From Flavobacterium cupriresistens (GTDB lineage: Bacteria > Bacteroidota > Bacteroidia > Flavobacteriales > Flavobacteriaceae), in NCBI RefSeq assembly GCF_020911925.1, contig NZ_CP087134.1, forward strand, positions 3,100,001 to 3,164,000: a DNA stretch of 64,000 bases, written 5' to 3'. Within the stretch, counting starts at the first letter, position 1; the number at the start of each line of letters is the position of its first letter. Below the pieces are notes generated by a model that made no database searches, was not told where the DNA came from, and saw only the letters and a program-made list of their open reading frames with translations. Both the position numbers and the translations under genes were made by a program. This document shows, in pieces, positions 1 through 64,000 of the stretch.

Positions 1-1487
1 CGTATCGCTTATCAATTATACATTTCTGGTCTTTAATATTTATCTATATCTGGGCAGGACCACACCACTTGTTATACTCTGCTTTACCAAACTGGGCACA
101 AAATTTAGGAGTTGCATTCTCTGTAATGCTTATTGCCCCATCATGGGGAGGTATGATCAACGGACTTTTAACGTTAAGAGGAGCGTGGGATAAGGTTCGT
201 GAAGAACCGGTTTTAAAATTCTTTGTAGTCGCTATTACGGGATACGGTATGGCAACCTTTGAAGGACCAATGTTATCGTTTAAAAACGTAAACGCTATTG
301 CACACTATACGGACTGGATTATTGCCCACGTACACGTTGGAGCTTTAGCATGGAATGGGTTTATGTCATTTGGTATCATTTATTGGTTAATTCCAAGAAT
401 GACAAAAAGCACTTTGTTTTCAAACAAATTAGCAAACTTCCATTTCTGGATTGGTACTTTAGGGATTATCCTGTACACCGTTCCGATGTATGTAGCCGGT
501 TTTCTTCAAGCCTCTATGTGGAAACAATTTAATCCGGACGGGACTTTAACTTACGGAAATTTCCTGGAAACCGTTACGCAAATTATGCCAATGTACTGGA
601 TGAGAGCCATTGGAGGTACCTTGTATTTGATTGGTATGCTGACCTTGGTTTATAATATCATCATGACAGTGAGAGCCGGTCAACCAGTGGAAGACGAATT
701 AGCTCAGGCTCCTGCTTTACAGGTAATAAACAGCAATAGACTTAGCGGAGAAAAATTCCACTCTTGGTTAGAAAGAAAACCAATCCAGCTAACCATTTTA
801 GCTACGATCGCTATTTTAATCGGAGGAGTTATTCAGATTGTGCCAACGATTATGGTAAAATCAAATATACCTACGATAAGCAGTGTGAAACCATATAGTC
901 CGTTGGAACTTGAAGGACGTGATTTATACATTCGTGAAGGTTGTGTTGGTTGTCATTCTCAATCCGTTCGTCCGTTTAGAAGTGAAGTTGAACGTTATGG
1001 ACCACAAGCCAAAGCCGGAGAATTTGTCTACGACCATCCATTTCTTTGGGGATCAAAACGTACAGGACCTGATTTGTTGAGAGTCGGAGGGAAATATAAC
1101 GACAACTGGCATTTTAATCACTTTTGGAATCCTCAAAGTACTTCCGCAGGATCAATTATGCCAGGTTACAAATGGTTGTTTGATAACAAACCAATGGATA
1201 CTTCTTTAATAGAAAAGAAAATGAAAGCCATGGTTTCGCTTGGTGTTCCTTATACCGATGCCGATGTAGCCAATGCGCAAAAGACTTTGAGAACGCAAGC
1301 AATAGCGATCGAGAACAATCTAAAAAGCGATCCTGATTTTGTAAAAAGTTACGAAGACAGTAAGAAGAAAGCAGCTGCAAAAGGCGAAAAATTCGTTCCT
1401 ATGAACGAAAGAGAAATTGTAGCGTTGATTGCTTACATCCAAAGACTGGGTACAGATATTAAAGTAAAAGAAACTGCCAAAAACTAA
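1..1487 (+). CDS. ccoN/ccoO: cbb3-type cytochrome c oxidase, fused subunits I/II (CcoN-CcoO), 5' partial
   Basis: Catalytic subunit of the high-affinity cbb3 terminal oxidase of the inner membrane, which reduces O2 to water with electrons from cytochrome c. The reading frame is open from base 3, so the gene is cut by the left edge. The visible CcoN part has the CuB histidine pair (WAGPHHLLYS, just before base 75) and the haem ligand motif AHVHVGALAWNG (bases 325-360). After a linker and one membrane segment comes a CcoO domain with a c-type haem site CVGCH (about base 940) and the distal ligand region SIMPGYKW. CcoN and CcoO are separate proteins in proteobacteria; the fusion is usual in Bacteroidota. 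ccoQ follows after 5 bases, so this is one operon. Confidence 0.96.
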   Translation, partial: YRLSIIHFWSLIFIYIWAGPHHLLYSALPNWAQNLGVAFSVMLIAPSWGGMINGLLTLRGAWDKVREEPVLKFFVVAITGYGMATFEGPMLSFKNVNAIAHYTDWIIAHVHVGALAWNGFMSFGIIYWLIPRMTKSTLFSNKLANFHFWIGTLGIILYTVPMYVAGFLQASMWKQFNPDGTLTYGNFLETVTQIMPMYWMRAIGGTLYLIGMLTLVYNIIMTVRAGQPVEDELAQAPALQVINSNRLSGEKFHSWLERKPIQLTILATIAILIGGVIQIVPTIMVKSNIPTISSVKPYSPLELEGRDLYIREGCVGCHSQSVRPFRSEVERYGPQAKAGEFVYDHPFLWGSKRTGPDLLRVGGKYNDNWHFNHFWNPQSTSAGSIMPGYKWLFDNKPMDTSLIEKKMKAMVSLGVPYTDADVANAQKTLRTQAIAIENNLKSDPDFVKSYEDSKKKAAAKGEKFVPMNEREIVALIAYIQRLGTDIKVKETAKN

Positions 1488-1492
1488 GCGTT

Positions 1493-1687
1493 ATGTTCGA
1501 ACAAATTAAACACAACATGGAAAACATATCGGGTATCGAAATTTACCCGATACTTTCCCTCCTGATATTCTTTTTCTTCTTTGTGGGTTTGGCCCTTTGG
1601 GTTTTCTCCTATAAAAAAGAAAAAATTAGAGAAATGAGTGCAATCCCTTTAGACGAAGGACTTTGTGTAATATCAAAAGACAAATAA
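1493..1687 (+). CDS. ccoQ: CcoQ/FixQ-like small cbb3 oxidase subunit
   Basis: A 64-residue protein with one hydrophobic membrane helix at about residues 19-39, followed by a basic cytoplasmic tail containing YKKEK. CcoQ/FixQ proteins are single-span subunits that stabilise the CcoNO-CcoP interaction. Size, topology and position between the fused ccoNO and ccoP fit this family. The sequence itself is weakly conserved, so the call rests largely on context. Its stop codon is one base before the ccoP start, suggesting translational coupling. Confidence 0.85.
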   Translation: MFEQIKHNMENISGIEIYPILSLLIFFFFFVGLALWVFSYKKEKIREMSAIPLDEGLCVISKDK

Positions 1688-1688
1688 A

Positions 1689-2624
1689 ATGAAAAAGTTT
1701 TTCCCCGTATATCTAAGAGTCCCTGTGATTTTCTTTATCGTTTTCGGTTTGATGGAGTATTTTATTGATTCAGGAGATAGGCCTGCTTTTGTGAAATATC
1801 CGATGGTTACTGTCTTTCTATTGGTCTTTTTATTCATTTTAATTGCAATAGAAATTACGCTAAGTGCTGTAAATAGGGTTCTGTTTCAATTATTGTCTCC
1901 CGAAGAAAAAGCAAAAATAGAGTATGAAAAGAGTCTGCCGCTGACAGAAAGCAATTGGTACAAAAACTTAATGCAAAAATTGACCGAGACTCAGCCCATA
2001 GAAAAAGAAGGCGATTTGTTGATGGATCATGATTATGACGGAATCAAAGAGCTCGATAATAATTTACCACCCTGGTGGGTCTATTTGTTCTATATCTGTG
2101 TCATTTTCGGAGTAATATATGTCGCCCGATATGAATTGTTTGGTGGTGACGATCAGGAAACGGAGCTAAAAATGGAGATGGCTCAGGCTAAAATTGATGT
2201 AGAAGAATACCTAAAGACTGCCCCCGATTTAATGGATGAAAAAACAGTTGTTCTGCTAACAGATGCACCAAGTCTCGATGCCGGAAAAGAGATATTTACC
2301 ACCAACTGTGCCGCTTGCCACCGTGCAGATGGAGGCGGGCAAATTGGACCAAACCTGACAGATAATCAGTGGATATTGGGTGGAGGAATTAAAAATTTAT
2401 TTCACACCATAACCAACGGCGGACGTGACGGAAAAGGAATGATTTCCTGGAAAGGAACTTTAAAACCTAAAGAAATTCAAAAAGTAGCAAGTTATATTTT
2501 GTCTTTACAAGGAAGCAATCCAAAAGACCCGAAAGAATCTGAGGGCGAAATTTGGGTTGATGAAGCGGCTCCCAAAAAAGAAGCAGCGGTTGCTAAAGCC
2601 GCAGACAGTACGCAAGTTAAATAA
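1689..2624 (+). CDS. ccoP: cbb3 oxidase cytochrome c subunit III, single-haem CcoP
   Basis: Membrane-anchored cytochrome c that feeds electrons to CcoNO. The 311-residue protein has two N-terminal membrane segments (about 8-26 and 39-60), a charged loop, a third segment (about 129-147), and a periplasmic cytochrome c domain. Only one haem motif is present, CAACH at residues 207-211, with a likely distal Met in GKGMISW near 251. Proteobacterial CcoP normally carries two haems, so the second domain is absent here. The C-terminus is Ala/Lys-rich. The gene lies between ccoQ and ccoG, 13 bases before the ccoG start. Confidence 0.93.
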   Translation: MKKFFPVYLRVPVIFFIVFGLMEYFIDSGDRPAFVKYPMVTVFLLVFLFILIAIEITLSAVNRVLFQLLSPEEKAKIEYEKSLPLTESNWYKNLMQKLTETQPIEKEGDLLMDHDYDGIKELDNNLPPWWVYLFYICVIFGVIYVARYELFGGDDQETELKMEMAQAKIDVEEYLKTAPDLMDEKTVVLLTDAPSLDAGKEIFTTNCAACHRADGGGQIGPNLTDNQWILGGGIKNLFHTITNGGRDGKGMISWKGTLKPKEIQKVASYILSLQGSNPKDPKESEGEIWVDEAAPKKEAAVAKAADSTQVK

Positions 2625-2637
2625 TAAAAGAAATACC

Positions 2638-4056
2638 ATGTCAAATTTACCGGACGAAACATTTAGAGATACCATTGGAACTATTGATGAAGGTGGTAAA
2701 AGGAAGTTTATTTTTCCTAAGAAACCGTCGGGTAAATTTTATGAGTATAGAAAATGGGTCAGTTATGTGTTATTAGCCATTTTAATAGCTAACCCATTTA
2801 TAAAAATAAACGGAAATCAGTTTATGATGTTCAATGTTTTGGAACGTCGGTTTACTATTTTCGGATTTCCATTTTGGCCACAGGATTTTTATCTTTTTGT
2901 GATCTCCATGCTGGTTGGTATCGTTTTTATTATTTTGTTTACCGTGGTTTTCGGAAGGATTTTTTGCGGTTGGATTTGTCCGCAGACCATATTTCTCGAG
3001 ATGGTTTTTCGTCGGATCGAATATTGGATTGATGGAGATCGTGGCGCTCAGTTGCGATTGTCAAAACAAGAATGGAATGCCGAAAAAATTCGCAAAAGAG
3101 TTTTAAAATGGACTATCTTTTTTCTAATCTCTTTTGGAATTGCAAATGTCTTTCTGGCGTATTTAGTAGGGAGTGATACCTTGTTTTTAATGATCGAACA
3201 AGGGCCTCTTGAACAGGCCAGTAACTTTCTGGCGTTGCTGATTTTTACGGCGGTGTTCTATTTTGTTTTTGTCTGGTTTCGTGAGCAGGTTTGTATCATT
3301 GCGTGTCCCTATGGTCGTTTGCAAGGAGTACTTTTAGACAATAAATCAATAAATGTGGCCTATGATTTTGTTCGTGGCGAAAAAGAAACCGGCAGAGCAA
3401 AATTCAGTAAAAAAGAAGACAGAGCGGCCACAGGAAAAGGAGATTGTATTGATTGCCATCAATGTGTTCATGTTTGCCCAATGGGAATTGATATCAGAAA
3501 CGGCACTCAGTTAGAATGTACCAATTGTACCGCCTGTATTGACGAATGCGACACTATAATGGAAACGGTAGGTTTGTCGAAAGGACTTATCAGATACGCT
3601 TCTGAGGATGAAATTGAGAAAAAAGCACCTTTTAAATTCACCGCCAGAATGAAAGGCTACACCGCCGTTTTATTGATACTGTTGAGTGTTTTTGTTGGAA
3701 TGTTATTTTTAAGAACAGATGTTCAGGCGATTGTTTTGAGACTTCCTGGACAGCTTTTTCAGCACAAAGGCGATAAAATAAGTAATGTGTATACTTATAA
3801 AATTGTAAACAAAACGATGAAAGAGTATCCCGATATCCATTTTGAGCTCATAGACCAAAAAGGAGCAATTAAAAACGTCGGAAAGCAACATTTTAAAGTA
3901 TTGAAAGAAGGAATTTCGCAAGGAACTCTTTTTATAGAAATTGACAAAGCACTTTTAGAAAGCGATAAAACTAAAGTCAAAATTGGAATTTATAACGGAA
4001 ATCAGTTGTTGGAAACAGCCACAACAAATTTTTTAGGACCACGAAGTTTTAACTAA
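2638..4056 (+). CDS. ccoG: cytochrome c oxidase accessory protein CcoG (RdxA/FixG family)
   Basis: Polyferredoxin-like membrane protein needed for cbb3 oxidase biogenesis; in characterised systems it is a cupric reductase. The 472-residue product has several membrane helices (about 40-60, 85-110, 155-180, 195-215, 345-365), the motif FCGWICPQ, and two [4Fe-4S] cysteine clusters at about residues 270-307 (CIDCHQCVHVCP and CTNCTACIDECD). The C-terminal part is a periplasmic Ig-like domain. I chose the ATG at 2638 rather than an earlier in-frame start at 2557, because the earlier one lies inside ccoP and the family N-terminus begins near MSNLPDETFRD. It is in the operon with ccoNOQP. Confidence 0.94.
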   Translation: MSNLPDETFRDTIGTIDEGGKRKFIFPKKPSGKFYEYRKWVSYVLLAILIANPFIKINGNQFMMFNVLERRFTIFGFPFWPQDFYLFVISMLVGIVFIILFTVVFGRIFCGWICPQTIFLEMVFRRIEYWIDGDRGAQLRLSKQEWNAEKIRKRVLKWTIFFLISFGIANVFLAYLVGSDTLFLMIEQGPLEQASNFLALLIFTAVFYFVFVWFREQVCIIACPYGRLQGVLLDNKSINVAYDFVRGEKETGRAKFSKKEDRAATGKGDCIDCHQCVHVCPMGIDIRNGTQLECTNCTACIDECDTIMETVGLSKGLIRYASEDEIEKKAPFKFTARMKGYTAVLLILLSVFVGMLFLRTDVQAIVLRLPGQLFQHKGDKISNVYTYKIVNKTMKEYPDIHFELIDQKGAIKNVGKQHFKVLKEGISQGTLFIEIDKALLESDKTKVKIGIYNGNQLLETATTNFLGPRSFN

Positions 4057-4267
4057 TTCAAGTTTGGGGGGCTTATCCCTAAAATGAAACAAGTTATACC
4101 TCGTTTTCTGAATTGTAATACTGTAAAAATTAAAGATTAAAAATTAAAAGATTTATAAAAGGATCATTATGAATTGCCTACAGCTTTAGCTGTAGGAATG
4201 TTGTTGGGATTAAAAATAAAATGGCTTTAGCCAAAATATACCGTAATTCTTTAGGCTAAAACACAAT

Positions 4268-4367
4268 GCCATCAAGTAAAGAATCATCAAAAAAAGTCTC
4301 ACGCAGATTTAAGCAGATTGAAACAAAAAAAAACCGCAAAATCCGCAAAATCTGCGTGAAAAAAATC
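4268..4367 (+). repeat. dispersed hairpin repeat (CACGCAGATTT family), copy A
   Basis: The unit begins CATCAAGTAAAGAATCATC and contains inverted ends TCACGCAGATTT and AAATCTGCGTGA around an A-rich centre with CCGCAAAATCCGC. Copy B, 33 bp downstream, is nearly identical. Related copies lie near 12.3 and 12.4 kb, and a degenerate fragment near 27.65 kb. Confidence 0.8.
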
Positions 4368-4400
4368 TCTTAACTCAATGACATTGTGCTTCAGCCCAAC

Positions 4401-4500
4401 GTCATCAAGTAAAGAATCATCAAAAAAAAATCTCACGCAGATTTAAGCAGATTGAAATAAAAAAAAATCCGCGGAATCCGCAAAATCTGCGTGAAAAAAA
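4401..4500 (+). repeat. dispersed hairpin repeat (CACGCAGATTT family), copy B
   Basis: Direct repeat of copy A, starting CATCAAGTAAAGAATCATC and ending AAAATCTGCGTGA plus an A-run, 20 bp upstream of the fixH start. It differs from copy A by a few substitutions (CCGCGGAATCCGC in the centre) and small A-run length changes. Confidence 0.8.
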
Positions 4501-4520
4501 ATAATTAAAATAATACTACC

Positions 4521-4970
4521 ATGAAAATCAACTGGGGAACAGGAATAGTAATCGCGTTTGGATTATTTATGACCTTTATTTTATATTTTGTTTTTGAAGT
4601 ACAATCGAATAGTAAATACGACAACGACCTGGTTGTCGAGGAATATTACAAACACGATTCGCATTTTCAGGACGAGATGGCAAGAATTCAGAACGCCCAT
4701 GATCTAAAGAATAAACCTTCTATCATTTATACCGCTGAGGGTTTAAAAATAGCTTTTCCGAATACATTTGAAAATGAAAAAATAAAAGGAAACGTACTAT
4801 TGTATCGACCATCAAACAAGAAATTTGATTTTGATACTGAAATTGCCTTGACCAATAATGAACTGTTAATTCCGCAGAAAAAATTAATCAAAGGACGCTG
4901 GGATGTCCATATGGAATGGCAGTGTAATGGCACAAAATACTTGTCAAAAGAAGTGATTTATGTCAATTAA
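4521..4970 (+). CDS. fixH: FixH family protein, cbb3 oxidase assembly
   Basis: A 149-residue protein with one N-terminal membrane helix (about 8-27) and a periplasmic domain. FixH/CcoH proteins sit in the ccoGHIS assembly cluster and act in cbb3 oxidase maturation, probably with the copper-transporting ATPase CcoI. The family call is based on the single anchor, the size, the end motif GRWDVHMEWQCNG (typical GxW.. pattern) and the position after ccoG. A SafE-like gene follows 11 bases later. No ccoI gene is adjacent here; in flavobacteria it normally lies upstream of ccoN, outside this window. Confidence 0.87.
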   Translation: MKINWGTGIVIAFGLFMTFILYFVFEVQSNSKYDNDLVVEEYYKHDSHFQDEMARIQNAHDLKNKPSIIYTAEGLKIAFPNTFENEKIKGNVLLYRPSNKKFDFDTEIALTNNELLIPQKKLIKGRWDVHMEWQCNGTKYLSKEVIYVN

Positions 4971-4981
4971 TACAAAACAAG

Positions 4982-5683
4982 ATGTTATATTCAGCTTTTA
5001 TATTCGGACTCATCAGTAGTTTTCACTGCATAGGAATGTGTGGCCCGATTGCGATGATGTTGCCTGTAGATCGTACCAATGAAGCCAAAAAGAGCGCCCA
5101 GATTATAACCTATCACTTGGGGCGATTAACAGCTTATGCCACTATAGGATTACTATTTGGACTGCTGGGACGGGTTTTCTTTTTGGCAGGATTACAGCAA
5201 AAAATGTCCATTTTTATAGGTGTCGCCATGATACTTGTGGTTTTGATTCCGGAAAAAACAATTTCTAAATACAATTTTTCGAAACCCGTCTACAAAATCA
5301 TTTCAAAAATAAAATCAAGTTTAGGAAGTCATTTTAAAAACAAGAGTTACAAATCCCTTTTTCTAATCGGTTTATTAAACGGATTCCTGCCTTGCGGAAT
5401 GGTTTATGTGGCTTTATTTGGAGCAATGGCCATGCAAAGTGCCGGTTTAGGAGTTTTGTATATGCTTTTGTTTGGACTGGGTACAGTGCCGTTAATGACC
5501 CTTGTAGTGTACATCAATTCGATAATTACGGTATCCTTTAGAAACAGAATTCAGAAGGTAATTCCATATGTAGCGGTGCTTATTGGAGTTTTGTTTATCT
5601 TAAGGGGTTTGGGGCTCGGAATTCCGTACCTGTCACCATCAAATATGAGTTTATTTGTACAGCAAAAGTCCAATTGTCATTAA
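4982..5683 (+). CDS. sulfite exporter TauE/SafE-like (UreH/DsbD_2 type) membrane protein
   Basis: A 233-residue polytopic membrane protein with about six helices. Two conserved cysteine motifs lie in helix starts, SFHCIGMCGPIAM near residue 15-27 and GFLPCGMVY near residue 136. This pattern is that of the UreH/DsbD transmembrane fold annotated as TauE/SafE; members next to fixH are thought to handle copper or electrons for cbb3 oxidase assembly. The substrate cannot be read from sequence. It is co-directional with fixH and convergent with hemN, with only two bases between the two stop codons. Confidence 0.82.
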   Translation: MLYSAFIFGLISSFHCIGMCGPIAMMLPVDRTNEAKKSAQIITYHLGRLTAYATIGLLFGLLGRVFFLAGLQQKMSIFIGVAMILVVLIPEKTISKYNFSKPVYKIISKIKSSLGSHFKNKSYKSLFLIGLLNGFLPCGMVYVALFGAMAMQSAGLGVLYMLLFGLGTVPLMTLVVYINSIITVSFRNRIQKVIPYVAVLIGVLFILRGLGLGIPYLSPSNMSLFVQQKSNCH

Positions 5684-5685
5684 AC

Positions 5686-7050
5686 TTAAATGGTCATCGA
5701 AAACAAGTTTGTTTCCGGTGACTTTCTTTTTAAATGCAAATCAAAAGCCATACAAATATTGCGAACAAATGGTTTTCCGGCTTCTGTAATTTTGATTTTA
5801 TGTTCTTCGATTACCATTAAATGATCTCTTTCCATCTCTTTCAAATCAAATAAAACAGCGGGAAGTTCTTTAAAATAGCCTGTTTTGTTATTCCAGGAAG
5901 TTTCAAATTCACAGGTAAGATTTAGAATATGTTTTCTTATCGTCAGATCTTCATCAGTAAGAACATGCCCTTTAACAACAGGCAATTTATCCCATTCCAA
6001 CAATTGATAATAATCTTCCAGATTCTTGGTGTTTTGAGCAAAACTGTACCAACTGTCGCTAATAGAAGAAACGCCCAATCCAATCATGAGTTGGGTTTTA
6101 GAAGCGCTATATCCCATGAAGTTTCGGTGTAATTGGTTGCTTTGCGAAGCCTTATACAAACTATCTGTTTTTAAAGCAAAATGATCCATACCAATTTCGT
6201 GATAACCATTTTCAGAAAGTAAATGTTTTCCAATCTCATACAGTTGTCGTTTTTCGGCATCTTTTGGGAGGTTTTCATCATTAAAACCACGTTGGCCATT
6301 CCCTTTTATCCACGGCACGTGAGCATAGCTGTAAAAAGCCAATCGGTCCGGTTTTAGAGAATTTGTTTTTTCGACCGTATCAATTATGTTTTCCACATTC
6401 TGAAAAGGCAATCCAAAGATCAAATCGTGGCTAATAGAAGTATATCCGATTTCTTTTGCCCAAAACGATACTTTGGCTACGTTATGAAAAGGTTGAATGC
6501 GGTGAATTGCTTTCTGCACTTTTTCTGCATAATCCTGAACACCAAAACTAACCCTGCGAAAACCTAATTCATATAATTTTTTAAGTTGTTCGTAAGTGGT
6601 ATTGTTGGGATGGCCTTCAAAGCTAAATTCGTAATGATCTGCTTTATTGGCAAAAGAGAAAATTCCGTTGATGAGGTGTTCTAAATTGTTTATAGAAAAA
6701 AAAGTGGGCGTACCTCCTCCCAAGTGTATTTCTTTTATAAGTGGTTTTTCTGTGAAAAGTTTGCAATACAAACTCCACTCTTTTAAAAGTGCTTTTATAT
6801 ACGTTTCTTCAACCGTATGATTTTTTGTGATTCGTTTGTTGCAACCGCAAAAAGTACACATGCTTTCACAAAAAGGGAGATGGATATACAAACTAATTCC
6901 GTTTTGGGTATTACTTTCTGAAAAAGCTTTTTGAAACGACTCTATCCATTTTTGTTCTGTAAAATCAGACTCATTCCAATACGGAACAGTAGGGTAACTG
7001 GTATATCTTGGACCGGGAACATTGTATTTCTGTGTGAGGGAAATTTTCAT
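5686..7050 (-). CDS. hemN: oxygen-independent coproporphyrinogen III oxidase HemN
   Basis: Radical SAM enzyme that converts coproporphyrinogen III to protoporphyrinogen IX without O2. The 454-residue protein has the [4Fe-4S] motif C61-x3-C65-x2-C68 plus the extra C70 typical of HemN (CESMCTFCGC), the leading signature GPRYTSYPT, and the SAM-binding glycines in LGGGTPTF. I chose ATG at 7050; the frame stays open to 7143, but the longer form would include the promoter and the FNR-like site and lacks family similarity. It is convergent with the cbb3 assembly genes, fitting haem supply at low oxygen. Confidence 0.96.
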   Translation of the reverse strand: MKISLTQKYNVPGPRYTSYPTVPYWNESDFTEQKWIESFQKAFSESNTQNGISLYIHLPFCESMCTFCGCNKRITKNHTVEETYIKALLKEWSLYCKLFTEKPLIKEIHLGGGTPTFFSINNLEHLINGIFSFANKADHYEFSFEGHPNNTTYEQLKKLYELGFRRVSFGVQDYAEKVQKAIHRIQPFHNVAKVSFWAKEIGYTSISHDLIFGLPFQNVENIIDTVEKTNSLKPDRLAFYSYAHVPWIKGNGQRGFNDENLPKDAEKRQLYEIGKHLLSENGYHEIGMDHFALKTDSLYKASQSNQLHRNFMGYSASKTQLMIGLGVSSISDSWYSFAQNTKNLEDYYQLLEWDKLPVVKGHVLTDEDLTIRKHILNLTCEFETSWNNKTGYFKELPAVLFDLKEMERDHLMVIEEHKIKITEAGKPFVRNICMAFDLHLKRKSPETNLFSMTI

Positions 7051-7071
7051 AAAAATGGATTTTCGATTTAT

Positions 7072-7114
7072 CAAAATTAAGGAGCGAGGCCAACATATAA
7101 AATGATAAATGTCA
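7072..7114 (-). promoter_or_regulatory. hemN promoter with FNR/CRP-like palindrome
   Basis: On the minus strand a TAATTTTG box (7072-7079) matches the Bacteroidota -7 consensus TAnnTTTG. About 24 bp upstream is TGATAAATGTCA (7103-7114), matching the FNR-type dyad TGAY-N4-RTCA. If transcription starts near 7067, the palindrome is centred near -41.5, the usual class II activator position. No TTTG -33 box is present at the normal spacing, which fits an activator-dependent promoter. The regulator is inferred, not seen. Confidence 0.5.
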
Positions 7115-7126
7115 TACGACCGGCAC

Positions 7127-7154
7127 AAAAAAAAGAGGCTCAATTGAGCCTCTT
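7127..7154 (-). terminator. intrinsic terminator of the 156-residue gene
   Basis: Perfect stem AAGAGGCTC/GAGCCTCTT with an AATT loop. On the minus strand it is followed by eight T residues. It lies just after the stop of the upstream minus-strand gene and before the hemN promoter, separating the two units. Confidence 0.88.
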
Positions 7155-7175
7155 CGGTGAATTAAATAACTAACA

Positions 7176-7646
7176 TTAAATAGAATCCTGAATGATTTTA
7201 AGCCATTTTTTTGCAAACTGCTGATCTTGATAAGCACTTATTTGTTTGATGCGATCGTCATCGAAATCATAGAATGGTATTGTAATTTTTTTGGAGGTTT
7301 CTTTTTCCTGAAACTCAAAATCGATTTTCAAGATGGTATCTGAACCGGATTCAGTAGTCGGAACCAATTTACAGGAAGAAATGTTTTTTAAATCCACGTA
7401 GGTAGATTCCTGTTGATTTGGATTGAAATTCATCAAAATAAATTTCCCGTTTTTCTGATCAATAGTAAGCGTTTTATTGTTTTGAGATTCTGTCAAATCG
7501 AAATCTTGTGGGTGATTTGGATTGAATCTTTTTTTTATGTCTAAAATTTTTGCTTTGTTTACGGCATTTGTTCTTGCAGAAAAATATATAGGGATGGCTA
7601 CTATGATCGCAATCACAATACCAATAATAGTTACACTTGTATCCAT
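7176..7646 (-). CDS. hypothetical protein with N-terminal membrane anchor
   Basis: A 156-residue protein not recognised as a named family. A hydrophobic helix covers about residues 5-24, and the rest is a soluble, charged domain with alternating beta-like segments (TLTIDQKNGKFILMNF, SCKLVPTTES), ending in an amphipathic helix with two tryptophan/lysine positions. The layout suggests a single-span protein with a cytoplasmic or periplasmic beta-rich domain of PH-like size. It has its own strong terminator. No function can be assigned. Confidence 0.75.
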   Translation of the reverse strand: MDTSVTIIGIVIAIIVAIPIYFSARTNAVNKAKILDIKKRFNPNHPQDFDLTESQNNKTLTIDQKNGKFILMNFNPNQQESTYVDLKNISSCKLVPTTESGSDTILKIDFEFQEKETSKKITIPFYDFDDDRIKQISAYQDQQFAKKWLKIIQDSI

Positions 7647-7755
7647 TTTGTTTTTGAAGTTTAATTGAATGAAATAGTTAAACCGCTTTCATAAGGAAAA
7701 CCGTTTAGTGATTGGAGAAGAACGAACTTCTTCCGTTTGAAATTTCAAAAACTAA

Positions 7756-8103
7756 TTACCAAAAATAATGGAAAGGATAGAGCAGAAGTAGTATTCTTTT
7801 ACTCTGATTTAAATGTTGATTAGCAAAATTGGATGCTGATTTTACGGCCTGATGTCTTGGAATGGGCATCAATATAGCGTCAAACCATTTAACTAAGTTT
7901 GGATAGTTGGTTTTGACATTTGCAACAAATTGATAGCTTGCCTGAGGTTGTATGAAAGCTAAAGAATCAGGTAATTCCATAGAGAACGCAGGATCTCTTT
8001 TCTCCGTTTGAGTTTTTTCAACAGTAATTTCATTCCCTTGACAAGCAAAGAAACTTATAATTAAAAGTGAAAAAAAGATAATGGTTCTGCGAATCCCGTT
8101 CAT
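7756..8103 (-). CDS. small hypothetical lipoprotein
   Basis: A 115-residue protein with a signal peptide of lipoprotein type: basic start MNGIRR, hydrophobic core, and lipobox SFFAC with Cys at about residue 21. The mature part is short and mixed, with PDSLAFIQPQASYQFVANV in the middle and a hydrophobic C-terminus. The family is not recognised. The C-terminal stretch LLLLYPFHYFW is unusual for a lipoprotein and could mean a frameshifted or decayed 3' end. Confidence 0.6.
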   Translation of the reverse strand: MNGIRRTIIFFSLLIISFFACQGNEITVEKTQTEKRDPAFSMELPDSLAFIQPQASYQFVANVKTNYPNLVKWFDAILMPIPRHQAVKSASNFANQHLNQSKRILLLLYPFHYFW

Positions 8104-8179
8104 AGCGGCGAATTTAATTCATAAAAGACAATTAAAGAAATTTTAAAGAATTAATTAACGCTAAAAAAAGGTGTTATTA

Positions 8180-8219
8180 TTTTATCCTCAACAGTTTTGT
8201 GATACAATTGAGGATAAAA
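8180..8219. terminator. 12-bp inverted repeat, probable terminator after the DoxX gene
   Basis: Perfect arms TTTTATCCTCAA (8180-8191) and TTGAGGATAAAA (8208-8219) around a 16-base loop, 5 bases after the stop of the DoxX-family gene. The stem ends in A/T pairs and so supplies its own U-tract. It could act in both directions. Confidence 0.6.
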
Positions 8220-8224
8220 CAATA

Positions 8225-8647
8225 TTATTTTTGCATTTTGAAATAATAATCAGCCGAGTGTTTTCCGCCTCCGTAGAACAAAAAGAAAATGCAAACTAAT
8301 AAAACGACTATGGCTACAGTCAGATTTTCAGAGTGCATATGTCCCATGGAATTTACGAGAACAGCTCCAAATAGTATGGGTAATTGCGCGGCAATTGCCC
8401 AACGGGTGAGTAATCCAAAGAAAATCATGATTCCTCCAATCATATGGGCTGGCGCAATATAATGTAAGAGAAACATTCCGCCTCCAAATTGGTCAATTGG
8501 TGAAATCAAATCATGCAAATATTGAACGTTGGTTACAAATGAAATTCCTTTCATAAATAAAAAAATGCCCAATACAATACGTATTAAATCTACTGGCAAA
8601 TAAGTGTGCGAATTAGCCCATTTATTCAAGCTTTTTACATTTTCCAT
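8225..8647 (-). CDS. DoxX family membrane protein
   Basis: A 140-residue protein with four hydrophobic helices (about 17-35, 60-80, 85-103, 112-130), matching the DoxX/MauG-associated four-helix fold. The first helix holds LIRIVLGIFLFMKG and the second AHMIGGIMIFFGLLTRW, both typical of DoxX (R and G positions). DoxX members are linked to quinone or thiosulfate redox and to oxidative-stress complexes, but the role of this stand-alone copy is unknown. It is followed by an inverted-repeat terminator. Confidence 0.87.
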   Translation of the reverse strand: MENVKSLNKWANSHTYLPVDLIRIVLGIFLFMKGISFVTNVQYLHDLISPIDQFGGGMFLLHYIAPAHMIGGIMIFFGLLTRWAIAAQLPILFGAVLVNSMGHMHSENLTVAIVVLLVCIFFLFYGGGKHSADYYFKMQK

Positions 8648-8768
8648 GATGTTACCTGATTAAAAATTACACACTAAGTTACTAATTTTTAATTAGATAA
8701 ATATTTTTAAGGGACTTAAAATAAGTTTTTTACTTTTAATTTAACGTATTTTAAGAATCCCTTAAAAG

Positions 8769-10397
8769 TTATACCTGAATTACACCCAAATTAAATGGTT
8801 TTTGAATAGGAGCATGATTGGCAGCCTCAATTCCCATAGAAATCCATGTACGGGTATCTAAAGGGTCAATAATGGCATCTGTCCATAATCTCGAAGCAGC
8901 GTAATATGGAGACGTCTGTTCGTCGTAACGTGCTTTTATTTTGGTGAACAATTCTGTTTCTTTGGCTTCATCTACAATCTCTCCTTTAGCTTTAAGCGAA
9001 GAGGCTTCAATTTGAGCCAATACTTTTGCGGCCTGAGTTCCACCCATAACGGCAAGTTCTGCACTTGGCCAGGCAAAAATCAATCTTGGATCATAGGCTT
9101 TTCCACACATGGCATAATTTCCGGCTCCATAAGAGTTACCCACAATTACGGTAAATTTCGGAACTACTGAATTACTCACGGCATTTACCATTTTCGCTCC
9201 GTCTTTTATAATTCCGCCATGTTCTGATTTTGATCCAACCATAAAACCGGTCACATCTTGTAAAAAGACAAGGGGAATTTTTTTCTGGTTGCAATTGGCA
9301 ATAAAACGGGTTGCTTTATCGGCACTATCAGAGTAGATAACTCCTCCAAATTGCATTTCTCCTTTTTTGGTTTTAACTACTTTTCTTTGATTGGCTACAA
9401 TACCAACTGCCCAACCATCGATTCTGGCATAACCGGTGATCAAAGACTGTCCATAACCATCCTTATAAGCTTCAAATTCAGAATTGTCAACCAGACGATT
9501 GATGATTTCCATCATGTCGTATTGTTCGTTTCTGGCTTTTGGCAGGATTCCGTAAATATCTTTTGGTTCTAAAGCAGGTTTTTCGGCTTTGATACGACTG
9601 TATCCGGCTTTATCAAAATCACCTATTTTATCTACGATGTTTTTTATTTTATCTAAGGCATCGGCATCATCTTTTGCTTTATAATCGGTTACACCCGAAA
9701 TTTCGCAATGTGTTGTTGCGCCACCCAAAGTTTCATTATCAATCGTTTCACCAATGGCCGCTTTTACCAGGTAGCTTCCGGCAAGAAAAATACTTCCGGT
9801 TTTGTCTACAATTAAAGCTTCATCACTCATAATAGGCAGATAAGCACCACCGGCTACACAACTGCCCATTACGGCAGCTATTTGGGTAATTCCCATACTA
9901 CTCATTTGAGCGTTATTTCTAAAAATACGTCCAAAATGTTCTTTATCAGGAAAAATTTCATCTTGTAATGGCAAATAAACACCGGCACTATCTACCAAAT
10001 AGATAATAGGTAATCTGTTTTCCATTGCGATTTCCTGAGCGCGTAAGTTTTTCTTTCCTGTAATAGGAAACCAGGCACCGGCTTTTACAGTAGCATCATT
10101 AGCCACCACAATGCATTGTTTTCCTCTTATGTATCCTATTTTGATAACCACACCACCGGATGGACAGCCTCCATGTTCGGCATACATTCCGTCTCCGACA
10201 AATCCTCCGATTTCGATACTTTTAGCATTTTCATCCAGTAAATAATCGATACGTTCGCGGGCTGTCATTTTGCCTTCTGCATGAAGTTTTGCAATTCGCT
10301 TTTCACCTCCCCCTAATTTGACTTTAGCAAATCTGTGTTTTAATTCAGAAAGTAGTAATTTATTGTGATCTTCGTTTTTATTGAAGTTTAAATCCAT
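8769..10397 (-). CDS. acyl-CoA carboxylase beta subunit (methylcrotonoyl/propionyl-CoA carboxylase type)
   Basis: Carboxyltransferase subunit of a biotin-dependent acyl-CoA carboxylase, which moves CO2 from biotin to an acyl-CoA. The 542-residue length and both crotonase-like halves are intact. The N half has the CoA-site segments GGCPSGGVVIKIG, TVKAGAWFPITGKKNLRAQE and SCVAGGAYLP; the C half has FLQDVTGFMVG and the oxyanion motif GNSYGAGNYAMCG. The phrase NNAQMSSMGITQIAAVMG is typical of methylcrotonoyl-CoA carboxylase beta (leucine breakdown), but substrate is not certain. The biotin-carrying alpha subunit is not next to it. Confidence 0.9.
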   Translation of the reverse strand: MDLNFNKNEDHNKLLLSELKHRFAKVKLGGGEKRIAKLHAEGKMTARERIDYLLDENAKSIEIGGFVGDGMYAEHGGCPSGGVVIKIGYIRGKQCIVVANDATVKAGAWFPITGKKNLRAQEIAMENRLPIIYLVDSAGVYLPLQDEIFPDKEHFGRIFRNNAQMSSMGITQIAAVMGSCVAGGAYLPIMSDEALIVDKTGSIFLAGSYLVKAAIGETIDNETLGGATTHCEISGVTDYKAKDDADALDKIKNIVDKIGDFDKAGYSRIKAEKPALEPKDIYGILPKARNEQYDMMEIINRLVDNSEFEAYKDGYGQSLITGYARIDGWAVGIVANQRKVVKTKKGEMQFGGVIYSDSADKATRFIANCNQKKIPLVFLQDVTGFMVGSKSEHGGIIKDGAKMVNAVSNSVVPKFTVIVGNSYGAGNYAMCGKAYDPRLIFAWPSAELAVMGGTQAAKVLAQIEASSLKAKGEIVDEAKETELFTKIKARYDEQTSPYYAASRLWTDAIIDPLDTRTWISMGIEAANHAPIQKPFNLGVIQV

Positions 10398-10507
10398 AAG
10401 AAATTGATTTTTTTACAAAATAGTCTGCGCTAATTTACAAAATCAATTGAAATAAACTATTATGGATTTAAAATTGAAATTTGATTTCTTTTTTGTAATT
10501 AAAGAGC

Positions 10508-10535
10508 AAAAAAAAACAGGAGCGAACTCCTGTTT
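10508..10535 (-). terminator. intrinsic terminator of lpxD
   Basis: Stem AAACAGGAG/CTCCTGTTT with loop CGAA (10514-10535), followed on the minus strand by a run of T residues. It lies 22 bases past the lpxD stop codon. Confidence 0.9.
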
Positions 10536-10557
10536 AGTATATGTATAAATCGTACGA

Positions 10558-11556
10558 TTATTTTTTAGATTCGCAAACCAATCTTTTTAGGATTGCCCAT
10601 TGTTTTAGAGCATCACGAGCTTCTACAGCAGGATAACCCAACATTGTTTTTCCGGCAGGGATATCTCCAACAACTCCGGAACCGGCACCTACAATGGCTC
10701 CGTCACCGATAGTGGTGTGGTCTTTAATAGAGGCGCTACCACCAATTATTACGCCGTTACCAAGGGTTACAGAACCTGCTAAACCACTGTTTCCGGCCAT
10801 AATACAAAATTTACCTAATTTGCTGTTATGTCCGATTTGAACTAAATTATCAATTTTACAACCGTCACCAAGAATGGTTGAACTGAATTTACCACGATCC
10901 ACACAGGAATTGGCTCCAATTTCAACTCCGTTTCCGATAATTACATTTCCGATTTGTGGAATTTTGACCAATCCTTTCTCCTTACAAGGACGGAATCCGA
11001 AACCGTCAGCTCCAATTGTTGCATTTGGATGAATGATACAATCGCTACCAATATGGCAACGCTCGCGCACTACGGTTCCTGACCAGATAACGGTATTTTT
11101 ACCGATAGTACATTCGTCTAAAATAGTCACATTTGGATAGATGGTCACATTAGCAGCAATTTCTACTTTTGGACCAATATAACAGCCTGCACCAATTTTA
11201 CTTCCTTCACCAATAATAGCAGTTTCGTCAATAACCGCAGTTCTGTGGATTTGATTGTGAAATATTGGAGTAGGTGGGGCAAAAAGGGCAAGAATTTGAG
11301 ACATCGCTAAATCGGCATTTTTTACTTTTATAAAAGCACGATTATCTCCAGGTTCAATCGAAATATCTTCATTAACAACTGCTATTGAGGCTTTTGAAGC
11401 TTCCCATAATTTTTCATATTTTTTATTTCCTATGAAAGAAATTTCAGTAGTTGTTGCTTTTTCCAGTTGCTCTGTTGCAGTTACGCTTTGCGAAGTAGTG
11501 CCATAAATTTCACCTTTTATGACTTCGTTAATTTCTTGGATTGAATAGGATTTCAT
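10558..11556 (-). CDS. lpxD: UDP-3-O-(3-hydroxyacyl)glucosamine N-acyltransferase LpxD
   Basis: Third enzyme of lipid A synthesis, which adds a 3-hydroxyacyl chain from ACP to the 2-amino group of the UDP-glucosamine intermediate. The 332-residue protein has an N-terminal uridine-binding domain (about 1-100) followed by a left-handed beta helix of hexapeptide repeats (about 105-315). The catalytic histidine is H243 in VQIGHNSKLG, and the motif ATIGADGFGF is present. The ATG at 11556 (MKSYSIQEINEV) fits the family better than the upstream in-frame ATG at 11595. It is monocistronic, far from lpxA/lpxC, as for the second LpxD homologue often found in flavobacteria. Confidence 0.92.
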   Translation of the reverse strand: MKSYSIQEINEVIKGEIYGTTSQSVTATEQLEKATTTEISFIGNKKYEKLWEASKASIAVVNEDISIEPGDNRAFIKVKNADLAMSQILALFAPPTPIFHNQIHRTAVIDETAIIGEGSKIGAGCYIGPKVEIAANVTIYPNVTILDECTIGKNTVIWSGTVVRERCHIGSDCIIHPNATIGADGFGFRPCKEKGLVKIPQIGNVIIGNGVEIGANSCVDRGKFSSTILGDGCKIDNLVQIGHNSKLGKFCIMAGNSGLAGSVTLGNGVIIGGSASIKDHTTIGDGAIVGAGSGVVGDIPAGKTMLGYPAVEARDALKQWAILKRLVCESKK

Positions 11557-12266
11557 GAATGAATTAAATTGATTGTAGGGGTTATTTTTTGCCAAATAAA
11601 ATCAATTTGATTCGAATTACCTAATGTTCTTTTTAAGTTTTTTAAATTACTCTCTAAATAATAGTTTAAATATTACAAATTTAATACTAGAACTACTAAT
11701 TTTTTGATTGTTGTGCAATTTTCAGGTTTGCATAAATTTTGATTCCGCTGCAGATTTTGTAGTTTAGATATGTAAATCTCAGTAAAAAATAAAAAGAAGA
11801 ATGAGGTTTTATTTTGTTGGTTATCATGTATTTATTGTGAACTGCTTTTGATGTTTTATGCCGTACTATCTGCTTTGTTGTTTCTTTTTTGTGAAAAAAG
11901 AGAGATCGGAAAAATTACAATTTTCGGTTTTTTGGGCTCATTCCGAATTTTGATTTTGATCTTTATTGTAATTCGTTCATAATGAGGACGAAGCGTAAAA
12001 TAGTGGCGAAAAAAAGTTTTTTTAGTGATGGGGAGATTATATGAAAAAATAGTAGTATAAATAGTATGATTTATAAAAACGAAAGAAATGATTTAGCAGC
12101 GGATTACTTTTAAAAGCGACTTACAATAATCGTTTACTTTATAAGACTAAAATAAAAAAGCAATTCACTTACTAATAAGGAATCGCTTTTCTGAATAATT
12201 AGTTTGTAAATAATTATCCTTTTTGAATTTTTTACTATTTGATTTGCCTCAAGCTTTGGCTCAATA

Positions 12267-12362
12267 TCATTAAGTTAAGGATTGTCAAAAAAAGTCTCCC
12301 ACAGATTTTAGCAGATTGAAATAAAAAAAATCCGCAAAATCCGCAGAATCTGTGTGAAAAAC
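12267..12362 (+). repeat. dispersed hairpin repeat (CACGCAGATTT family), copy C
   Basis: The unit has ATCATTAAGTTAAGGATTGTC, then CCACAGATTTTAGCAGATTG, A-run, CCGCAAAATCCGC and AATCTGTGTGA. It matches copies A and B near 4.3 kb, with compensating changes in the two arms (CACAGATT/AATCTGTG instead of CGCAGATT/AATCTGCG). Confidence 0.75.
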
Positions 12363-12397
12363 ATCTTAACTATATTCCTCCAGCTAAAGTTCAACGC

Positions 12398-12484
12398 CAT
12401 TAAATTAAGGATTGTCAAAAGAAAGTCTCTCGCAGATTTTAGCAGATTGAAATAAAAAAAATCCGCAAAATCTGCATGAAAAAC
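12398..12484 (+). repeat. dispersed hairpin repeat (CACGCAGATTT family), copy D
   Basis: Direct repeat of copy C about 130 bp downstream, in the same orientation. It lacks one of the two internal CCGCAAAAT units and ends AAAATCTGCATGA. Both C and D are followed by the same sequence AACATCTTAACTATATTCCT, so the repeated unit is longer than the hairpin. Confidence 0.75.
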
Positions 12485-12592
12485 ATCTTAACTATATTCC
12501 TCAAACTAAAGCAGGAGATTATTCAATATAATGCTTTAACAAACCTTAGTTGATTTGGCTTTCGGCATCAGAAAACTTATAACTTGAATTAA

Positions 12593-13039
12593 TTACTCTT
12601 TTACTTTAGAAAGAGATATAGCATTGATACAGTAGCGCAATCCGCTTGGCTCCGGGCCATCGGGAAAAACGTGTCCTAAATGTCCGTCACAAGTATTACA
12701 AACTACCTCAACACGAATCATTCCGTATGATTTGTCGGCGTTATAAGCGATTGCATTTTCTTTAATCGGTTGCGTAAAGGAGGGCCAGCCTGTTCCTGAT
12801 TCAAATTTTTCACTGGCATCAAAAAGTAGCGTACCACAACATTTACATTCATAAATTCCGGGATCAAATAAACTGCATAACTCAGAACTAAAAGATCTTT
12901 CTGTTCCTTTTAAACGAGTTACCTGATATTCTTCAGCAGTTAGAAGTTGTTTCCATTCTTCTTCTGTTTTTTCCACTCTCTTTTCAGGAGCCGGATTTCC
13001 TTTATTTGTAAAACGAATTACATCTGCCCATTTGATCAT
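12593..13039 (-). CDS. msrB: peptide-methionine (R)-S-oxide reductase MsrB
   Basis: Repairs oxidised methionine (R-sulfoxide) in proteins. The 148-residue protein has the full MsrB domain: two zinc CxxC pairs (C65-C68 in CKCC and C114-C117 in CNTC), the substrate motif GTGWPSF, HLGHVFPDGP, and the catalytic cysteine C137 in RYCINA. There is no signal peptide, so it should be cytoplasmic. An MsrA domain is not fused. It is followed by prfB on the same strand, but a 144-bp repeat-bearing spacer separates them. Confidence 0.96.
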   Translation of the reverse strand: MIKWADVIRFTNKGNPAPEKRVEKTEEEWKQLLTAEEYQVTRLKGTERSFSSELCSLFDPGIYECKCCGTLLFDASEKFESGTGWPSFTQPIKENAIAYNADKSYGMIRVEVVCNTCDGHLGHVFPDGPEPSGLRYCINAISLSKVKE

Positions 13040-13054
13040 AAGTAGTTTTTTTTT

Positions 13055-13170
13055 AAAGTTTCAAGTTTCAGGTTTCAGGTTTCAAGTTTTTAGTCTCAGT
13101 TTTCAGTTTACTTGACGGTTTTGCTTTTGAATTTAATCAAAGAGTAAAACTGCGACTGTGACTGAAAACT
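13055..13170. repeat. GTTTCAG/GTTTCAA heptamer repeat and GCGACTGAAAACT cluster
   Basis: Array of GTTTCAA, GTTTCAG and GTTTTCAG units (13057-13112), then ACTGCGACTGTGACTGAAAACTGCGACT (in two stretches) near 13148-13177. Both motif types recur together at 62.97-63.27 kb and singly in other spacers of the window. Confidence 0.75.
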
Positions 13171-13183
13171 GCGACTAAAAAAA

Positions 13184-14282
13184 CTATTCCTCCTCTCGTT
13201 GTCCCATCATCATTAGAAATGCTTTTAGGAAAGGATCAATATTTCCGTTCATTACGCCATCAACATCGCTGGTTTCGTAACCTGTACGGACATCTTTTAC
13301 TAATTTATAAGGTTGCATAACGTAATTACGGATTTGCGAACCCCATTCGATTTTCATTTTCCCGGCTTCGATGTCAGCACGTTGGGCTTGTTGTTTTTTA
13401 AGCTCAATTTCGTATAACTGAGAACGTAACATCTGCATGGCACGTTGTCGGTTATCTTGCTGAGAACGGGTTTCAGAACATTGAATCTGAATTCCGGTTG
13501 GTTTGTGAACCAATTGTACTTTGGTTTCTACTTTATTTACGTTTTGTCCTCCGGCACCACTCGAACGGGAAGTTGTAATCTCAATATCGGCAGGGTTAAT
13601 GTCGATTTCGATACTATCGTCAACAAGTGGGTATACATAAACTGATGCAAATGAAGTATGACGTTTGGCATTACTGTCAAAAGGCGAAATTCGAACTAAA
13701 CGATGTACGCCGTTTTCTCCTTTTAAGTACCCAAAAGAATAATCTCCTTCAAACTCTAAAGTTACAGTCTTGATTCCTGCCACCTCGCCAGCCTGAAAGT
13801 TCAGTTCTTTTATTTTGAAACCGTAACTTTCTCCCCACATGATGTACATGCGCATCAGCATTCCGGCCCAGTCACAACTTTCAGTTCCACCGGCACCCGC
13901 CGTAATTTGAACCACAGCACTCAAACTGTCACCTTCGTCGGAAAGCATGTTTTTGAATTCTATGTTTTCAATATGCGATTGTGTCGTGTTGTAATGCTCG
14001 TCTAATTCCTCGGCTGAAAGTTCCCCTTCTTTATAGAAATCATAAGCAAGCTGTAATTCATCTGTAAGTTCAATAGCTTTATCATAATCTTCGATCCATT
14101 TTTTCTTGTTTCGAAGGTTTTTTACAATGATTTCAGCTTCTTTAGGATTGTTCCAGAAGTCAGGTGCGAAGGTTTTTTCTTCTTCGTTGGCAATTTCGAT
14201 TAGCTTGGCATCAACGTCAAAGATACCTCCTCAACGCACCAAGGCGCTCCACAATACCTTTAATTTGTTCGGTAGTTGTCAT
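13184..14282 (-). CDS. prfB: peptide chain release factor 2, with programmed +1 frameshift
   Basis: RF2 ends translation at UGA and UAA. Coding is split: ATG at 14282 runs 21 codons to CTT at 14222-14220, then an in-frame TGA (14219-14217); skipping one base at 14219 continues with GAC in the frame that ends at 13184. The joined product is 365 residues, the normal RF2 length. It has the stop-recognition tripeptide SPF at about 199-201 and the peptidyl-hydrolysis motif GAGGQ at about 242-246. The slip site TATCTTTGAC with an AGGAGG just upstream is the classical autoregulatory arrangement. The interruption is therefore regulation, not a mutation. Confidence 0.96.
14216..14230 (-). promoter_or_regulatory. 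prfB +1 programmed frameshift site
   Basis: Minus-strand sequence GGAGGTATCTTTGAC (an A precedes it, giving AGGAGG). The P-site CTT can re-pair on TTT, and the UGA stop is read slowly when RF2 is scarce. The SD-like AGGAGG acts on ribosomes already translating, although this lineage rarely uses such sequences at starts. Confidence 0.93.
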
Positions 14283-14393
14283 AAATTAATACAAGTTTTA
14301 TATGTTTTTTATAAATATTACGTTAATTTGGTTCTGGGATATTCACTAGTTAAAGTTTATTAAAACTTATCTCGAATAACTGTCAGTAATACG

Positions 14394-14401
14394 TAATTTT
14401 G
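14394..14401 (+). promoter_or_regulatory. -7 box upstream of threonine aldolase
   Basis: TAATTTTG matches the Bacteroidota TAnnTTTG consensus and lies 31 bases before the ATG at 14433. No good -33 TTTG is seen. Confidence 0.45.
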
Positions 14402-14432
14402 TTGTGCAAAAATAAGACATAGTTTTTAGAAT

Positions 14433-15452
14433 ATGGAAATAAATTTAATTAGCGATACCATTACCAAACCTTCTCTGGAAATGTTGCAGTATATGTTTAA
14501 TGCCCAAGTCGGTGATGATGTATACAAACAAGACCCGACAGTCATTGAGCTTGAAACCAGAGTAGCGGAGTTTTTTGGAATGGAGGCCGGGCTTTTTTTT
14601 CCATCCGGAACTATGGCTAACCAAACTGCAATCAAATTACACACCCAACCGGGTGAACAATTAATTGCCGATAAATACGCGCATGTTTATCATTATGAAG
14701 GAGGAGGTGTTTCTTTTAATAGTGGTGTTTCCTGTTGTTTAATAGATGGACATCGCGGCATGATCAATGCTACTCAGGTAGCAGCAGCAATTAATGATCC
14801 TGAATTTTATCATAGTCCTTTAACAAGTTTGGTTTGTGTCGAAAATACAACCAATAAAGGGGGTGGTGCCTGTTACGAATTAGAAGATTTAAGAGAGATA
14901 AAAAAAGTCTGCGATGCCAATAATTTGAAATTTCATTTGGATGGCGCCAGAATTTGGAATGCGTTGGTAGCAAAAAGACAAAACCCAAAAGAATTTGGAG
15001 CTATTTTCGATACTATTTCGGTTTGTTTGTCTAAAGGATTAGGTGCGCCAATCGGTTCTGTTCTGTTAGGATCTAAAGCTGATATCCATAGAGCGTTGAG
15101 AATCAGGAAAATACTTGGTGGTGGAATGCGTCAGGTGGGGTATTTGGCAGCAGCAGGACTCTATGCTTTGGCTCATAATATTGAAAGATTGGCCGAAGAT
15201 CACCGCAGAGCTAAAGAAATCGCAGCGGTTTTAAGTACAAAACCCTGGATAGCCGCAATAGAACCGGTAGAAACTAATATTTTGATTTTTTCATTGGCCG
15301 AAAACTACAGTGACCAGCTTTTAGTAGAAAAATTGAAACAGAAAAATATTTCAATAAGTTTAATGGGACATAATAAACTCCGAATCGTAACGCATCTGGA
15401 TTATAGAGAAGTGATGCATACGTATGTTTTGGAGACACTTTCGAAGTTTTAA
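14433..15452 (+). CDS. ltaE: low-specificity L-threonine aldolase
   Basis: PLP enzyme of fold type I that cleaves threonine or allo-threonine to glycine and acetaldehyde. The 339-residue sequence carries the PLP lysine K201 in CLSKGLGAPIGS, the cofactor-binding HLDGARIWNA, and the N-terminal substrate motif ISDTITKPS. Length and motifs are complete. It stands alone, divergent from prfB and convergent with ybaB. Because the threonine operon and gcvT are also in this window, it may link threonine breakdown to glycine and C1 metabolism, but this is inference. Confidence 0.93.
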   Translation: MEINLISDTITKPSLEMLQYMFNAQVGDDVYKQDPTVIELETRVAEFFGMEAGLFFPSGTMANQTAIKLHTQPGEQLIADKYAHVYHYEGGGVSFNSGVSCCLIDGHRGMINATQVAAAINDPEFYHSPLTSLVCVENTTNKGGGACYELEDLREIKKVCDANNLKFHLDGARIWNALVAKRQNPKEFGAIFDTISVCLSKGLGAPIGSVLLGSKADIHRALRIRKILGGGMRQVGYLAAAGLYALAHNIERLAEDHRRAKEIAAVLSTKPWIAAIEPVETNILIFSLAENYSDQLLVEKLKQKNISISLMGHNKLRIVTHLDYREVMHTYVLETLSKF

Positions 15453-15473
15453 AAAAAAAGGTTTAAATTTTGT

Positions 15474-15545
15474 TTCAAGTTTCAAGTTTCAGGTTTTTCG
15501 TAATACGTATAACTTGAAACCTGAAACCTGAAACCTGAAACTTGA
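15474..15545. terminator. inverted heptamer-repeat array between convergent ltaE and ybaB, terminator-like
   Basis: Left arm TTTCAAGTTTCAAGTTTCAG (15473-15492) and right arm AAACCTGAAACCTGAAACCT and on to AAACTTGAA (15517-15546), around a short spacer. It would form a long hairpin read from either side. Built from GTTTCAG/GTTTCAA units found throughout the window. Confidence 0.6.
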
Positions 15546-15552
15546 AGCATTC

Positions 15553-15873
15553 TTATTTAAACAAGTTGTCCATTCCCGGAATCATTGGCATATCCATTTT
15601 TGCAACGGCGTCCAATTCTCTTTCGTTTACACCTGTAGCTTTTTCAATCGCTTTATTGATTGTTACAATTAAGTAATCTTCTAATTGTTCTTTGTCTTCC
15701 AATAAAGAGTCGTCAATTGAAATGGAAGTTATCTTTCTATTTGCAGTTAAGGTCACTTTTAATAATCCATCAGCACTTTGTTCGTCAATTAAAACAGTAT
15801 CCAGGCGCTTTTTTGTATCTTCAATTTTTTGTTGGGTTTCTTTAAGTTTGCCCATCATTCCCATTAAATCCAT
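15553..15873 (-). CDS. ybaB: YbaB/EbfC family nucleoid-associated protein
   Basis: Small dimeric DNA-binding protein. The 106-residue sequence starts [20 protein letters not shown], the typical Met-rich N-terminal helix, followed by the family core [20 protein letters not shown] and a C-terminal helix. Family members coat DNA and are usually next to recR and dnaX in proteobacteria; here it is alone. It ends against the heptamer-repeat hairpin shared with ltaE. A clear promoter box lies 28 bases upstream of the start. Confidence 0.92.
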
Positions 15874-15900
15874 TTTTGTTGATTTTTAAATTATTCCGTA

Positions 15901-15931
15901 CAAAATTAGTATATTGCTCTAGTATTTCAAT
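15901..15931 (-). promoter_or_regulatory. ybaB promoter
   Basis: On the minus strand TAATTTTG (-7 box, 15901-15908) lies 19 bp from ATTG (15928-15931), a partial -33 TTTG element. The start codon is at 15873, giving a short 5' untranslated region. Confidence 0.5.
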
Positions 15932-15941
15932 ACAATATTTT

Positions 15942-18077
15942 ATGAAAAAATTAATTCTGTTTTATTGTGTTTGTGCTACTTTTGCTCCTTCTTATTTAAA
16001 AACTAATGCTCAATCTATGCCAAATGATATAACGGCTCCAAAGGCCAAAATAATTGAAAAGAAATTAAAAAAGCATAAAGAAACCCGAATCGACAACTAT
16101 TTTTGGTTGAATAATCGTGAGAATCCTGAGGTAATAGATTATCTGAATCAGGAAAATGCTTACTACGAAAGTATGACAGCACATACAAAGGAAATTCAGA
16201 ATGCTTTGTATGAAGAAATGAAAGGGAGGATTAAAGAAGATGATTCATCGGTTCCTTATTTTTATAATGGATACTATTATATAACTCGTTTCGAAACCGG
16301 ACAGAACTATCCTATTTTTTCAAGAAAAAAGGGAAGCCTTTCTGCTGCTGAAGAAATTTTATTCAATTGTAATGAATTGGCAGTAGGTCACGCTTACTTT
16401 AAACTAGGAGGTTTAAGCATAAGTCCGGACAATAAATTTGCCAGTTTTGGAGTGGATATTGTGGGTAGAAGAATCTATACGATTCAGTTTAAGAACTTGG
16501 AAACAGGAGAAATTCTGGCAGATAAAATCGAAAATGCTACAGGCGGTTCTGTTTGGGCAAATGATAATCATACTATTTTTTACACCAAACAAGACGAAGT
16601 TACCTTAAGAGCCGATAAAGTATTCCGACATAAACTAAATACAAGTTCTGAAAAAGATGTACTGGTTTTTAATGAAACGGATGATACTTTTAATGTTTCC
16701 ATCAGCAAAGAAAAATCAAGAAAATACATTGTAATAGGATCCGGAAGTACACTTACTACAGAACACAGAATCCTGAATTCAGACAATCCGGACGGGGAGT
16801 TTGAGGTTTTTCAGCACCGTGTACGTGGTTTAGAATATAGTATTTCGCATTACGAAGATTCGTTTTATATCTTAACCAATAAAGATAAGGCAACGAACTT
16901 TAAGTTGATGAAAACGCCTGAAAACAGAACAGAAAAGAGAAACTGGGTAGATCTTATCCCGCATCGCGAAGATGTTTTGTTGGAAGACATTGAAATTTTT
17001 AAAAATTATCTGGTTGTCGAAGAACGCTCCAATGGATTGAATCATATTCGAATCATGCCTTGGAAGGACGAACCGGATTATTATCTGCCTTTTGGAAGCG
17101 AAACGTACAGTGCTTATACGACAACAAATATTGATTTTGATACTGATATTTTGCGTTATAGCTATCAATCGCTTGCAACGCCATCGTCTGTGATTGATTT
17201 TAATATGAAAACTAAAACCAAAGAAATCTTAAAAGAACAAGCGGTTTTAGGAGGGAAGTTTGAGAAAGAAAATTATATCGAAGAACGTATTTGGGCTACT
17301 GCCAGAGACGGTGTAAAAGTGCCTATTTCTATCGTTTATAGAAAAGGACTCGAGAAAAATGGTAAAAATCCTTTATTGTTGTACGCATATGGTTCATACG
17401 GAATGACAATGGATGCTTATTTCTCGTCTACAAGACTTTCTTTGTTAGATCGTGGATTTGTATATGCAATTGCCCATATTAGAGGAGGAGAAGACTTAGG
17501 AAGACAATGGTATGAAGACGGAAAACTGTTAAAAAAGAAAAATACCTTTACAGATTTCATCGATTGCTCTAAATTTGTAATTAACGAAAAATTTACTTCT
17601 TCGAAACATTTGTATGCAGAAGGAGGATCAGCAGGAGGGTTATTGATGGGAGTTATCATAAATGAAGCCCCGGAACTGTATAACGGAGTTATTGCTCAGG
17701 TGCCTTTTGTTGATGTTGTTACAACAATGCTTGATGATAGTATTCCATTAACGACAGGAGAGTATGACGAATGGGGGAACCCAAACAATAAAAAGTATTA
17801 CGATTATATGTTGTCTTATTCGCCTTATGATAATGTAAAAGCGCAACAATATCCAAATATGTACGTTTCTACAGGATTGCATGATTCGCAAGTGCAATAT
17901 TGGGAACCAGCCAAGTGGGTAGCCAAATTGAGAGAAATGAAAACAAATAATAATTTTTTGTTTTTAGATACCAATATGGATGCCGGACATGGCGGTGCTT
18001 CAGGAAGGTTTGAAGCACTAAAAGACTTAGCAAAGGAATTTAGTTTTTTATTAGATTTAGAAAAAATTAAAAGCTAA
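15942..18077 (+). CDS. ptrB: S9 family oligopeptidase B-like protease (protease II)
   Basis: Serine oligopeptidase with an N-terminal seven-bladed propeller (about 40-420) and a C-terminal alpha/beta hydrolase. Catalytic motifs are the Ser in GGSAGGLLMG and the His in DAGHGGASGRF, with the Asp in the segment GLHDSQV. The region GEYDEWGNPNN is a hallmark of oligopeptidase B, which cuts after basic residues. The 711-residue protein begins with a Sec signal peptide (cut near TNAQS), so it is exported, unlike cytosolic E. coli PtrB. The ATG at 15942 gives the clean signal peptide; a longer frame from 15876 does not. Confidence 0.92.
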   Translation: MKKLILFYCVCATFAPSYLKTNAQSMPNDITAPKAKIIEKKLKKHKETRIDNYFWLNNRENPEVIDYLNQENAYYESMTAHTKEIQNALYEEMKGRIKEDDSSVPYFYNGYYYITRFETGQNYPIFSRKKGSLSAAEEILFNCNELAVGHAYFKLGGLSISPDNKFASFGVDIVGRRIYTIQFKNLETGEILADKIENATGGSVWANDNHTIFYTKQDEVTLRADKVFRHKLNTSSEKDVLVFNETDDTFNVSISKEKSRKYIVIGSGSTLTTEHRILNSDNPDGEFEVFQHRVRGLEYSISHYEDSFYILTNKDKATNFKLMKTPENRTEKRNWVDLIPHREDVLLEDIEIFKNYLVVEERSNGLNHIRIMPWKDEPDYYLPFGSETYSAYTTTNIDFDTDILRYSYQSLATPSSVIDFNMKTKTKEILKEQAVLGGKFEKENYIEERIWATARDGVKVPISIVYRKGLEKNGKNPLLLYAYGSYGMTMDAYFSSTRLSLLDRGFVYAIAHIRGGEDLGRQWYEDGKLLKKKNTFTDFIDCSKFVINEKFTSSKHLYAEGGSAGGLLMGVIINEAPELYNGVIAQVPFVDVVTTMLDDSIPLTTGEYDEWGNPNNKKYYDYMLSYSPYDNVKAQQYPNMYVSTGLHDSQVQYWEPAKWVAKLREMKTNNNFLFLDTNMDAGHGGASGRFEALKDLAKEFSFLLDLEKIKS

Positions 18078-18092
18078 TTAGATTTTTTTTGT

Positions 18093-18100
18093 TAAATTTG
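18093..18100 (+). promoter_or_regulatory. -7 box upstream of the cysteine-synthase-family gene
   Basis: TAAATTTG followed by C matches the Bacteroidota consensus and lies 47 bases before the ATG at 18148. A long T-run directly upstream may replace a -33 element. Confidence 0.5.
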
Positions 18101-18147
18101 CAACCTATCGAGGTTATTTAAAAATGCCTTTGATTAACTATTTTTTT

Positions 18148-19188
18148 ATGAAAGAAGAAATAAATGCTTATAATAATGTTTTAGAGTTAATAGGTAATAC
18201 ACCACTTATTAAGCTAAATAAAGTCACCGAAGAGTTAGAAGGAAATTTCTACGCAAAGGTAGAAGCTTTTAATCCGGGACATTCCTCAAAAGATAGAATA
18301 GCATTATATATTATTGAAGAAGCCGAGAAGAAAGGAATTCTGTCTCCGGGAGATACCATAATCGAAACTACATCAGGAAATACCGGTTTTAGTTTAGCAA
18401 TGGTCAGCATTATAAAAGGGTATAATTGTATTCTAGCTGTAAGTTCAAAATCATCGAAAGATAAAATTGACATGTTAAGAAGTTTAGGAGCTAAAGTATA
18501 TGTCTGTCCGGCGCACGTTTCTGCAGATGATGAAAGATCATACTACAATGTTGCCAAGAGATTACACGAAGAAACTAAAGGTTCGGTTTATATTAATCAA
18601 TATTTCAATCAGTTAAATATTGATGCACATTACAACACCACAGGTCCTGAAATTTGGGAACAGACAAAAGGCCAAATCACGCATCTTATTGCTTGTAGCG
18701 GAACAGGAGGAACAATTTCCGGAACAGCAAAATTCTTAAAAGAACAAAATCCAAATATTAGAATCTTAGGTGTTGATGCTTTTGGATCGGTATTAAAAAA
18801 ATACCACGAAACAAAAGAGTTCGATAACAAAGAGATTTACCCGTATCGTATTGAAGGTTTAGGTAAAAACCTGATTCCATCTGCGACTGATTTTGATATT
18901 ATTGATAAATTCATGAAGGTAACCGACGAAGAAAGTGCTCACTCCGCAAGAGAGATCACCCGTAAAGAAGGTTTATTTGTGGGGTATACATCCGGAGCGG
19001 TAATGCAGGCTATTAAACAATATGCTGAAGAAGGTGAGTTTACCAAAGACAGTAATGTTATTGCTATTTTCCCAGATCACGGTTCACGTTACATGAGTAA
19101 AGTATTTAGTGATGACTGGATGAACGAACAAGGATTCTTTGATAGCATCAATGAAGAAGAAGTTCAAAAAATTGAATTCGTAAAGTAA
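18148..19188 (+). CDS. PLP-dependent cysteine synthase / cystathionine beta-synthase family enzyme
   Basis: Fold type II PLP enzyme. The 346-residue protein has the PLP lysine K48 in [11 protein letters not shown], the substrate loop [11 protein letters not shown] (about 76-86), and the phosphate-binding GTGGTISGT. The C-terminal Ser/Gly-type end [11 protein letters not shown] is typical of this clade, which includes cysteine synthase B, cystathionine beta-synthase and related enzymes. Exact substrate is unclear: canonical CysK has NPxxSVKDR, here the residues are GHSSKDR. I chose ATG 18148 over the in-frame 18124. A strong terminator follows. Confidence 0.88.
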
Positions 19189-19210
19189 TTTATATACTTT
19201 TAGAGATATA

Positions 19211-19243
19211 ACTCCATTCGCCGGTCGAATGGAGTTTTTTTTT
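19211..19243 (+). terminator. intrinsic terminator
   Basis: Stem ACTCCATTCG/CGAATGGAGT with loop CCGGT, then nine T residues. It lies 22 bases after the stop of the PLP enzyme gene. Confidence 0.93.
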
Positions 19244-19305
19244 GGAGTTAAAGCAAAGGATACTTGGATTAACTCTAGAAAGAATAAGCGTCCCGTTTGT
19301 TCTTT

Positions 19306-19482
19306 CAACGAAGGAGACTCGGCTTCGCTCGAAATGACTAACTAAATGTGTTCCTGTTGTGGAGTTGCTTGTGCGATTTCTCGACTTCGCTCGAAATGAC
19401 AAAAAGAGCGAATCCTGTTCTTATACTAACGTTTTTCAACTAACCATGTCATTTCGAGGCACGAGAAATCACACAAGTAACT
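19306..19482. repeat. REP-like palindromic repeats (TTCGCTCGAAATGAC family)
   Basis: A partial copy at 19306-19338, a full one at 19361-19400 (GTGCGATTTCTCGACTTCGC then TCGAAATGAC), and an inverted copy at 19448-19482 (GTCATTTCGAGGCACGAGAA then ATCACACAAGTAACTC). The second and third form a large imperfect inverted repeat. Related copies occur at 36794-36875 and 56025-56091. Confidence 0.8.
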
Positions 19483-20014
19483 CGGCAAAGATTGGCGATT
19501 TTCTACATGAAATTACAGGAAATAGAGTTTGACGAATTGATGATGTTAATAGTTGAGTTTCGAAGAAAGAAATTAGATGGAGAGTGGAGTAAAATTTAGA
19601 AATAATTGCTTAAAACAGCCTTAAAAACATCTACGATCATCACTTTTGATTGTTTTGCCGACTATTTAGGTAAGTTAACGGGAAAATTTTCTTTTAAGAC
19701 TATTATACTATAGATTAGTAGTATTAGAATAATGCGCTGTTTTTTAATTACTTATAGTGATTCGATGAAAAATATACGACAATGCGGAGTTATCGGTATT
19801 GATAAACGAAATTTTCAGACTTAAGAAGAGGAGTGTTTTCAGATCGACTGAAACGAGTGAGGGATGATAAAAAGAATAGTGATATATGACTTGACGGAAG
19901 GGAGTTGTTTGTTGTAAATAACAAATGATCCCTCTAAAAACAACCTTAAATTGAATGTAAAACTTTGATAGTTATAGATTGATTAGTTTATTAGTTGTTA
20001 AGTTTTGAATAGTG

Positions 20015-20051
20015 AAAAAGCCTCCTGAAATGCATCGTCAGTTGGCTTTTT
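20015..20051 (-). terminator. terminator of the 25-residue ORF
   Basis: Arms AAAAAGCC and GGCTTTTT around a 21-base loop; on the minus strand the T-run closes the stem. It begins 20 bases after the stop of the small ORF at 20072. Confidence 0.6.
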
Positions 20052-20071
20052 GTTTTTTTACGGGTGTCGTT

Positions 20072-20149
20072 TTAGCTTATTACACTTAACACTACGAATA
20101 AAATTACCAGAATAATCACGGCAAATTTGGTGTATTTTGATGTTCTCAT
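20072..20149 (-). CDS. 25-residue single-span membrane miniprotein
   Basis: ATG at 20149, TAA at 20074-20072. The product starts with a basic, polar N-terminus (MRTSKYTK) followed by a purely hydrophobic helix (FAVIILVILFVVLSVIS) that reaches the C-terminus. Support for a real gene: a perfect TATATTTG box 41 bases upstream, a terminator-type hairpin 20 bases downstream, and a membrane-helix composition that does not arise from neighbouring genes. Known bacterial miniproteins of this shape modulate larger membrane complexes, but no partner can be named here. Too short for routine annotation. Confidence 0.6.
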   Translation of the reverse strand: MRTSKYTKFAVIILVILFVVLSVIS

Positions 20150-20189
20150 GAGATTGATTTTTAGATTTTAATAAAACTATTGATTGCTG

Positions 20190-20197
20190 CAAATATA
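20190..20197 (-). promoter_or_regulatory. -7 box of the 25-residue ORF
   Basis: Minus strand TATATTTG followed by C, an exact TAnnTTTG match, 41 bases upstream of the ATG at 20149. Confidence 0.55.
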
Positions 20198-20284
20198 ACA
20201 GTTAATCTGTCTTTTCATAATTAAAACAGAAACATTACAAAGCAGAAATCCGGGTTTAAGTAAAAAAGAACCGTAGATGAAAAA

Positions 20285-20364
20285 TTAAACCATATAAGTG
20301 ATGTAAGTCCATTTTAAGCAAAACGCTTAAGCTGATGTGAACTTACATCACTTATATGGTTTAA
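20285..20364. repeat. perfect 24-bp inverted repeat with nested hairpin
   Basis: Arms 20285-20308 and 20341-20364 are exact reverse complements (TTAAACCATATAAGTGATGT plus AAGT). The 32-base loop contains a second perfect hairpin TTAAGC-AAAAC-GCTTAA. The element would fold into a long cruciform or RNA stem. It lies between the yebC terminator and the promoter of the 25-residue ORF. Confidence 0.85.
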
Positions 20365-20395
20365 AATAAATGTCTTTACTTAGAGTTTGGGGAAT

Positions 20396-20424
20396 AAAAA
20401 AAGCTCTGAGTTTTCAGAGCTTTT
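20396..20424 (-). terminator. intrinsic terminator of yebC
   Basis: Stem AAAAGCTCTGA/TCAGAGCTTTT with loop GTTT, and on the minus strand a run of T residues. It starts 22 bases after the yebC stop. Confidence 0.92.
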
Positions 20425-20445
20425 GGACAGGTATATAGAAGTTTT

Positions 20446-21159
20446 TTATTCTTCTTTCATCGTATGATAAACGTTCATCACATCATCATCCTCTTCGATT
20501 TTTTCGATTAATTTTTCTACATCTGCGATTTGAGCCTCAGTAAGTTCTTTTGTTATTTGTGGAATACGCTCAAAACCAGAAGACAAGATTTCTAAACCTC
20601 TGTTTTCTAATTCTTTTTGCAAAGCTCCAAAGCTTCCAAAAGGAGCATAGATTAAGATTCCGTCTTCATCTTCGAAAACCTCTTCTGCACCGAAATCAAT
20701 TAATTCCAGTTCTAATTCCTCAGCATCAAGTTCTCCTTTTGCAATGCGGAAATTACAAGTGTGATCAAACATGAATTCAACCGATCCCTGAGTTCCCATT
20801 GTTCCGTTGCATTTGTTGAAATAACTGCGAATATTAGCCACAGTTCTGTTATTATTGTCAGATGCTGTTTCAATTAATATGGCAATTCCGTGAGGAGCGT
20901 ATCCTTCAAACAAGATTTCTTTATAATTGGCAGTATCTTTATTACTGGCATTTTTTATAGCGCGCTCAACATTATCTTTAGGCATGTTGGCCGCTTTTGC
21001 ATTTTGTATTACAGCTCTTAATCTAGAATTGGCTTCTGGGTTAGGACCGCCTTCTTTGACAGCCATAACGATATCTTTACCAATTCGGGTAAATGTTTTG
21101 GCCATTGCAGACCAACGTTTCATTTTTCTTCCTTTTCTAAATTCGAACGCTCTTCCCAT
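20446..21159 (-). CDS. yebC: YebC/PmpR (TACO1) family protein
   Basis: The 237-residue sequence has the family start MGRAFEFRKGRKMKRWSAMA and the core motifs GGPNPEANSRLRAVIQNAKA, MPKDNVERAI and YEGYAPHGIA-like FEGYAPHG. Family members were described as DNA-binding regulators, and more recent work links YebC to translation of proline-rich stretches; both are knowledge of the family, not visible here. The acidic C-terminus (KIEEDDDVMNVYHTM) is normal. It has a near-ideal promoter and its own terminator, so it is monocistronic. Confidence 0.95.
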   Translation of the reverse strand: MGRAFEFRKGRKMKRWSAMAKTFTRIGKDIVMAVKEGGPNPEANSRLRAVIQNAKAANMPKDNVERAIKNASNKDTANYKEILFEGYAPHGIAILIETASDNNNRTVANIRSYFNKCNGTMGTQGSVEFMFDHTCNFRIAKGELDAEELELELIDFGAEEVFEDEDGILIYAPFGSFGALQKELENRGLEILSSGFERIPQITKELTEAQIADVEKLIEKIEEDDDVMNVYHTMKEE

Positions 21160-21182
21160 TACTAATTTTTTATTTTGTGATG

Positions 21183-21213
21183 CAAAAATACGGTTATTCC
21201 TTATTTTTCCAAA
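21183..21213 (-). promoter_or_regulatory. yebC promoter, full Bacteroidota consensus
   Basis: Minus strand TTTG (-33, 21210-21213), 19-bp spacer, TATTTTTG (-7, 21183-21190), then the ATG at 21159. This is the best match to the TTTG-N19-TAnnTTTG promoter in the window. Confidence 0.7.
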
Positions 21214-21386
21214 ATCAAAAGGATTCTTTTTTGTATAATGTTTTTATAAGTAATTGTATTTAAAAACAATTGCTTTTATAGCTTGATGTGTAACCATAAA
21301 ATCTAATAAGAAAAGGATACATTTTACAGCATATTTGAGTACTGTGACTGAATACTGTAATTTATCCGAAAAGCCATAAGAAGATT

Positions 21387-21520
21387 AACCTGAAACCTGA
21401 AACAAAACCAACCTGAAACAAAACCAACCTGAAACAATAATACCAACCTGAAACAAAACAAGCCTGAAACAAAACAAGCCTGAAACAAAACAAACCTGAA
21501 ACAAACCCACCCCGAAACAA
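21387..21520. repeat. tandem CCTGAAACAAAACCAA-type repeats
   Basis: About nine CCTGAAAC units separated by AAAACCAA, AAAACAAG or similar, period mostly 16-17 bp, ending 10 bases before the stop codon of the S41 protease gene. It is the reverse complement of the GTTTCAG motif seen elsewhere in spacers, expanded here into a tandem array. The preceding part of this spacer (21240-21386) shows nothing recognisable. Confidence 0.8.
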
Positions 21521-21529
21521 ATCTAGTTT

Positions 21530-23560
21530 TTACTTCGATCCGTTAAATTCAGTAATAATATTCACAGCCTCATTCAGATACGGATTCGTTTTAAGATTGT
21601 CTATCTGGTACTGATTCATTGTTTTTTCAGTGGGATAAACGCCTAATAGAAATTGGTTTACGGTAGAGTTGTAAACATCAAGCGGGTTGTTATCGTCATT
21701 AAAAGTATGAATTTCTGTCCAAAGAGCGCTGATTCTTTTTTTCTGCTCAAAAACAGCATCCAGCGTCATGAGCACTTCTGATTTTGGGACATTAACTAAT
21801 TTATCGATTTTCTGATTGATTTTTTTAATGTCGTTGAAATAATAATTATCCGCTAATCTTATAGTGCTGTTGGTTGCTATTTTAGTGATGAGGTTTCGCT
21901 TGACGTAGGTTCTGTATTTTAAAAACGGTTTAATGCTGTCATTCTTGATAGCGGTCGGAAAATCACTTTCTTTTTGATACACGTCTTCGTAAAATTCCGG
22001 AAGTATTACATCGGGAGTAACGCCAACGTATTGATGACTTTTGCCGGTAACTCTGTAGAATTTATTAATCGTGATTTTTAGAAAGTCGGTATTTTTTTCT
22101 TCGTCAAGCGAAAGAATGGTTTGCATCGTTGCCTTGCCAAGCGTAGTGCTGCCCAACAACAAGGCGCGATTGTAATCTTGCAGAATAGAAGAGAAAAACT
22201 CACTTGCTGAAGCTGTATTACTGTTTACTAAAATCACAATTGGGCCTTTGTAAATTAGTCCTCTAAAAGGGTCATTTATCACCGTTTGTTCTTGCTTATT
22301 GTCCACGACAACAGAAAGCGGGCCGTAATCAATAAACATACCGGCCATTTTTATAGCTTCTTCCATTGAACCTCCGCCATTGTCAATCAAATCGATTACC
22401 AGGCCTTCTATGTCGTCTTTTTCGAGTTTGATTACCTCGCGGGCAACATCATCAGCACAGCCTTTTCTGCTGTTTCCATCTAAATCAGCATAAAAACTTG
22501 GGATTTTGATGTAGCCAATTTTACTTTCCTTGCCAATTATAAAACTAAAGACCGAGTTTTCTTCATCTTTCATGACTTGTTTTTCAATAGCCACTTCAAA
22601 GCTTTTGCCTGAATTTCGTTTTAATGTAAAGACAATATTTTTATTTGATTCGGATAAAATCATGGTCGAAATGGATTCCAAAGAAGCACAGGAAACTTTC
22701 AAAGTCTCTTTCTCATTGGAAACGGAGACAATCTGATCTCCTTTTTTAATCTGTCCCGTTTTAAAGGCCGGACCATTGGGATCGACTTCTTCTACGATTA
22801 TTTCGTTTTTCTCATTTAGATTTACGGTCATTCCCAACGATAAATGCTCTTTTGATAAGGAAGCGACAAAACTGGATTTAGAATCATCACTAAAATAGGC
22901 GGTATGGGGATCAAAATAGGTACAAAAGAAATTGTACAGTTTTTCGTCCTGTTTGCTTTTTGTTTCCAACAATGTATTTATGCGACAGATTTCGTTAGTT
23001 AAAATCAACTTTTTTGAAACTGCTTCAATTGATTTGAAATTGGTTTTTATAGAGTCTAAATTGTCACTGGTCTCTACGATATCATCTAAAATTTGATAGC
23101 GCAGTTTTTTTAGCCAGACCTTCTCCAGATTTTCTTTGTTGAGATAAAAAGCAAATGATTTTTTGTAAAATCGTATGGTGTCGTTTTTGTTATAATCAAT
23201 TGGTTCAGCTTGAATTTTCTCCAGAACGGTTTTGGTTCTAAGGAGTCCGTTTCTGTATTTGGTAGTAATATCTGTTAAAAAGCTACAATCGTTCTGAAGA
23301 ATCAAATCGTCTAAATTGTGGCGGTATTTTTTGGATATTTCTTCATATTCACTTTGAAAAAAAATGTTTCGGGACGGATCTAACTCATTGATTAGATTAT
23401 CGAAAACAAATACCGACAAACTATCGTCGACCGGTTTGGGACGAATATGCTCGGTTTGAATTAGTACATTTATCTTATTTAGTATTTCACAGGTTTTATC
23501 GCTATTTTGACTAAATAGAGTACTGGTAATTAATGCAAATGCAAATACTATTTTTTTCAT
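21530..23560 (-). CDS. exported S41 family C-terminal processing protease (Prc/CtpA-like)
   Basis: Ser-Lys protease that trims or degrades periplasmic proteins from their C-termini. The 676-residue protein has a signal peptide (MKKIVFAFALITSTLFSQ), a long helical N-terminal region like that of Prc, a PDZ domain (about 230-330, with EEVDPNGPAFKTGQIKKGD), and the S41 catalytic core. The nucleophile lies in NTASASEFFSS (Ser about 451) and the general base in LGKATMQ (Lys about 475), spaced as in E. coli Prc. Its 3' end abuts the CCTGAAAC tandem repeats. Confidence 0.92.
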   Translation of the reverse strand: MKKIVFAFALITSTLFSQNSDKTCEILNKINVLIQTEHIRPKPVDDSLSVFVFDNLINELDPSRNIFFQSEYEEISKKYRHNLDDLILQNDCSFLTDITTKYRNGLLRTKTVLEKIQAEPIDYNKNDTIRFYKKSFAFYLNKENLEKVWLKKLRYQILDDIVETSDNLDSIKTNFKSIEAVSKKLILTNEICRINTLLETKSKQDEKLYNFFCTYFDPHTAYFSDDSKSSFVASLSKEHLSLGMTVNLNEKNEIIVEEVDPNGPAFKTGQIKKGDQIVSVSNEKETLKVSCASLESISTMILSESNKNIVFTLKRNSGKSFEVAIEKQVMKDEENSVFSFIIGKESKIGYIKIPSFYADLDGNSRKGCADDVAREVIKLEKDDIEGLVIDLIDNGGGSMEEAIKMAGMFIDYGPLSVVVDNKQEQTVINDPFRGLIYKGPIVILVNSNTASASEFFSSILQDYNRALLLGSTTLGKATMQTILSLDEEKNTDFLKITINKFYRVTGKSHQYVGVTPDVILPEFYEDVYQKESDFPTAIKNDSIKPFLKYRTYVKRNLITKIATNSTIRLADNYYFNDIKKINQKIDKLVNVPKSEVLMTLDAVFEQKKRISALWTEIHTFNDDNNPLDVYNSTVNQFLLGVYPTEKTMNQYQIDNLKTNPYLNEAVNIITEFNGSK

Positions 23561-23679
23561 AAATCTGAAAATGATCGTTCAGACTAAAATTACGTTTATT
23601 TTTCGATAAAAGACAGTAAATTCTTTAAAATATCGGCAAAGGAATTATTAATTGGGTCAAATTGCATGGAGGAGGTTTT

Positions 23680-24000
23680 TTCGCCGCTAATTGCCCGAAT
23701 TATTAGAATTTTTACTTTGTGAATTGTAATGCCACAGATTAAAAGGATTATTAAGATTTTGTTTCTTGTTTTAAATTTTTATGAAAGAATATACAGTAAG
23801 TGGCATATTATATAGGGAAGTTTTTTTGCCACTAATTGCTCGAATTTCCACGAATTATTTTATCGTTTAAACTTTGTGTTATTTGTCAAAGTTTAAAAGA
23901 CAAAAGAAGAAAATCCTTCAAATCAGTGTAATCTGTGGCAGATTAAACTAAAAGAAAAACCACAAATCAATTAGTGAAAATTCGAGCAATTAGTGGCAAA
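23680..24000. repeat. inverted repeats GCCACTAATTGCTCGAATT in the gcvT-S41 spacer
   Basis: TTTGCCACTAATTGCTCGAA (about 23826-23845) is inverted at 23969-24000 (AAATTCGAGCAATTAGTGGC). A degenerate first copy is near 23680 (CGCTAATTGCCCGAATT). Between the arms lie CCACAGATTAAAAGGATT-type motifs related to the CACGCAGATTT family. No ORF is seen in 23561-24056. Confidence 0.65.
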
Positions 24001-24032
24001 AAAAAATGCGTTACAATAAAAATTGCAACGCA
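23998..24032 (-). terminator. intrinsic terminator of gcvT
   Basis: Minus-strand stem TGCGTTGCAAT/ATTGTAACGCA with a 4-base loop and one G-T wobble, followed by T residues. It lies 24 bases after the gcvT stop codon. Confidence 0.85.
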
Positions 24033-24056
24033 CCTATACTTAAAAGTTTAAAAATA

Positions 24057-25139
24057 TTATTTCTTGTAAAACGGTAATTTAACCACTTTTGCAGGAACAT
24101 CATTTTTTCTGATTCTGATAAAGATATCGCTGTCAACAGTACTATTGCTTACTGTTACATATCCTAAACCAATTCCTTTATTCATCGAAGGTGACATGGT
24201 TCCTGAAGTAACAACACCAATTACAGTGCCCGTTGCGTCAACAATTTCGTAGTCGTGTCTTGGTACTGCACGCTCTTGCATTTCGAAAGCGATTAGTTTT
24301 TTAGTAACACCTTCTTCTTTTTGTTTTTTCAAACTGTCAGAATTGGTGAATTCTTTTGTGAATTTAGTGATCCATCCCAAACCTGCTTCTAATGGAGAAG
24401 TAGTATCGTTGATATCATTTCCGTATAAACAGAATCCCATCTCAAGACGTAAAGTATCACGAGCTGCTAGACCAATTGGTTTAATACCAAAAGCTGCACC
24501 AGCTTCAAAAACTTTATTCCAGATTGCTTCTGCATCAGCATTTTTACAATAGATTTCGAATCCACCTGAACCAGTGTAACCCGTAGCAGAGATAATTACA
24601 TCACTAAGACCTGCAAAATCCGCCACTTCAAAATGGTAGTAAGCAATCGCTGATAAGTCGATAGAAGATAAAGATTGCATTGCTTCAACCGCTTTTGGTC
24701 CTTGGATCGCCAATAAAGAATAGTCATCCGAAAGATTTTTCATTTCAACACCTAAATCATTGTGTGATGAAATCCAATTCCAGTCTTTCTCAATATTCGA
24801 AGCATTTACAACCAGTAAATACTCTTCTTCTTTCATTTTGTATACAATTAAATCGTCTACAATTCCACCATCATTATTTGGTAAACAAGAATATTGCGCT
24901 CTTCCGATTGTTAAAGTCGAAGCATCATTTGATGTTACTTTTTGAATTAAGGCCAAAGCATTTGGTCCGGTAAGTAAGAACTCACCCATGTGTGAAACGT
25001 CAAAAACGCCCACACTGTTACGAACCGTTTCGTGTTCTGCATTGATACCTTCATATGTAATTGGCATATTATACCCGGCAAAAGGTAGCATTTTTGCTCC
25101 CAGACCTTCATGTATGTGCGTAAGCGCAGTATTTTTCAT
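24057..25139 (-). CDS. gcvT: glycine cleavage system aminomethyltransferase (T protein)
   Basis: Moves the methylene carbon from the aminomethyl-lipoyl H protein to tetrahydrofolate, giving 5,10-methylene-THF and ammonia. The 360-residue protein starts [20 protein letters not shown] and shows the folate-binding signature [16 protein letters not shown] with the catalytic aspartate, [12 protein letters not shown], and the C-terminal barrel segment [13 protein letters not shown]. gcvH and gcvP are not adjacent, as is usual in Bacteroidota. It has its own promoter box and terminator. Confidence 0.97.
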
Positions 25140-25164
25140 TGTGTTGTTTTATATAATTGAGTCG

Positions 25165-25172
25165 CAAATTTA
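25165..25172 (-). promoter_or_regulatory. -7 box of gcvT
   Basis: Minus strand TAAATTTG followed by C, exact TAnnTTTG match, 25 bases upstream of the gcvT ATG. Confidence 0.5.
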
Positions 25173-25420
25173 TTTAAAAAATATCAAAATAAAACAGTCT
25201 AAATTATAAAATTCTTAAAGATTGATACTGATTTTGTGTGATTCGCTATATCTTTTGCTTTTTTAAGAAAAAAAATAGGGAGATACCGTAGTAAACATTG
25301 CGTATAGTACCTGTACTTGTAAAATTAATGTAAAGAATGAACGAGTTCAGTATTTTAGTAATAAGAAAATTCTTCGTATTCAATATTTTTCATACTTTTA
25401 GGTCTGTAAAAGTATCCAAA

Positions 25421-26269
25421 ATGAAAGTTCCGCTTCAGATTACAAAACAAGAAATTCTGACCTTTTATAAACGTCCAAATCCTTTAACTCATAAAGGGAT
25501 TCAAGGTCATGCCTTAATTATTGGCGGCAGTTATGGGAAAATAGGAGCGGCAGTTTTGGCCTCAAAGGCATGCATAAAAGCAGGTTGTGGACTGGTCACT
25601 GCTTTTACACCAAAATGTGGGTATCAGATTATGCAAATCAGTATTCCCGAAGCAATGGTTATGACGGATCAAAGCGAAAATTGTATCACCAAAATTGATT
25701 TTTCGTTAGTACCGCAAGCAATCGGAATTGGTCCCGGAATCGGGCAGGAACAAAGGACACAAATAGCGCTTTTTGAATTTTTAAAAAACAATAAAAGCCC
25801 TTTAGTTCTGGATGCGGATGCTTTAAATATCTTATCGAATAACAAATCCTGGCTCGATCTCTTACCTGAAAATACGATTCTGACACCTCATCCTAAAGAA
25901 CTGGAGCGAATAGTTGGAAAGTGGAGCTCAGAGATCGATAAGTTTGAAAAGACAATTATTTTCTCGGAACGCTATAAAGTTATAATTGTGATGAAAGGAG
26001 CACCCACTTTTATCATTAATCAAAGTAAAATTTACCAAAATACAACAGGTAATGCCGCATTGGCAACTGCCGGAAGCGGAGATGTGTTAACCGGAATCAT
26101 TACCAGTTTATTAGCGCAGGGCTACTTACCGGATCAAGCCGCAAGACTTGGTGTTTTCCTTCATGGATTAACGGCAGATATTGGAGTGCAAAAAACAGGA
26201 TATCATTCTTTTATCGCTTCTGATAGCATTAAAAATCTGGGAAAAGCATTTTTATCGTTGGATTCTTAG
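25421..26269 (+). CDS. nnrD: ADP-dependent NAD(P)H-hydrate dehydratase (YjeF C-terminal domain, stand-alone)
   Basis: Repairs damaged NADHX/NADPHX with ADP or ATP. The 282-residue ribokinase-like fold has [20 protein letters not shown] near the N-terminus, [12 protein letters not shown], the phosphate-site [10 protein letters not shown], and the catalytic [18 protein letters not shown] start it at ATG 25421 ([13 protein letters not shown]); an upstream in-frame start at 25337 adds unrelated residues. Many bacteria fuse this domain to the NnrE epimerase; here only the dehydratase half is present. Confidence 0.93.
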
Positions 26270-26381
26270 CACTTTAGACTTCTCCACTTTTTATACAGAT
26301 ACTTTGTAAAGAATGTAGATTTAGTCCGAATTTTAAAAAAAAATCTAAAATCTAAAATCGGAATTCAGAAATCAAAATTCG

Positions 26382-26389
26382 TAAGTTTG
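26382..26389 (+). promoter_or_regulatory. -7 box of the HipA-like/DUF3037 pair
   Basis: TAAGTTTG, exact TAnnTTTG match, 20 bases before the ATG at 26410. It implies an independent two-gene transcript with a short leader. Confidence 0.5.
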
Positions 26390-26409
26390 TATTCCAGTAA
26401 ATACTGCTT

Positions 26410-27192
26410 ATGAAAAACAATTTCGATCTCAGAACGGTAAACGTTACGCGTTATATTACGCCTTTGCGCGAGGGCGGTTCTTTACCCGCTTTGGCAGAAG
26501 CCGATGACGATTTTAAATATGTATTAAAATTTAAAGGTGCAGGACATGGTGTAAAAGCTTTAATTGCCGAATTGGTTGGTGGTCAAGTTGCGAAAGCTTT
26601 AAAATTACAGCTTCCTGAATTGGTTTTTGCTCAGCTTGATGAAGCATTTGGTAGAACCGAGGCCGACGAAGAAATTCAAGATTTATTGCAAGGCAGTCAA
26701 GGGCTTAATCTGGCACTTCACTTTTTGTCAGGAGCTATTACGTTTGATCCTGCTGTAACCACTGTTGATGCTAAACTTGCTTCTCAAATTGTTTGGCTGG
26801 ACGCTTATATTACCAATGTTGATCGTACTTTCAAAAACACAAATATGTTGATCTGGCATAAAGAATTATGGCTGATCGACCATGGGGCTTGTTTGTATTT
26901 TCATCATTCCTGGAACAATTGGGAGCAGCATGCTAAAAGTCCGTTTGCCTTGATAAAAGACCATGTTTTACTACCACAGGCTTCTCTTTTAAAGGAGGTT
27001 GATGTTGAATTTAAAGCGCTTTTAACACCCAAAATTCTGGAAGAAATTGCCAATACAATTCCGTTAGAATGGCTGCAATGGGAAGATACTGATGAAACTC
27101 CCGAAGCTTTGCGAAACGTATATCTGCAGTTTTTGCAAACCCGTTTAAATAATTCCGAAATCTTTGTAAATCAGGCTCAAAATGCAAGATAG
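26410..27192 (+). CDS. HipA-like kinase domain protein, partner of DUF3037
   Basis: A 260-residue protein that I place in the HipA/PI3-4-kinase-like group. Visible kinase features: K40 in KYVLKFKGAGHG (ATP site and glycine-rich part), E54 in LIAELVGG, a catalytic loop D138 in NVDRTFKNTN with N143 and N145, and a metal-binding Asp D157 in LWLIDHGACLYF. It is much shorter than HipA (about 440) and lacks the HipB-interacting N-terminal subdomain. The DUF3037 gene overlaps its 3' end by 11 bases, a pairing I recognise from other genomes. No HipB-like antitoxin is adjacent. Substrate is unknown. Confidence 0.8.
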   Translation: MKNNFDLRTVNVTRYITPLREGGSLPALAEADDDFKYVLKFKGAGHGVKALIAELVGGQVAKALKLQLPELVFAQLDEAFGRTEADEEIQDLLQGSQGLNLALHFLSGAITFDPAVTTVDAKLASQIVWLDAYITNVDRTFKNTNMLIWHKELWLIDHGACLYFHHSWNNWEQHAKSPFALIKDHVLLPQASLLKEVDVEFKALLTPKILEEIANTIPLEWLQWEDTDETPEALRNVYLQFLQTRLNNSEIFVNQAQNAR

Positions 27193-27565
27193 TCACTTAT
27201 ATGAGTATGCTGTAATTCGTGTGGTACCAAGAGTGGAGCGCGAAGAATTCCTCAATATCGGAATCATTTTATTTTGCAAAAGAGCTAAGTTTATAAAGGT
27301 GCTTTTTCACATTAATACAACTAAAATTGAAGCACTTTCCGATGATTTTGATATCGAACAGTTAGAATGTAATTTAACTTCATTACAAAAAATTGCCAAC
27401 GGGGACAAAGATGCAGGTCCAATTGCTGAATTTGATGTTCCGGAACGTTTTAGATGGTTAACCGCAATCAGGAGTTCGGCGATTCAAACGTCAAGACCTC
27501 ATCCGGGTTTGTGTGAAGATTTAGAAAAAACGATTCAAAGGCTTTTTGACGAATTGGTTTTGTAG
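27182..27565 (+). CDS. DUF3037 domain protein
   Basis: A 127-residue protein whose start EYAVIRVVPRVEREEFLNIG, followed by a segment containing LFCKR, is the hallmark of DUF3037. The C-terminal half has FRWLTAIRSSAIQTSRPHPG and ends in a short helix. Function is not established. The start ATG overlaps the end of the HipA-like kinase gene by 11 bases, so the two are translationally coupled and the products probably act together, for example as kinase and substrate or regulator. No membrane segment or signal peptide is present. Confidence 0.87.
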   Translation: MQDSHLYEYAVIRVVPRVEREEFLNIGIILFCKRAKFIKVLFHINTTKIEALSDDFDIEQLECNLTSLQKIANGDKDAGPIAEFDVPERFRWLTAIRSSAIQTSRPHPGLCEDLEKTIQRLFDELVL

Positions 27566-27591
27566 GAAGAGGTTTAAAGGTTTGAAGGTTT

Positions 27592-27740
27592 TTGTTTCAG
27601 GTTTCAAGTTTCAAGTTTCAAGTTTCAAGTTTCAAGTTTTCTTAAGCGAGATAAAAAGCAGTATAAATCCGCTTAATCTGCCAAATCCGCGTGCAAAAAC
27701 ACATTCAGTTAAAACCTGAAACCTGAAACTTGAAACAAAA
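27592..27740. repeat. heptamer-repeat inverted array between convergent genes
   Basis: Six GTTTCAG/GTTTCAA units (27593-27637), a fragment of the CACGCAGATTT family (AAATCCGCTTAATCTGCC and CCGCGTGC, near 27666-27695), then the inverted arm ACCTGAAACCTGAAACTTGA (27716-27735). It sits between the DUF3037 stop and the HutD stop and may act as a bidirectional terminator. Confidence 0.75.
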
Positions 27741-27774
27741 AAAACGAATCTATCCTTTTCAATTGACGATCGGA

Positions 27775-28323
27775 TTAAAAGTCCAATATTCCGTAGAGGC
27801 ATTCATTGGAAAAATGAAGCAGTATATTTTCCTTTTTTTGATTTTCAATGACTACTAAATCATAAGGTTTTAGATCGTACGGTTTCTCATTAATTGTAAT
27901 AACTGTTGTATTTAAAGAAAATAAAATCACTATTTGTGCATTACAATTCTGATTGCTATTGGCTATTTTCAGTTTGTGATGGCTTGTTTTTTCAGAAACC
28001 ATCCAATTAAAATCAATGCCTTTTGTATAAGAAGTCACTTCATCATCGGAATTAAATTCCATGATTTCATATTTAGTATATACTTTTTTTTCTTTGTTCA
28101 GGTCAATATGTAAGTCGTTATCAAGCATTACCAAGTAGCGGTAATAGCCCTTAAATTTGGTAAACTCTGAAGGCACTTGCTCTATTGTAGCACTGCTTAT
28201 TCTGAATACAAAATCCCTGTCGGCATAATGGGCTGTTTTCGGATGTATCAGATATTCGTAGGTCAATCCACCACTCCAAACAGAGGCTTTACTATTTTCT
28301 TTTGGGAAAAGATGTAGGTTCAT
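27775..28323 (-). CDS. HutD/Ves family cupin-like protein
   Basis: A 182-residue protein with the HutD/Ves pattern: WSGGLTYEYLIHP near the start (W.GG.T.E..I.P), DFVFRISSATIEQVPSEFTKF (in family: DF.WR.S.A...G.FS.F), then YYRYLVMLDND, and a second cupin half. HutD proteins are duplicated-cupin proteins often near histidine-use genes, and Ves is implicated in cold growth. Here no hut genes are adjacent; the hutH in this window is 13 kb away. The biochemical role is unknown. Convergent with the DUF3037 gene. Confidence 0.85.
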   Translation of the reverse strand: MNLHLFPKENSKASVWSGGLTYEYLIHPKTAHYADRDFVFRISSATIEQVPSEFTKFKGYYRYLVMLDNDLHIDLNKEKKVYTKYEIMEFNSDDEVTSYTKGIDFNWMVSEKTSHHKLKIANSNQNCNAQIVILFSLNTTVITINEKPYDLKPYDLVVIENQKKENILLHFSNECLYGILDF

Positions 28324-28391
28324 TTTTTATTGTTTTTAATAAGAAATCAAATGTGCTATTTTTTCAATGATTAACAATTGCACTTAAAAAC

Positions 28392-28898
28392 TTAAATCTT
28401 TTTCTCGAAATAAATAAACTCCAGAGGTTTTTCAGAGATATTTACGTGAATTTCGCTTTGCGGAAAAGCTTCTCTTTCGCCTGTATCTTCATAACCATTA
28501 CGTTTGTACCAGGCGATCAATTGTTCACGAACTGAAATCACGGTCATAATAATAGAATTTAAACCTAAAGATTTAGCATGATTTTCGGCTTCAGTCAACA
28601 TTTTTCTGCCGATTCCGCTATTTTGTAGTTCGGGTGAAACGGTTAACATTCCCAAGTACAATTGATGTTCTTTTTCGACCAATAAAACGGAACTAATGAT
28701 TTTTCCATTCTCAGTAAATTTCAAAATTGTATTTTTTGGATCCTGAATGGTTTGCGTCAATTCTTCTTCAGTGGTTCTTTTTCCTTCTAAAAGATCGGCT
28801 TCTGTAGTCCAGCCTTTTTTAGACGATTCTCCTCTGTAGGCCGAATTGATTAATAAGTTTAATGCAGGGATGTCTGCTAATGTTGCTTTTGTGATCAT
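28392..28898 (-). CDS. GNAT family N-acetyltransferase
   Basis: A 168-residue acetyl-CoA-dependent acetyltransferase. The GNAT fold is visible: N-terminal motif ITKATLADIPALNLLINSAY, beta strands 4 and 5 with LYLGMLTVSPELQNSGIG (motif A, the pyrophosphate loop R/Q-x-x-G-x-G/A as QNSGIG), a helix RKMLTEAENHAKSLG, and the end GYEDTG. Substrate cannot be predicted. It is codirectional with the HutD-like gene 68 bases away and probably cotranscribed. Confidence 0.9.
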   Translation of the reverse strand: MITKATLADIPALNLLINSAYRGESSKKGWTTEADLLEGKRTTEEELTQTIQDPKNTILKFTENGKIISSVLLVEKEHQLYLGMLTVSPELQNSGIGRKMLTEAENHAKSLGLNSIIMTVISVREQLIAWYKRNGYEDTGEREAFPQSEIHVNISEKPLEFIYFEKKI

Positions 28899-29263
28899 TT
28901 GTAACAGGAATGGACTATGGTTTTATTTTTCAAAGATAGAAAAAGTAAATGTGTTTGAAAGATCAGATTAAGGATCAAATCCAAAAGTTTTGGGGAAGTA
29001 AAAATCTCGCAGAGTTGCAAAATCGCAAAGTTTTAATGAAAAAAACAGAAAAAAATTGAGACTCCGTGGCATTTGGAGAAACCCAAAGTGAGAGAGTGGA
29101 AAACAAAAGGGTAAAGCTTAAAAATAAGAAGAGAAAATTTTGCAGCTTGGCGTCTTTGCGAGACTTTCAAAGCAAAAAGAGAAGTTAATACAATAAAAAA
29201 GCGCAAAGTCAGGGACGTTTGCGCTTTGTAAATATATTTTAAACCCGGATAAACAGCATCAGA
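28899..29263. other. spacer with CGCAGAGTTGCAAAATCGC-type repeats
   Basis: No ORF. It contains CTCGCAGAGTTGCAAAATCG (29006-29025) and a distant reverse-complement-like GCTTGGCGTCTTTGCGAGAC (29146-29165). Similar text (CGCAAAGACGCAGAG, CTTCGCGAGATTT) recurs at 55.87-56.2 kb. The right end holds the terminator of the next gene. Confidence 0.55.
29195..29227 (-). terminator. intrinsic terminator of the 334-residue lipoprotein gene
   Basis: Stem AAAGCGCAAA/TTTGCGCTTT around a 10-base loop, followed on the minus strand by T residues. Confidence 0.87.
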
Positions 29264-30268
29264 TTATTCGTAGCTGTACACCGTTTTTGTAACGGTTTTT
29301 TCGTCAGGATATGCCAAATCGATTACTTTAACAGTAGATTCTGTCAGATAGCCATTAGCATCATATTTATAATCATACTCGTTTCTCATTTCGTATAAGG
29401 TCACCCCTTCAGAAACGGCTTTAATTTTCCAGTCTAAAATGTGCATCCAATTGTAAATGTAACATCTGAAAATTGGCTCACTGGAATATATACCGGCTTT
29501 TGTGTAGTCTACAGTAAGTTCGTAAGTGGTATCTAAAATCCTGTCTTTAACAACATAAGAAGTAACTCCGTTGGTAACGACACGTTTTGAATAATTTTTT
29601 TGCAAGCTTGTTATATTCACAAAAACCTTATTGCCAACATAAGTATACAAATAGGTTATATTTACCGGGTTGGTAACCGGAACCTGAAGATAACTTCCGT
29701 CAGGCTGCTGTTGAAGAATTCTTTGGGTATAAGTTCCGTTTTCGACTTCTTTTATATCACGTCCGATTTCGTCATAATAAATATCGGTTACGTTTCCGTT
29801 TGGAGCAGTTACTTTTGAGATAAAACCACTACTGTTGATTTCTGTAACAATATCAGCATAGTAGGCATTAGTAACTTGATTGGCTTCATTAAAATCGAAT
29901 TTTGTAATATTTCCAACTAATAGATTGTCTGTATATTTATCGATTGAGTGTAATCTGCCTCTTGAATCGTAAGTATAACGTCTTTCTCTTAAGTTTTCTT
30001 CTATTTCGTTGCCGTTATCATCTTTGATAATATCAGAGACTACTTCTTTTATTAAACGATGCGGTGCTGTTTCAGTTGATTTTCCCGTGGTTTTTGCTGC
30101 CGTTTTTTTAGGAATCAATTGTATGGCAGGTTTAAATACCTCCTGATTTGGTAATCTGGGGTCAATTACATCGGGAGTAGGTGTAGCGGGTGCGTTTTCG
30201 TCGCTTGCACAGCTTGTAAAAAGAAGGGGTAAAGTAATAAGTAAAAAAGCTAAAGTAGTTTTCTTCAT
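29264..30268 (-). CDS. hypothetical lipoprotein with YD-repeat-like segments
   Basis: A 334-residue lipoprotein: signal MKKTTLAFLLITLPLLF and lipobox FTSCAS with Cys at about residue 20, followed by the acidic export-type residues SDEN that often direct Bacteroidota lipoproteins to the cell surface. A Pro/Thr linker follows, then RRYTYDSRGRLHSIDKYTD and similar YxYDxxGR segments, which resemble single RHS/YD repeats. No enzyme motif is seen. It is divergent from a second lipoprotein of similar plan at 30593, so the two are probably distant paralogues. Confidence 0.8.
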   Translation of the reverse strand: MKKTTLAFLLITLPLLFTSCASDENAPATPTPDVIDPRLPNQEVFKPAIQLIPKKTAAKTTGKSTETAPHRLIKEVVSDIIKDDNGNEIEENLRERRYTYDSRGRLHSIDKYTDNLLVGNITKFDFNEANQVTNAYYADIVTEINSSGFISKVTAPNGNVTDIYYDEIGRDIKEVENGTYTQRILQQQPDGSYLQVPVTNPVNITYLYTYVGNKVFVNITSLQKNYSKRVVTNGVTSYVVKDRILDTTYELTVDYTKAGIYSSEPIFRCYIYNWMHILDWKIKAVSEGVTLYEMRNEYDYKYDANGYLTESTVKVIDLAYPDEKTVTKTVYSYE

Positions 30269-30592
30269 TTTTGGTAATGTGAGTTAAATGGTGATTGTTA
30301 ATTTTGATTGAAAGATACTGTTTTATTTATGATGAACGCGGGGTAATTTCAAGACTAATAAGTCAAAAGTTGACTATTTGATTGTTGAAACATTTGGCAG
30401 AACTGTATTCATTAACCGGAAAATCGACTTAGAATTAAAGTATTAAAGAAAAAAAATAATGCGGTTCAGATTTATTTTCAGGTATGTTTTTTTGTTGTTA
30501 TTATTTTTGGAAAAGAAAGGGAGAATAGGAAAAATAATAATTATGTTTGCGCCACTATAAACGAACTATTTCACCTATTTTAACATAAAAAC
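30269..30592. other. divergent promoter region between two lipoprotein genes
   Basis: No ORF. It should hold promoters for both neighbours. On the plus strand TATGTTTG (30542-30549) matches the -7 consensus. No palindromic operator is evident. Confidence 0.5.
30542..30549 (+). promoter_or_regulatory. -7 box of the 309-residue lipoprotein gene
   Basis: TATGTTTG followed by C, exact TAnnTTTG match, 43 bases before the ATG at 30593. Confidence 0.5.
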
Positions 30593-31522
30593 ATGAGATT
30601 TCCTAAATTACCATTTATTTTGTTTTCTTCTATCTGTATTACAATTACTTCTTGCTCTTCTGACGAAGATTCAGCTTCAGATACACTTCCTGTGCAACCC
30701 GAAGTTGTCAATCCTGCAAATGAAAAATTAGTTTCGGTTGTCTATCCTTTTAGCAATAATATTCCTTACATGATGGATAAGCAGACTTTTGAGTATGATA
30801 ATTTAAACAGAATCAGCAAAATAAAATTTACGGGTTTCGTCTACGGAGTTACTTATGTAAATCCGGATTTGATTGAGATCAATTTATTGGAAGATCCAAT
30901 CGAAGGAAGAAAGATGGTATCAAAAAAGACAATCAGCCTGAAAGACGGAAATGTTATATTGATTGTAGATAAAAAGTTTGATCTAATAGAGACCACTAAT
31001 GAAAGTAAAAATGCAGCAACAGATTCTACACTATTCAGCTATAGTAATAAATACCTTTCAAAGGTTCAGTTTTATGGCAAATCAGTCAACTGGGGGAATT
31101 CTTACAGTCTAGACAAACAGTTTGACTTTATTGAAGTTAACGGAAATATTACACAAGCCAAAGAAACATCGGAATACTCCGGAATTACAGAGGTTAATTA
31201 TTCTTATGATAGTAATCCTTATGTAAATATGGGGGATATGGTTTATGAAACACCCTTGTATTTTGGTAGTGTTGAGGGGTTGCATGTTTTTTTTAAAGAT
31301 AAATTAGGAAAGAAAAATGTTAACAATATCGCTAAAGCCGATTTTTCATATGAAAAAAGGTCTAATCAATTTTTGGGTTACAGAACGATTTTTTTTACAA
31401 GAAATTTGGACAAAAATGGCAGACTAAGCGAAATTTTATTGTCAGGAACAATAACGAAAAGTGTTGATGGTACTCCGAGTTCAAGTTTCAATAATGAAAA
31501 AATGAGTTTTATTTATAAGTAA
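30593..31522 (+). CDS. hypothetical lipoprotein
   Basis: A 309-residue lipoprotein with signal MRFPKLPFILFSSICITI and lipobox TSCSS (Cys about 21), followed by SDEDS, again the acidic stretch linked with surface export in this phylum. The body starts with a Pro-rich linker and then TFEYDNLNRISKIKFTG, a YD-repeat-like segment matching that of the divergent gene at 29264-30268. The remaining sequence is beta-rich, without recognised domains. It ends at a strong terminator. Confidence 0.8.
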   Translation: MRFPKLPFILFSSICITITSCSSDEDSASDTLPVQPEVVNPANEKLVSVVYPFSNNIPYMMDKQTFEYDNLNRISKIKFTGFVYGVTYVNPDLIEINLLEDPIEGRKMVSKKTISLKDGNVILIVDKKFDLIETTNESKNAATDSTLFSYSNKYLSKVQFYGKSVNWGNSYSLDKQFDFIEVNGNITQAKETSEYSGITEVNYSYDSNPYVNMGDMVYETPLYFGSVEGLHVFFKDKLGKKNVNNIAKADFSYEKRSNQFLGYRTIFFTRNLDKNGRLSEILLSGTITKSVDGTPSSSFNNEKMSFIYK

Positions 31523-31554
31523 AAACGAATACAGTAGAAGGTACTTTTGAATTT

Positions 31555-31597
31555 AAGTCTTAGCCGTTTCGGATTTCCGAAACAGCTAAGACTTTTT
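31555..31597 (+). terminator. intrinsic terminator of the 309-residue lipoprotein gene
   Basis: A 19-bp stem with one mismatch: AAGTCTTAGC-C-GTTTCGGA and TCCGAAAC-A-GCTAAGACTT with a 2-base centre, then T residues. It lies 33 bases after the stop. Confidence 0.92.
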
Positions 31598-31670
31598 CTT
31601 GGTGTAAAAACTTTTTAATCTTGAATAAGGTCAGTTTAGGACTTCTATATTGACCATTGTCTTTCTGGAT

Positions 31671-31714
31671 TGATTTTGTTTGCGCTCACAAGCGGGACGC
31701 TCGCGTTAGCGGGG
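31671..31714 (+). repeat. GC-rich dispersed repeat GCGGGACGCTCGCG, copy 1
   Basis: TGATTTTGTTTGCGCTCACA followed by AGCGGGACGCTCGCGTTAGC and GGGG. It stands out from the AT-rich surroundings. Other copies are at 34560-34602, 35211-35239 (inverted) and 35260-35302. Confidence 0.85.
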
Positions 31715-31716
31715 AA

Positions 31717-33186
31717 TTATTTATAATGCTGATAAAATTTATTGTTGAAAATCTCTTTTGGATCATACTTTCTTTTAAGCTCAAAAAAAGCATCAGCTTG
31801 CGGATACACGCTTCTCATTTTTACTTTGTCGATATGTAATCGGTATGGTAAATAAAAAGTTCCGTTGTTTTTTATGGTAATATCAACCAAATCATTTGTT
31901 AGAATCGCCATCTGATTTTCCTGTTTCTCCGTCTTTTTTTGATTGAACAGGAAAACAAAACCAAAGACATTTTCTTTTGCATAATTCATGTAGGTGTCTT
32001 CGTCCTTGTACACACCGCGAATTGTGATATTAATCAAATCAATATTGGATTTTTCCAAAATAGGTTTCATTTCATTAATAAACTGGTTGAAGTTTCTTTC
32101 CGGAATAAAATACTCCTGTAAAATATCAGTCGAATTTGGATCTTTATTCTCAATCAAAGAAACGTGATCGTTTAACAATTCATTTCTGGAATAGACTTCA
32201 TTTCTAGAAACTTTATTCATTTCAGATTCTAAATCCCAACGTAGTCTTTTGCCGTATTCACTATTGACTGTACTTCTGAAAACCAATCGTTTGGTTTCCT
32301 GGTTGTTTTTGTTTTGTTGTTGTAAGGGTAATGGTTTGTTGTTCGTCTTTTCAAAAAAAGTTAAAGTAGCATCTTCTAAAAAATGTTTTTTAGAAATTCG
32401 TAATCTTCCAAAAACCAGTTCAACATTTGGATTTTCGGAGACGTATTTTTTATAATTTGAAACATAATTTTCGGAACTCAAACGAACATACTTAAATCGC
32501 AATGCCGTATTTTCAGTAACTTTTAGCTTTACATCTAAAATGATTCCAAAAAGACCGTAACCACCCAGAACTAATTTAAACAGTTCTTTGTTTTCGGTTC
32601 TGCTGCAGTTGAGAATTTTACCTTCATAATTCATGAGGGTAAAAGAAACAATACTCGATGAAATAGGAGGAGAGTCCTTCTGCCAACCATGCCCATTGAC
32701 ACTCATAGAGCCGCCTACAGAAAAAGAACTGAAAGCCTGCATTACCGATATCGATTTTCCATAAGTATCTAAATACTCAATTGCATCCTGCCATAATGCA
32801 CCAGAACCAATAGTTAGGATATTAGTAACGGTATCTAGTTTCATGTTTTTGTAAGGCAGCATATTGATCTCAATTCCGTCCGGATAAATACTATGGCCGC
32901 CCATACTGTGCTGTGCGCCGGCAATAGCTATTTTTAGATTTTTTTCCTTTGCGTATCTTAAGATGCTTTGAAGTTGTCTTACAATTGAATCTTGATCTTT
33001 CGGAACCTTAAGTATAGTATCAACTTTGGTTAGATTAAGCTGACTTGCATCGTTGGTATAACCGGTTGGAGTTTCGGTTTTATGATCTTTTTCATTCCAT
33101 TTTGTTCTCAATACGTGAATAATGGGAATTGATATGAAAATTAAGGTTATTAGAATGAGGACTAGATAAAAATGTTTTCTCTTCAT
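31717..33186 (-). CDS. membrane-anchored FAD-linked oxidoreductase (VAO/ALO-like)
   Basis: A 489-residue flavoprotein with an N-terminal membrane helix (about 5-24) and an FAD-binding PCMH domain (about 55-230). The segment IAIAGAQHSMGGHS holds a histidine where VAO-family enzymes attach FAD, and SSFSVGGSMSVNGHGWQKDS plus LVLGGYGLFGIILDV are typical FAD-binding motifs. The C-terminal part resembles sugar-lactone or alditol oxidases (ALO): NNKFYQHYK and DAFFELKRKYDPKEIFNN. Substrate is unknown. It is flanked by repeat copy 1. Confidence 0.87.
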   Translation of the reverse strand: MKRKHFYLVLILITLIFISIPIIHVLRTKWNEKDHKTETPTGYTNDASQLNLTKVDTILKVPKDQDSIVRQLQSILRYAKEKNLKIAIAGAQHSMGGHSIYPDGIEINMLPYKNMKLDTVTNILTIGSGALWQDAIEYLDTYGKSISVMQAFSSFSVGGSMSVNGHGWQKDSPPISSSIVSFTLMNYEGKILNCSRTENKELFKLVLGGYGLFGIILDVKLKVTENTALRFKYVRLSSENYVSNYKKYVSENPNVELVFGRLRISKKHFLEDATLTFFEKTNNKPLPLQQQNKNNQETKRLVFRSTVNSEYGKRLRWDLESEMNKVSRNEVYSRNELLNDHVSLIENKDPNSTDILQEYFIPERNFNQFINEMKPILEKSNIDLINITIRGVYKDEDTYMNYAKENVFGFVFLFNQKKTEKQENQMAILTNDLVDITIKNNGTFYLPYRLHIDKVKMRSVYPQADAFFELKRKYDPKEIFNNKFYQHYK

Positions 33187-33290
33187 TTACAGGGTTTTAT
33201 TGTTAGAAGTTAATATAGCACGTTTATGTAATAATATAAAATTGGTAGTTTTTCGTTTCTGCTCTCGTGGGCTTTATATTTTGTGTCAGA

Positions 33291-33878
33291 TTAATACTTT
33301 GGAGTATTCTTTTTGGTTTTAAGGAGTAATTGATTTTCCTTTTCAATCATTTTTTCAAAAGGAGATTTACTTGGAAGATGTTGTTTCTGATATTCTTCAA
33401 TTAATGGAAGCGTTAAAACAATTTTTAAGGCATTATGATAATCTTTTATTTCAATGCGTTTTTTATGAATCGTTTTTATAAGATTTTCCAATTCCGCTTT
33501 TCGGGAAACATATTTCTCTTGATTTTTATGGAGTAAATTTAAAATCTTTTGTTTCATTACACTGTCATTAATAGTGTTAATATAGCTGTTTGCAGAACTG
33601 TAATATGCATCAGATTTTTGGTCGTAATCATAGAAGATGTCTGTAGTATCTCTTGTATTCAACTCATCTAATTCATTCTCTAAAACTTTCAATTCAGGAG
33701 ATTTATTTACAAGTTCTTGATAGAGGTCGTCAACTAAATTATTACCGCTTCTTAAACTTCCTAAATCAATACTTTTTTCTTGTAATGCTTTTGGTTCTTT
33801 GTTATTTCGATCCGTAGATTCATTTTCTCGGCAAGATGTTAAAAGTACAAGTGAAAGGGCAGTGAATATTTTAAGCAT
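33291..33878 (-). CDS. hypothetical coiled-coil lipoprotein
   Basis: A 195-residue protein with a lipoprotein signal (MLKIFTALSLVLLTSC, Cys about 16) and a mature part dominated by charged helices (for example LKVLENELDELNTRD and KYVSRKAELENLIKTIHKKR). No family is recognised. It lies head-to-tail with the tail-anchored 193-residue gene, 88 bases apart, in an accessory stretch bounded by GC-rich repeats. A structural or stress role in the envelope is possible but not shown. Confidence 0.7.
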   Translation of the reverse strand: MLKIFTALSLVLLTSCRENESTDRNNKEPKALQEKSIDLGSLRSGNNLVDDLYQELVNKSPELKVLENELDELNTRDTTDIFYDYDQKSDAYYSSANSYINTINDSVMKQKILNLLHKNQEKYVSRKAELENLIKTIHKKRIEIKDYHNALKIVLTLPLIEEYQKQHLPSKSPFEKMIEKENQLLLKTKKNTPKY

Positions 33879-33966
33879 AGTTTTATTGGTTTTTAATGGT
33901 AGTGTTTTTTAATCTATGTTTTTTAATTTAATAAATAGTGATAGAGAATAAGAGTGAGAACAATTA

Positions 33967-34548
33967 TTAGAATCCTAGCATTTTAATTAATATGAAAGTC
34001 ATCAAAATTAGTATAGGAATCAAAATCGTTTTAAAAGACGTCTTCTTTTTATTATTTAAGTTTTCTAAAAAAGGTATTGGGTCAGTAAGAAAAGCAGTTG
34101 CATTTGAGGTTTTGATACTGGCCATAAGATCTTCTATTTTTGGTTTGTGAATTTCTCCTTTTAAATCCATCAGAATAAGTTGATTGTCTTCACAAAGTTT
34201 TAAAATTGGCTGAAGGGTAGTAGTAAGATTTGAAGCTTTTCTTAAATCAATGCGGAATCGGAATTCTATAATTTGATTTTTATCTTCATTTAAAGAAATA
34301 CTGCAGTCATTGTCTTCTTCATTTTTAGTATCTCCTTTCCAGCATATATCGGTTTCATCTCCCCAATCGGCTCTTTTTATAATACTGTCCATTGTGGAAA
34401 TAATAGAAATCGTATCACCATCGAAATCTTTCCACAAAGGTTCAGTTTCAGGTAGATATTCCGTTGTATTATTTTTGAAAATGCATTGGTAATCGTTTTG
34501 AATAGATTTTTCAGGAACAACGATTAGGAGATATTGCCAAATTGCCAT
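33967..34548 (-). CDS. hypothetical C-tail-anchored protein
   Basis: A 193-residue protein with no signal peptide and one hydrophobic helix at the extreme C-terminus (about 174-191), so it is a tail-anchored cytoplasmic-facing protein. The soluble part contains WGDETDICWKGDT and EFRFRIDLRKASNLTT, with a fold that looks alpha/beta. No family is recognised with confidence; the acidic middle and small size resemble immunity-type proteins, which is only a guess. Upstream of the lipoprotein at 33291-33878, probably in one transcript. Confidence 0.65.
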   Translation of the reverse strand: MAIWQYLLIVVPEKSIQNDYQCIFKNNTTEYLPETEPLWKDFDGDTISIISTMDSIIKRADWGDETDICWKGDTKNEEDNDCSISLNEDKNQIIEFRFRIDLRKASNLTTTLQPILKLCEDNQLILMDLKGEIHKPKIEDLMASIKTSNATAFLTDPIPFLENLNNKKKTSFKTILIPILILMTFILIKMLGF

Positions 34549-34559
34549 AGCTATTTAGT

Positions 34560-34602
34560 TGATTTTGTTTGCGTTCACGAGCGGGACGCTCGCGCGAGCA
34601 TG
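34560..34602 (+). repeat. GC-rich dispersed repeat GCGGGACGCTCGCG, copy 2
   Basis: TGATTTTGTTTGCGTTCACG then AGCGGGACGCTCGCGCGAGC. Bases 34572-34599 are exactly inverted at 35211-35238 (28 bp), flanking the XRE gene and the 66-residue ORF. Confidence 0.85.
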
Positions 34603-34624
34603 AGATATTTTATTTTTCCTTGTT

Positions 34625-34861
34625 TTATTTTGTTGAAACCAATAATAGTCTAACATCTACATCTAATACCTCTGCAATTTTCCTTAAAACCTCAATACTT
34701 GGTTGGGAATTATTATTGCAATAATTCGTTACGACCACATAACTTTTTTCGATTTTTTCAGCTAGCCATGTTTGTGTTCTTCCTTGCTCTTTCAGTACTT
34801 CTTTGATCCTGTTCATTTGAATATCAGCCATTGATTCGTTTTTTGTAATGCTATTTAACAT
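34625..34861 (-). CDS. small XRE-type helix-turn-helix regulator
   Basis: A 78-residue protein that is almost entirely one HTH_3 domain: MNRIKEVLKEQGRTQTWLAE (helices 1-2) and KSYVVVTNYCNNNSQPSIEV (recognition region), then LRKIAEVLDVDVRLLL. An internal ATG at 34831 (MADIQMNRIKE) fits the usual family length and is the likelier start. It is divergent from a 66-residue ORF, and both sit between inverted GC-rich repeats. A 7-bp palindrome in the shared spacer (TATTGAA-A-TTCAATA) is a candidate operator. Confidence 0.87.
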   Translation of the reverse strand: MLNSITKNESMADIQMNRIKEVLKEQGRTQTWLAEKIEKSYVVVTNYCNNNSQPSIEVLRKIAEVLDVDVRLLLVSTK

Positions 34862-34945
34862 AGAAAATTATTGTCTACTAATAACTTTCTTTCGGTATGT
34901 TAAATTATGATATAAAAATGTATTGTGAAATATTGTAATTTAGTA

Positions 34946-34976
34946 TATATTTGTATTGAAATTCAATATATAAAAT
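34946..34976 (+). promoter_or_regulatory. -7 box and candidate operator before the 66-residue ORF
   Basis: TATATTTG (34946-34953) matches TAnnTTTG; a TTG at 34923-34925 may act as -33. Directly after it is the palindrome TATTGAA-A-TTCAATA (34954-34968), which would cover the transcription start. The 18-mer AAATTCAATATATAAAAT (34959-34976) recurs exactly at 40692-40709. Confidence 0.45.
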
Positions 34977-34977
34977 C

Positions 34978-35178
34978 ATGAAAACTTATACCAAAGCCGA
35001 TCTTGAACAAATTGTTATGACACAATTAGAAAACCTGAATGCTATTAACGACCTATTATGTATCATGAAAGTGCAGAATGAACTGCTGCACAATGCCAAC
35101 AAAAAATTGAAAGATGAAATTTCTGAATTTAAGGAGAAGCATTTTGCATATCCAACTGGTAAACGAAATAGTAAATAA
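34978..35178 (+). CDS. 66-residue coiled-coil miniprotein
   Basis: A small soluble protein with one long amphipathic helix (about 5-55; ADLEQIVMTQLENLNAIND and QNELLHNANKKLKDEISEF), then a basic tail. The family is not recognised. Evidence for a gene: a promoter box and possible operator just upstream, divergent placement from a regulator, and protein-like composition. A role as partner of the XRE protein (as in two-gene regulatory or toxin-antitoxin pairs) is a hypothesis; the helix lacks features of known toxins. Confidence 0.65.
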   Translation: MKTYTKADLEQIVMTQLENLNAINDLLCIMKVQNELLHNANKKLKDEISEFKEKHFAYPTGKRNSK

Positions 35179-35210
35179 GATTTACTGGGTTAGTTTGAGT
35201 ATTCAATTTG

Positions 35211-35239
35211 CTCGCGCGAGCGTCCCGCTCGTGAACGTT
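35211..35239 (-). repeat. GC-rich dispersed repeat, copy 3 (inverted)
   Basis: GCTCGCGCGAGCGTCCCGCT then CGTGAACG, exact reverse complement of 34572-34599. Confidence 0.85.
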
Positions 35240-35259
35240 CCAAATGGCTTTATGGTTTT

Positions 35260-35302
35260 ATTTTGTTCGCGTTCATGAGTGTGACGTTCGCGATGGCGGG
35301 GG
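35260..35302 (+). repeat. GC-rich dispersed repeat, copy 4 (diverged)
   Basis: TATTTTGTTCGCGTTCATGA then GTGTGACGTTCGCGATGGCG and GGGG; same orientation as copies 1 and 2, with several substitutions. Confidence 0.75.
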
Positions 35303-35413
35303 GAAATTAGAATTGAATTTTGATTAGAATTTAATGTTTTAAAAAAAAGCCACAAATCACAAGAACAAAATCCTTATAATCCATGACTTTTAAAATTTTA
35401 TAAGCAGAGCAAA

Positions 35414-36703
35414 TTACCCCAAAAACGCCTTCAATTCCTCATAAGTCCCAATCTTCACACTCACTTTCTCTTTATTCATAACACTCTCAATTTGTGTCGG
35501 AATAGGAAGCGTAATTCCCAATGCTGGTTCAACCACATCTAAAAACTTAATTGGATGAGCCGTTTCTAAGAAAATACCAATAGCATTTTCGTGTTTTTGC
35601 AGTTCTTTTTTCAAGCCTAAGTACCCAACAGCGCCATGTGGTTCTGCGATGTAACCGTCGGTATTGTAAATGTTTTTTAGAGCAACTAATGTTTCTTCAT
35701 CCGTATAACTATACGAAGAGAAATCTTTCTCGAAAGCTTTTAAGTCATTGTTGTACAATTCCTGTATTCGGATAAAGTTACTTGGATTTCCAACATCCAT
35801 AGCATTAGAAATGGTTGCTTTAGAAGGCTTCGGATCGTATTTTCCGTTTTCTAAAAATCTTGGCACTGTATCGTTTACGTTTGTAGAAGCTACGAAATGT
35901 TCAATAGGTAAACCTAATTTTTTTGCCATAATTCCGGCACAGATATTTCCGAAATTCCCGCTTGGACACGAGAAAACCAGCGGTTTGTTTTGATTTTTCA
36001 AGGCTTTGTAGGCAAAGAAAAAATAGAACATTTGCGGTAACCAACGCGCAATATTGATAGAATTTGCCGAGGTCAAATTTTTATGTGCCAAGGTTTCGTC
36101 TAAAAACGCTTTTTTAACCATATCCTGACAATCATCAAAAACACCATCAACTTCCAGTGCTTTTATGTTTTGTCCTAAAGTAGTCAGTTGTTTTTCCTGA
36201 ATGTCACTCACTTTTCCTGACGGATATAAAATGACCACATCAACGCCGTCAACGCCTAAAAATCCACTGGCAACAGCACCGCCTGTATCTCCTGAGGTTG
36301 CTACTAAAACAGTGTTTTTAGCTTCTTTTTTGTCTTTGTTAAAGTACGCCAGGCAACGCGACATAAATCGGGCTCCGACGTCTTTAAAAGCCATTGTTGG
36401 GCCGTGGAATAATTCTAACGAATAAATTCCGTTTTCGACTTTCACCACCGGAAAATCAAAACACAAAGTCTCGGCAATAATTTCTTTTAAAGTTGAAGCC
36501 GGAATTTCGTCTCCAACAAATTGTTTAATCGCTTCAAAAGCTATTTCTTCGTGACTTAAACTTTCGATTTTATCAAAAAAAGAAGGATCTAGAGGCGTAA
36601 TCGTTGAAGGGAAATACAATCCTTTATCACTTGCCAGTCCTTGTATCACAGCTTCCTGAAAAGAAACTTCAGGAGCGTTATGGTTTAAACTATAATATTT
36701 CAT
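35414..36703 (-). CDS. thrC: threonine synthase
   Basis: Last step of threonine synthesis: O-phosphohomoserine to threonine, PLP-dependent. The 429-residue sequence carries the family start MKYYSLNHNAPEVSFQEAVI, the PLP lysine K107 in FHGPTMAFKDVGARF, the TSGDTGGAVASGF loop, and CPSGNFGNICAG for the phosphate. Third gene of a minus-strand thrA-thrB-thrC operon. The 212-bp spacer from thrB contains a REP-like palindrome, which may attenuate or stabilise the transcript. Confidence 0.97.
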   Translation of the reverse strand: MKYYSLNHNAPEVSFQEAVIQGLASDKGLYFPSTITPLDPSFFDKIESLSHEEIAFEAIKQFVGDEIPASTLKEIIAETLCFDFPVVKVENGIYSLELFHGPTMAFKDVGARFMSRCLAYFNKDKKEAKNTVLVATSGDTGGAVASGFLGVDGVDVVILYPSGKVSDIQEKQLTTLGQNIKALEVDGVFDDCQDMVKKAFLDETLAHKNLTSANSINIARWLPQMFYFFFAYKALKNQNKPLVFSCPSGNFGNICAGIMAKKLGLPIEHFVASTNVNDTVPRFLENGKYDPKPSKATISNAMDVGNPSNFIRIQELYNNDLKAFEKDFSSYSYTDEETLVALKNIYNTDGYIAEPHGAVGYLGLKKELQKHENAIGIFLETAHPIKFLDVVEPALGITLPIPTQIESVMNKEKVSVKIGTYEELKAFLG

Positions 36704-36793
36704 TGGTCAATTTTAGATTTTAGATTTTAGAAATCAGAATTGTTGTTGTGGATAATTCTGATTTCTAAATCTTAATTATAAGCGGTTCTTTTT

Positions 36794-36875
36794 GTCATTT
36801 CGACGTAAGGAGAAATCGCACTCGGAACTCGACAACAGTATGTCCTCACTTGTGCGATTTCTCGTTTGAAATGAC
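36794..36875. repeat. REP-like palindrome between thrB and thrC
   Basis: GTCATTTCGACGTAAGGAGA with following AATCGCA, and inverted TGTGCGATTTCTCGTTTGAA with ATGAC, around a 32-base loop. Same family as 19306-19482. Confidence 0.78.
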
Positions 36876-36915
36876 AAACGGTACCCAAATTTTTTAATTT
36901 TTAATTCTTTTCAAA

Positions 36916-37839
36916 TTACAAAATCCTTACCCCATCAGGATTAATCTTCGAAACGTGAATTTCATAAGGCAGATTCATCTTTTCGTAAACGTCGCTCATG
37001 GCTTTTGCAATTCGGTTTGCGGTTTCTTCTCCGCGGCTTAAAGCGAAAATGGAAGGACCGGAGCCTGAAATTCCTGAACCTAAAGCGCCGTTTTCTAGGG
37101 CAGTTTGTTTAATTAAATCAAAACCTGGAATCAAAACGCTTCTTAAAGGCTCTACGATTTCATCATGAAGCGAACGTCCGATCAGGTCATAATCTTTGGT
37201 GTACAATCCGGCTACTAATCCGCCGACATTTCCCCATTGCATGATGGCGCTTTTAAGGGAAACATTTTGTTTTAATACCGAACGGGCATCAGAGGTTTTC
37301 AACTCGATTTGAGGATGAACCACCGTAGCAAACAATTCTTCCGGACTGTCAATTCTAATAATGTCAAGCGGACTGTAACTTCTTACCAAAGTAAAACCGC
37401 CTAAAAGGGCAGGGGCAACGTTGTCTGCATGCGCATTTCCACTAGCTAGTTTTTCGCCTTGCATGGCAAATTGCACCAAGTCTTTTCTGGAAAAAGGTCT
37501 TCCCAACAATTCGTTGATTCCGAAAACAGCTCCCGCAGAACTCGCGGCACTGCTTCCAATACCGCTTCCGGCTTTGATATTTTTGTAGATTTCAATTTCA
37601 AAACCAAAATCCAATTCCTCTAAGGTTTCCAACATCGCTAAAGCAGCCACCCCTGAAACATTTTTTTCTGTTTCTAATGGCAAATCGGCACCAATAATTT
37701 TAGTAATTCGTACCCCTTTTTGATCCGATTTCCGAACAATCATTTCGTCACCCGCGTTGTCTAAGCAAAGTCCAAGCACGTCAAATCCACACGAAAGATT
37801 CGCGATTGTTGCCGGGCAAAATAGTTTTATTTCTTTCAT
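36916..37839 (-). CDS. thrB: homoserine kinase
   Basis: Phosphorylates homoserine to O-phosphohomoserine. The 307-residue GHMP-family protein shows the substrate motif SCGFDVLGLCLDN, the ATP loop GSGIGSSAASSAGAVFG (about 91-107), and the C-terminal GSGISGSGPSIFALS. All typical lengths. Middle gene of thrA-thrB-thrC; the spacer from thrA has a short inverted heptamer repeat. Confidence 0.97.
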   Translation of the reverse strand: MKEIKLFCPATIANLSCGFDVLGLCLDNAGDEMIVRKSDQKGVRITKIIGADLPLETEKNVSGVAALAMLETLEELDFGFEIEIYKNIKAGSGIGSSAASSAGAVFGINELLGRPFSRKDLVQFAMQGEKLASGNAHADNVAPALLGGFTLVRSYSPLDIIRIDSPEELFATVVHPQIELKTSDARSVLKQNVSLKSAIMQWGNVGGLVAGLYTKDYDLIGRSLHDEIVEPLRSVLIPGFDLIKQTALENGALGSGISGSGPSIFALSRGEETANRIAKAMSDVYEKMNLPYEIHVSKINPDGVRIL

Positions 37840-37847
37840 TATTTTTT

Positions 37848-37925
37848 GTTTCAGGTTTCAGGTTTCATGTTTCAAGTTTTTGCAGAACGTGCTACAAAAA
37901 TTTGAAACATGAAACTTGAAACAAA
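37848..37925. repeat. inverted heptamer-repeat hairpin between thrA and thrB
   Basis: Left arm TTTGTTTCAGGTTTCAGGTT and on to TTCATGTTTCAAG, right arm TTTGAAACATGAAACTTGAA and ACAAA, around a 22-base loop. Built of the same GTTTCAG/GTTTCAA units as other spacers, but here between genes on one strand. Confidence 0.75.
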
Positions 37926-37928
37926 AAT

Positions 37929-40376
37929 TTATATGTTTCCAATTCTAATCACATCTGCAAAAATCCCTGAAGCGGTAACCGCTGCACCTGCTCCGGCACC
38001 TTTTATAAGTAAGGGCTGATCGACGTAGCGATCGGTGTAGAACAAAACGATGTTGTCTTTTCCTTCTAAATTATAAAAAGGATGCTCTTTTGGGATAAAC
38101 TGTAAACCAACGCTCGCTTTTCCGTTTTCGAATTGTGCTACATATTTTAGCCTTGAATCTTTGTTTAAAGCTTCTTCGTAAATGTTTTCGAAATGGGGTG
38201 CATGTTTGATTAAGGTTGCAAAAAAGTCATCGTTGTTTGTTGTCGATAAACATTCGGCAGGCAAAAACGATTCGTTGGCAATGGCGTCAATATCCATTTC
38301 GTAACCGCTTTCGCGAATGAGAATCAGGATTTTACGAGCCACATCGATTCCGCTTAAGTCAATTTTAGGATCAGGTTCGGTAAATCCTTGTACTCCGGCT
38401 TCTTTTACCACATCGTGAAAAGAGTTGTTTTTATCGAAATTATTAAAGATAAAATTCAGACTTCCCGATAAAACGGCTTGAATTTTATGCACTTTATCAC
38501 CTGAAGCAATTAAGTTTTTTACGGTATCAATAATAGGTAATCCCGCACCAACATTTGTTTCAAACAAAAACGGAGCATTGTACTGACGCGATAGGTTTTT
38601 TAGTTTTTTATAGTTGGCATATGCAGAGGAACAAGCAATTTTGTTACAAGTTACGACTGCCATACTTTGTTTTAAAAACTGTTCATAGGTATCGGAAACG
38701 CTTGCATTTGCTGTGATGTCAACAAAAATACTGTTACGTAAATTCATTTCCTTAGCACGTTCGATAAAGGCTTCTTTGTTGGCTGGTTCTCCTTTGTCTA
38801 AATCATTTTGCCATTCTTTAAGCGAAATGCCGTCTTCGTCAAAAAGCATTTTTCTGGAATTGGACAAAGCAATCACACGAACATTAATCTTCAGATTGTC
38901 TTTTAAGAATTTCTTCTGATTGTGAATTTGCTCGATGAACTTTTCTCCAACATTTCCAACACCCATTACAAACAAATTAAGCTGTTTGGTGTTTTCTTCA
39001 AAGAAATTCTCATGTAAGGTATTCAGTGCTTTTTTAACATCTCTTTCGTTGATTACAGTCGAGATATTACGTTCAGAAGCACCTTGTGCAATGGCACGGA
39101 TGTTTACGTTATTTTTCCCCAGAGTGCTAAACATTCTACCGCTTAGACCTTGGTGATTTTTCATGTTTTCGCCAACCAAAGCAATGATGCAAAGGTCTTT
39201 TTCTACGATACAAGGATCTATTTTGTTTTGAAGGATTTCAATTTCAAAAGCTCTGTTGATTGCGGCCTCGGCATTTTCTGCGTCAGAATTCAAAATTCCG
39301 ATACAAATAGAGTGTTCAGAAGAAGCTTGAGTGATAAAAATAACATTTATTTTTTCCTGAGACAATACTTCAAACAGACGTTTTGATGAACCCGAAACTC
39401 CAATCATTCCAGGGCCTTCCAACGTTAACAAAGAAATATGATCAATATGGCTGATTCCTTTTACAACAGTATCTTTTGATGAAACCTGATCCGAAATTAA
39501 AGTTCCTTCGGCTTCGGGTTCAAAAGTATTTTTGATTAAAATTGGAATATTTTTCCTTAAAACGGGTTGAATTGTAGGTGGATAAAGCACTTTTGCCCCA
39601 AAATGAGACAATTCCATAGCTTCTTGGTATGAAATAGTAGCAATGGGTCTTGCTTGTTTTACAATTTTAGGATTTGCGGTAAACATTCCGTTTACATCAG
39701 TCCAGATTTCCAGTTGTGTTGCATTTAAAGCGCCGGCAATAATAGCAGCAGTATAATCAGAGCCACCACGACCTAAAGTGGTAGTAATTCCGTCAAGAGT
39801 GGAGGCAATGAATCCCGGTAAAATAGTAATTTGTGATTCGTTTTCAGTAAAATAGTCGTGAGTTAATTGATTGGAGATTTCAAAGTTAACAACTGCTTTA
39901 CCAAAGTTATTATTGGTTTTAATGAGCTCACGGCTGTCTTTGTAAACGGCATTTTTATCGATTTGCAGGTAAGCTTGTGCAATGATAAAAGACGATAACA
40001 ATTCACCGAAACTTAAGATAGTATCTGCTGTTCTAGGAGATAATTCTCCCAGCAAGAAACAACCGTCCAATAAAGTTTCTAAATGATTTATAATTCTTTT
40101 GATATGACTTAACAAGCTACTTTGTTCGCTTACCGGAATCAGTTCTTTTAAAGTGTCAAGATGTTTTTTCTCGATTTCGGCAATAATTTCCCTGAAACTT
40201 TCGTCGTTGGCTGCGGCTTTTGCAGCTGCCAATTGAAGAAGGTCCGTTACTTTGCTTAATGCGGAAACCACTACAGCTACTTTTTCCTGTTTGGAATTTT
40301 GGTTTATTATTTCGAGAGCGAGCTTTATATTTTGTGCATTGGCAACCGAAGTTCCGCCAAATTTTAATACTTTCAT
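37929..40376 (-). CDS. thrA: bifunctional aspartokinase / homoserine dehydrogenase
   Basis: First and third steps from aspartate to homoserine. The 815-residue fusion begins MKVLKFGGTSVANAQNI (aspartokinase, catalytic KFGGTS), includes GRGGSDYTAAIIAGAL, a central regulatory ACT region (about 310-460; LTLEGPGMIGVSG and LVGENMKNHQGLSG), and a homoserine dehydrogenase domain starting LNLFVMGVGNVG with TNKIACSSAYANY and EPDPKIDLSGIDVARK. The ATG at 40376 is preferred to an upstream in-frame start at 40403. A Thr-rich leader peptide gene and hairpin lie upstream, suggesting attenuation by threonine. Confidence 0.97.
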   Translation of the reverse strand: MKVLKFGGTSVANAQNIKLALEIINQNSKQEKVAVVVSALSKVTDLLQLAAAKAAANDESFREIIAEIEKKHLDTLKELIPVSEQSSLLSHIKRIINHLETLLDGCFLLGELSPRTADTILSFGELLSSFIIAQAYLQIDKNAVYKDSRELIKTNNNFGKAVVNFEISNQLTHDYFTENESQITILPGFIASTLDGITTTLGRGGSDYTAAIIAGALNATQLEIWTDVNGMFTANPKIVKQARPIATISYQEAMELSHFGAKVLYPPTIQPVLRKNIPILIKNTFEPEAEGTLISDQVSSKDTVVKGISHIDHISLLTLEGPGMIGVSGSSKRLFEVLSQEKINVIFITQASSEHSICIGILNSDAENAEAAINRAFEIEILQNKIDPCIVEKDLCIIALVGENMKNHQGLSGRMFSTLGKNNVNIRAIAQGASERNISTVINERDVKKALNTLHENFFEENTKQLNLFVMGVGNVGEKFIEQIHNQKKFLKDNLKINVRVIALSNSRKMLFDEDGISLKEWQNDLDKGEPANKEAFIERAKEMNLRNSIFVDITANASVSDTYEQFLKQSMAVVTCNKIACSSAYANYKKLKNLSRQYNAPFLFETNVGAGLPIIDTVKNLIASGDKVHKIQAVLSGSLNFIFNNFDKNNSFHDVVKEAGVQGFTEPDPKIDLSGIDVARKILILIRESGYEMDIDAIANESFLPAECLSTTNNDDFFATLIKHAPHFENIYEEALNKDSRLKYVAQFENGKASVGLQFIPKEHPFYNLEGKDNIVLFYTDRYVDQPLLIKGAGAGAAVTASGIFADVIRIGNI

Positions 40377-40439
40377 TTTGATGATTTTTTTTCTTTGATG
40401 CAAATATTTTTATCTATCCAATAGCTTTCTTCTTTTTAG

Positions 40440-40481
40440 AAAAAAGTATAGACAATCAGGATTATATGTAAAAGTGTATAC
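40440..40481 (-). terminator. attenuator-like hairpin between thr leader and thrA
   Basis: Minus-strand arms GTATACAC and GTCTATAC (one C-C mismatch) around a 20-base loop, followed by six T residues. The stem begins two bases after the leader stop codon, and ends about 64 bases before the thrA ATG. Its stability is modest, so the termination role is provisional. Confidence 0.45.
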
Positions 40482-40483
40482 CC

Positions 40484-40582
40484 CTAAGGGGTAGTTGTTG
40501 TAGTAGAAATTGTGGTAACAGCAATTACAGCTCCGATTGGAGTTACTGTAGAAGATTGATATGTAGTGCTGTTACTTTTCAT
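40484..40582 (-). CDS. thrL: threonine operon leader peptide
   Basis: A 32-codon ORF (ATG 40582, TAG 40486-40484) upstream of thrA. It encodes 11 threonines, five of them consecutive (residues 27-31, TTTTTP at the end), with three isoleucines (16, 20, 25). It starts MKSNSTTYQSSTVTP. Five Thr codons just before the stop, then a hairpin with T-run, then thrA, is the layout of a classical ribosome-mediated attenuator as in E. coli thrL. It has its own -7 box. It is too short to appear in most annotations. Not related in sequence to E. coli thrL. Confidence 0.85.
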   Translation of the reverse strand: MKSNSTTYQSSTVTPIGAVIAVTTISTTTTTP

Positions 40583-40592
40583 TTTGATTTTT

Positions 40593-40600
40593 CAAAAGTA
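40593..40600 (-). promoter_or_regulatory. -7 box of the thr leader
   Basis: Minus strand TACTTTTG, exact TAnnTTTG match, 10 bases before the leader ATG. The transcript would start within a few bases of the leader start codon. No TTTG -33 is seen at 19 bp. Confidence 0.55.
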
Positions 40601-41021
40601 CAGTTTTTTATAAAAGTTAAAAATCTTTATTTTCTTTTTGCGAATATTTCATTATTTCAAAAATATAAAATTCAATATTGAGTATTTTATAAAATTCAAT
40701 ATATAAAATAAGCTTATTCGTATATTTATTTACTTTTTATTGAGGTCGTTAAGTCAAAAGTTGTTTGAATTTAATGACAAATTCAGTTGAAAAAGCGGTT
40801 TAGTCTATAAATTTAATAGACTTTTTAGTTTTTTGATTTTCTGAGGACTATTAAAAAATCGGTTTATTCGGGTTATATGTTATCATAAGATTTATATGGT
40901 TAATAATGTGAAATGATTAGAATTGGCAATATTAGATTGTGGCAATTTTAATTATTATGAACAAATGTTGCTTTTTAATATTGATTTGTTGAATTTTGAC
41001 ATCTTAAAATATTTAAACAAC
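40601..41021. other. spacer between thr leader and hutH with AT-rich direct repeats
   Basis: Contains a 15-mer direct repeat TATAAAATTCAATAT at 40664-40678 and 40688-40702, 24 bp apart, and the 18-mer AAATTCAATATATAAAAT (40692-40709) shared with the XRE operator region at 34959-34976. No gene is seen. The start of hutH is at 41022; an open frame from 40923 in the same phase is not supported by family similarity. Confidence 0.6.
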
Positions 41022-42536
41022 ATGAGAGAGATTCATTATATAAGTACGGAGACCATAACTTTAGAAGATTTACAAGAAATAATCGTAAATCAAAAAACAC
41101 TTGAATTATCAGAAGAAGCAAAAGTAAACGTTCAGAAATGCCGCGATTATTTAGATAAAAAAATGGCGTCACATTCTGAGCCTATCTACGGAATCAATAC
41201 TGGTTTTGGATCACTTTGTAATGTGAAAATTTCAAATGAAAACCTGTCAAAATTACAAGAAAATCTTGTAAAATCGCACGCTTGCGGAACAGGAGAGGAA
41301 GTACCGTCTGAAATTGTAAAAATGATGTTGTTGCTTAAAATTCAATCTTTAAGTTACGGACATTCGGGAGTTCAATTGCAGACGTTAGATCGTCTGGTTG
41401 CTTTTTACAACAACGATATTTTACCTATTATTTATACACAAGGTTCATTAGGAGCTTCCGGAGATTTAGCCCCTTTGGCACATTTGTCTTTGCCTTTGTT
41501 GGGAGAAGGAGAAGTGCTTTTTGAAGGAAAAAAAGTAGCTTCAGCAGAAGTTATGAAACATTTTAACTGGGAGCCAATTGTCTTGAAATCTAAAGAAGGT
41601 TTGGCATTGTTGAACGGAACTCAGTTTATGAGTGCTTACGGAGCTCATATTTTAATTAAAGCTTATAAATATTCGTATTTGGCAGATTTGATCGGAGCTA
41701 TTTCATTGGAAGGTTTTGATGGAAGAATAGAGCCTTTTAATGAATTGATCCATTTTATACGTCCTCACAAAGGACAAATTGTGACGGCACAACGCATCAA
41801 TGAGTTTTTGGAAGGAAGTGAGATTATTGCTCAGGAAAAGAAACATGTTCAGGATCCCTACTCATTCCGTTGTATACCTCAGGTTCACGGAGCTTCAAAA
41901 GATGCGATTGATTATGTTAGAAAAGTATTCAAAACAGAAATTAATTCCGTTACAGACAATCCAAATATTTTTGTTGAGTCAGATCAGATTATTTCCGGAG
42001 GTAATTTTCACGGACAACCTTTGGCTTTGGCATTAGATTTTATGGCAATTGCTTTGGCTGAATTAGGAAGTATTTCAGAAAGAAGAACGTATCAGTTGAT
42101 TTCAGGATTGCGTAATCTTCCGGCGTTTTTGGTTGATAATCCGGGGTTAAATTCCGGTTTTATGATTCCACAATATACAGCGGCAAGTATTGCGAGTCAA
42201 AATAAACAACTGGCTACTCCATCAAGTGTTGACAGTATCGTTTCGAGTAACGGACAGGAAGATCACGTAAGTATGGGAGCAAACGGTGCTACCAAAGCAT
42301 TACGTGTTATGGATAATATTGAGCGTATTTTGGCAATTGAGTTGTTAAATGCTTCACAGGCTATTGCGTACAGAGAACCTTTAAAATCAAGTGATTTCAT
42401 CGAAATGTTCTTAACGAGCTACAGAGAAGTGGTGCCTTTGGTAAAAGAAGACCGAATTTTGCATTATGACATCGAAAAAACAGTATCGTTCCTGAACAGT
42501 TTTCAAATTGAAAACGATTTGTTAACAATGGCTTAA
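41022..42536 (+). CDS. hutH: histidine ammonia-lyase family protein (MIO enzyme)
   Basis: Deaminates histidine to urocanate, using an MIO cofactor formed from Ala-Ser-Gly. The 504-residue protein has A145-S146-G147 in QGSLGASGDLAPLAHL, the catalytic Tyr region YGINTGFG (about 56-63), and substrate-pocket SH (85-86) as in HutH, not the FL or HL pair of phenylalanine and tyrosine lyases. The C-terminal signature SVTDNPNIF and FHGQPLALALD is present. hutU, hutI and hutG are not adjacent; the next genes are for phosphate uptake. So the pathway role here is open. Confidence 0.9.
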   Translation: MREIHYISTETITLEDLQEIIVNQKTLELSEEAKVNVQKCRDYLDKKMASHSEPIYGINTGFGSLCNVKISNENLSKLQENLVKSHACGTGEEVPSEIVKMMLLLKIQSLSYGHSGVQLQTLDRLVAFYNNDILPIIYTQGSLGASGDLAPLAHLSLPLLGEGEVLFEGKKVASAEVMKHFNWEPIVLKSKEGLALLNGTQFMSAYGAHILIKAYKYSYLADLIGAISLEGFDGRIEPFNELIHFIRPHKGQIVTAQRINEFLEGSEIIAQEKKHVQDPYSFRCIPQVHGASKDAIDYVRKVFKTEINSVTDNPNIFVESDQIISGGNFHGQPLALALDFMAIALAELGSISERRTYQLISGLRNLPAFLVDNPGLNSGFMIPQYTAASIASQNKQLATPSSVDSIVSSNGQEDHVSMGANGATKALRVMDNIERILAIELLNASQAIAYREPLKSSDFIEMFLTSYREVVPLVKEDRILHYDIEKTVSFLNSFQIENDLLTMA

Positions 42537-42584
42537 CATTACAAAGTATTAATGAAGTAATTTTGCGCTATCAAAAATAAAAAA

Positions 42585-43229
42585 ATGTCAATAAACAGTA
42601 TTTTCCAATTTTTAGTGCCGAAAGACAAAAAATTCTTTCCACTTTTTGAAGAAGCTTCAAGTAATTTAATTGAATTAGCTTCTAATTTACACGAAGCTGT
42701 AAACCTTCCATTGAAAGAAAGAGAAGTTCTTTTTCAAAAAATTGATGAGTTAGAGCAAAGAGGAGAAGACATTACGCGTCAGACCAATCTTGAATTGAGC
42801 AGAAACTTTATTACGCCGTTTGACAGAGAGGATATTCATACTTTGATTACTTCTATTGATAACGTAGCGGATTACCTTCATGGAGCCGCAAGCAGAATGA
42901 AATTGTATCAGGTTGATAAGATTACAAAATCGATCAGAAAGATGACAGAAATTAACCTTGAGGCTTGTCAGAATATTGACAGTGCGGTAAAGGAGCTTAG
43001 AAATCTAAGCAATATGAAAGTTATTAAAGAGGCTTGCGCCAGAATTAATAAACTTGAGAATAAATCTGATAATGTTTATAACAAAGCAGTTTTTGAAATT
43101 TTTGAAAACGAAACAGATGCTAAAAATATTATTAAATATAAAGAAGTTTTATCTGTTTTAGAATCAGCTACAGACAAATGTAAGAGTGTTGCGAACATAC
43201 TGGAATCTATTTCTGTAAAACATTCTTAA
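42585..43229 (+). CDS. DUF47 / PhoU-like phosphate transport regulator
   Basis: A 214-residue all-helical protein with the DUF47 start FQFLVPKDKKFFPLFEEASS and the metal-binding helix motifs ELEQRGEDITRQTNLELSRN and TPFDREDIHTLITSIDNVAD. These proteins resemble PhoU and partner Pit transporters. The stop is 32 bases before the Pit gene, so the two form an operon. No membrane segment. Confidence 0.95.
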   Translation: MSINSIFQFLVPKDKKFFPLFEEASSNLIELASNLHEAVNLPLKEREVLFQKIDELEQRGEDITRQTNLELSRNFITPFDREDIHTLITSIDNVADYLHGAASRMKLYQVDKITKSIRKMTEINLEACQNIDSAVKELRNLSNMKVIKEACARINKLENKSDNVYNKAVFEIFENETDAKNIIKYKEVLSVLESATDKCKSVANILESISVKHS

Positions 43230-43261
43230 ATTCAATTTATTTCATTCTGAAGTTATAATTT

Positions 43262-44605
43262 ATGACGCTACTTATAATTATTATAGTATTAGCCTTAATT
43301 TTTGATTACATCAATGGTTTTCATGATGCGGCAAATGCTATTGCTACAGTTGTTGCGACAAAGGTACTAACGCCTTTTCAGGCCGTTCTTTGGGCAGCAT
43401 TTTTTAACTTTCTGGCTTACTGGGTTTTCGGATTTGGTGTTGCGGATACTGTTGCAAAAACAGCGCACACTATGGAGATCAACCTGGTTGTAATTCTGGC
43501 CGGTGTTATTGCAGCGATTTGTTGGAATTTATTGACTTGGTGGCTTGGAATTCCTTCGAGTTCTTCGCATACTTTAATTGGTGGATTTGCCGGAGCTGCA
43601 ATAGCTCATGCGATTGCTGTACACGGTTTCTCAGGTTATGTTGGCGAAGATGGAGTTACACATTATTGGTATGAAATAGTAAGTTGGTATAAGGCAGGAA
43701 AAGACGGTGGAATGCCATCAGGAGTTCTTATCATTATTGCTTTTATTGTTTTAGCACCATTATTGGGAGCATTGGCTTCTTACCTAATTTCGATTTGGTT
43801 GTTAAATGCTTCTCGAAAAAGTATTGGACCTAAAATATTTACTGTTGTCTTAATGCTGCTAACAATCTGGTTTGTTTACAGTCAGATGATTCCTTACGAA
43901 GAGATTTTGGAAAAAGGAGGAAAAGCTCGTTTCGACTCTCATTTTTGGAGTGTAGTTTTCGATCCACACAATATTAAATGGTTTTTGGTAGCCTTTATTG
44001 TGCTAACGGTTAGTGCTTTTTGCTTAATATTCAGTAGCTTAAATTTACATCAGGCGGATGCAGCATTAAAGAAAATGCAATTATTGTCTTCTGCTGCGTT
44101 TAGTTTAGGACACGGAGGTAATGATTCACAAAAAGTAATGGGTATTATTGCTGCGGCAGTAGCGGTATACATCAATACAAACCCTGGGGTTCATATGGAT
44201 TCTTGGTTAGATGTGGTCTTGCCAAATGATGATTTAGGTGTTAAAGGAGTAATGCCGGGATGGATTCCATTAGCGTGTTATTCTGCAATTGCAGCAGGAA
44301 CTTTGAGTGGTGGTTGGAAAATTGTAAAAACAATGGGTTCAAAAATCACAAAAGTAACTTCTTTTGAAGGTGTTGCTGCTGAAACAGCTGGAGCTTTAAC
44401 GCTTTATTTTACAGAGCATTTAAAAATTCCGGTAAGTACAACACATACAATTACAGGTTCTATCATTGGTGTTGGATTGACAAAACGTGTATCTGCCGTT
44501 CGTTGGGGGGTAACCGTAAGTTTGATCTGGGCTTGGGTATTAACGATTCCTATTTCGGCTATTTTAGCAGGTTTAGTGTATTTTGTATTGAGTATTTTTA
44601 TTTAA
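43262..44605 (+). CDS. pit: inorganic phosphate transporter PiT family
   Basis: Low-affinity, ion-coupled phosphate importer of the inner membrane. The 447-residue polytopic protein has the duplicated PiT signature: FDYINGFHDAANAIAT at residues 14-29 and GHGGNDSQKVMGIIAAA near 282-298, plus the WxxxxPSSSSHTL and PVSTTHTITG motifs that line the pore. It is the partner of the DUF47 gene just upstream. A terminator follows. Confidence 0.96.
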   Translation: MTLLIIIIVLALIFDYINGFHDAANAIATVVATKVLTPFQAVLWAAFFNFLAYWVFGFGVADTVAKTAHTMEINLVVILAGVIAAICWNLLTWWLGIPSSSSHTLIGGFAGAAIAHAIAVHGFSGYVGEDGVTHYWYEIVSWYKAGKDGGMPSGVLIIIAFIVLAPLLGALASYLISIWLLNASRKSIGPKIFTVVLMLLTIWFVYSQMIPYEEILEKGGKARFDSHFWSVVFDPHNIKWFLVAFIVLTVSAFCLIFSSLNLHQADAALKKMQLLSSAAFSLGHGGNDSQKVMGIIAAAVAVYINTNPGVHMDSWLDVVLPNDDLGVKGVMPGWIPLACYSAIAAGTLSGGWKIVKTMGSKITKVTSFEGVAAETAGALTLYFTEHLKIPVSTTHTITGSIIGVGLTKRVSAVRWGVTVSLIWAWVLTIPISAILAGLVYFVLSIFI

Positions 44606-44660
44606 ATAAAATGATTTTTGTAAAATGTGAGATTTAAATTTTACATTTTTAAACATAGGA

Positions 44661-44698
44661 AAAAGGATAATTTCGAAAGATTTTATCCTTTTTTTTTA
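44661..44698 (+). terminator. intrinsic terminator of the pit gene
   Basis: Stem AAAAGGATAA/TTATCCTTTT with a 12-base loop, then T residues, 56 bases after the stop. Confidence 0.87.
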
Positions 44699-44743
44699 TT
44701 TTTTAAAATTGAACATTCCATATATTTACCATTTAAACAGTTA

Positions 44744-46147
44744 ATGATGTTTGTAGAACAGGTACAAAGAATAAAAAATAAGCTTATTAAAGCTAAAAAT
44801 GCTGATGTAAAGTTAAAAGTATTTGGTTCGGAAGAGCATAAGTATGCTTTAGGGTATACTTTGAATGAGAAAGATATTTTAAAATTTGAAAAGGAATATG
44901 ATTTAGAATTGCCTGAGTGTTATAGAACTTTTTTGACTAATGTTGGCAATGGAGGGATAGGTTTTAATGCTTCAGGAGCTGGTCCGTTTTATGGTATTTA
45001 CCCATTTGGAAAAATGATCGAGGAATTGATCGATAAAAATGCAAAAGAGTATTTAAGTCAGGATTGTGTTTGGTATCCAAATATGACGGATGAATATTGG
45101 GATGAAATAACAAAAAATATTGATGAAGAAGGTATCTCAGATGAGGATTTTGAAATCGAATTAGGGAAAATATTTTCAGGAGTTTTGCCTCTTGGATCAC
45201 AAGGTTGCAGTTATATTCATGGGCTTGTATTAAATGGTGAATTTAAAGGCAGAGTTGTTAATCTTGACATTGATAGGCAAAAACCGAAATTTACTTTCGA
45301 AAATAATTTTTTGGATTGGTATGAAAGATGGCTTGATGAAGTAATTTCAGGAGATCTGATTGTAGATACAGCAACTTGGTTTGGATATTCAATGGGAGGT
45401 AAGGCAGAGGATCTTTTGGAAACATATTTTTCTGTGAGCGAATTCAATATTAAAAAAGACTGCTTAAATGCGCTTTTAAAAAAGGCTAAACTGGATACGG
45501 AAACTTTAGATGTTATAGAGGCAGAGTATAAATTAAGATCCGGAGAAATTCAGGAAGTTTTACTCCAAATACTGACAAAGTTTGATTACAACAAAGCACA
45601 CGTTCATTTAATTGAATATGCAAAGGAAAATTTACTGCAGGTCTTTCAGTTTGTTTTTTGGTATGCAAAGGAGAAAAGCAGCGACTGGCTTGGAAGTATT
45701 GAATCAAATGTTGGAAAGATAAATGATGAAGAAACGTTTCGATTTTGTACTTATTTATTAAAAGAAATGAGTATAGATTATGGTGAAATAATTGCGCCTT
45801 TTGCATCTAATGAGAATGAAGAGATTAGGGTTAGTGCTTACTATTCACTTGGTCAGTTAAAAAATAAAAGTAAATATCTTGAAATTTTTATTCAGGGTTT
45901 AAATGACAAAACAAACTCTGTTGTTCGTACAGCCTTACAAGCTTTGGATGGACTTGAAGATAAAAAGTTATTAAGGCATTACAAAAGTGTTTCCGAAAGA
46001 TTTCCGAAAGAACAAAATTATATTTTGGTGAATTTAAATCTTAGACTAAAGCCTTTTGGTTTAACAAATTCAACAATTAAAAATATAGATGTGGAAACGT
46101 ATGAGTTCTTCACGAGCAAGAATAAATGGTATCAGTTTTGGAAATAA
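44744..46147 (+). CDS. SMI1/KNR4 domain protein with HEAT-like C-terminus
   Basis: A 467-residue protein. The N-terminal half holds an SMI1/KNR4 domain (about 40-195) with the family pattern FEKEYDLELPECYRTFLTNV, then GNGG, GIYPFG, and LPLGSQGCSYIHGLVLNGE. The C-terminal half is helical, with repeats such as ENEEIRVSAYYSLGQLKNK and DKTNSVVRTALQALDGLED that look like HEAT repeats. SMI1 family members are often immunity proteins of contact-dependent toxins, but no toxin gene is adjacent. I start at ATG 44744; the frame upstream overlaps the pit terminator. Confidence 0.85.
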   Translation: MMFVEQVQRIKNKLIKAKNADVKLKVFGSEEHKYALGYTLNEKDILKFEKEYDLELPECYRTFLTNVGNGGIGFNASGAGPFYGIYPFGKMIEELIDKNAKEYLSQDCVWYPNMTDEYWDEITKNIDEEGISDEDFEIELGKIFSGVLPLGSQGCSYIHGLVLNGEFKGRVVNLDIDRQKPKFTFENNFLDWYERWLDEVISGDLIVDTATWFGYSMGGKAEDLLETYFSVSEFNIKKDCLNALLKKAKLDTETLDVIEAEYKLRSGEIQEVLLQILTKFDYNKAHVHLIEYAKENLLQVFQFVFWYAKEKSSDWLGSIESNVGKINDEETFRFCTYLLKEMSIDYGEIIAPFASNENEEIRVSAYYSLGQLKNKSKYLEIFIQGLNDKTNSVVRTALQALDGLEDKKLLRHYKSVSERFPKEQNYILVNLNLRLKPFGLTNSTIKNIDVETYEFFTSKNKWYQFWK

Positions 46148-46167
46148 TACTAATTAATTAAAATAAC

Positions 46168-46206
46168 AAAAAAGCTGCTTTCTTATTTAAAGCAGCTTTT
46201 TTTTTT
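46168..46206 (+). terminator. intrinsic terminator
   Basis: Stem AAAAAAGCTGCTTT/AAAGCAGCTTTTTT with a 7-base loop and further T residues, 20 bases after the SMI1 gene. Confidence 0.92.
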
Positions 46207-46277
46207 GTATTATTAAACATTAACATTTGTAATATCATTTTATAAACATAGACACATTTCATTTTTTATACCAAATG

Positions 46278-46796
46278 CTACTTCCTGAAATTTTTATGAT
46301 TGTGCTTACGCTTGTAGTGGGTCTCTTTTAAGTTAGTTTTATCTTGAGAAATAACACTAATAGTACCGTCAATTTCCAACATACAAAGCTTTACATCGGT
46401 GAAATGTTCTAATCCATGTTCACGCATGGCTTCTTTTAATTCGTCGTGGGAAATGTCTAATTTGCTTAGGGATTTAAAATCTAATTTTCCGTTATGAATA
46501 AGAATCTCGGGTTTGTCTAATAACAGATCGTTAAGGACTTTGTATTTGTGTGTTAGTTTTTTAATAATGAAATTAATTACAAACAACACTAAAGCCGCAA
46601 CCAGTCCACCCCAAAGGCTTGTGTCCGGGCCAACCATCGCATTTTGAACCGAATTACTAATTAATAGAATCAGAATAATATCGGCAGTATTTAATTGTGA
46701 GAGTTCTTTTTTGCCAAAGATTCGGAGTGCAATGGTCATGAAAAAATAGACAGCAACACTTCGGAAAATAATATCAAGATAGGGAAATAGCATCAT
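46278..46796 (-). CDS. DUF421 family membrane protein (YetF-like)
   Basis: A 172-residue protein with three membrane segments (about 8-25, 36-52, 59-78) and a small C-terminal soluble domain with the DUF421 signature DKPEILIHNGKLDFKSLSK and LSKLDISHDELKEAMREHGL. The region also has CMLEIDGTISVISQDK. Function is unclear; YetF homologues are linked with spore or membrane features in Firmicutes. Not in an obvious operon. Confidence 0.9.
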   Translation of the reverse strand: MMLFPYLDIIFRSVAVYFFMTIALRIFGKKELSQLNTADIILILLISNSVQNAMVGPDTSLWGGLVAALVLFVINFIIKKLTHKYKVLNDLLLDKPEILIHNGKLDFKSLSKLDISHDELKEAMREHGLEHFTDVKLCMLEIDGTISVISQDKTNLKETHYKRKHNHKNFRK

Positions 46797-46895
46797 TCTT
46801 CAGGAATTAAGTTAAAAAAATAGCTTTGTCAAAGTACGGTACTTTAACAAAGCTACTAAAATAATTATGCGGTATTAAGTTTAAATGAACTTAAC

Positions 46896-48266
46896 TTAAG
46901 ATAGCTTGAAATTTTTCTCAATCGCTCGGATCATTTCTCCGGCAATGTCTTTGTTTGTTGCGCCTTCAATTCCTTCAAGACCCGGCGAAGAGTTTACCTC
47001 AAGCAACAACGGTCCTTTTGAAGAACGAATGATATCTACCCCAGCCACTTTTAGATCCATTGCTTTTGCGGCTTTTATGGCGATTTTTTTCTCTTCGGCA
47101 GTTACTTTTATAACTGAAGCGGTTCCGCCAAGGTGGATATTGGCTCTAAATTCGCCTGGCATAGCTTCACGCTGAATGGCAGCGACTACTTTTCCGTCAA
47201 TAACAAAACAACGAATGTCTTTTCCGTTGGCTTCCTTAATGAATTCCTGAACAAGGATATTGGCATTTAAGCTTTTGAATGCATTAATAACACTTTCCGC
47301 CGCTTTTTTGGTTTCTGCTAAAACAACTCCTTTTCCTTGTGTTCCTTCTAATAATTTTACGATTAACGGAGAACCACCAACCATTTTAATTAAGTTGTCG
47401 GTGTCTAATGGAGAATTAGCAAAACCAGTCGTCGGAATGTCAATACCACTATTTAATAACAGTTGTAAAGAGTATAATTTATCGCGGGACTGTGTGATGG
47501 CTGTAGCTGAATTTAAACAGAAAACTTTCAATGCTTCAAACTGACGTGTCAAAGCGCAACCATAGAATGTAATACTTGGTCTGATACGTGGAATGATAGC
47601 GTCAAATTGGTTAAGAATTTTTCCACCTCTGTAATGAATTTCGGGAGTTTTTGCATCCAGTTTCATGTAGCATTCTTTGATGTTCAAAAAGTGCATTTCG
47701 TGACCACGCATTTCGCCGGCCTCCATGATTCTTTTATTGCTGTACAATTCAGGATTGCTGGCTAAAAGTCCGATTCTTAAACCGGAAGTTGCTTTTTCTG
47801 AATTTTGGTATAATTCTTTTAAGGATTCCGGAGTTGGTTGTCCTAATAAGTACTTTTCTTCCGGATCAACCAATACACGTCCGCTCATGGCCTCGCGACC
47901 TAAAAGCATTCTGAAGCCCATTGAATCTCTATTGGTTAGCGTCATTTCGATAGGCCACTTCGTATCACCAATTTTAAGATGCGTCTGGATTACGTAACGA
48001 TGTTCTCTGAAACCACTGGAGCTTTTTACAATTCTTTTGTCAACCAACGGTGCTTCACAATGTATGATGGTTTTGATGTTATTCTGAATCGGGTTAATGT
48101 CGAATTTTACCCAGTTGGTATCATTTTTAATAAAAGGAGCTATGTTTATAGCATGCAATGCCGATGTCTTTGCACCGGAATCCACACGAGCCTTGATTGT
48201 TGGGATTCCTAGTTCTGGAAATGAGCACCATTCTTCGCTACCTAAAATGACTTTGTTTTGAAGCAT
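46896..48266 (-). CDS. rimK: fused retropepsin-like protease (RimB-like) and RimK-type ATP-grasp ligase
   Basis: A 456-residue fusion. Residues about 1-145 form the ATP-dependent zinc protease/RimB domain with the aspartyl-protease motif [14 protein letters not shown] (D29-S-G-A). Residues about 165-450 are a RimK-type ATP-grasp domain with [51 protein letters not shown], and [14 protein letters not shown]. RimK adds glutamates to ribosomal protein S6 and RimB is linked with it in other bacteria; here both are one chain. I start at ATG 48266. Confidence 0.88.
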
Positions 48267-48345
48267 ACGTTGTTTTTTATTATAGAATTTAATAGTCAAA
48301 AATAACTATTTGCTTTTAATAAATCGAGGATTTGGACTAAAGAAT

Positions 48346-48378
48346 AAACCCGTTATGTTATAAAAACGTAACGGGTTT
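48346..48378 (-). terminator. terminator-like hairpin after clpC
   Basis: Arms AAACCCGTTATGTT and AACGTAACGGGTTT, 14 bp with one wobble, loop of five bases. Close to clpC stop at 48406; T-run is short. Confidence 0.7.
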
Positions 48379-48405
48379 GTTATTTCTGTTATAAAAAATA
48401 AGTAT

Positions 48406-50952
48406 TTATTGATTTGTTGGCTCTTCGGCTTTGTGTATTTCTACAGAAAGTTCTTGAGAGTCATCTTTTAGATCCATTAAAATCTCATCACCGGAATGTA
48501 TTTTTGAGGTAATGATCTCTTCTGCCAATAAATCTTCAACGTATTTCTGAATCGCTCTTTTTAACGGTCTTGCACCAAATTGTCTGTCAAAGCCTTTTTC
48601 TGCGATAAATGCCTTGGCTTTATCGGTTAGATTTAAGCTGTATCCTAATTCAGCAACACGAGAGTACAGTTTTTTAAGTTCGATTTCGATGATTAAATCA
48701 ATATCTGCTTTTTCTAATGCATTGAAAACGATAACGTCATCAATTCTGTTTAAGAATTCCGGAGCAAATGTTTTTTTCAATGCATTTTCGATAATGCTTT
48801 TTGAATTATCATCGGCCTGAGCTATTTTCGCAGCAGTTCCAAATCCAACACCTTGTCCGAAGTCTTTTAACTGACGGGCTCCGACGTTTGAAGTCATGAT
48901 GATGATCGTGTTTTTGAAATCAATTTTACGACCTAAACTATCTGTCAAATAACCGTCATCTAATACTTGAAGCATCATGTTGAACACGTCCGGATGTGCT
49001 TTTTCGATCTCGTCTAAAAGAACAACACAGTATGGTTTTCTACGTACTTTTTCGGTTAATTGACCGCCTTCTTCGTAACCTACGTATCCCGGAGGCGCTC
49101 CCACTAAGCGGGAAATAGCGAATTTCTCCATGTATTCACTCATGTCAATACGTATTAACGCATCTTCAGAATCGAATAATTCTTTTGCTAAAACTTTAGC
49201 TAATTGTGTTTTACCAACTCCGGTCTGACCTAAGAAAATAAACGAACCAATTGGTTTGTTCGGATCTTTAAGTCCGGCTCTGTTACGTTGAATAGAACGT
49301 GCAATTTTCAGAACAGCTTCGTTTTGACCAATTACTTTGTTTTGAATTAGTTCCGGTAATTGGGCTAATTTATTGCTCTCTGTTTGTGCAATTCTGTTTA
49401 CAGGGATTCCGGTCATCATAGAAACAACATCGGCTACATTATCTTCTGTAACTTCAATACGGTTGTTTTTAGAGTCTTCTTCCCATTGTTCCTGAGCTAC
49501 AGCCAGGTCTTTTTCGATGCGTTTTTCATCATCGCGAAGTTTGGCTGCTTCTTCATATTTTTGTTTTTTAACAACCATATTTTTAAGCTCACGCACTTCT
49601 TCCAACTGACGTTCTAAATCTAAAATTTGCTTCGGAACATCAATGTTGGTAATGTGTACACGAGATCCTGCTTCGTCAAGAGCATCGATAGCTTTGTCCG
49701 GTAAAAAACGCTCAGACATATATCTGTTGGTTAATTTTACACAAGCCTCGATTGCTTCTTTGGTGTACGTAACATTATGGTGGTCTTCGTATTTGTCTTT
49801 TACGTTATTTAAAATCGCGATTGTTTCCTCAACAGAAGTTGGTTCTACAATAACTTTTTGGAAACGTCTTTCTAAAGCTCCGTCTTTCTCGATGTATTGT
49901 CTGTATTCATCAAGAGTAGTTGCTCCAATACATTGGATTTCTCCTCTTGCTAAAGCAGGTTTAAACATGTTGGAAGCATCCAGTGAACCCGTTGCTCCAC
50001 CGGCACCTACAATAGTGTGAATTTCATCAATAAAAAGAATGATATCGTCGTTTTTCTCGAGCTCGTTCATAACGGCTTTCATTCTTTCTTCAAACTGACC
50101 GCGGTATTTTGTTCCGGCTACTAAACTGGCCAGATCAAGAGTAACTACACGTTTGTTGAAAAGAATACGAGATACTTTTTTCTGAATAATGCGTAAAGCC
50201 AGACCTTCTGCGATAGCAGATTTACCGACTCCCGGCTCTCCAATAAGTAGCGGATTGTTCTTTTTTCTACGGCTTAGGATTTGAGAAACGCGTTCAATTT
50301 CTTTTTCGCGTCCTACAACCGGATCCAGTTTTCCTTCCTCAGCCATTTCTGTTAAATCTCTCCCAAAATTATCTAAAACCGGAGTTTTTGACTTTTTGTT
50401 TGACTTATTGGCGGGATTGTTAAAACTACTTTCTTTAAGACTGTCATCTTGTCCTGAATCGTCGTTGTATGATTCGTTTCTTGGCAAGTTTTCTAAGAAT
50501 TCTTCTTCGTTTGGAGTCATATTTAAATATTGTTCTTTAGCTATATCATAATCTATTTTTAGTTTATTCAATAGCTTGGTTGTGGGATCGTTTTCGTTTC
50601 GTAAGATGCATAACAGCAGGTGTGCCGTGCTGATCGATGAACTTTGAAATACTTTTGCTTCAAGAAAGGTGGTCTTCAGAGCTCTTTCAGCTTGTCGGGT
50701 AAGATGAAGATTTTTCTTTTCGGCATTGACTTCAACGCTTTGATTGGCTGGACTGAGTATTTCTACTTTTCTGCGTAAATGATCTAAATCAACAGCCAGG
50801 TTATTGAGAATATGAATGGCTTTACCGTTTCCATCTCTCAAAATGCCCAGCATTAGATGCTCAGTACCAATAAAGTCGTGGCCCAAACGCAAGGCTTCCT
50901 CTTTACTGTAGGTAATAACATCTTTTACTCTTGGTGAAAAATTATCATCCAT
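48406..50952 (-). CDS. clpC: ATP-dependent Clp protease ATP-binding subunit ClpC
   Basis: AAA+ unfoldase feeding ClpP. The 848-residue sequence has two Clp-N repeats (about 1-145, [19 protein letters not shown] and related), first AAA domain with Walker [14 protein letters not shown] and [10 protein letters not shown], a UVR-like helix [20 protein letters not shown], and second AAA with [17 protein letters not shown]. The UVR motif separates ClpC from ClpB and ClpA. A Ser/Lys-rich linker (about 150-185) follows the N domain. Confidence 0.96.
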
Positions 50953-51213
50953 AATATATAATTGTAATGTATTGTAAATTTAGTGAATTACTGTGTGAAA
51001 AACAAAAACCGTACCCTTCGGAATCTCATGACAGCTAATAGACAAAAAAAATAGCAATTATAGCGTTAAAAAACGCTTAATTTATTAACTGAAATTGAAA
51101 ATAAAGTTGTTAATAAATCATTGAAATAAGTGTATGAAGATAGTTATAAAAATTTCAAAAAACCGTATCTTGGCACGCTTTGAAATTAATATAATTATTT
51201 AATATAACAACTT

Positions 51214-53856
51214 ATGTCTGAAGGAGAAAAGTTAATTCCTATTAACATAGAGGATGAAATGAAATCAGCTTACATCGATTATTCGATGTCAGTAATTGTA
51301 TCAAGAGCACTTCCGGATGTTAGAGATGGCTTGAAACCGGTACATCGAAGAGTTCTTTATGGAATGTATGATTTAGGAGTAACTTCAAGATCTGCACACA
51401 AAAAATCAGCGAGAATCGTAGGAGAGGTTTTGGGTAAGTATCACCCACATGGTGACACCTCTGTTTATGACGCTATGGTGCGTATGGCTCAAGAGTGGAG
51501 TATGCGTTATTTATTAGTAGATGGCCAAGGTAACTTTGGTTCTGTCGATGGTGACAGTCCGGCAGCAATGCGTTATACTGAGGCAAGAATGCGTAAAATT
51601 TCGGAAGATATTATGGCAGATATCGAAAAAGAAACAGTTGATTTTCAACTCAACTTTGACGATACTTTATATGAGCCAAAAGTAATGCCAACCAGAGTTC
51701 CTACTTTGTTAGTAAACGGAGCAACAGGTATTGCAGTTGGTATGGCTACTAATATGCCACCACACAATTTAACAGAAGTTATCAACGGTACATTAGCGTA
51801 TCTGGATAATAATGATATTGAAATAGACGAATTAATGACACATATTAAAGCTCCTGATTTTCCAACAGGAGGTGTAATATATGGTTATGAAGGCGTTCGT
51901 GAAGCTTTTAAAACCGGTAGAGGACGTATTGTAATGCGTGCTAAAGTTGGTTTCGAAGAAGTAGACGGAAGAGAATGTATTATCGTTACAGAGATTCCAT
52001 ACCAGGTTAATAAAGCCGAAATGATCAAACGTACGGCTGATTTGGTTAACGATAAAAAAATCGAAGGTATTGCCAATATCCGTGACGAATCAGATAGAAA
52101 CGGTATGCGTATCGTGTATATCCTGAAACGCGATGCTACACCAAACGTAGTTTTAAATACCTTATATAAATACACTTCATTACAATCTTCTTTTAGTGTA
52201 AATAATATTGCATTAGTAAAAGGTCGCCCACAAATGTTGAATCTGAAAGATATGATTCACTATTTTATTGAGCACCGTCACGATGTAGTAGTACGTAGAA
52301 CTCGTTTCGAATTGCGTAAAGCAGAAGAAAGAGCGCATATTTTAGAAGGATTAATTATTGCTTCTGATAATATTGATGAAGTGATCGCGATCATCAGAGG
52401 TTCGAAAAATACGGAAGAAGCACGTGATAAATTAATTGAAAGATTCAATTTGTCAGACATTCAGGCGCGTGCCATCGTAGAAATGCGTTTGCGTCAGTTA
52501 ACAGGTCTGGAGCAAGATAAATTAAGAGCTGAGTTTGAAGAATTAATGAAATTAATAGAGCATTTGAAAGCTTTATTAGCAGATGTAGCTCTTAGAACGA
52601 ACTTAATTAAAGAAGAATTGGAAGAAATTCGTGAGAAATATGGCGATGCCCGTCGTTCTCTAATCGAATATTCAGGTGGTGATGTAAGTATTGAAGATTT
52701 AATTGCCGATGAGAATGTGGTTATTACCATTTCGCACGCTGGTTATATCAAACGTACAAACCTTACAGAGTACAAAACACAAAACAGAGGTGGCGTTGGA
52801 CAAAAAAGCGCAGGAACAAGAGATCAGGATTTCCTTGAGCATATGTTCGTTGCAACCAACCACCAATATATGATGTTCTTTACGCAAAAAGGAAAATGTT
52901 TCTGGATGCGTGTTTATGAAATTCCGGAAGGAAGCAAAACCGCAAAAGGTAGAGCGATTCAGAACTTGGTAAATATTGAAAGCGATGATAAAGTAAAAGC
53001 TTTCATTTGTACACAAGATTTAAAAGACAAAGAGTATATCAACAGTCATAACCTTGTAATGGTAACCAAACAAGGACAGGTTAAGAAAACATCTTTAGAG
53101 AAATATTCTAAGCCTAGAGTAAATGGAGTTGCTGCAATTACAATTAAAGAAGGGGATGAATTACTGGAAGCGAAATTAACAAACGGAGAAAGCCAAATTA
53201 TCCTGGCTGTGAAATCCGGTAAATTAGTTCGTTTTGAAGAAACTAAAACCCGTCCGATGGGAAGAACAGCTTCCGGAGTTCGTGGAATTACGCTAAAAGA
53301 CGATACCGATGAAGTAATTGGTATGGTTACTGTTGATAAAGACAACGTTAACGATTCACAAATCTTAGTAGTAACCGAGAACGGATACGGTAAACGTACC
53401 AAATTGGTTGATGATGATGGTGAAGATGTGTACAGAATTACGAACCGTGGAGGAAAAGGAGTTAAGACACTTAATATCACGGAGAAAACAGGGAAATTAA
53501 TTTCGATTAATGCGGTAACCGATGCGGATGATTTGATGATTATCAACAAATCTGGATTAACAATCAGAATGGCAATTGAAGATTTACGTGTAATGGGTCG
53601 TGCAACGCAAGGAGTTCGATTGATTAACTTAAAAGGAAAAGATTCAATCGCTGCTGTTACAAAAGTAATGAAAGACGATGTGGCAGAAGTTGTAGTTGAC
53701 GAAGATGGTAATGTTATCGAATCCGCTATAGAAAGAGTGAAGCCGGATTTAGAAGTTCTTGAAGACGACGGTACGGCAGAAGAAGAGGACGATGAAGACG
53801 ATGCTGAAGAAGAAACAGAAGACGAAGAGGATTCTGAAGAAGAATCAGAAGAATAA
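51214..53856 (+). CDS. gyrA: DNA gyrase subunit A
   Basis: Breaks and rejoins DNA in gyrase. The 880-residue sequence has the catalytic tyrosine Y121 in [10 protein letters not shown], the quinolone region [17 protein letters not shown] (E. coli Ser83 is replaced by Thr82 here), and a six-bladed C-terminal beta pinwheel. The GyrA-box, usually QRRGGKG, is QNRGGVG. The C-terminus is a long acidic tail (about 845-880, [20 protein letters not shown]). The gene is followed 40 bases later by a TPR gene. Confidence 0.97.
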
Positions 53857-53896
53857 GTAAACCACAAAAATAAATTAAATATACAAATTGACTATT

Positions 53897-55165
53897 ATGA
53901 AAAGTAAATATGTAATACTTGCGTCAGCATTATTGATTTCAGTAGCTACTTTTGCTCAAAAAGATCAGATTAAAAGTGCTGAGAAAGCATTAAAAAACGG
54001 AGACGCACAAGGGGCTATCACAATACTAAAAGATGCCGAAAATTTAGTTGTTAATGCTAAAGATGTAGAGCAAGCGCAATACTATTTTGTAAAAGGGAAC
54101 GCTTACTTGGATTTGGCTAACAAAAAAGTTGAAGAAAGTAAAAACTTATCTCTTGCGGCAGAGAGCTACAAAAAATTAATTGATATTGAAAAAGAGTCAG
54201 GAAAGTTAAAATACTCTACTCAGGCAGCTACTTCAATTACTCAAATTAAAGGAAACTTGATTAACTCGGCTATTGCTGATACACAAGCAAGCAAACATGC
54301 TGATGGTGCAAAGAAATTATACGAAGCTTATTTGTTAGATAAAAAAGATACAATCAATTTGTATTATGCAGCTTCAACAGCGGTAAATGCTCAGGATTAT
54401 GATGCAGCTTTACCAATGTACGAAGAATTGAAAAAAGTAAATTATTCCGGAAAAGGAACTAGTTATTTAGCATTAAACAAAGCAACTAAAAACGAAGACG
54501 GTTTTAATAATGCTAACGAAAGAGATTTAGCTGTGAAATTAGGAACTCACGAAAAACCAAGAACAGAAGCAATTCCTTCTAAAAGAGGTGAGATCAACAA
54601 AAATCTTGCTTTAATCCTGGTTCAAAAAGGACGTATTGAAGATGCTAAAAAAGCCGTTGCAGATGCTAGAAAAGCAAATCCGGAAGATTCTACTTTGTTG
54701 CTTACAGAAGCCAATCTATATTTAGAAACGAAAGATTTTGAAACGTACAAAAAATTAGTTAACGAGGCTTTACAAAAAGACCCGAACAATGCTGATCTAT
54801 TGTTTAACTTAGGAGTAATTAGTAACAATGCTAAAAATCCTGCTGACGCTGAGAAATACTATTTGAAAGCGATCGAAATCAAACCGGATTATACAAACGC
54901 TTATCTTAACCTTGCAGCTTTAAAGTTAGAAGCAGAGAAACCAATCATTGAAGAAATGAACAAATTGGGTACTTCTGCAAAAGACATGAAACGTTATGAC
55001 GTTTTAAAAGCGCAAAGAGAGTCTGTTTTTAAAGGAGTTATTCCTTACCTTAAAAAAGCAAACGAATTAGATCCTAAAAACGAAGATGTTTCTAAAACAT
55101 TATTAGGTGTTTACAAAGCATTAGAAATGACTGCTGAAGCAAAAGCTTTGAAAGCTACAATGTAA
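53897..55165 (+). CDS. exported tetratricopeptide repeat protein
   Basis: A 422-residue protein with a signal peptide (MKSKYVILASALLISVATFA) and multiple TPR motifs, clearest in ADLLFNLGVISNNAKNPADA then EKYYLKAIEIKPDYTNAYLN. A periplasmic scaffolding role is likely; the partner is unknown. The start at 53897 is used because the earlier TTG at 53888 adds three residues in front of the signal. A bidirectional terminator follows. It may be cotranscribed with gyrA. Confidence 0.9.
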   Translation: MKSKYVILASALLISVATFAQKDQIKSAEKALKNGDAQGAITILKDAENLVVNAKDVEQAQYYFVKGNAYLDLANKKVEESKNLSLAAESYKKLIDIEKESGKLKYSTQAATSITQIKGNLINSAIADTQASKHADGAKKLYEAYLLDKKDTINLYYAASTAVNAQDYDAALPMYEELKKVNYSGKGTSYLALNKATKNEDGFNNANERDLAVKLGTHEKPRTEAIPSKRGEINKNLALILVQKGRIEDAKKAVADARKANPEDSTLLLTEANLYLETKDFETYKKLVNEALQKDPNNADLLFNLGVISNNAKNPADAEKYYLKAIEIKPDYTNAYLNLAALKLEAEKPIIEEMNKLGTSAKDMKRYDVLKAQRESVFKGVIPYLKKANELDPKNEDVSKTLLGVYKALEMTAEAKALKATM

Positions 55166-55183
55166 GCAGAAATGAATTAGTAT

Positions 55184-55216
55184 AAAAAAAACCAAGGCTT
55201 GACCTTGGTTTTTTTA
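55184..55216. terminator. bidirectional intrinsic terminator
   Basis: Arms AAAAAAAACCAAGG (55184-55197) and CCTTGGTTTTTTT (55203-55215) with loop CTTGA. A-run on one side and T-run on the other serve the convergent TPR and OsmC genes. Confidence 0.92.
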
Positions 55217-55232
55217 TGCTTTAAAGTTTCGT

Positions 55233-55652
55233 CTAACTTACCAAAGTAGCAGTTAACGTAATTGTAGTATTTAAAAGCTTTGATATTGGACAAATTTCTT
55301 TCGCTTTAGCAGCCGTTTTTTCGAATTCTTCTGCTGAAATTGAAGGGACTTTTCCTTTTAAATCCAAATGGATCAAAGTTATGGCGCCGTCTTCAAAAGT
55401 TACTGTGGCTTCTGTAGTTAAATCATCTGCGGTAAAACCTCCTTCGTTAAGTAAAAAACTTAATTGCATGGTAAAACAGCCCGAATGCGCTGCTGCAATA
55501 AGTTCTTCCGGATTCGTTCCGACTCCGTCTGCAAATCTTGTTTTAAAGGACAATTGCGCATTGTCTAATGTAGTACTTTGTGTACTGATAGTTCCTTTTC
55601 CTTCCATGCCCGTACCTTTCCAGTTGGCATTTGCTTTTCTTGTAAATTTCAT
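55233..55652 (-). CDS. OsmC family peroxiredoxin-like protein
   Basis: A 139-residue OsmC-fold protein that reduces organic peroxides. Both reactive cysteines are present, C59 in AAHSGCFTMQLS and C121 in KEICPISKLL. The N-terminal ANWKGTGMEGKGTISTQS is typical of OsmC, not OhrR-linked Ohr. It is convergent with the TPR gene across a shared terminator, with a promoter box upstream. Confidence 0.94.
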   Translation of the reverse strand: MKFTRKANANWKGTGMEGKGTISTQSTTLDNAQLSFKTRFADGVGTNPEELIAAAHSGCFTMQLSFLLNEGGFTADDLTTEATVTFEDGAITLIHLDLKGKVPSISAEEFEKTAAKAKEICPISKLLNTTITLTATLVS

Positions 55653-55689
55653 ATTGATACTATTTAAAGGTTTACAATCTTCTGATTCT

Positions 55690-55697
55690 CAAATATA
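55690..55697 (-). promoter_or_regulatory. -7 box of osmC-family gene
   Basis: Minus strand TATATTTG, exact TAnnTTTG match, 38 bases upstream of the ATG at 55652. Confidence 0.5.
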
Positions 55698-56224
55698 ATC
55701 AATATTTTAAAGAATAGTTTTATGAAATTTAATTAGAACGTTAAGTTTCTGGGAGAAATACTTGAAAGCATAATTGCGTGCAAAGTTTGGATCAAGTCAA
55801 AAAAATGTGGAGTAATTTGTATAAATCTTTTTCTGTTTATTTTGTTGGTGATTTTTTAGGCTTTATTTCTCGCAAAGACGCAGAGCCGCCAAGTTTTTAT
55901 ACTGATTTTTTAGCTTCGCGACTCTGCGGCTTCGCGAGATTTTTGTTTCTCTGCAATTTCTGTACTTGATTTCGAAGTTTTCCAAGCAAAAAATGCCAAA
56001 CAGTTTTTCTCTTCTTTCCTCCATTTGTCAGGCTGAGCGAAGTCGAAGCCCTTTTTATCCAACCAGCCTTCGACTACGCTCAGGGTGACAATAATTCATA
56101 AAAGAACGTTATAGAGCGTTTTTAACGAGACAAACATAGGAGTCCGAAAAACTTTATGTTGATCTTGCTTTGCGAACTCTGCGTAAATCTTTGCGAACCC
56201 TGCGGTTAAAAAAAAATAGTGCAT
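55698..56224. repeat. repeat-laden spacer with no gene
   Basis: Three repeat kinds: CTCGCAAAGACGCAGAGCCG with inverted CGACTCTGCGGCTTCGCGAG (55869-55940); a REP-like palindrome TTGTCAGGCTGAGCGAAGTC/GACTACGCTCAGGGTGACAA (56025-56091); and CTTTGCGAACTCTGCG next to CTTTGCGAACCCTGCG (about 56168-56204). The 63-codon frame here is within these repeats and is not coding. Confidence 0.75.
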
Positions 56225-56263
56225 AAAAAAAAAGGTGCAATGAGAATTTCATTACACCTTTTA
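56225..56263 (-). terminator. intrinsic terminator of the DUF349 gene
   Basis: Arms AAAGGTGCAATGA and TCATTACACCTTT with one wobble and a 5-base loop; on the minus strand a T-run follows. It lies 20 bases after the stop. Confidence 0.9.
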
Positions 56264-56282
56264 TATTTTTAAATCAAAAGTC

Positions 56283-58274
56283 TTATTCCTGACCTAGATT
56301 ACGTAATTGTTTTAGTTTGTCTTTCCAAACATCAAGGCTTTCTTTGTGAACAGCAATGTTTTTACGAACTTCAAGAACAATTGAATTCTCTTTCTTAGCA
56401 TTTTTTGTATTGGTAAAAAACTGAATGTTGTTCTCTAATTGGAAAATTTCATTTTGAACCTCTTCAATTTTACGCATTAAGAAGATTTTTTCGTTATCCA
56501 GTTTTCTGGTGTCGTTACTTTCCGATAAAGAATCTATACGGTTAGAGAAACGCATCATTTCGGTTTCTTTTTTACTCAAACTTAATTTTTCAAAAAGAGC
56601 ATCCAGGATTTTATTGAATTTCCCTTCAATATGACGTCTTGAGAAAGGGACTTTACCAAAACCTTTCCAAGTTTCAATATGTAATTTTATAGCGTCTAAA
56701 TCTGTTTTATGGTCTCCGGTAAGCTGGTAAGCTCTTAAGATATCCAAGTACGCTTTTTTGTTGTCAAAAGCAGCTACTTCATCACCGTTTTCCTCTGATT
56801 TGTGCTCTTTTAATTTATCAAAATAGTGATTACAAGCGTCTTTGAAATCTTTCCAGATTTTGTCAGAATATTTTTTAGGAACATGACCAATTTGTTTCCA
56901 CTCTTCCTGAATTTGTTTCATGATTGGAGTAGTGGCACCAAAATCAGTACTTTCTTGTAATTCTTTGGCTTTGGCAACAAGTGCCATTTTCTTATTTAAG
57001 TTGTCGTTTTGATCTTTTTTAATGTCCTTATAAAAAGAATTTTTAAAAGAGTTGAAATTTCTAACGGCAGTTTTAAAAGAAGCCCAAGTTTCTTCGTTTA
57101 CCTCAGACGGCACTTTTCCAGCTGCAAAGAACTCATTTCTTAACGCTTCTACTTTTTGAATTTGTAGCAACCATTGGGAGTGTGAGTTTACTTTTTCAGT
57201 TCCCAGAACTTCTAATTTACCAATAATCTCTTTTTTAATTTCAAGATTTTGTTGTTCATTAGCTCTTTGGCTTTCAAATAAAACCTCTCTTTTATCGTGG
57301 ATTTTTTTAGTCAGTTCACTAAATTTATTCCAGATCGTGTCACGGTGTTCTTTAGAAACAGGTCCGATATCTTCTTTCCAGATTCGGTGTAGGTCCTGTA
57401 ATTCTCTGAAAGATTTACTGATATCCGTTTCGTTTACCAATTCTTCAACACGAGCTATAATTTTTTGTTTTTGCTCTAAGTTGTATTTAAAATCTAAATC
57501 TCTGGCTTCACGATCTAAATGCAGATAATCATAGAAATTTTCTACATGAAAGTGATAGTTGTTCCAAACGTGATTGTATTTGTCTTTTGGAATTGGTCCT
57601 GCATTTTTCCATCTTTCTCTTAAATCATTAAAATGTTTAAGGGTGTCTTTGATGTTTTCCTGCGGGTTTATAAGTTCTTTTAGCTCCTCAACAATTGCAA
57701 GTCGATTGTCTAAATTAGATTTTAAATTGGTTTGTAAATGTTTGAAATGCGCATTTCTCTTTTCTCTGAAAATAGAATAATATTCATCAAACTTAGATTT
57801 TAATGGAGAATGGTATTCAAATTCTTCATTAGGATCTTGTTTAGAAGCGTTGAATTCTTCTTTTTTCTCCTCTATAAGATGATTGTATTGTAATAAGAAT
57901 GATTTCTTGATTTCTTCGATATGCTCTTTTACAGACATTACTTTGTCTGTATTTACAAGTTTTTTCAGTTCGTCAACAAGAGTATCTAGCGTAAAAGTAT
58001 CATAATCCTGCATAGGGATTTCATGACGTTCTTTTAACGTTTCATCTTCACTTTCCTCAGCGTTCGAATTGGTGATCGCATCTAATGCCTCTTGATGATC
58101 TGCTTCCGGAGTTTCAGCCACAGTTTCTAATTCAATTTCAGTAGTTGAAACTAAATTTTCGGCTGCAGTTTCAGAATCAGATTCTTCAATCACATTGTCT
58201 TGTATAGAATCGCTAATCTCGATTTCTAGTTTTCCGTCTGCATCTTGCAGGTTATCATTCTTTTCTTCTAACAT
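56283..58274 (-). CDS. DUF349 domain protein, multi-repeat helical
   Basis: A 663-residue protein. After an acidic low-complexity N-terminus (about 1-90), it contains tandem DUF349 helical units, each with a W-x-x-x-G-x-V/I-P-x-x segment: DLRERWKNAGPIPKDKYNHV, DLHRIWKEDIGPVSKEHRDT, EEWKQIGHVPKKYSDKIW and others. Five or six copies are visible. The function is unknown; the family is conserved in Bacteroidota and has been tied to cell growth. No signal peptide. Alone in its operon. Confidence 0.92.
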   Translation of the reverse strand: MLEEKNDNLQDADGKLEIEISDSIQDNVIEESDSETAAENLVSTTEIELETVAETPEADHQEALDAITNSNAEESEDETLKERHEIPMQDYDTFTLDTLVDELKKLVNTDKVMSVKEHIEEIKKSFLLQYNHLIEEKKEEFNASKQDPNEEFEYHSPLKSKFDEYYSIFREKRNAHFKHLQTNLKSNLDNRLAIVEELKELINPQENIKDTLKHFNDLRERWKNAGPIPKDKYNHVWNNYHFHVENFYDYLHLDREARDLDFKYNLEQKQKIIARVEELVNETDISKSFRELQDLHRIWKEDIGPVSKEHRDTIWNKFSELTKKIHDKREVLFESQRANEQQNLEIKKEIIGKLEVLGTEKVNSHSQWLLQIQKVEALRNEFFAAGKVPSEVNEETWASFKTAVRNFNSFKNSFYKDIKKDQNDNLNKKMALVAKAKELQESTDFGATTPIMKQIQEEWKQIGHVPKKYSDKIWKDFKDACNHYFDKLKEHKSEENGDEVAAFDNKKAYLDILRAYQLTGDHKTDLDAIKLHIETWKGFGKVPFSRRHIEGKFNKILDALFEKLSLSKKETEMMRFSNRIDSLSESNDTRKLDNEKIFLMRKIEEVQNEIFQLENNIQFFTNTKNAKKENSIVLEVRKNIAVHKESLDVWKDKLKQLRNLGQE

Positions 58275-58553
58275 TTTAAATGTATAAGGTTTATTGGTTT
58301 AAGTAGAGCGAAAGATAGTAAAGGTGTTTCTAAATACAAAATAAATCGTTTGTTTATGCACTATTTTTCGATGAAATCCTTATTTATTGTTCTGTTTTAG
58401 GGATGTGATATTCTTTTTTTTGTTTCGTTTTCTGAAATAAATTCGAAATTTGACCCCATACCATTTTTAGAAAAATGCTATTAATTGATTATTTCGTTTT
58501 CTATTAAGGATTTTATTTTAAGAAATCTGAAATTTTGTAGTCAAAGATCTTTG

Positions 58554-59294
58554 TCAGAATAAGATTAGAAGACCAACCTCCAAACCATAGTTGTATGTTT
58601 TATTACCTCCAAAAGCCACACTCGGATGGATGTAGGCGAGGTTAGTAGGGGTAATTTTTCGGCCAAATTCTAAAAAAGCATTATTTTGAAAGCCTTCTAA
58701 AATACTATTGTACCGAAAAGCAACATCGGCAGCAATCCAGTTTTTGCCAAAAAAATGAAATAGTACATTTTCATAAGCAATGACGCTAATGTCACTTCGC
58801 TCACTGGAACCGGCAAAACTCGCCTGATATTCTAAGGAAGCGATCCAAAGAAATTTTTTGCCGCTCATATATTTCCCATAAAAAACGGCCGGCATGACAA
58901 CCCATTTACCCGATCCGAAGTTTGGATCTGCGGCAGAATTGGCATATACTCTTGCTCTGAGGGCAATACCGTTTTGTCTCTCCATAAAAGGAATGTAACT
59001 AACCCCCATGCCAACATCTCCAATCCCGCTTTTGTTTATTGAATTGGTATTGGCTGATATTAAAGGAAGGTCAAACCGTAAATTCCAAGCTTTGTCTCCA
59101 ATCGGAACTAAAGCACGTACTTGTGTAGTATTAAAAGAACCATTGTCGGTATCTAAATACTCATTAAAAAGTAATATGGTTTTAAGAAAATAATGATAAC
59201 GGGGTTCCGAAAAAGGACTTTTGGACTCAACTGTTCCTTGAGCATTTGTAGCCGTGGCAATTAAAAAAAATAGAATAAGTAACGATTCATTCAT
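58554..59294 (-). CDS. putative outer membrane beta-barrel protein
   Basis: A 246-residue protein with a signal peptide (MNESLLILFFLIATATNAQ) and beta-rich alternating strands, ending in GLEVGLLILF with a C-terminal aromatic residue as in outer-membrane barrels. Strand patterns include GIGDVGMGVSYIPFM, WNLRFDLPLIS and FLWIASLEYQASF. About 10-12 strands are plausible. No specific family is recognised; lipid A or transporter-type barrels of similar size exist. Function unknown. Confidence 0.75.
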   Translation of the reverse strand: MNESLLILFFLIATATNAQGTVESKSPFSEPRYHYFLKTILLFNEYLDTDNGSFNTTQVRALVPIGDKAWNLRFDLPLISANTNSINKSGIGDVGMGVSYIPFMERQNGIALRARVYANSAADPNFGSGKWVVMPAVFYGKYMSGKKFLWIASLEYQASFAGSSERSDISVIAYENVLFHFFGKNWIAADVAFRYNSILEGFQNNAFLEFGRKITPTNLAYIHPSVAFGGNKTYNYGLEVGLLILF

Positions 59295-59360
59295 AACTAC
59301 CTGTTAACGAGTAGTCTAATGTACGAAAATTACTTTAACATTTTATGGACGGCCGGTTTT

Positions 59361-60110
59361 TTATTTATTCCAGATTTTCCAGGCTTTTTCGGCTTGAAAA
59401 ATAAGCATGTCGTAACCATTTTTTATAACAGCACCACGTTCTTTTGCATTTTTTAGAAATTGAGTTTCCTCCGGATTGTAAATTAAATCATAAGCGATAT
59501 GCTTATTGGTGAAATACTCATACGGCAGGTCAGGGCAAGCTTCGATATTAGGGCTTGTACCTACCGGAGTACAATTGATTATAATTTGATAATTGTCAAA
59601 AGTAGTGGCGTTGATTAAATCGTAATCAATGATGTTGTCTTTGGCCTCTCTCGAAACAAAAGTATAAAGAATATCAAGCTCATCAAGAGCAAAAGCAACC
59701 CCTTTTGAGGCACCACCGGTACCTAAAATGAGTGCTTTTTTGTGATGGGGTTCTAATAGTGGCTTTAATGATTTTTTAAAACCATAGTAGTCCGTATTGT
59801 ATCCTTTTAATTTACCGCTTTTGGTAAATTTTATGGTATTAACAGCGCCTATTAAAGCCGCTTTTTTTGAAAGTTTATCTAAAAAGGGAATGACTTGCTG
59901 TTTGTACGGAATCGTAACATTTAATCCTTTTAAATCCGGATTGTTTTTAACTAATCCGGTGAAGTGATTGATTTCTGAAATGTCAAAATTTTCGTAGCTG
60001 TTGCCGGTAAAAACTTCATTGCTAAATTTTTCAGTAAAATATCCTTTCGAAAAAGAGTAGCTAATGTTACGGCCCAGTAAGCCAAAACGTCTTTTTAAAG
60101 TGTCAATCAT
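59361..60110 (-). CDS. aroE: shikimate dehydrogenase
   Basis: Reduces 3-dehydroshikimate to shikimate with NADPH. The 249-residue protein has the substrate motif GRNISYSFSKGYF, catalytic NVTIPYKQQVIPFLD (Lys and nearby Asp), GAVNTIKF, the nucleotide loop LGTGGASKGVAFAL, and the C-terminal GYDMLIFQAEKAWKIW. Slightly shorter than E. coli AroE (272). Its ATG overlaps the last base of the upstream TPR gene, indicating coupling. Confidence 0.96.
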   Translation of the reverse strand: MIDTLKRRFGLLGRNISYSFSKGYFTEKFSNEVFTGNSYENFDISEINHFTGLVKNNPDLKGLNVTIPYKQQVIPFLDKLSKKAALIGAVNTIKFTKSGKLKGYNTDYYGFKKSLKPLLEPHHKKALILGTGGASKGVAFALDELDILYTFVSREAKDNIIDYDLINATTFDNYQIIINCTPVGTSPNIEACPDLPYEYFTNKHIAYDLIYNPEETQFLKNAKERGAVIKNGYDMLIFQAEKAWKIWNK

Positions 60111-61507
60111 TATTGCTTTCTGTGTTTTTCAATATAATTTTTAACCATTTTTTTGGTCCAGACTACCGGAAACAAATCTTCGATTAAGATGTAATTGTCA
60201 AAGTTTAAACGTAATCCGTTGCTTAAATGAAATTTAGCTTTTGTATTGTCCTGAATCATAAAATACAATCCCGCAAGACGATATTCAACTTCATTTTCTT
60301 CAGGGAAGTATTCCGACGCCTGCAATAAGGTTTGAATGGCGCTTTCAAATTCACCTAAAAACTGAAGAATATCAACCCAGAATAACCAGGTTTCTAAGGC
60401 GTAATCGCCAAATTCTACTGCTTTTCTATACCCAAACTCAGCTTCTTCAAAGAAGTTCATTTGTTTGTTTATCGTTGCGTAACGTTTCCAGTACAAACGA
60501 TTTTGATTGTCAATAGCCAATGCTTTATTGACAAAGAATAAGGCTTTCTGGAAGTTTTTTTGACGAACATAAAAATCAGTAATCGCAATCCATCCTTTGT
60601 CTAAAAGCGGATCTTCATGTACGGTCTGATTGTAATATTGTAATGCTTTGGCTGAATTGCCCAGTTTTTCATGACATTTTCCGATACGCAACAAAGCATA
60701 CGAGGTAGCATCGTCTAATTCGATGGTACGGTTGTAGCTTTCGATGGCTTTGCTGTAGTCTTTCAGGCGTTCGTAAGCTTTCGCTTTTTCCATAAAGGCA
60801 CCTAAGAACTCATCGTCTATGATGGTTGCATAATCAAAGGCACGAATGGCATTTTCATATTCTTTAACACCATAGTGCAAGCGACCCAACTGATGCCAGG
60901 CGATCTCACTGTACGGGTTTTTGTTGATATAATCGTTCAGATATACAATGGCGTCCTGATTTTGATCTAAAAATTCAAAACAATACACCACATTGTATAA
61001 AGCAGACTGATCTTCTAAATCTTCTTCAAGACATTTAATAAAACTGTCTTTTGCCATCTCAAGGTTATCCATAAACAGATATTCCATTCCGATCAAGTTG
61101 TACACGTCAGCGTAATCGTCTGTATATTGCAGCGCAATTTTAAGTAATTCTACCGCTTTTTCGTGTTGGTCTCTCTTAGAACAAATATTGGCTTTCTGGA
61201 TGTAAATTTCCTCGTTGTTAGGTTCAATTGCATACAACTCATTCAAAAGCTTTTCAGCGATGTCGAGTTTGTCATCATAAACCAGCATTTCTACTTGTAC
61301 TAGTTTTAAGCCCGTAGATTTTGGGTGCTGATCTAATGCGAGTTTTAAGGCTTTTTTTGCTAAATTAGCCTTACCTATGTCTAAATAATGAAGAATAATT
61401 TCTTCAAATTCTTCAGAATCAAAAAAGAGTACTTTGTTAGTTTTTAACATCGACTCAAATTTGGATAGGGATAGGTTATAATCTTCTTCTTCGTTGCTTA
61501 ATTGCAT
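60110..61507 (-). CDS. tetratricopeptide repeat protein
   Basis: A 465-residue cytoplasmic protein with about ten TPR units (for example ALKLALDQHPKSTGLKLVQV, AVELLKIALQYTDDYADVYN, AIESYNRTIELDDATSYALL). It has no signal peptide or membrane segment. It overlaps aroE by one base, as found in related genomes, but the functional link is unknown. TPR proteins usually mediate protein contacts. Confidence 0.92.
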   Translation of the reverse strand: MQLSNEEEDYNLSLSKFESMLKTNKVLFFDSEEFEEIILHYLDIGKANLAKKALKLALDQHPKSTGLKLVQVEMLVYDDKLDIAEKLLNELYAIEPNNEEIYIQKANICSKRDQHEKAVELLKIALQYTDDYADVYNLIGMEYLFMDNLEMAKDSFIKCLEEDLEDQSALYNVVYCFEFLDQNQDAIVYLNDYINKNPYSEIAWHQLGRLHYGVKEYENAIRAFDYATIIDDEFLGAFMEKAKAYERLKDYSKAIESYNRTIELDDATSYALLRIGKCHEKLGNSAKALQYYNQTVHEDPLLDKGWIAITDFYVRQKNFQKALFFVNKALAIDNQNRLYWKRYATINKQMNFFEEAEFGYRKAVEFGDYALETWLFWVDILQFLGEFESAIQTLLQASEYFPEENEVEYRLAGLYFMIQDNTKAKFHLSNGLRLNFDNYILIEDLFPVVWTKKMVKNYIEKHRKQ

Positions 61508-61713
61508 ACTTTGTTTATTTGAAATTAGCCTGTTATAAAATTAGGCAACCATATTTTGTTGTGAGGAAAGGGGATTAATTGTTTTGAACAATTTAATTAA
61601 CAATATGGACAGAATTCGTGTTCTGTTTTTTTAGGTGGTATTCTTTTTTCTTGTAAAAGAATACAGCATTATTATTCTAAAATTTAATACTAATCCGGCG
61701 TATTTACTCCTGA

Positions 61714-62910
61714 TTAATTTTCTTGTTCCTTTTTCATTATTTCATCCATAACATTCAAGATAATGGCACAACCTTCTTTTATTTCCTCTTCAGAAATCGT
61801 TAACGGCGGTGTTATTCGTATCGCACATCCTTCAAACAGCAACCAGAATAAAATGAGCCCTTTGTCCTGACAATTCAAAATAACTTCGTTGGTTATTTCG
61901 GCAGTTTCAGTCATGGCGGCAAGCATCAATCCTTTTCCTCTAACTTCCTTTATCAAAGGATGTACCAAAAGCGATCTAAAGAGTTTTTCTTTCTCTAACG
62001 CCTCTTGCATGAGGTTTGTTTCAGTTAATTCCTGCAAAGTTGCCAGACAGGCTGACGCAATGACAGGATGACCTCCAAAGGTGGTGATGTGTCCTAATTT
62101 CGGATTTTCCGTTAAAAGATCCATTTTTTCTGCCGATGCCGTGAAAGCACCTACAGGCATTCCGCCACCCATTCCTTTTCCCATAACGACAATATCGGGA
62201 ACGACATCGTAGTTTTGAAAACCAAACAGTTTTCCGGTTCTTCCAAATCCGGGTTGGATTTCATCCACAATCATCATGGCTCCAACTTCATCACAGCGTT
62301 TGCGTACTTTTTGAAGGAAATTATCATGGGGTTGGATGAATCCTGCACCTCCTTGAATGGTTTCTAAAAGAATAGCAGCCGTTCGCGTGGTTATTTTTTG
62401 TAAATCTTCTTCGTTATTGAATGTAATAAAATCTACATCAGGCAACAACGGACGAAAAGCTTGTTTGCGTTCCTCAAAACCCATAACACTCATAGAACCC
62501 ATCGTGTTACCATGATACGCATTATGACACGATATAAGCTGACTGCGACCTGTTGTTCTTTTAGCCAATTTAAGCGCTCCTTCAATCGCTTCTGTACCTG
62601 AATTGACCAAATAAGTTTTGTTCAGGGATTCGGGAAGGAGTGAAGCTAATAATTTGCAATATTCTACCGCAGGGCTTTGCGAATATTCGCCATAAACCAT
62701 AACATGCGAATATTTGTCTAACTGGTCTTTTATAGCCTGATTGACTCTCGGATGCTGATGACCAAGCGTGCAGGCAGAAACTCCGGCCACAAAGTCTAAA
62801 TATTTTTTATTGTTGGTATCGTATATGTAGGAACCAATGGCATGCGAAACCTCCATTCCTAAAGGATATGGGGATGTTTGTGCCTGGTATTTTATAAAAT
62901 CGGGATTCAT
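61714..62910 (-). CDS. class III aminotransferase (acetylornithine/ornithine/4-aminobutyrate type)
   Basis: PLP aminotransferase of fold type I. The 398-residue sequence has the class III signature with MIVDEIQPGFGRTGKLFGF and VVMGKGMGGGMPVGAF, including the Schiff-base lysine in the latter, and NSGTEAIEGALKLAKRTTGR for PLP. The exact substrate cannot be determined; no arginine or other pathway genes adjoin. Annotations in this phylum commonly read aspartate aminotransferase family. The start is MNPDFIKYQAQTS. Confidence 0.92.
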   Translation of the reverse strand: MNPDFIKYQAQTSPYPLGMEVSHAIGSYIYDTNNKKYLDFVAGVSACTLGHQHPRVNQAIKDQLDKYSHVMVYGEYSQSPAVEYCKLLASLLPESLNKTYLVNSGTEAIEGALKLAKRTTGRSQLISCHNAYHGNTMGSMSVMGFEERKQAFRPLLPDVDFITFNNEEDLQKITTRTAAILLETIQGGAGFIQPHDNFLQKVRKRCDEVGAMMIVDEIQPGFGRTGKLFGFQNYDVVPDIVVMGKGMGGGMPVGAFTASAEKMDLLTENPKLGHITTFGGHPVIASACLATLQELTETNLMQEALEKEKLFRSLLVHPLIKEVRGKGLMLAAMTETAEITNEVILNCQDKGLILFWLLFEGCAIRITPPLTISEEEIKEGCAIILNVMDEIMKKEQEN

Positions 62911-62965
62911 TTCTTTTTTAGGTGCTAAGTTGCTGAGATTCTGAGTTGCTGAGATTTTGGGTTTT

Positions 62966-63010
62966 TTGTTTCAGGTTTCAGGTTTCAGGTTTCAAGTTTC
63001 AGGTTTCAGG
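62966..63010. repeat. heptamer GTTTCAG/GTTTCAA array
   Basis: Six consecutive units TTTCAGG/TTTCAAG immediately before a 55-bp tandem repeat. Same family as the arrays at 13.1, 15.5, 27.6 and 37.9 kb. Confidence 0.75.
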
Positions 63011-63268
63011 TTGCTGAAAACTGCTACTGCGATTGAAAACTACTTCTTGAGTTTCAAGTTTCAAGTTGCTGAAAACTGCTACTGCGACTGAAAACTACTT
63101 CTTGAGTTTCAAGTTTCAGGTTGCTGAAAACTGCGACTGCGACTGAAAACTACTTCTTGAGTTTCAAGTTTCAGGTTACTGAAAACTGCGACTGCGACTG
63201 AAAACTACTTCTTGAGTTTCAAGTTTCAGGTTGCCAAAAACTGCGACTGAGACTGAAAACTGCGACTG
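63011..63268. repeat. 55-bp tandem repeat, four full units plus partial
   Basis: Unit starts TTGCTGAAAACTGCGACTGC, continues GACTGAAAACTACTTCTTGA and ends GTTTCAAGTTTCAGG. Starts at 63011, 63066, 63121, 63176 and partial 63231; spacing is exactly 55 bp. Copies differ by one to three bases. It lies between the aminotransferase start and the OstA-like stop, so on the promoter side of the aminotransferase gene. Confidence 0.88.
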
Positions 63269-63272
63269 AAAA

Positions 63273-64000
63273 CTATTTTTTCTCCTTGGTCTTCTCCTTA
63301 CTCTTTTGTTTAACAGTTGGCTTCTTTTTATCGTAATCTAATGTCTCTTTCATGATTTTCATGGGAACATTTTCTTTTGCATCATCTTGTTTTCCTTCTT
63401 TGACTAATTTATCGTTGAGTTCATTCTCTTCGGGGGTAAAAATATCGTCTTTAGATTTTATTCGTTCATCGCCTCGCCAGACTAGACCTCGCAGTTTTCT
63501 GGCATTTTCGGGCAGATCAGCTTCGGGGTAGATATCGCCATCTACTTTGTTGAAAAAAGTGATGGTTTCGAGCGCATTGTTTTCTAAAATCATATTGATT
63601 TTACTACTCACGTTTTTGTTGATACCGATAAGTTCATGGGCATCATTCCGCATATAATAAATAACTTCCGTGTTTTTTACGACATCGACATCATGTAGTT
63701 TTCCATCCCGGAATTTACCAAATAAATTGATACCCTTGACCTGATTATAACCCGTTCCGAGGGTATCCCGTGAGACCATAAAGGTATTGTTGAGTACTTT
63801 TAAAGAATCGATTTTTCGAGTTGTATTATTTCCGATAAGGTGCATGATGTCTCCTGTAATCTGACTTTCACCATTCCAAAGAATCGGATTTCCGATTAGT
63901 TTTGTTAACGCACTTTTAGAGTTGGAATGAATCGAATCGCATTTTCCGCTCATATCGGTTTTGTAAAAACGTGCATTGTTATAAGCCCTAAGGATTCGCT
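63273..64000 (-). CDS. OstA-like (LptA/LptD-related) protein, 5' partial
   Basis: The frame continues through the right edge (codons before 63953 read AYNNARFYKTDM), so the N-terminus is outside. The visible C-terminal 240 or so residues match the OstA-like family seen in Bacteroidota: RFYKTDMSGKCDSIHSNSKS, GESQITGDIMHLIGNN, and LRGLVWRGDERIKSKDDIF. The beta-jellyroll repeats resemble LptA and the N-terminal domain of LptD, so a role in LPS transport is likely but inferred. The very basic tail (KKKPTVKQKSKEKTKEKK) is notable. The only in-window ATG (63953) is internal. Confidence 0.85.
   Translation of the reverse strand, partial: RILRAYNNARFYKTDMSGKCDSIHSNSKSALTKLIGNPILWNGESQITGDIMHLIGNNTTRKIDSLKVLNNTFMVSRDTLGTGYNQVKGINLFGKFRDGKLHDVDVVKNTEVIYYMRNDAHELIGINKNVSSKINMILENNALETITFFNKVDGDIYPEADLPENARKLRGLVWRGDERIKSKDDIFTPEENELNDKLVKEGKQDDAKENVPMKIMKETLDYDKKKPTVKQKSKEKTKEKK

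Follow-up and report, generated by a model that had tools for sequence, protein, structure and literature searches.

A conserved threonine leader upstream of thrABC in Flavobacterium whose output part departs from the textbook form

In E. coli, the thrL leader peptide, which contains Thr and Ile codons, precedes thrABC, and the corresponding Rfam family carries the name Thr_leader. The tnaC leader of the same species is Rho-dependent and senses free tryptophan through its nascent peptide. The 2004 attenuator survey by Vitreschak and others reportedly covers some Bacteroidetes. For the Actinobacteria, the available portion of PMC1262725 describes leaders without terminators as well as codon runs that overlap terminators. 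Among the Bacteroidota, the accessible part of PMC9723704 gives clues for leader-peptide attenuation upstream of F. psychrophilum amino-acid operons, and the thr leader may figure in the supplement of that paper; leader-like short ORFs in B. thetaiotaomicron and the distances between leader ORFs and genes are treated in the available parts of PMC7366714 and PMC4833913, respectively. Among the papers listed in a literature search, judged by title and the start of the abstract, none has the thr leader of Bacteroidota as its subject.

This study examined a 64 kb window, i.e. the whole stretch of DNA from 3100001 to 3164000 of a 5.74 Mb Flavobacterium genome (G000:C1). Positions given below are those of the window, and the features described lie on the minus strand. 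The window contains a real, well conserved leader of the thr operon, the output part of which departs from the textbook form.

The thr operon and its leader peptide

In the profile search, the gene behind the leader was recognized as thrA, encoding a bifunctional aspartokinase/homoserine dehydrogenase I (37929..40376, start codon ATG at 40376; NF006959, 1053.6 bits against a cut-off of 726), with thrB for homoserine kinase (36916..37839; TIGR00191, 228.5 bits) and then thrC for threonine synthase (35414..36703; TIGR00260, 304.1 bits) downstream, in agreement with the first-pass annotation, which had placed the leader ahead of thrABC. The leader ORF (40484..40582, stop codon TAG at 40486-40484) ends 107 nt before the thrA start and encodes, from an ATG, the peptide MKSNSTTYQSSTVTPIGAVIAVTTISTTTTTP; its proposed 32 codons with 11 Thr and 3 Ile on the minus strand were verified, as was the TAnnTTTG promoter box claimed 10 bases before its ATG. 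This -7 box reads TACTTTTG and occupies 40593..40600, and 79 of the best 80 of 208 named loci have such a box at 10-12 nt 5' of the leader ATG. According to the available text of PMC6847099, 4-5 nt separate the box and the start site in F. johnsoniae; with that spacing, transcription would start near 40588 and the 5' UTR would be about 6 nt long.

Conservation was followed in three sets of sequences. The genus sample comprised 80 thrA upstream regions with a full-length match of 58-95% identity, out of 100 other genomes listed, and reached 81 sequences with the window included; for the family sample, a single upstream region per genus was taken, 40 in all out of 148 listed outside the genus. 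The named set held the best 80 of 208 thrA loci at 88-95% protein identity (77 titled Flavobacterium and three Flavobacteriaceae bacterium), its genomes being partly shared with the genus sample. Leaders were located by a script that looks for a C-run/G-run hairpin, called H1 here, preceded by at least three AC- or AT-type codons (Thr, Ile, Met) in six. H1 was detected in this way upstream of thrA in 77 of the 81 genus sequences and in 33 of the 40 family regions (110 of 121 together), and H1 followed by CATAY (CATA plus T or C) was present in all 80 named loci. Thus both the Thr-rich ORF and the hairpin are kept in related thrA leaders, the very point on which the first-pass annotation had staked its reading of a thr operon leader.

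The script found no H1 in four genus sequences (L065, L066, L067 and L082). An H1-like hairpin is visible by eye in L082 as well as in L109 and L117, which the script also missed, and L083 was counted with an odd H1 with a 7-nt loop. Neither a leader nor H1 was seen in the 440 nt upstream in L065, L066 and L067 of the genus or in L118, L120, L125 and L127 of the family, absences that count against the reading given here. As a separate observation, L082 and L083 have divergent leaders with Ser-rich or Ser/Thr ends and an altered H1, and may sense other codons.

Within the peptide, the codons for the operon product are clustered (11 of 32 are Thr) and the cluster is conserved. The run of five Thr codons, ACT ACA ACA ACT ACC (40490..40504), is the sole match in the 64 kb window, compared with a mean of 0.05 five-ACN-codon runs in shuffles, 5 of 100 of which had one. 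The run itself therefore stands as first described, whereas its supposed position immediately before the stop does not, as one Pro codon intervenes. Genus leaders commonly end in TTTTTTP, TTTTPLG or TTTTPFGV, and the five codons preceding the final ACC specify Thr in 74, 72, 72, 65 and 55 of the 77 genus leaders. Across eight positions of these leaders, the third bases of the Thr codons are T in 206 cases, A in 192, C in 25 and G in 10, and this free third base argues for selection on the amino acid; the codon rule of the H1 finder favours Thr and Ile, but not to the observed degree. In the 33 family leaders, Ile is at least as frequent as Thr at codons -1, -4, -7 and -8. As judged from this conservation, which supports sensing well, the leader very probably senses threonine supply, and it is most likely a cis-acting Thr/Ile sensor of thrABC.

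Hairpin H1 and the conserved motif behind it

The sequence ACCCC-UUA-GGGGU at 40480..40492 forms H1 and overlaps the last Thr codon, the Pro codon and the stop, its 5' arm starting within the last Thr codon and the stop codon falling inside the hairpin. The first-pass annotation had reported a hairpin with a T-run right after the ORF; the adjacent hairpin is present as H1, overlapping the stop, and the T-run behind it is absent. The predicted free energy is -7.6 kcal/mol with one extra flanking U-A pair included. As an isolated 16-mer, H1 has a z-score of -1.74, with 17 of 200 shuffles folding equally well, and the whole leader region folds better than shuffles (z -3.42). On the opposite strand, a side observation concerns the near-palindromic nature of H1 (40479-40493), which when read on the plus strand runs into the T-rich complement of the Thr codons; the consensus scan therefore calls an opposite-strand terminator there.

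All five H1 pairs are standard in 109 of 117 sequences, a count to be read with the C and G runs that the finder itself demands. The fifth pair is exchanged for U-G in 10 and for U-A in 3 of the 117. Two-sided changes were confined to one cell of the A-type alignment, and shuffles do as well; in the 51-sequence alignment, the H1 pair counts are not above shuffles because the stem hardly varies. A single fold for the whole 76-sequence alignment was tried and set aside, having yielded just three H1 pairs. In three genomes of one other family (L151, L153 and L154), a swapped-arm H1, ACGGG..CCCGU, occupies the same place; since these genomes all belong to one family, it perhaps reflects a single event. 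The position of H1 in distant genomes, the few exchanges at the fifth pair and the swapped-arm clade together point to H1 being maintained as an RNA structure.

Behind H1 lies a stretch that is almost free of G, followed by the conserved motif CATATAATCC (40459..40468), 12 nt past the G run in the window. In the genus, the 12 nt after H1 contain 4 G in 924 bases, with a T fraction of 0.50, and in the family 22 G in 396. The distance from H1 to the motif is 11 nt in 42 and 12 nt in 31 genus leaders (73 of 77), CATA is invariant across the 76 aligned genus sequences (alignment A1), and a CATAY no more than 36 nt from the start of H1 is present in 76 of 77 genus leaders versus 16 of 33 family leaders. 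Spacing of 10-12 nt was found for 15 of the 33 family leaders, and by eye a YCCG-like stretch follows the motif in many family members. The motif is thus firm in the genus and looser in the family. By itself, the pattern GGGGT-N6-16-CATATAA shows no enrichment in the genome, with 3 matches compared to 5 in the reversed control. A covariance model of H1 plus motif (R1) singles out the thr locus: among 10 hits at E<=10 in the same genome, thr scored 1.1e-12 and the next hit 0.6. The element is therefore thr-specific in this genome.

The composition of this stretch also bears on a Rho-dependent, tna-like reading, according to which G-poor, C-containing RNA past the stop would load Rho once the ribosome has left, with a stalled ribosome barring Rho. 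Positions 13-24 after H1 do contain more C than G (C 0.21 and G 0.06 in the genus, C 0.29 and G 0.11 in the family), a strong intrinsic terminator is lacking, and the available part of PMC1262725 mentions mycobacterial cys operon leaders without obvious terminators for which Rho was proposed. However, the C excess of the genus is gone at positions 25-60 (C 0.12, G 0.15), the spacing between H1 and CATAT would be superfluous, and a ribosome held in the Thr run, upstream of this RNA, would leave the RNA free, giving control of the wrong sign unless its closeness blocks Rho. Rho-dependent control is consequently regarded as quite unlikely.

Search for a terminator and the proposed read-out

The first-pass annotation had envisaged a terminator and antiterminator of the E. 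coli type, and this scheme was not supported. In the predicted fold of the leader, the T6 run (40440..40445) falls within the 5' arm of another hairpin, H2 (40415..40454), the most stable one predicted, which has no U-tract behind it. Between the leader and thrA, the best terminator-like site in the window is a weak hairpin ending at the T-run (GGTATAC..GTCTATACT plus TTTTT) at -3.7 kcal/mol, so that an intrinsic terminator was not recognized there; refolded with GGGG paired to U, the same hairpin reaches -5.8 kcal/mol (z -0.43). Among the leaders with H1, the scan for a hairpin plus U-tract returned none in 36 of 77 for the genus and 16 of 33 for the family, and sites at or below -8 kcal/mol were present in 2 of 77 and 0 of 33, respectively. 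The positive controls accepted by the same scan ranged from -13.9 to -22.5 kcal/mol. Additionally, the tail of H1 has only 4 T in its first 8 nt in 61 of 110 leaders and 6 T in 4 of 110, compared to 7-8 T behind the his, ilv and trp terminators. By these comparisons, the thr leaders with H1 appear to lack a strong intrinsic terminator.

A classical attenuator could nevertheless be drawn with four segments, in which H1 would be the 1:2 pairing, AGGGGUAUA with UAUACUUUU the 2:3 pairing, and H2 the 3:4 pairing, blocking transcription without a U-tract. These pairings exist in the window, where segment 3 coincides with the 5' arm of H2, and a consensus fold of H2 was obtained in 29 close relatives, with TATACTTTT in 28 of the 29, without two-sided changes. 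The mutually exclusive pairing that such a scheme needs, GGGGUAUA with downstream RNA, is possible on paper in the window but shows no advantage over shuffles in 110 leaders (200 dinucleotide shuffles for each), with a mean z of +0.10 in the 77 genus leaders and +0.79 in the 33 family leaders. H2 itself does moderately better than shuffles among the genus leaders (mean z -1.49, with z below -1.5 in 31 of 77) and is weak outside the genus (mean z -0.72, 8 of 33), and in the window it is not followed by a U-tract. Moreover, the 3' arm of the swapped-arm clade is C-rich, meaning that a G-rich arm paired with downstream pyrimidines cannot be a general feature. The four-segment attenuator is therefore judged unlikely.

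A further possibility is that H1, the motif or H2 governs translation of thrA or processing of its mRNA, either through ribosome access or through a cleavage site with H2 protecting the 5' end as a hairpin. The stability of H2 in the predicted fold would suit such a role, hairpins at this place in the genus beat shuffles on average, and mRNA structure tunes translation initiation in F. johnsoniae according to the accessible part of PMC6847099. Against this, the distance between the element and the thrA match varies in the family from 36 to 237 nt (median 63), and in some relatives H2 and thrA are separated by long inserts. Base pairing between the motif and the thrA start likewise gave no cognate signal, cognate pairs being no better than non-cognate pairs among 33 family and 77 genus leaders. 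Of the readings considered for the output of the leader, control of thrA translation or mRNA processing is given the lowest probability.

The reading preferred in this study is a ribosome-gated, Thr/Ile-sensing leader with H1 itself as the read-out, a serious possibility although still short of probable. When charged tRNA-Thr is scarce, the ribosome translating the leader would slow or stall in the run of Thr codons. Given the size of the ribosome footprint, a ribosome in the last few Thr codons would mask the 5' arm of H1, in which the run ends, and H1 could not form; RNA polymerase would then proceed into thrA. With ample threonine, the ribosome would reach the stop inside H1 and leave, and H1 would form, causing RNA polymerase to pause or to be released in the A/U-rich, nearly G-free stretch near CATATAATCC. 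H1 would in this way be the sensor partner and the stop signal at once, dispensing with a separate terminator and antiterminator. Hairpin-stabilised pauses occur at a distance of about 11-12 nt, and with the spacing seen here the polymerase would sit at CATAT. In four relatives (L090, L093, L096 and L144), TTTAATT stands behind H1 (-5.3 to -6.4 kcal/mol); this arrangement resembles an intermediate between a terminator and the form in the window, as though H1 had degenerated from a terminator, and it was counted in favour of H1 as the read-out.

Several points count against H1 as the read-out. The hairpin is short, its tail is poor for intrinsic termination and the motif is loose outside the genus; H2 is left without a role in this scheme. 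Early Thr codons could stall the ribosome before H1. A ribosome on the stop codon would also cover H1, so that its release must be quick or well timed, or the polymerase must wait.

Distribution and comparison with known leaders

A second covariance model (R2) was built from 51 sequences. At E<=0.1 it returned 79 hits, distributed over 78 of 199 family-sample genomes, and 50 of these 78 genomes were outside its training set. All but one of the 79 hits lie less than 600 nt upstream of a listed thrA on the same strand, at 36-237 nt (median 63). The genomes of L104, L116 and L122, in which the script had found H1, were missed by R2, and 78 of 199 is therefore a lower bound. Applied to 396 class genomes, R2 gave 18 hits, ten of them outside the genus, of which three were family genomes whose hits had already been located 5' of thrA. 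An aspartokinase start lies no more than about 200 nt away from five of the seven remaining hits (L183, L184, L185, L189 and L190), two of which, L184 and L189, come from genomes that had served in building the model; L188 and L191, with no aspartokinase start downstream, were taken as chance.

Reading of 22 class-level thrA upstream regions, out of 24 listed matches to the fused thrA (44-55% identity, two partial), revealed an H1-type leader in six (L141, L144, L148, L160, L167 and L168, with L160 being Thr-poor), the swapped-arm H1 in three, and a classical leader plus terminator in four (L149, L150, L155 and, less surely, L152). The assignment of L152 is uncertain, as it has few Thr codons and a hairpin whose poor T-run kept it from being accepted by the terminator scan. 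No leader or H1 was seen in the 440 nt upstream in the other nine (L142, L143, L145-L147 and L156-L159). Within the family of the window itself, L123 (G304) has the Thr leader MKHIITNTTTTTTGTS with a classical terminator at -14.2 kcal/mol. H1, classical and swapped-arm forms thus stand upstream of orthologous thrA genes, so that one architecture takes the place of another at orthologous positions.

Two further observations concern the surroundings of the element. Many genus members, L006, L010, L012, L016 and L019 among them, carry a similar sequence of about 77 nt (AGTCGCAGTTTTCAGTTTCAGTTCACAGT...CTTTGCACCTTA) in the interval from H2 to thrA; others lack it, and it resembles a small repeat insert. 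The genome also encodes a second fused aspartokinase/homoserine dehydrogenase (L161; G000:C1:1628584-1630986; 36% identical), upstream of which no such leader was found; an ORF ends less than about 25 nt before that gene, and likewise before its counterparts in five relatives (L162-L166).

Compared with E. coli thrL, the leader shares a Thr/Ile-rich peptide ahead of thrABC with a fused aspartokinase/homoserine dehydrogenase, but lacks a U-tract terminator of normal strength and a supported antiterminator, and its stop codon is held within H1. With the families of Rfam 15, Thr_leader among them, no match at gathering score was obtained in the 64 kb window; at E<=10 in 40200-40900, four sub-threshold matches (snR39, AniS, SNORA25 and mir-194) were all on the opposite strand. 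A covariance match to the T-box riboswitch was likewise absent, both from the window and from 40200-40900 at E<=10. The likeness to tnaC lies in a leader peptide followed by unstructured RNA past the stop, with no intrinsic terminator immediately after; the codons here, unlike those of tnaC, point to tRNA-Thr.

Among the actinobacterial leaders in the available portion of PMC1262725, those of ilvB resemble the present one in that control codons overlap a hairpin, although the ilvB hairpins carry poly-U tails, and the mycobacterial cys leaders resemble it in having a leader peptide without an obvious terminator. The LEU element described there differs in that it is a pseudoknot, the base stem of which pairs control codons with the Shine-Dalgarno box of leuA. 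That portion of the paper does not mention a CATAT-like motif or a threonine operon.

Nearer comparisons are offered by the classical thr leaders of other Bacteroidia (L149, L150, L155 and L123), which share the Thr/Ile-rich leader before thrA. They differ in their intrinsic terminators (-14.2 to -22.5 kcal/mol), and an ACCCC..GGGGU hairpin was not visible by eye at their stop codons. In the genome of the window, classical leaders, which served as controls, precede hisG (L138, MISIQLHHHHFHYCSQAMC), ilvD (L139, MQISIIIISVIVVNVINTSASGMV) and trpE (L171, MRTILNNTWWWKNLRQTS). Like the thr leader, each has a short ORF with control codons before its operon (HHHHFH, IIIISVIVV and WWW); unlike the thr leader, each is followed by a strong intrinsic terminator, at -17.4 kcal/mol with 7 T in the first 8 nt for his, -13.9 kcal/mol with 8 T for ilv and -16.5 kcal/mol with 8 T for trp. 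As all three of the other leaders examined here have the classical form, the thr leader stands out as the exception in this genome.

It is proposed, tentatively and with more doubt than for H1 as the read-out at this locus, that Bacteroidota may possess a second kind of ribosome-gated thr leader, in which a single hairpin that swallows the stop codon and a CATAT...CC(G) element behind it would give RNA polymerase a pause or stop independent of a U-tract, and which would have replaced, or been replaced by, the classical terminator within one class, while in the genome of the window the leaders of his, ilv and trp stay classical. The thr operon of a large bacterial group seems to be controlled by a leader without the textbook output module. 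H1 plus CATAT, in the form of model R2, provides a ready marker for annotating thr leaders where the Rfam families were silent in the window. Overall, a thr leader beside three textbook leaders in one genome offers a contrast for finding which signals of Bacteroidota stop RNA polymerase other than a hairpin plus U-tract.
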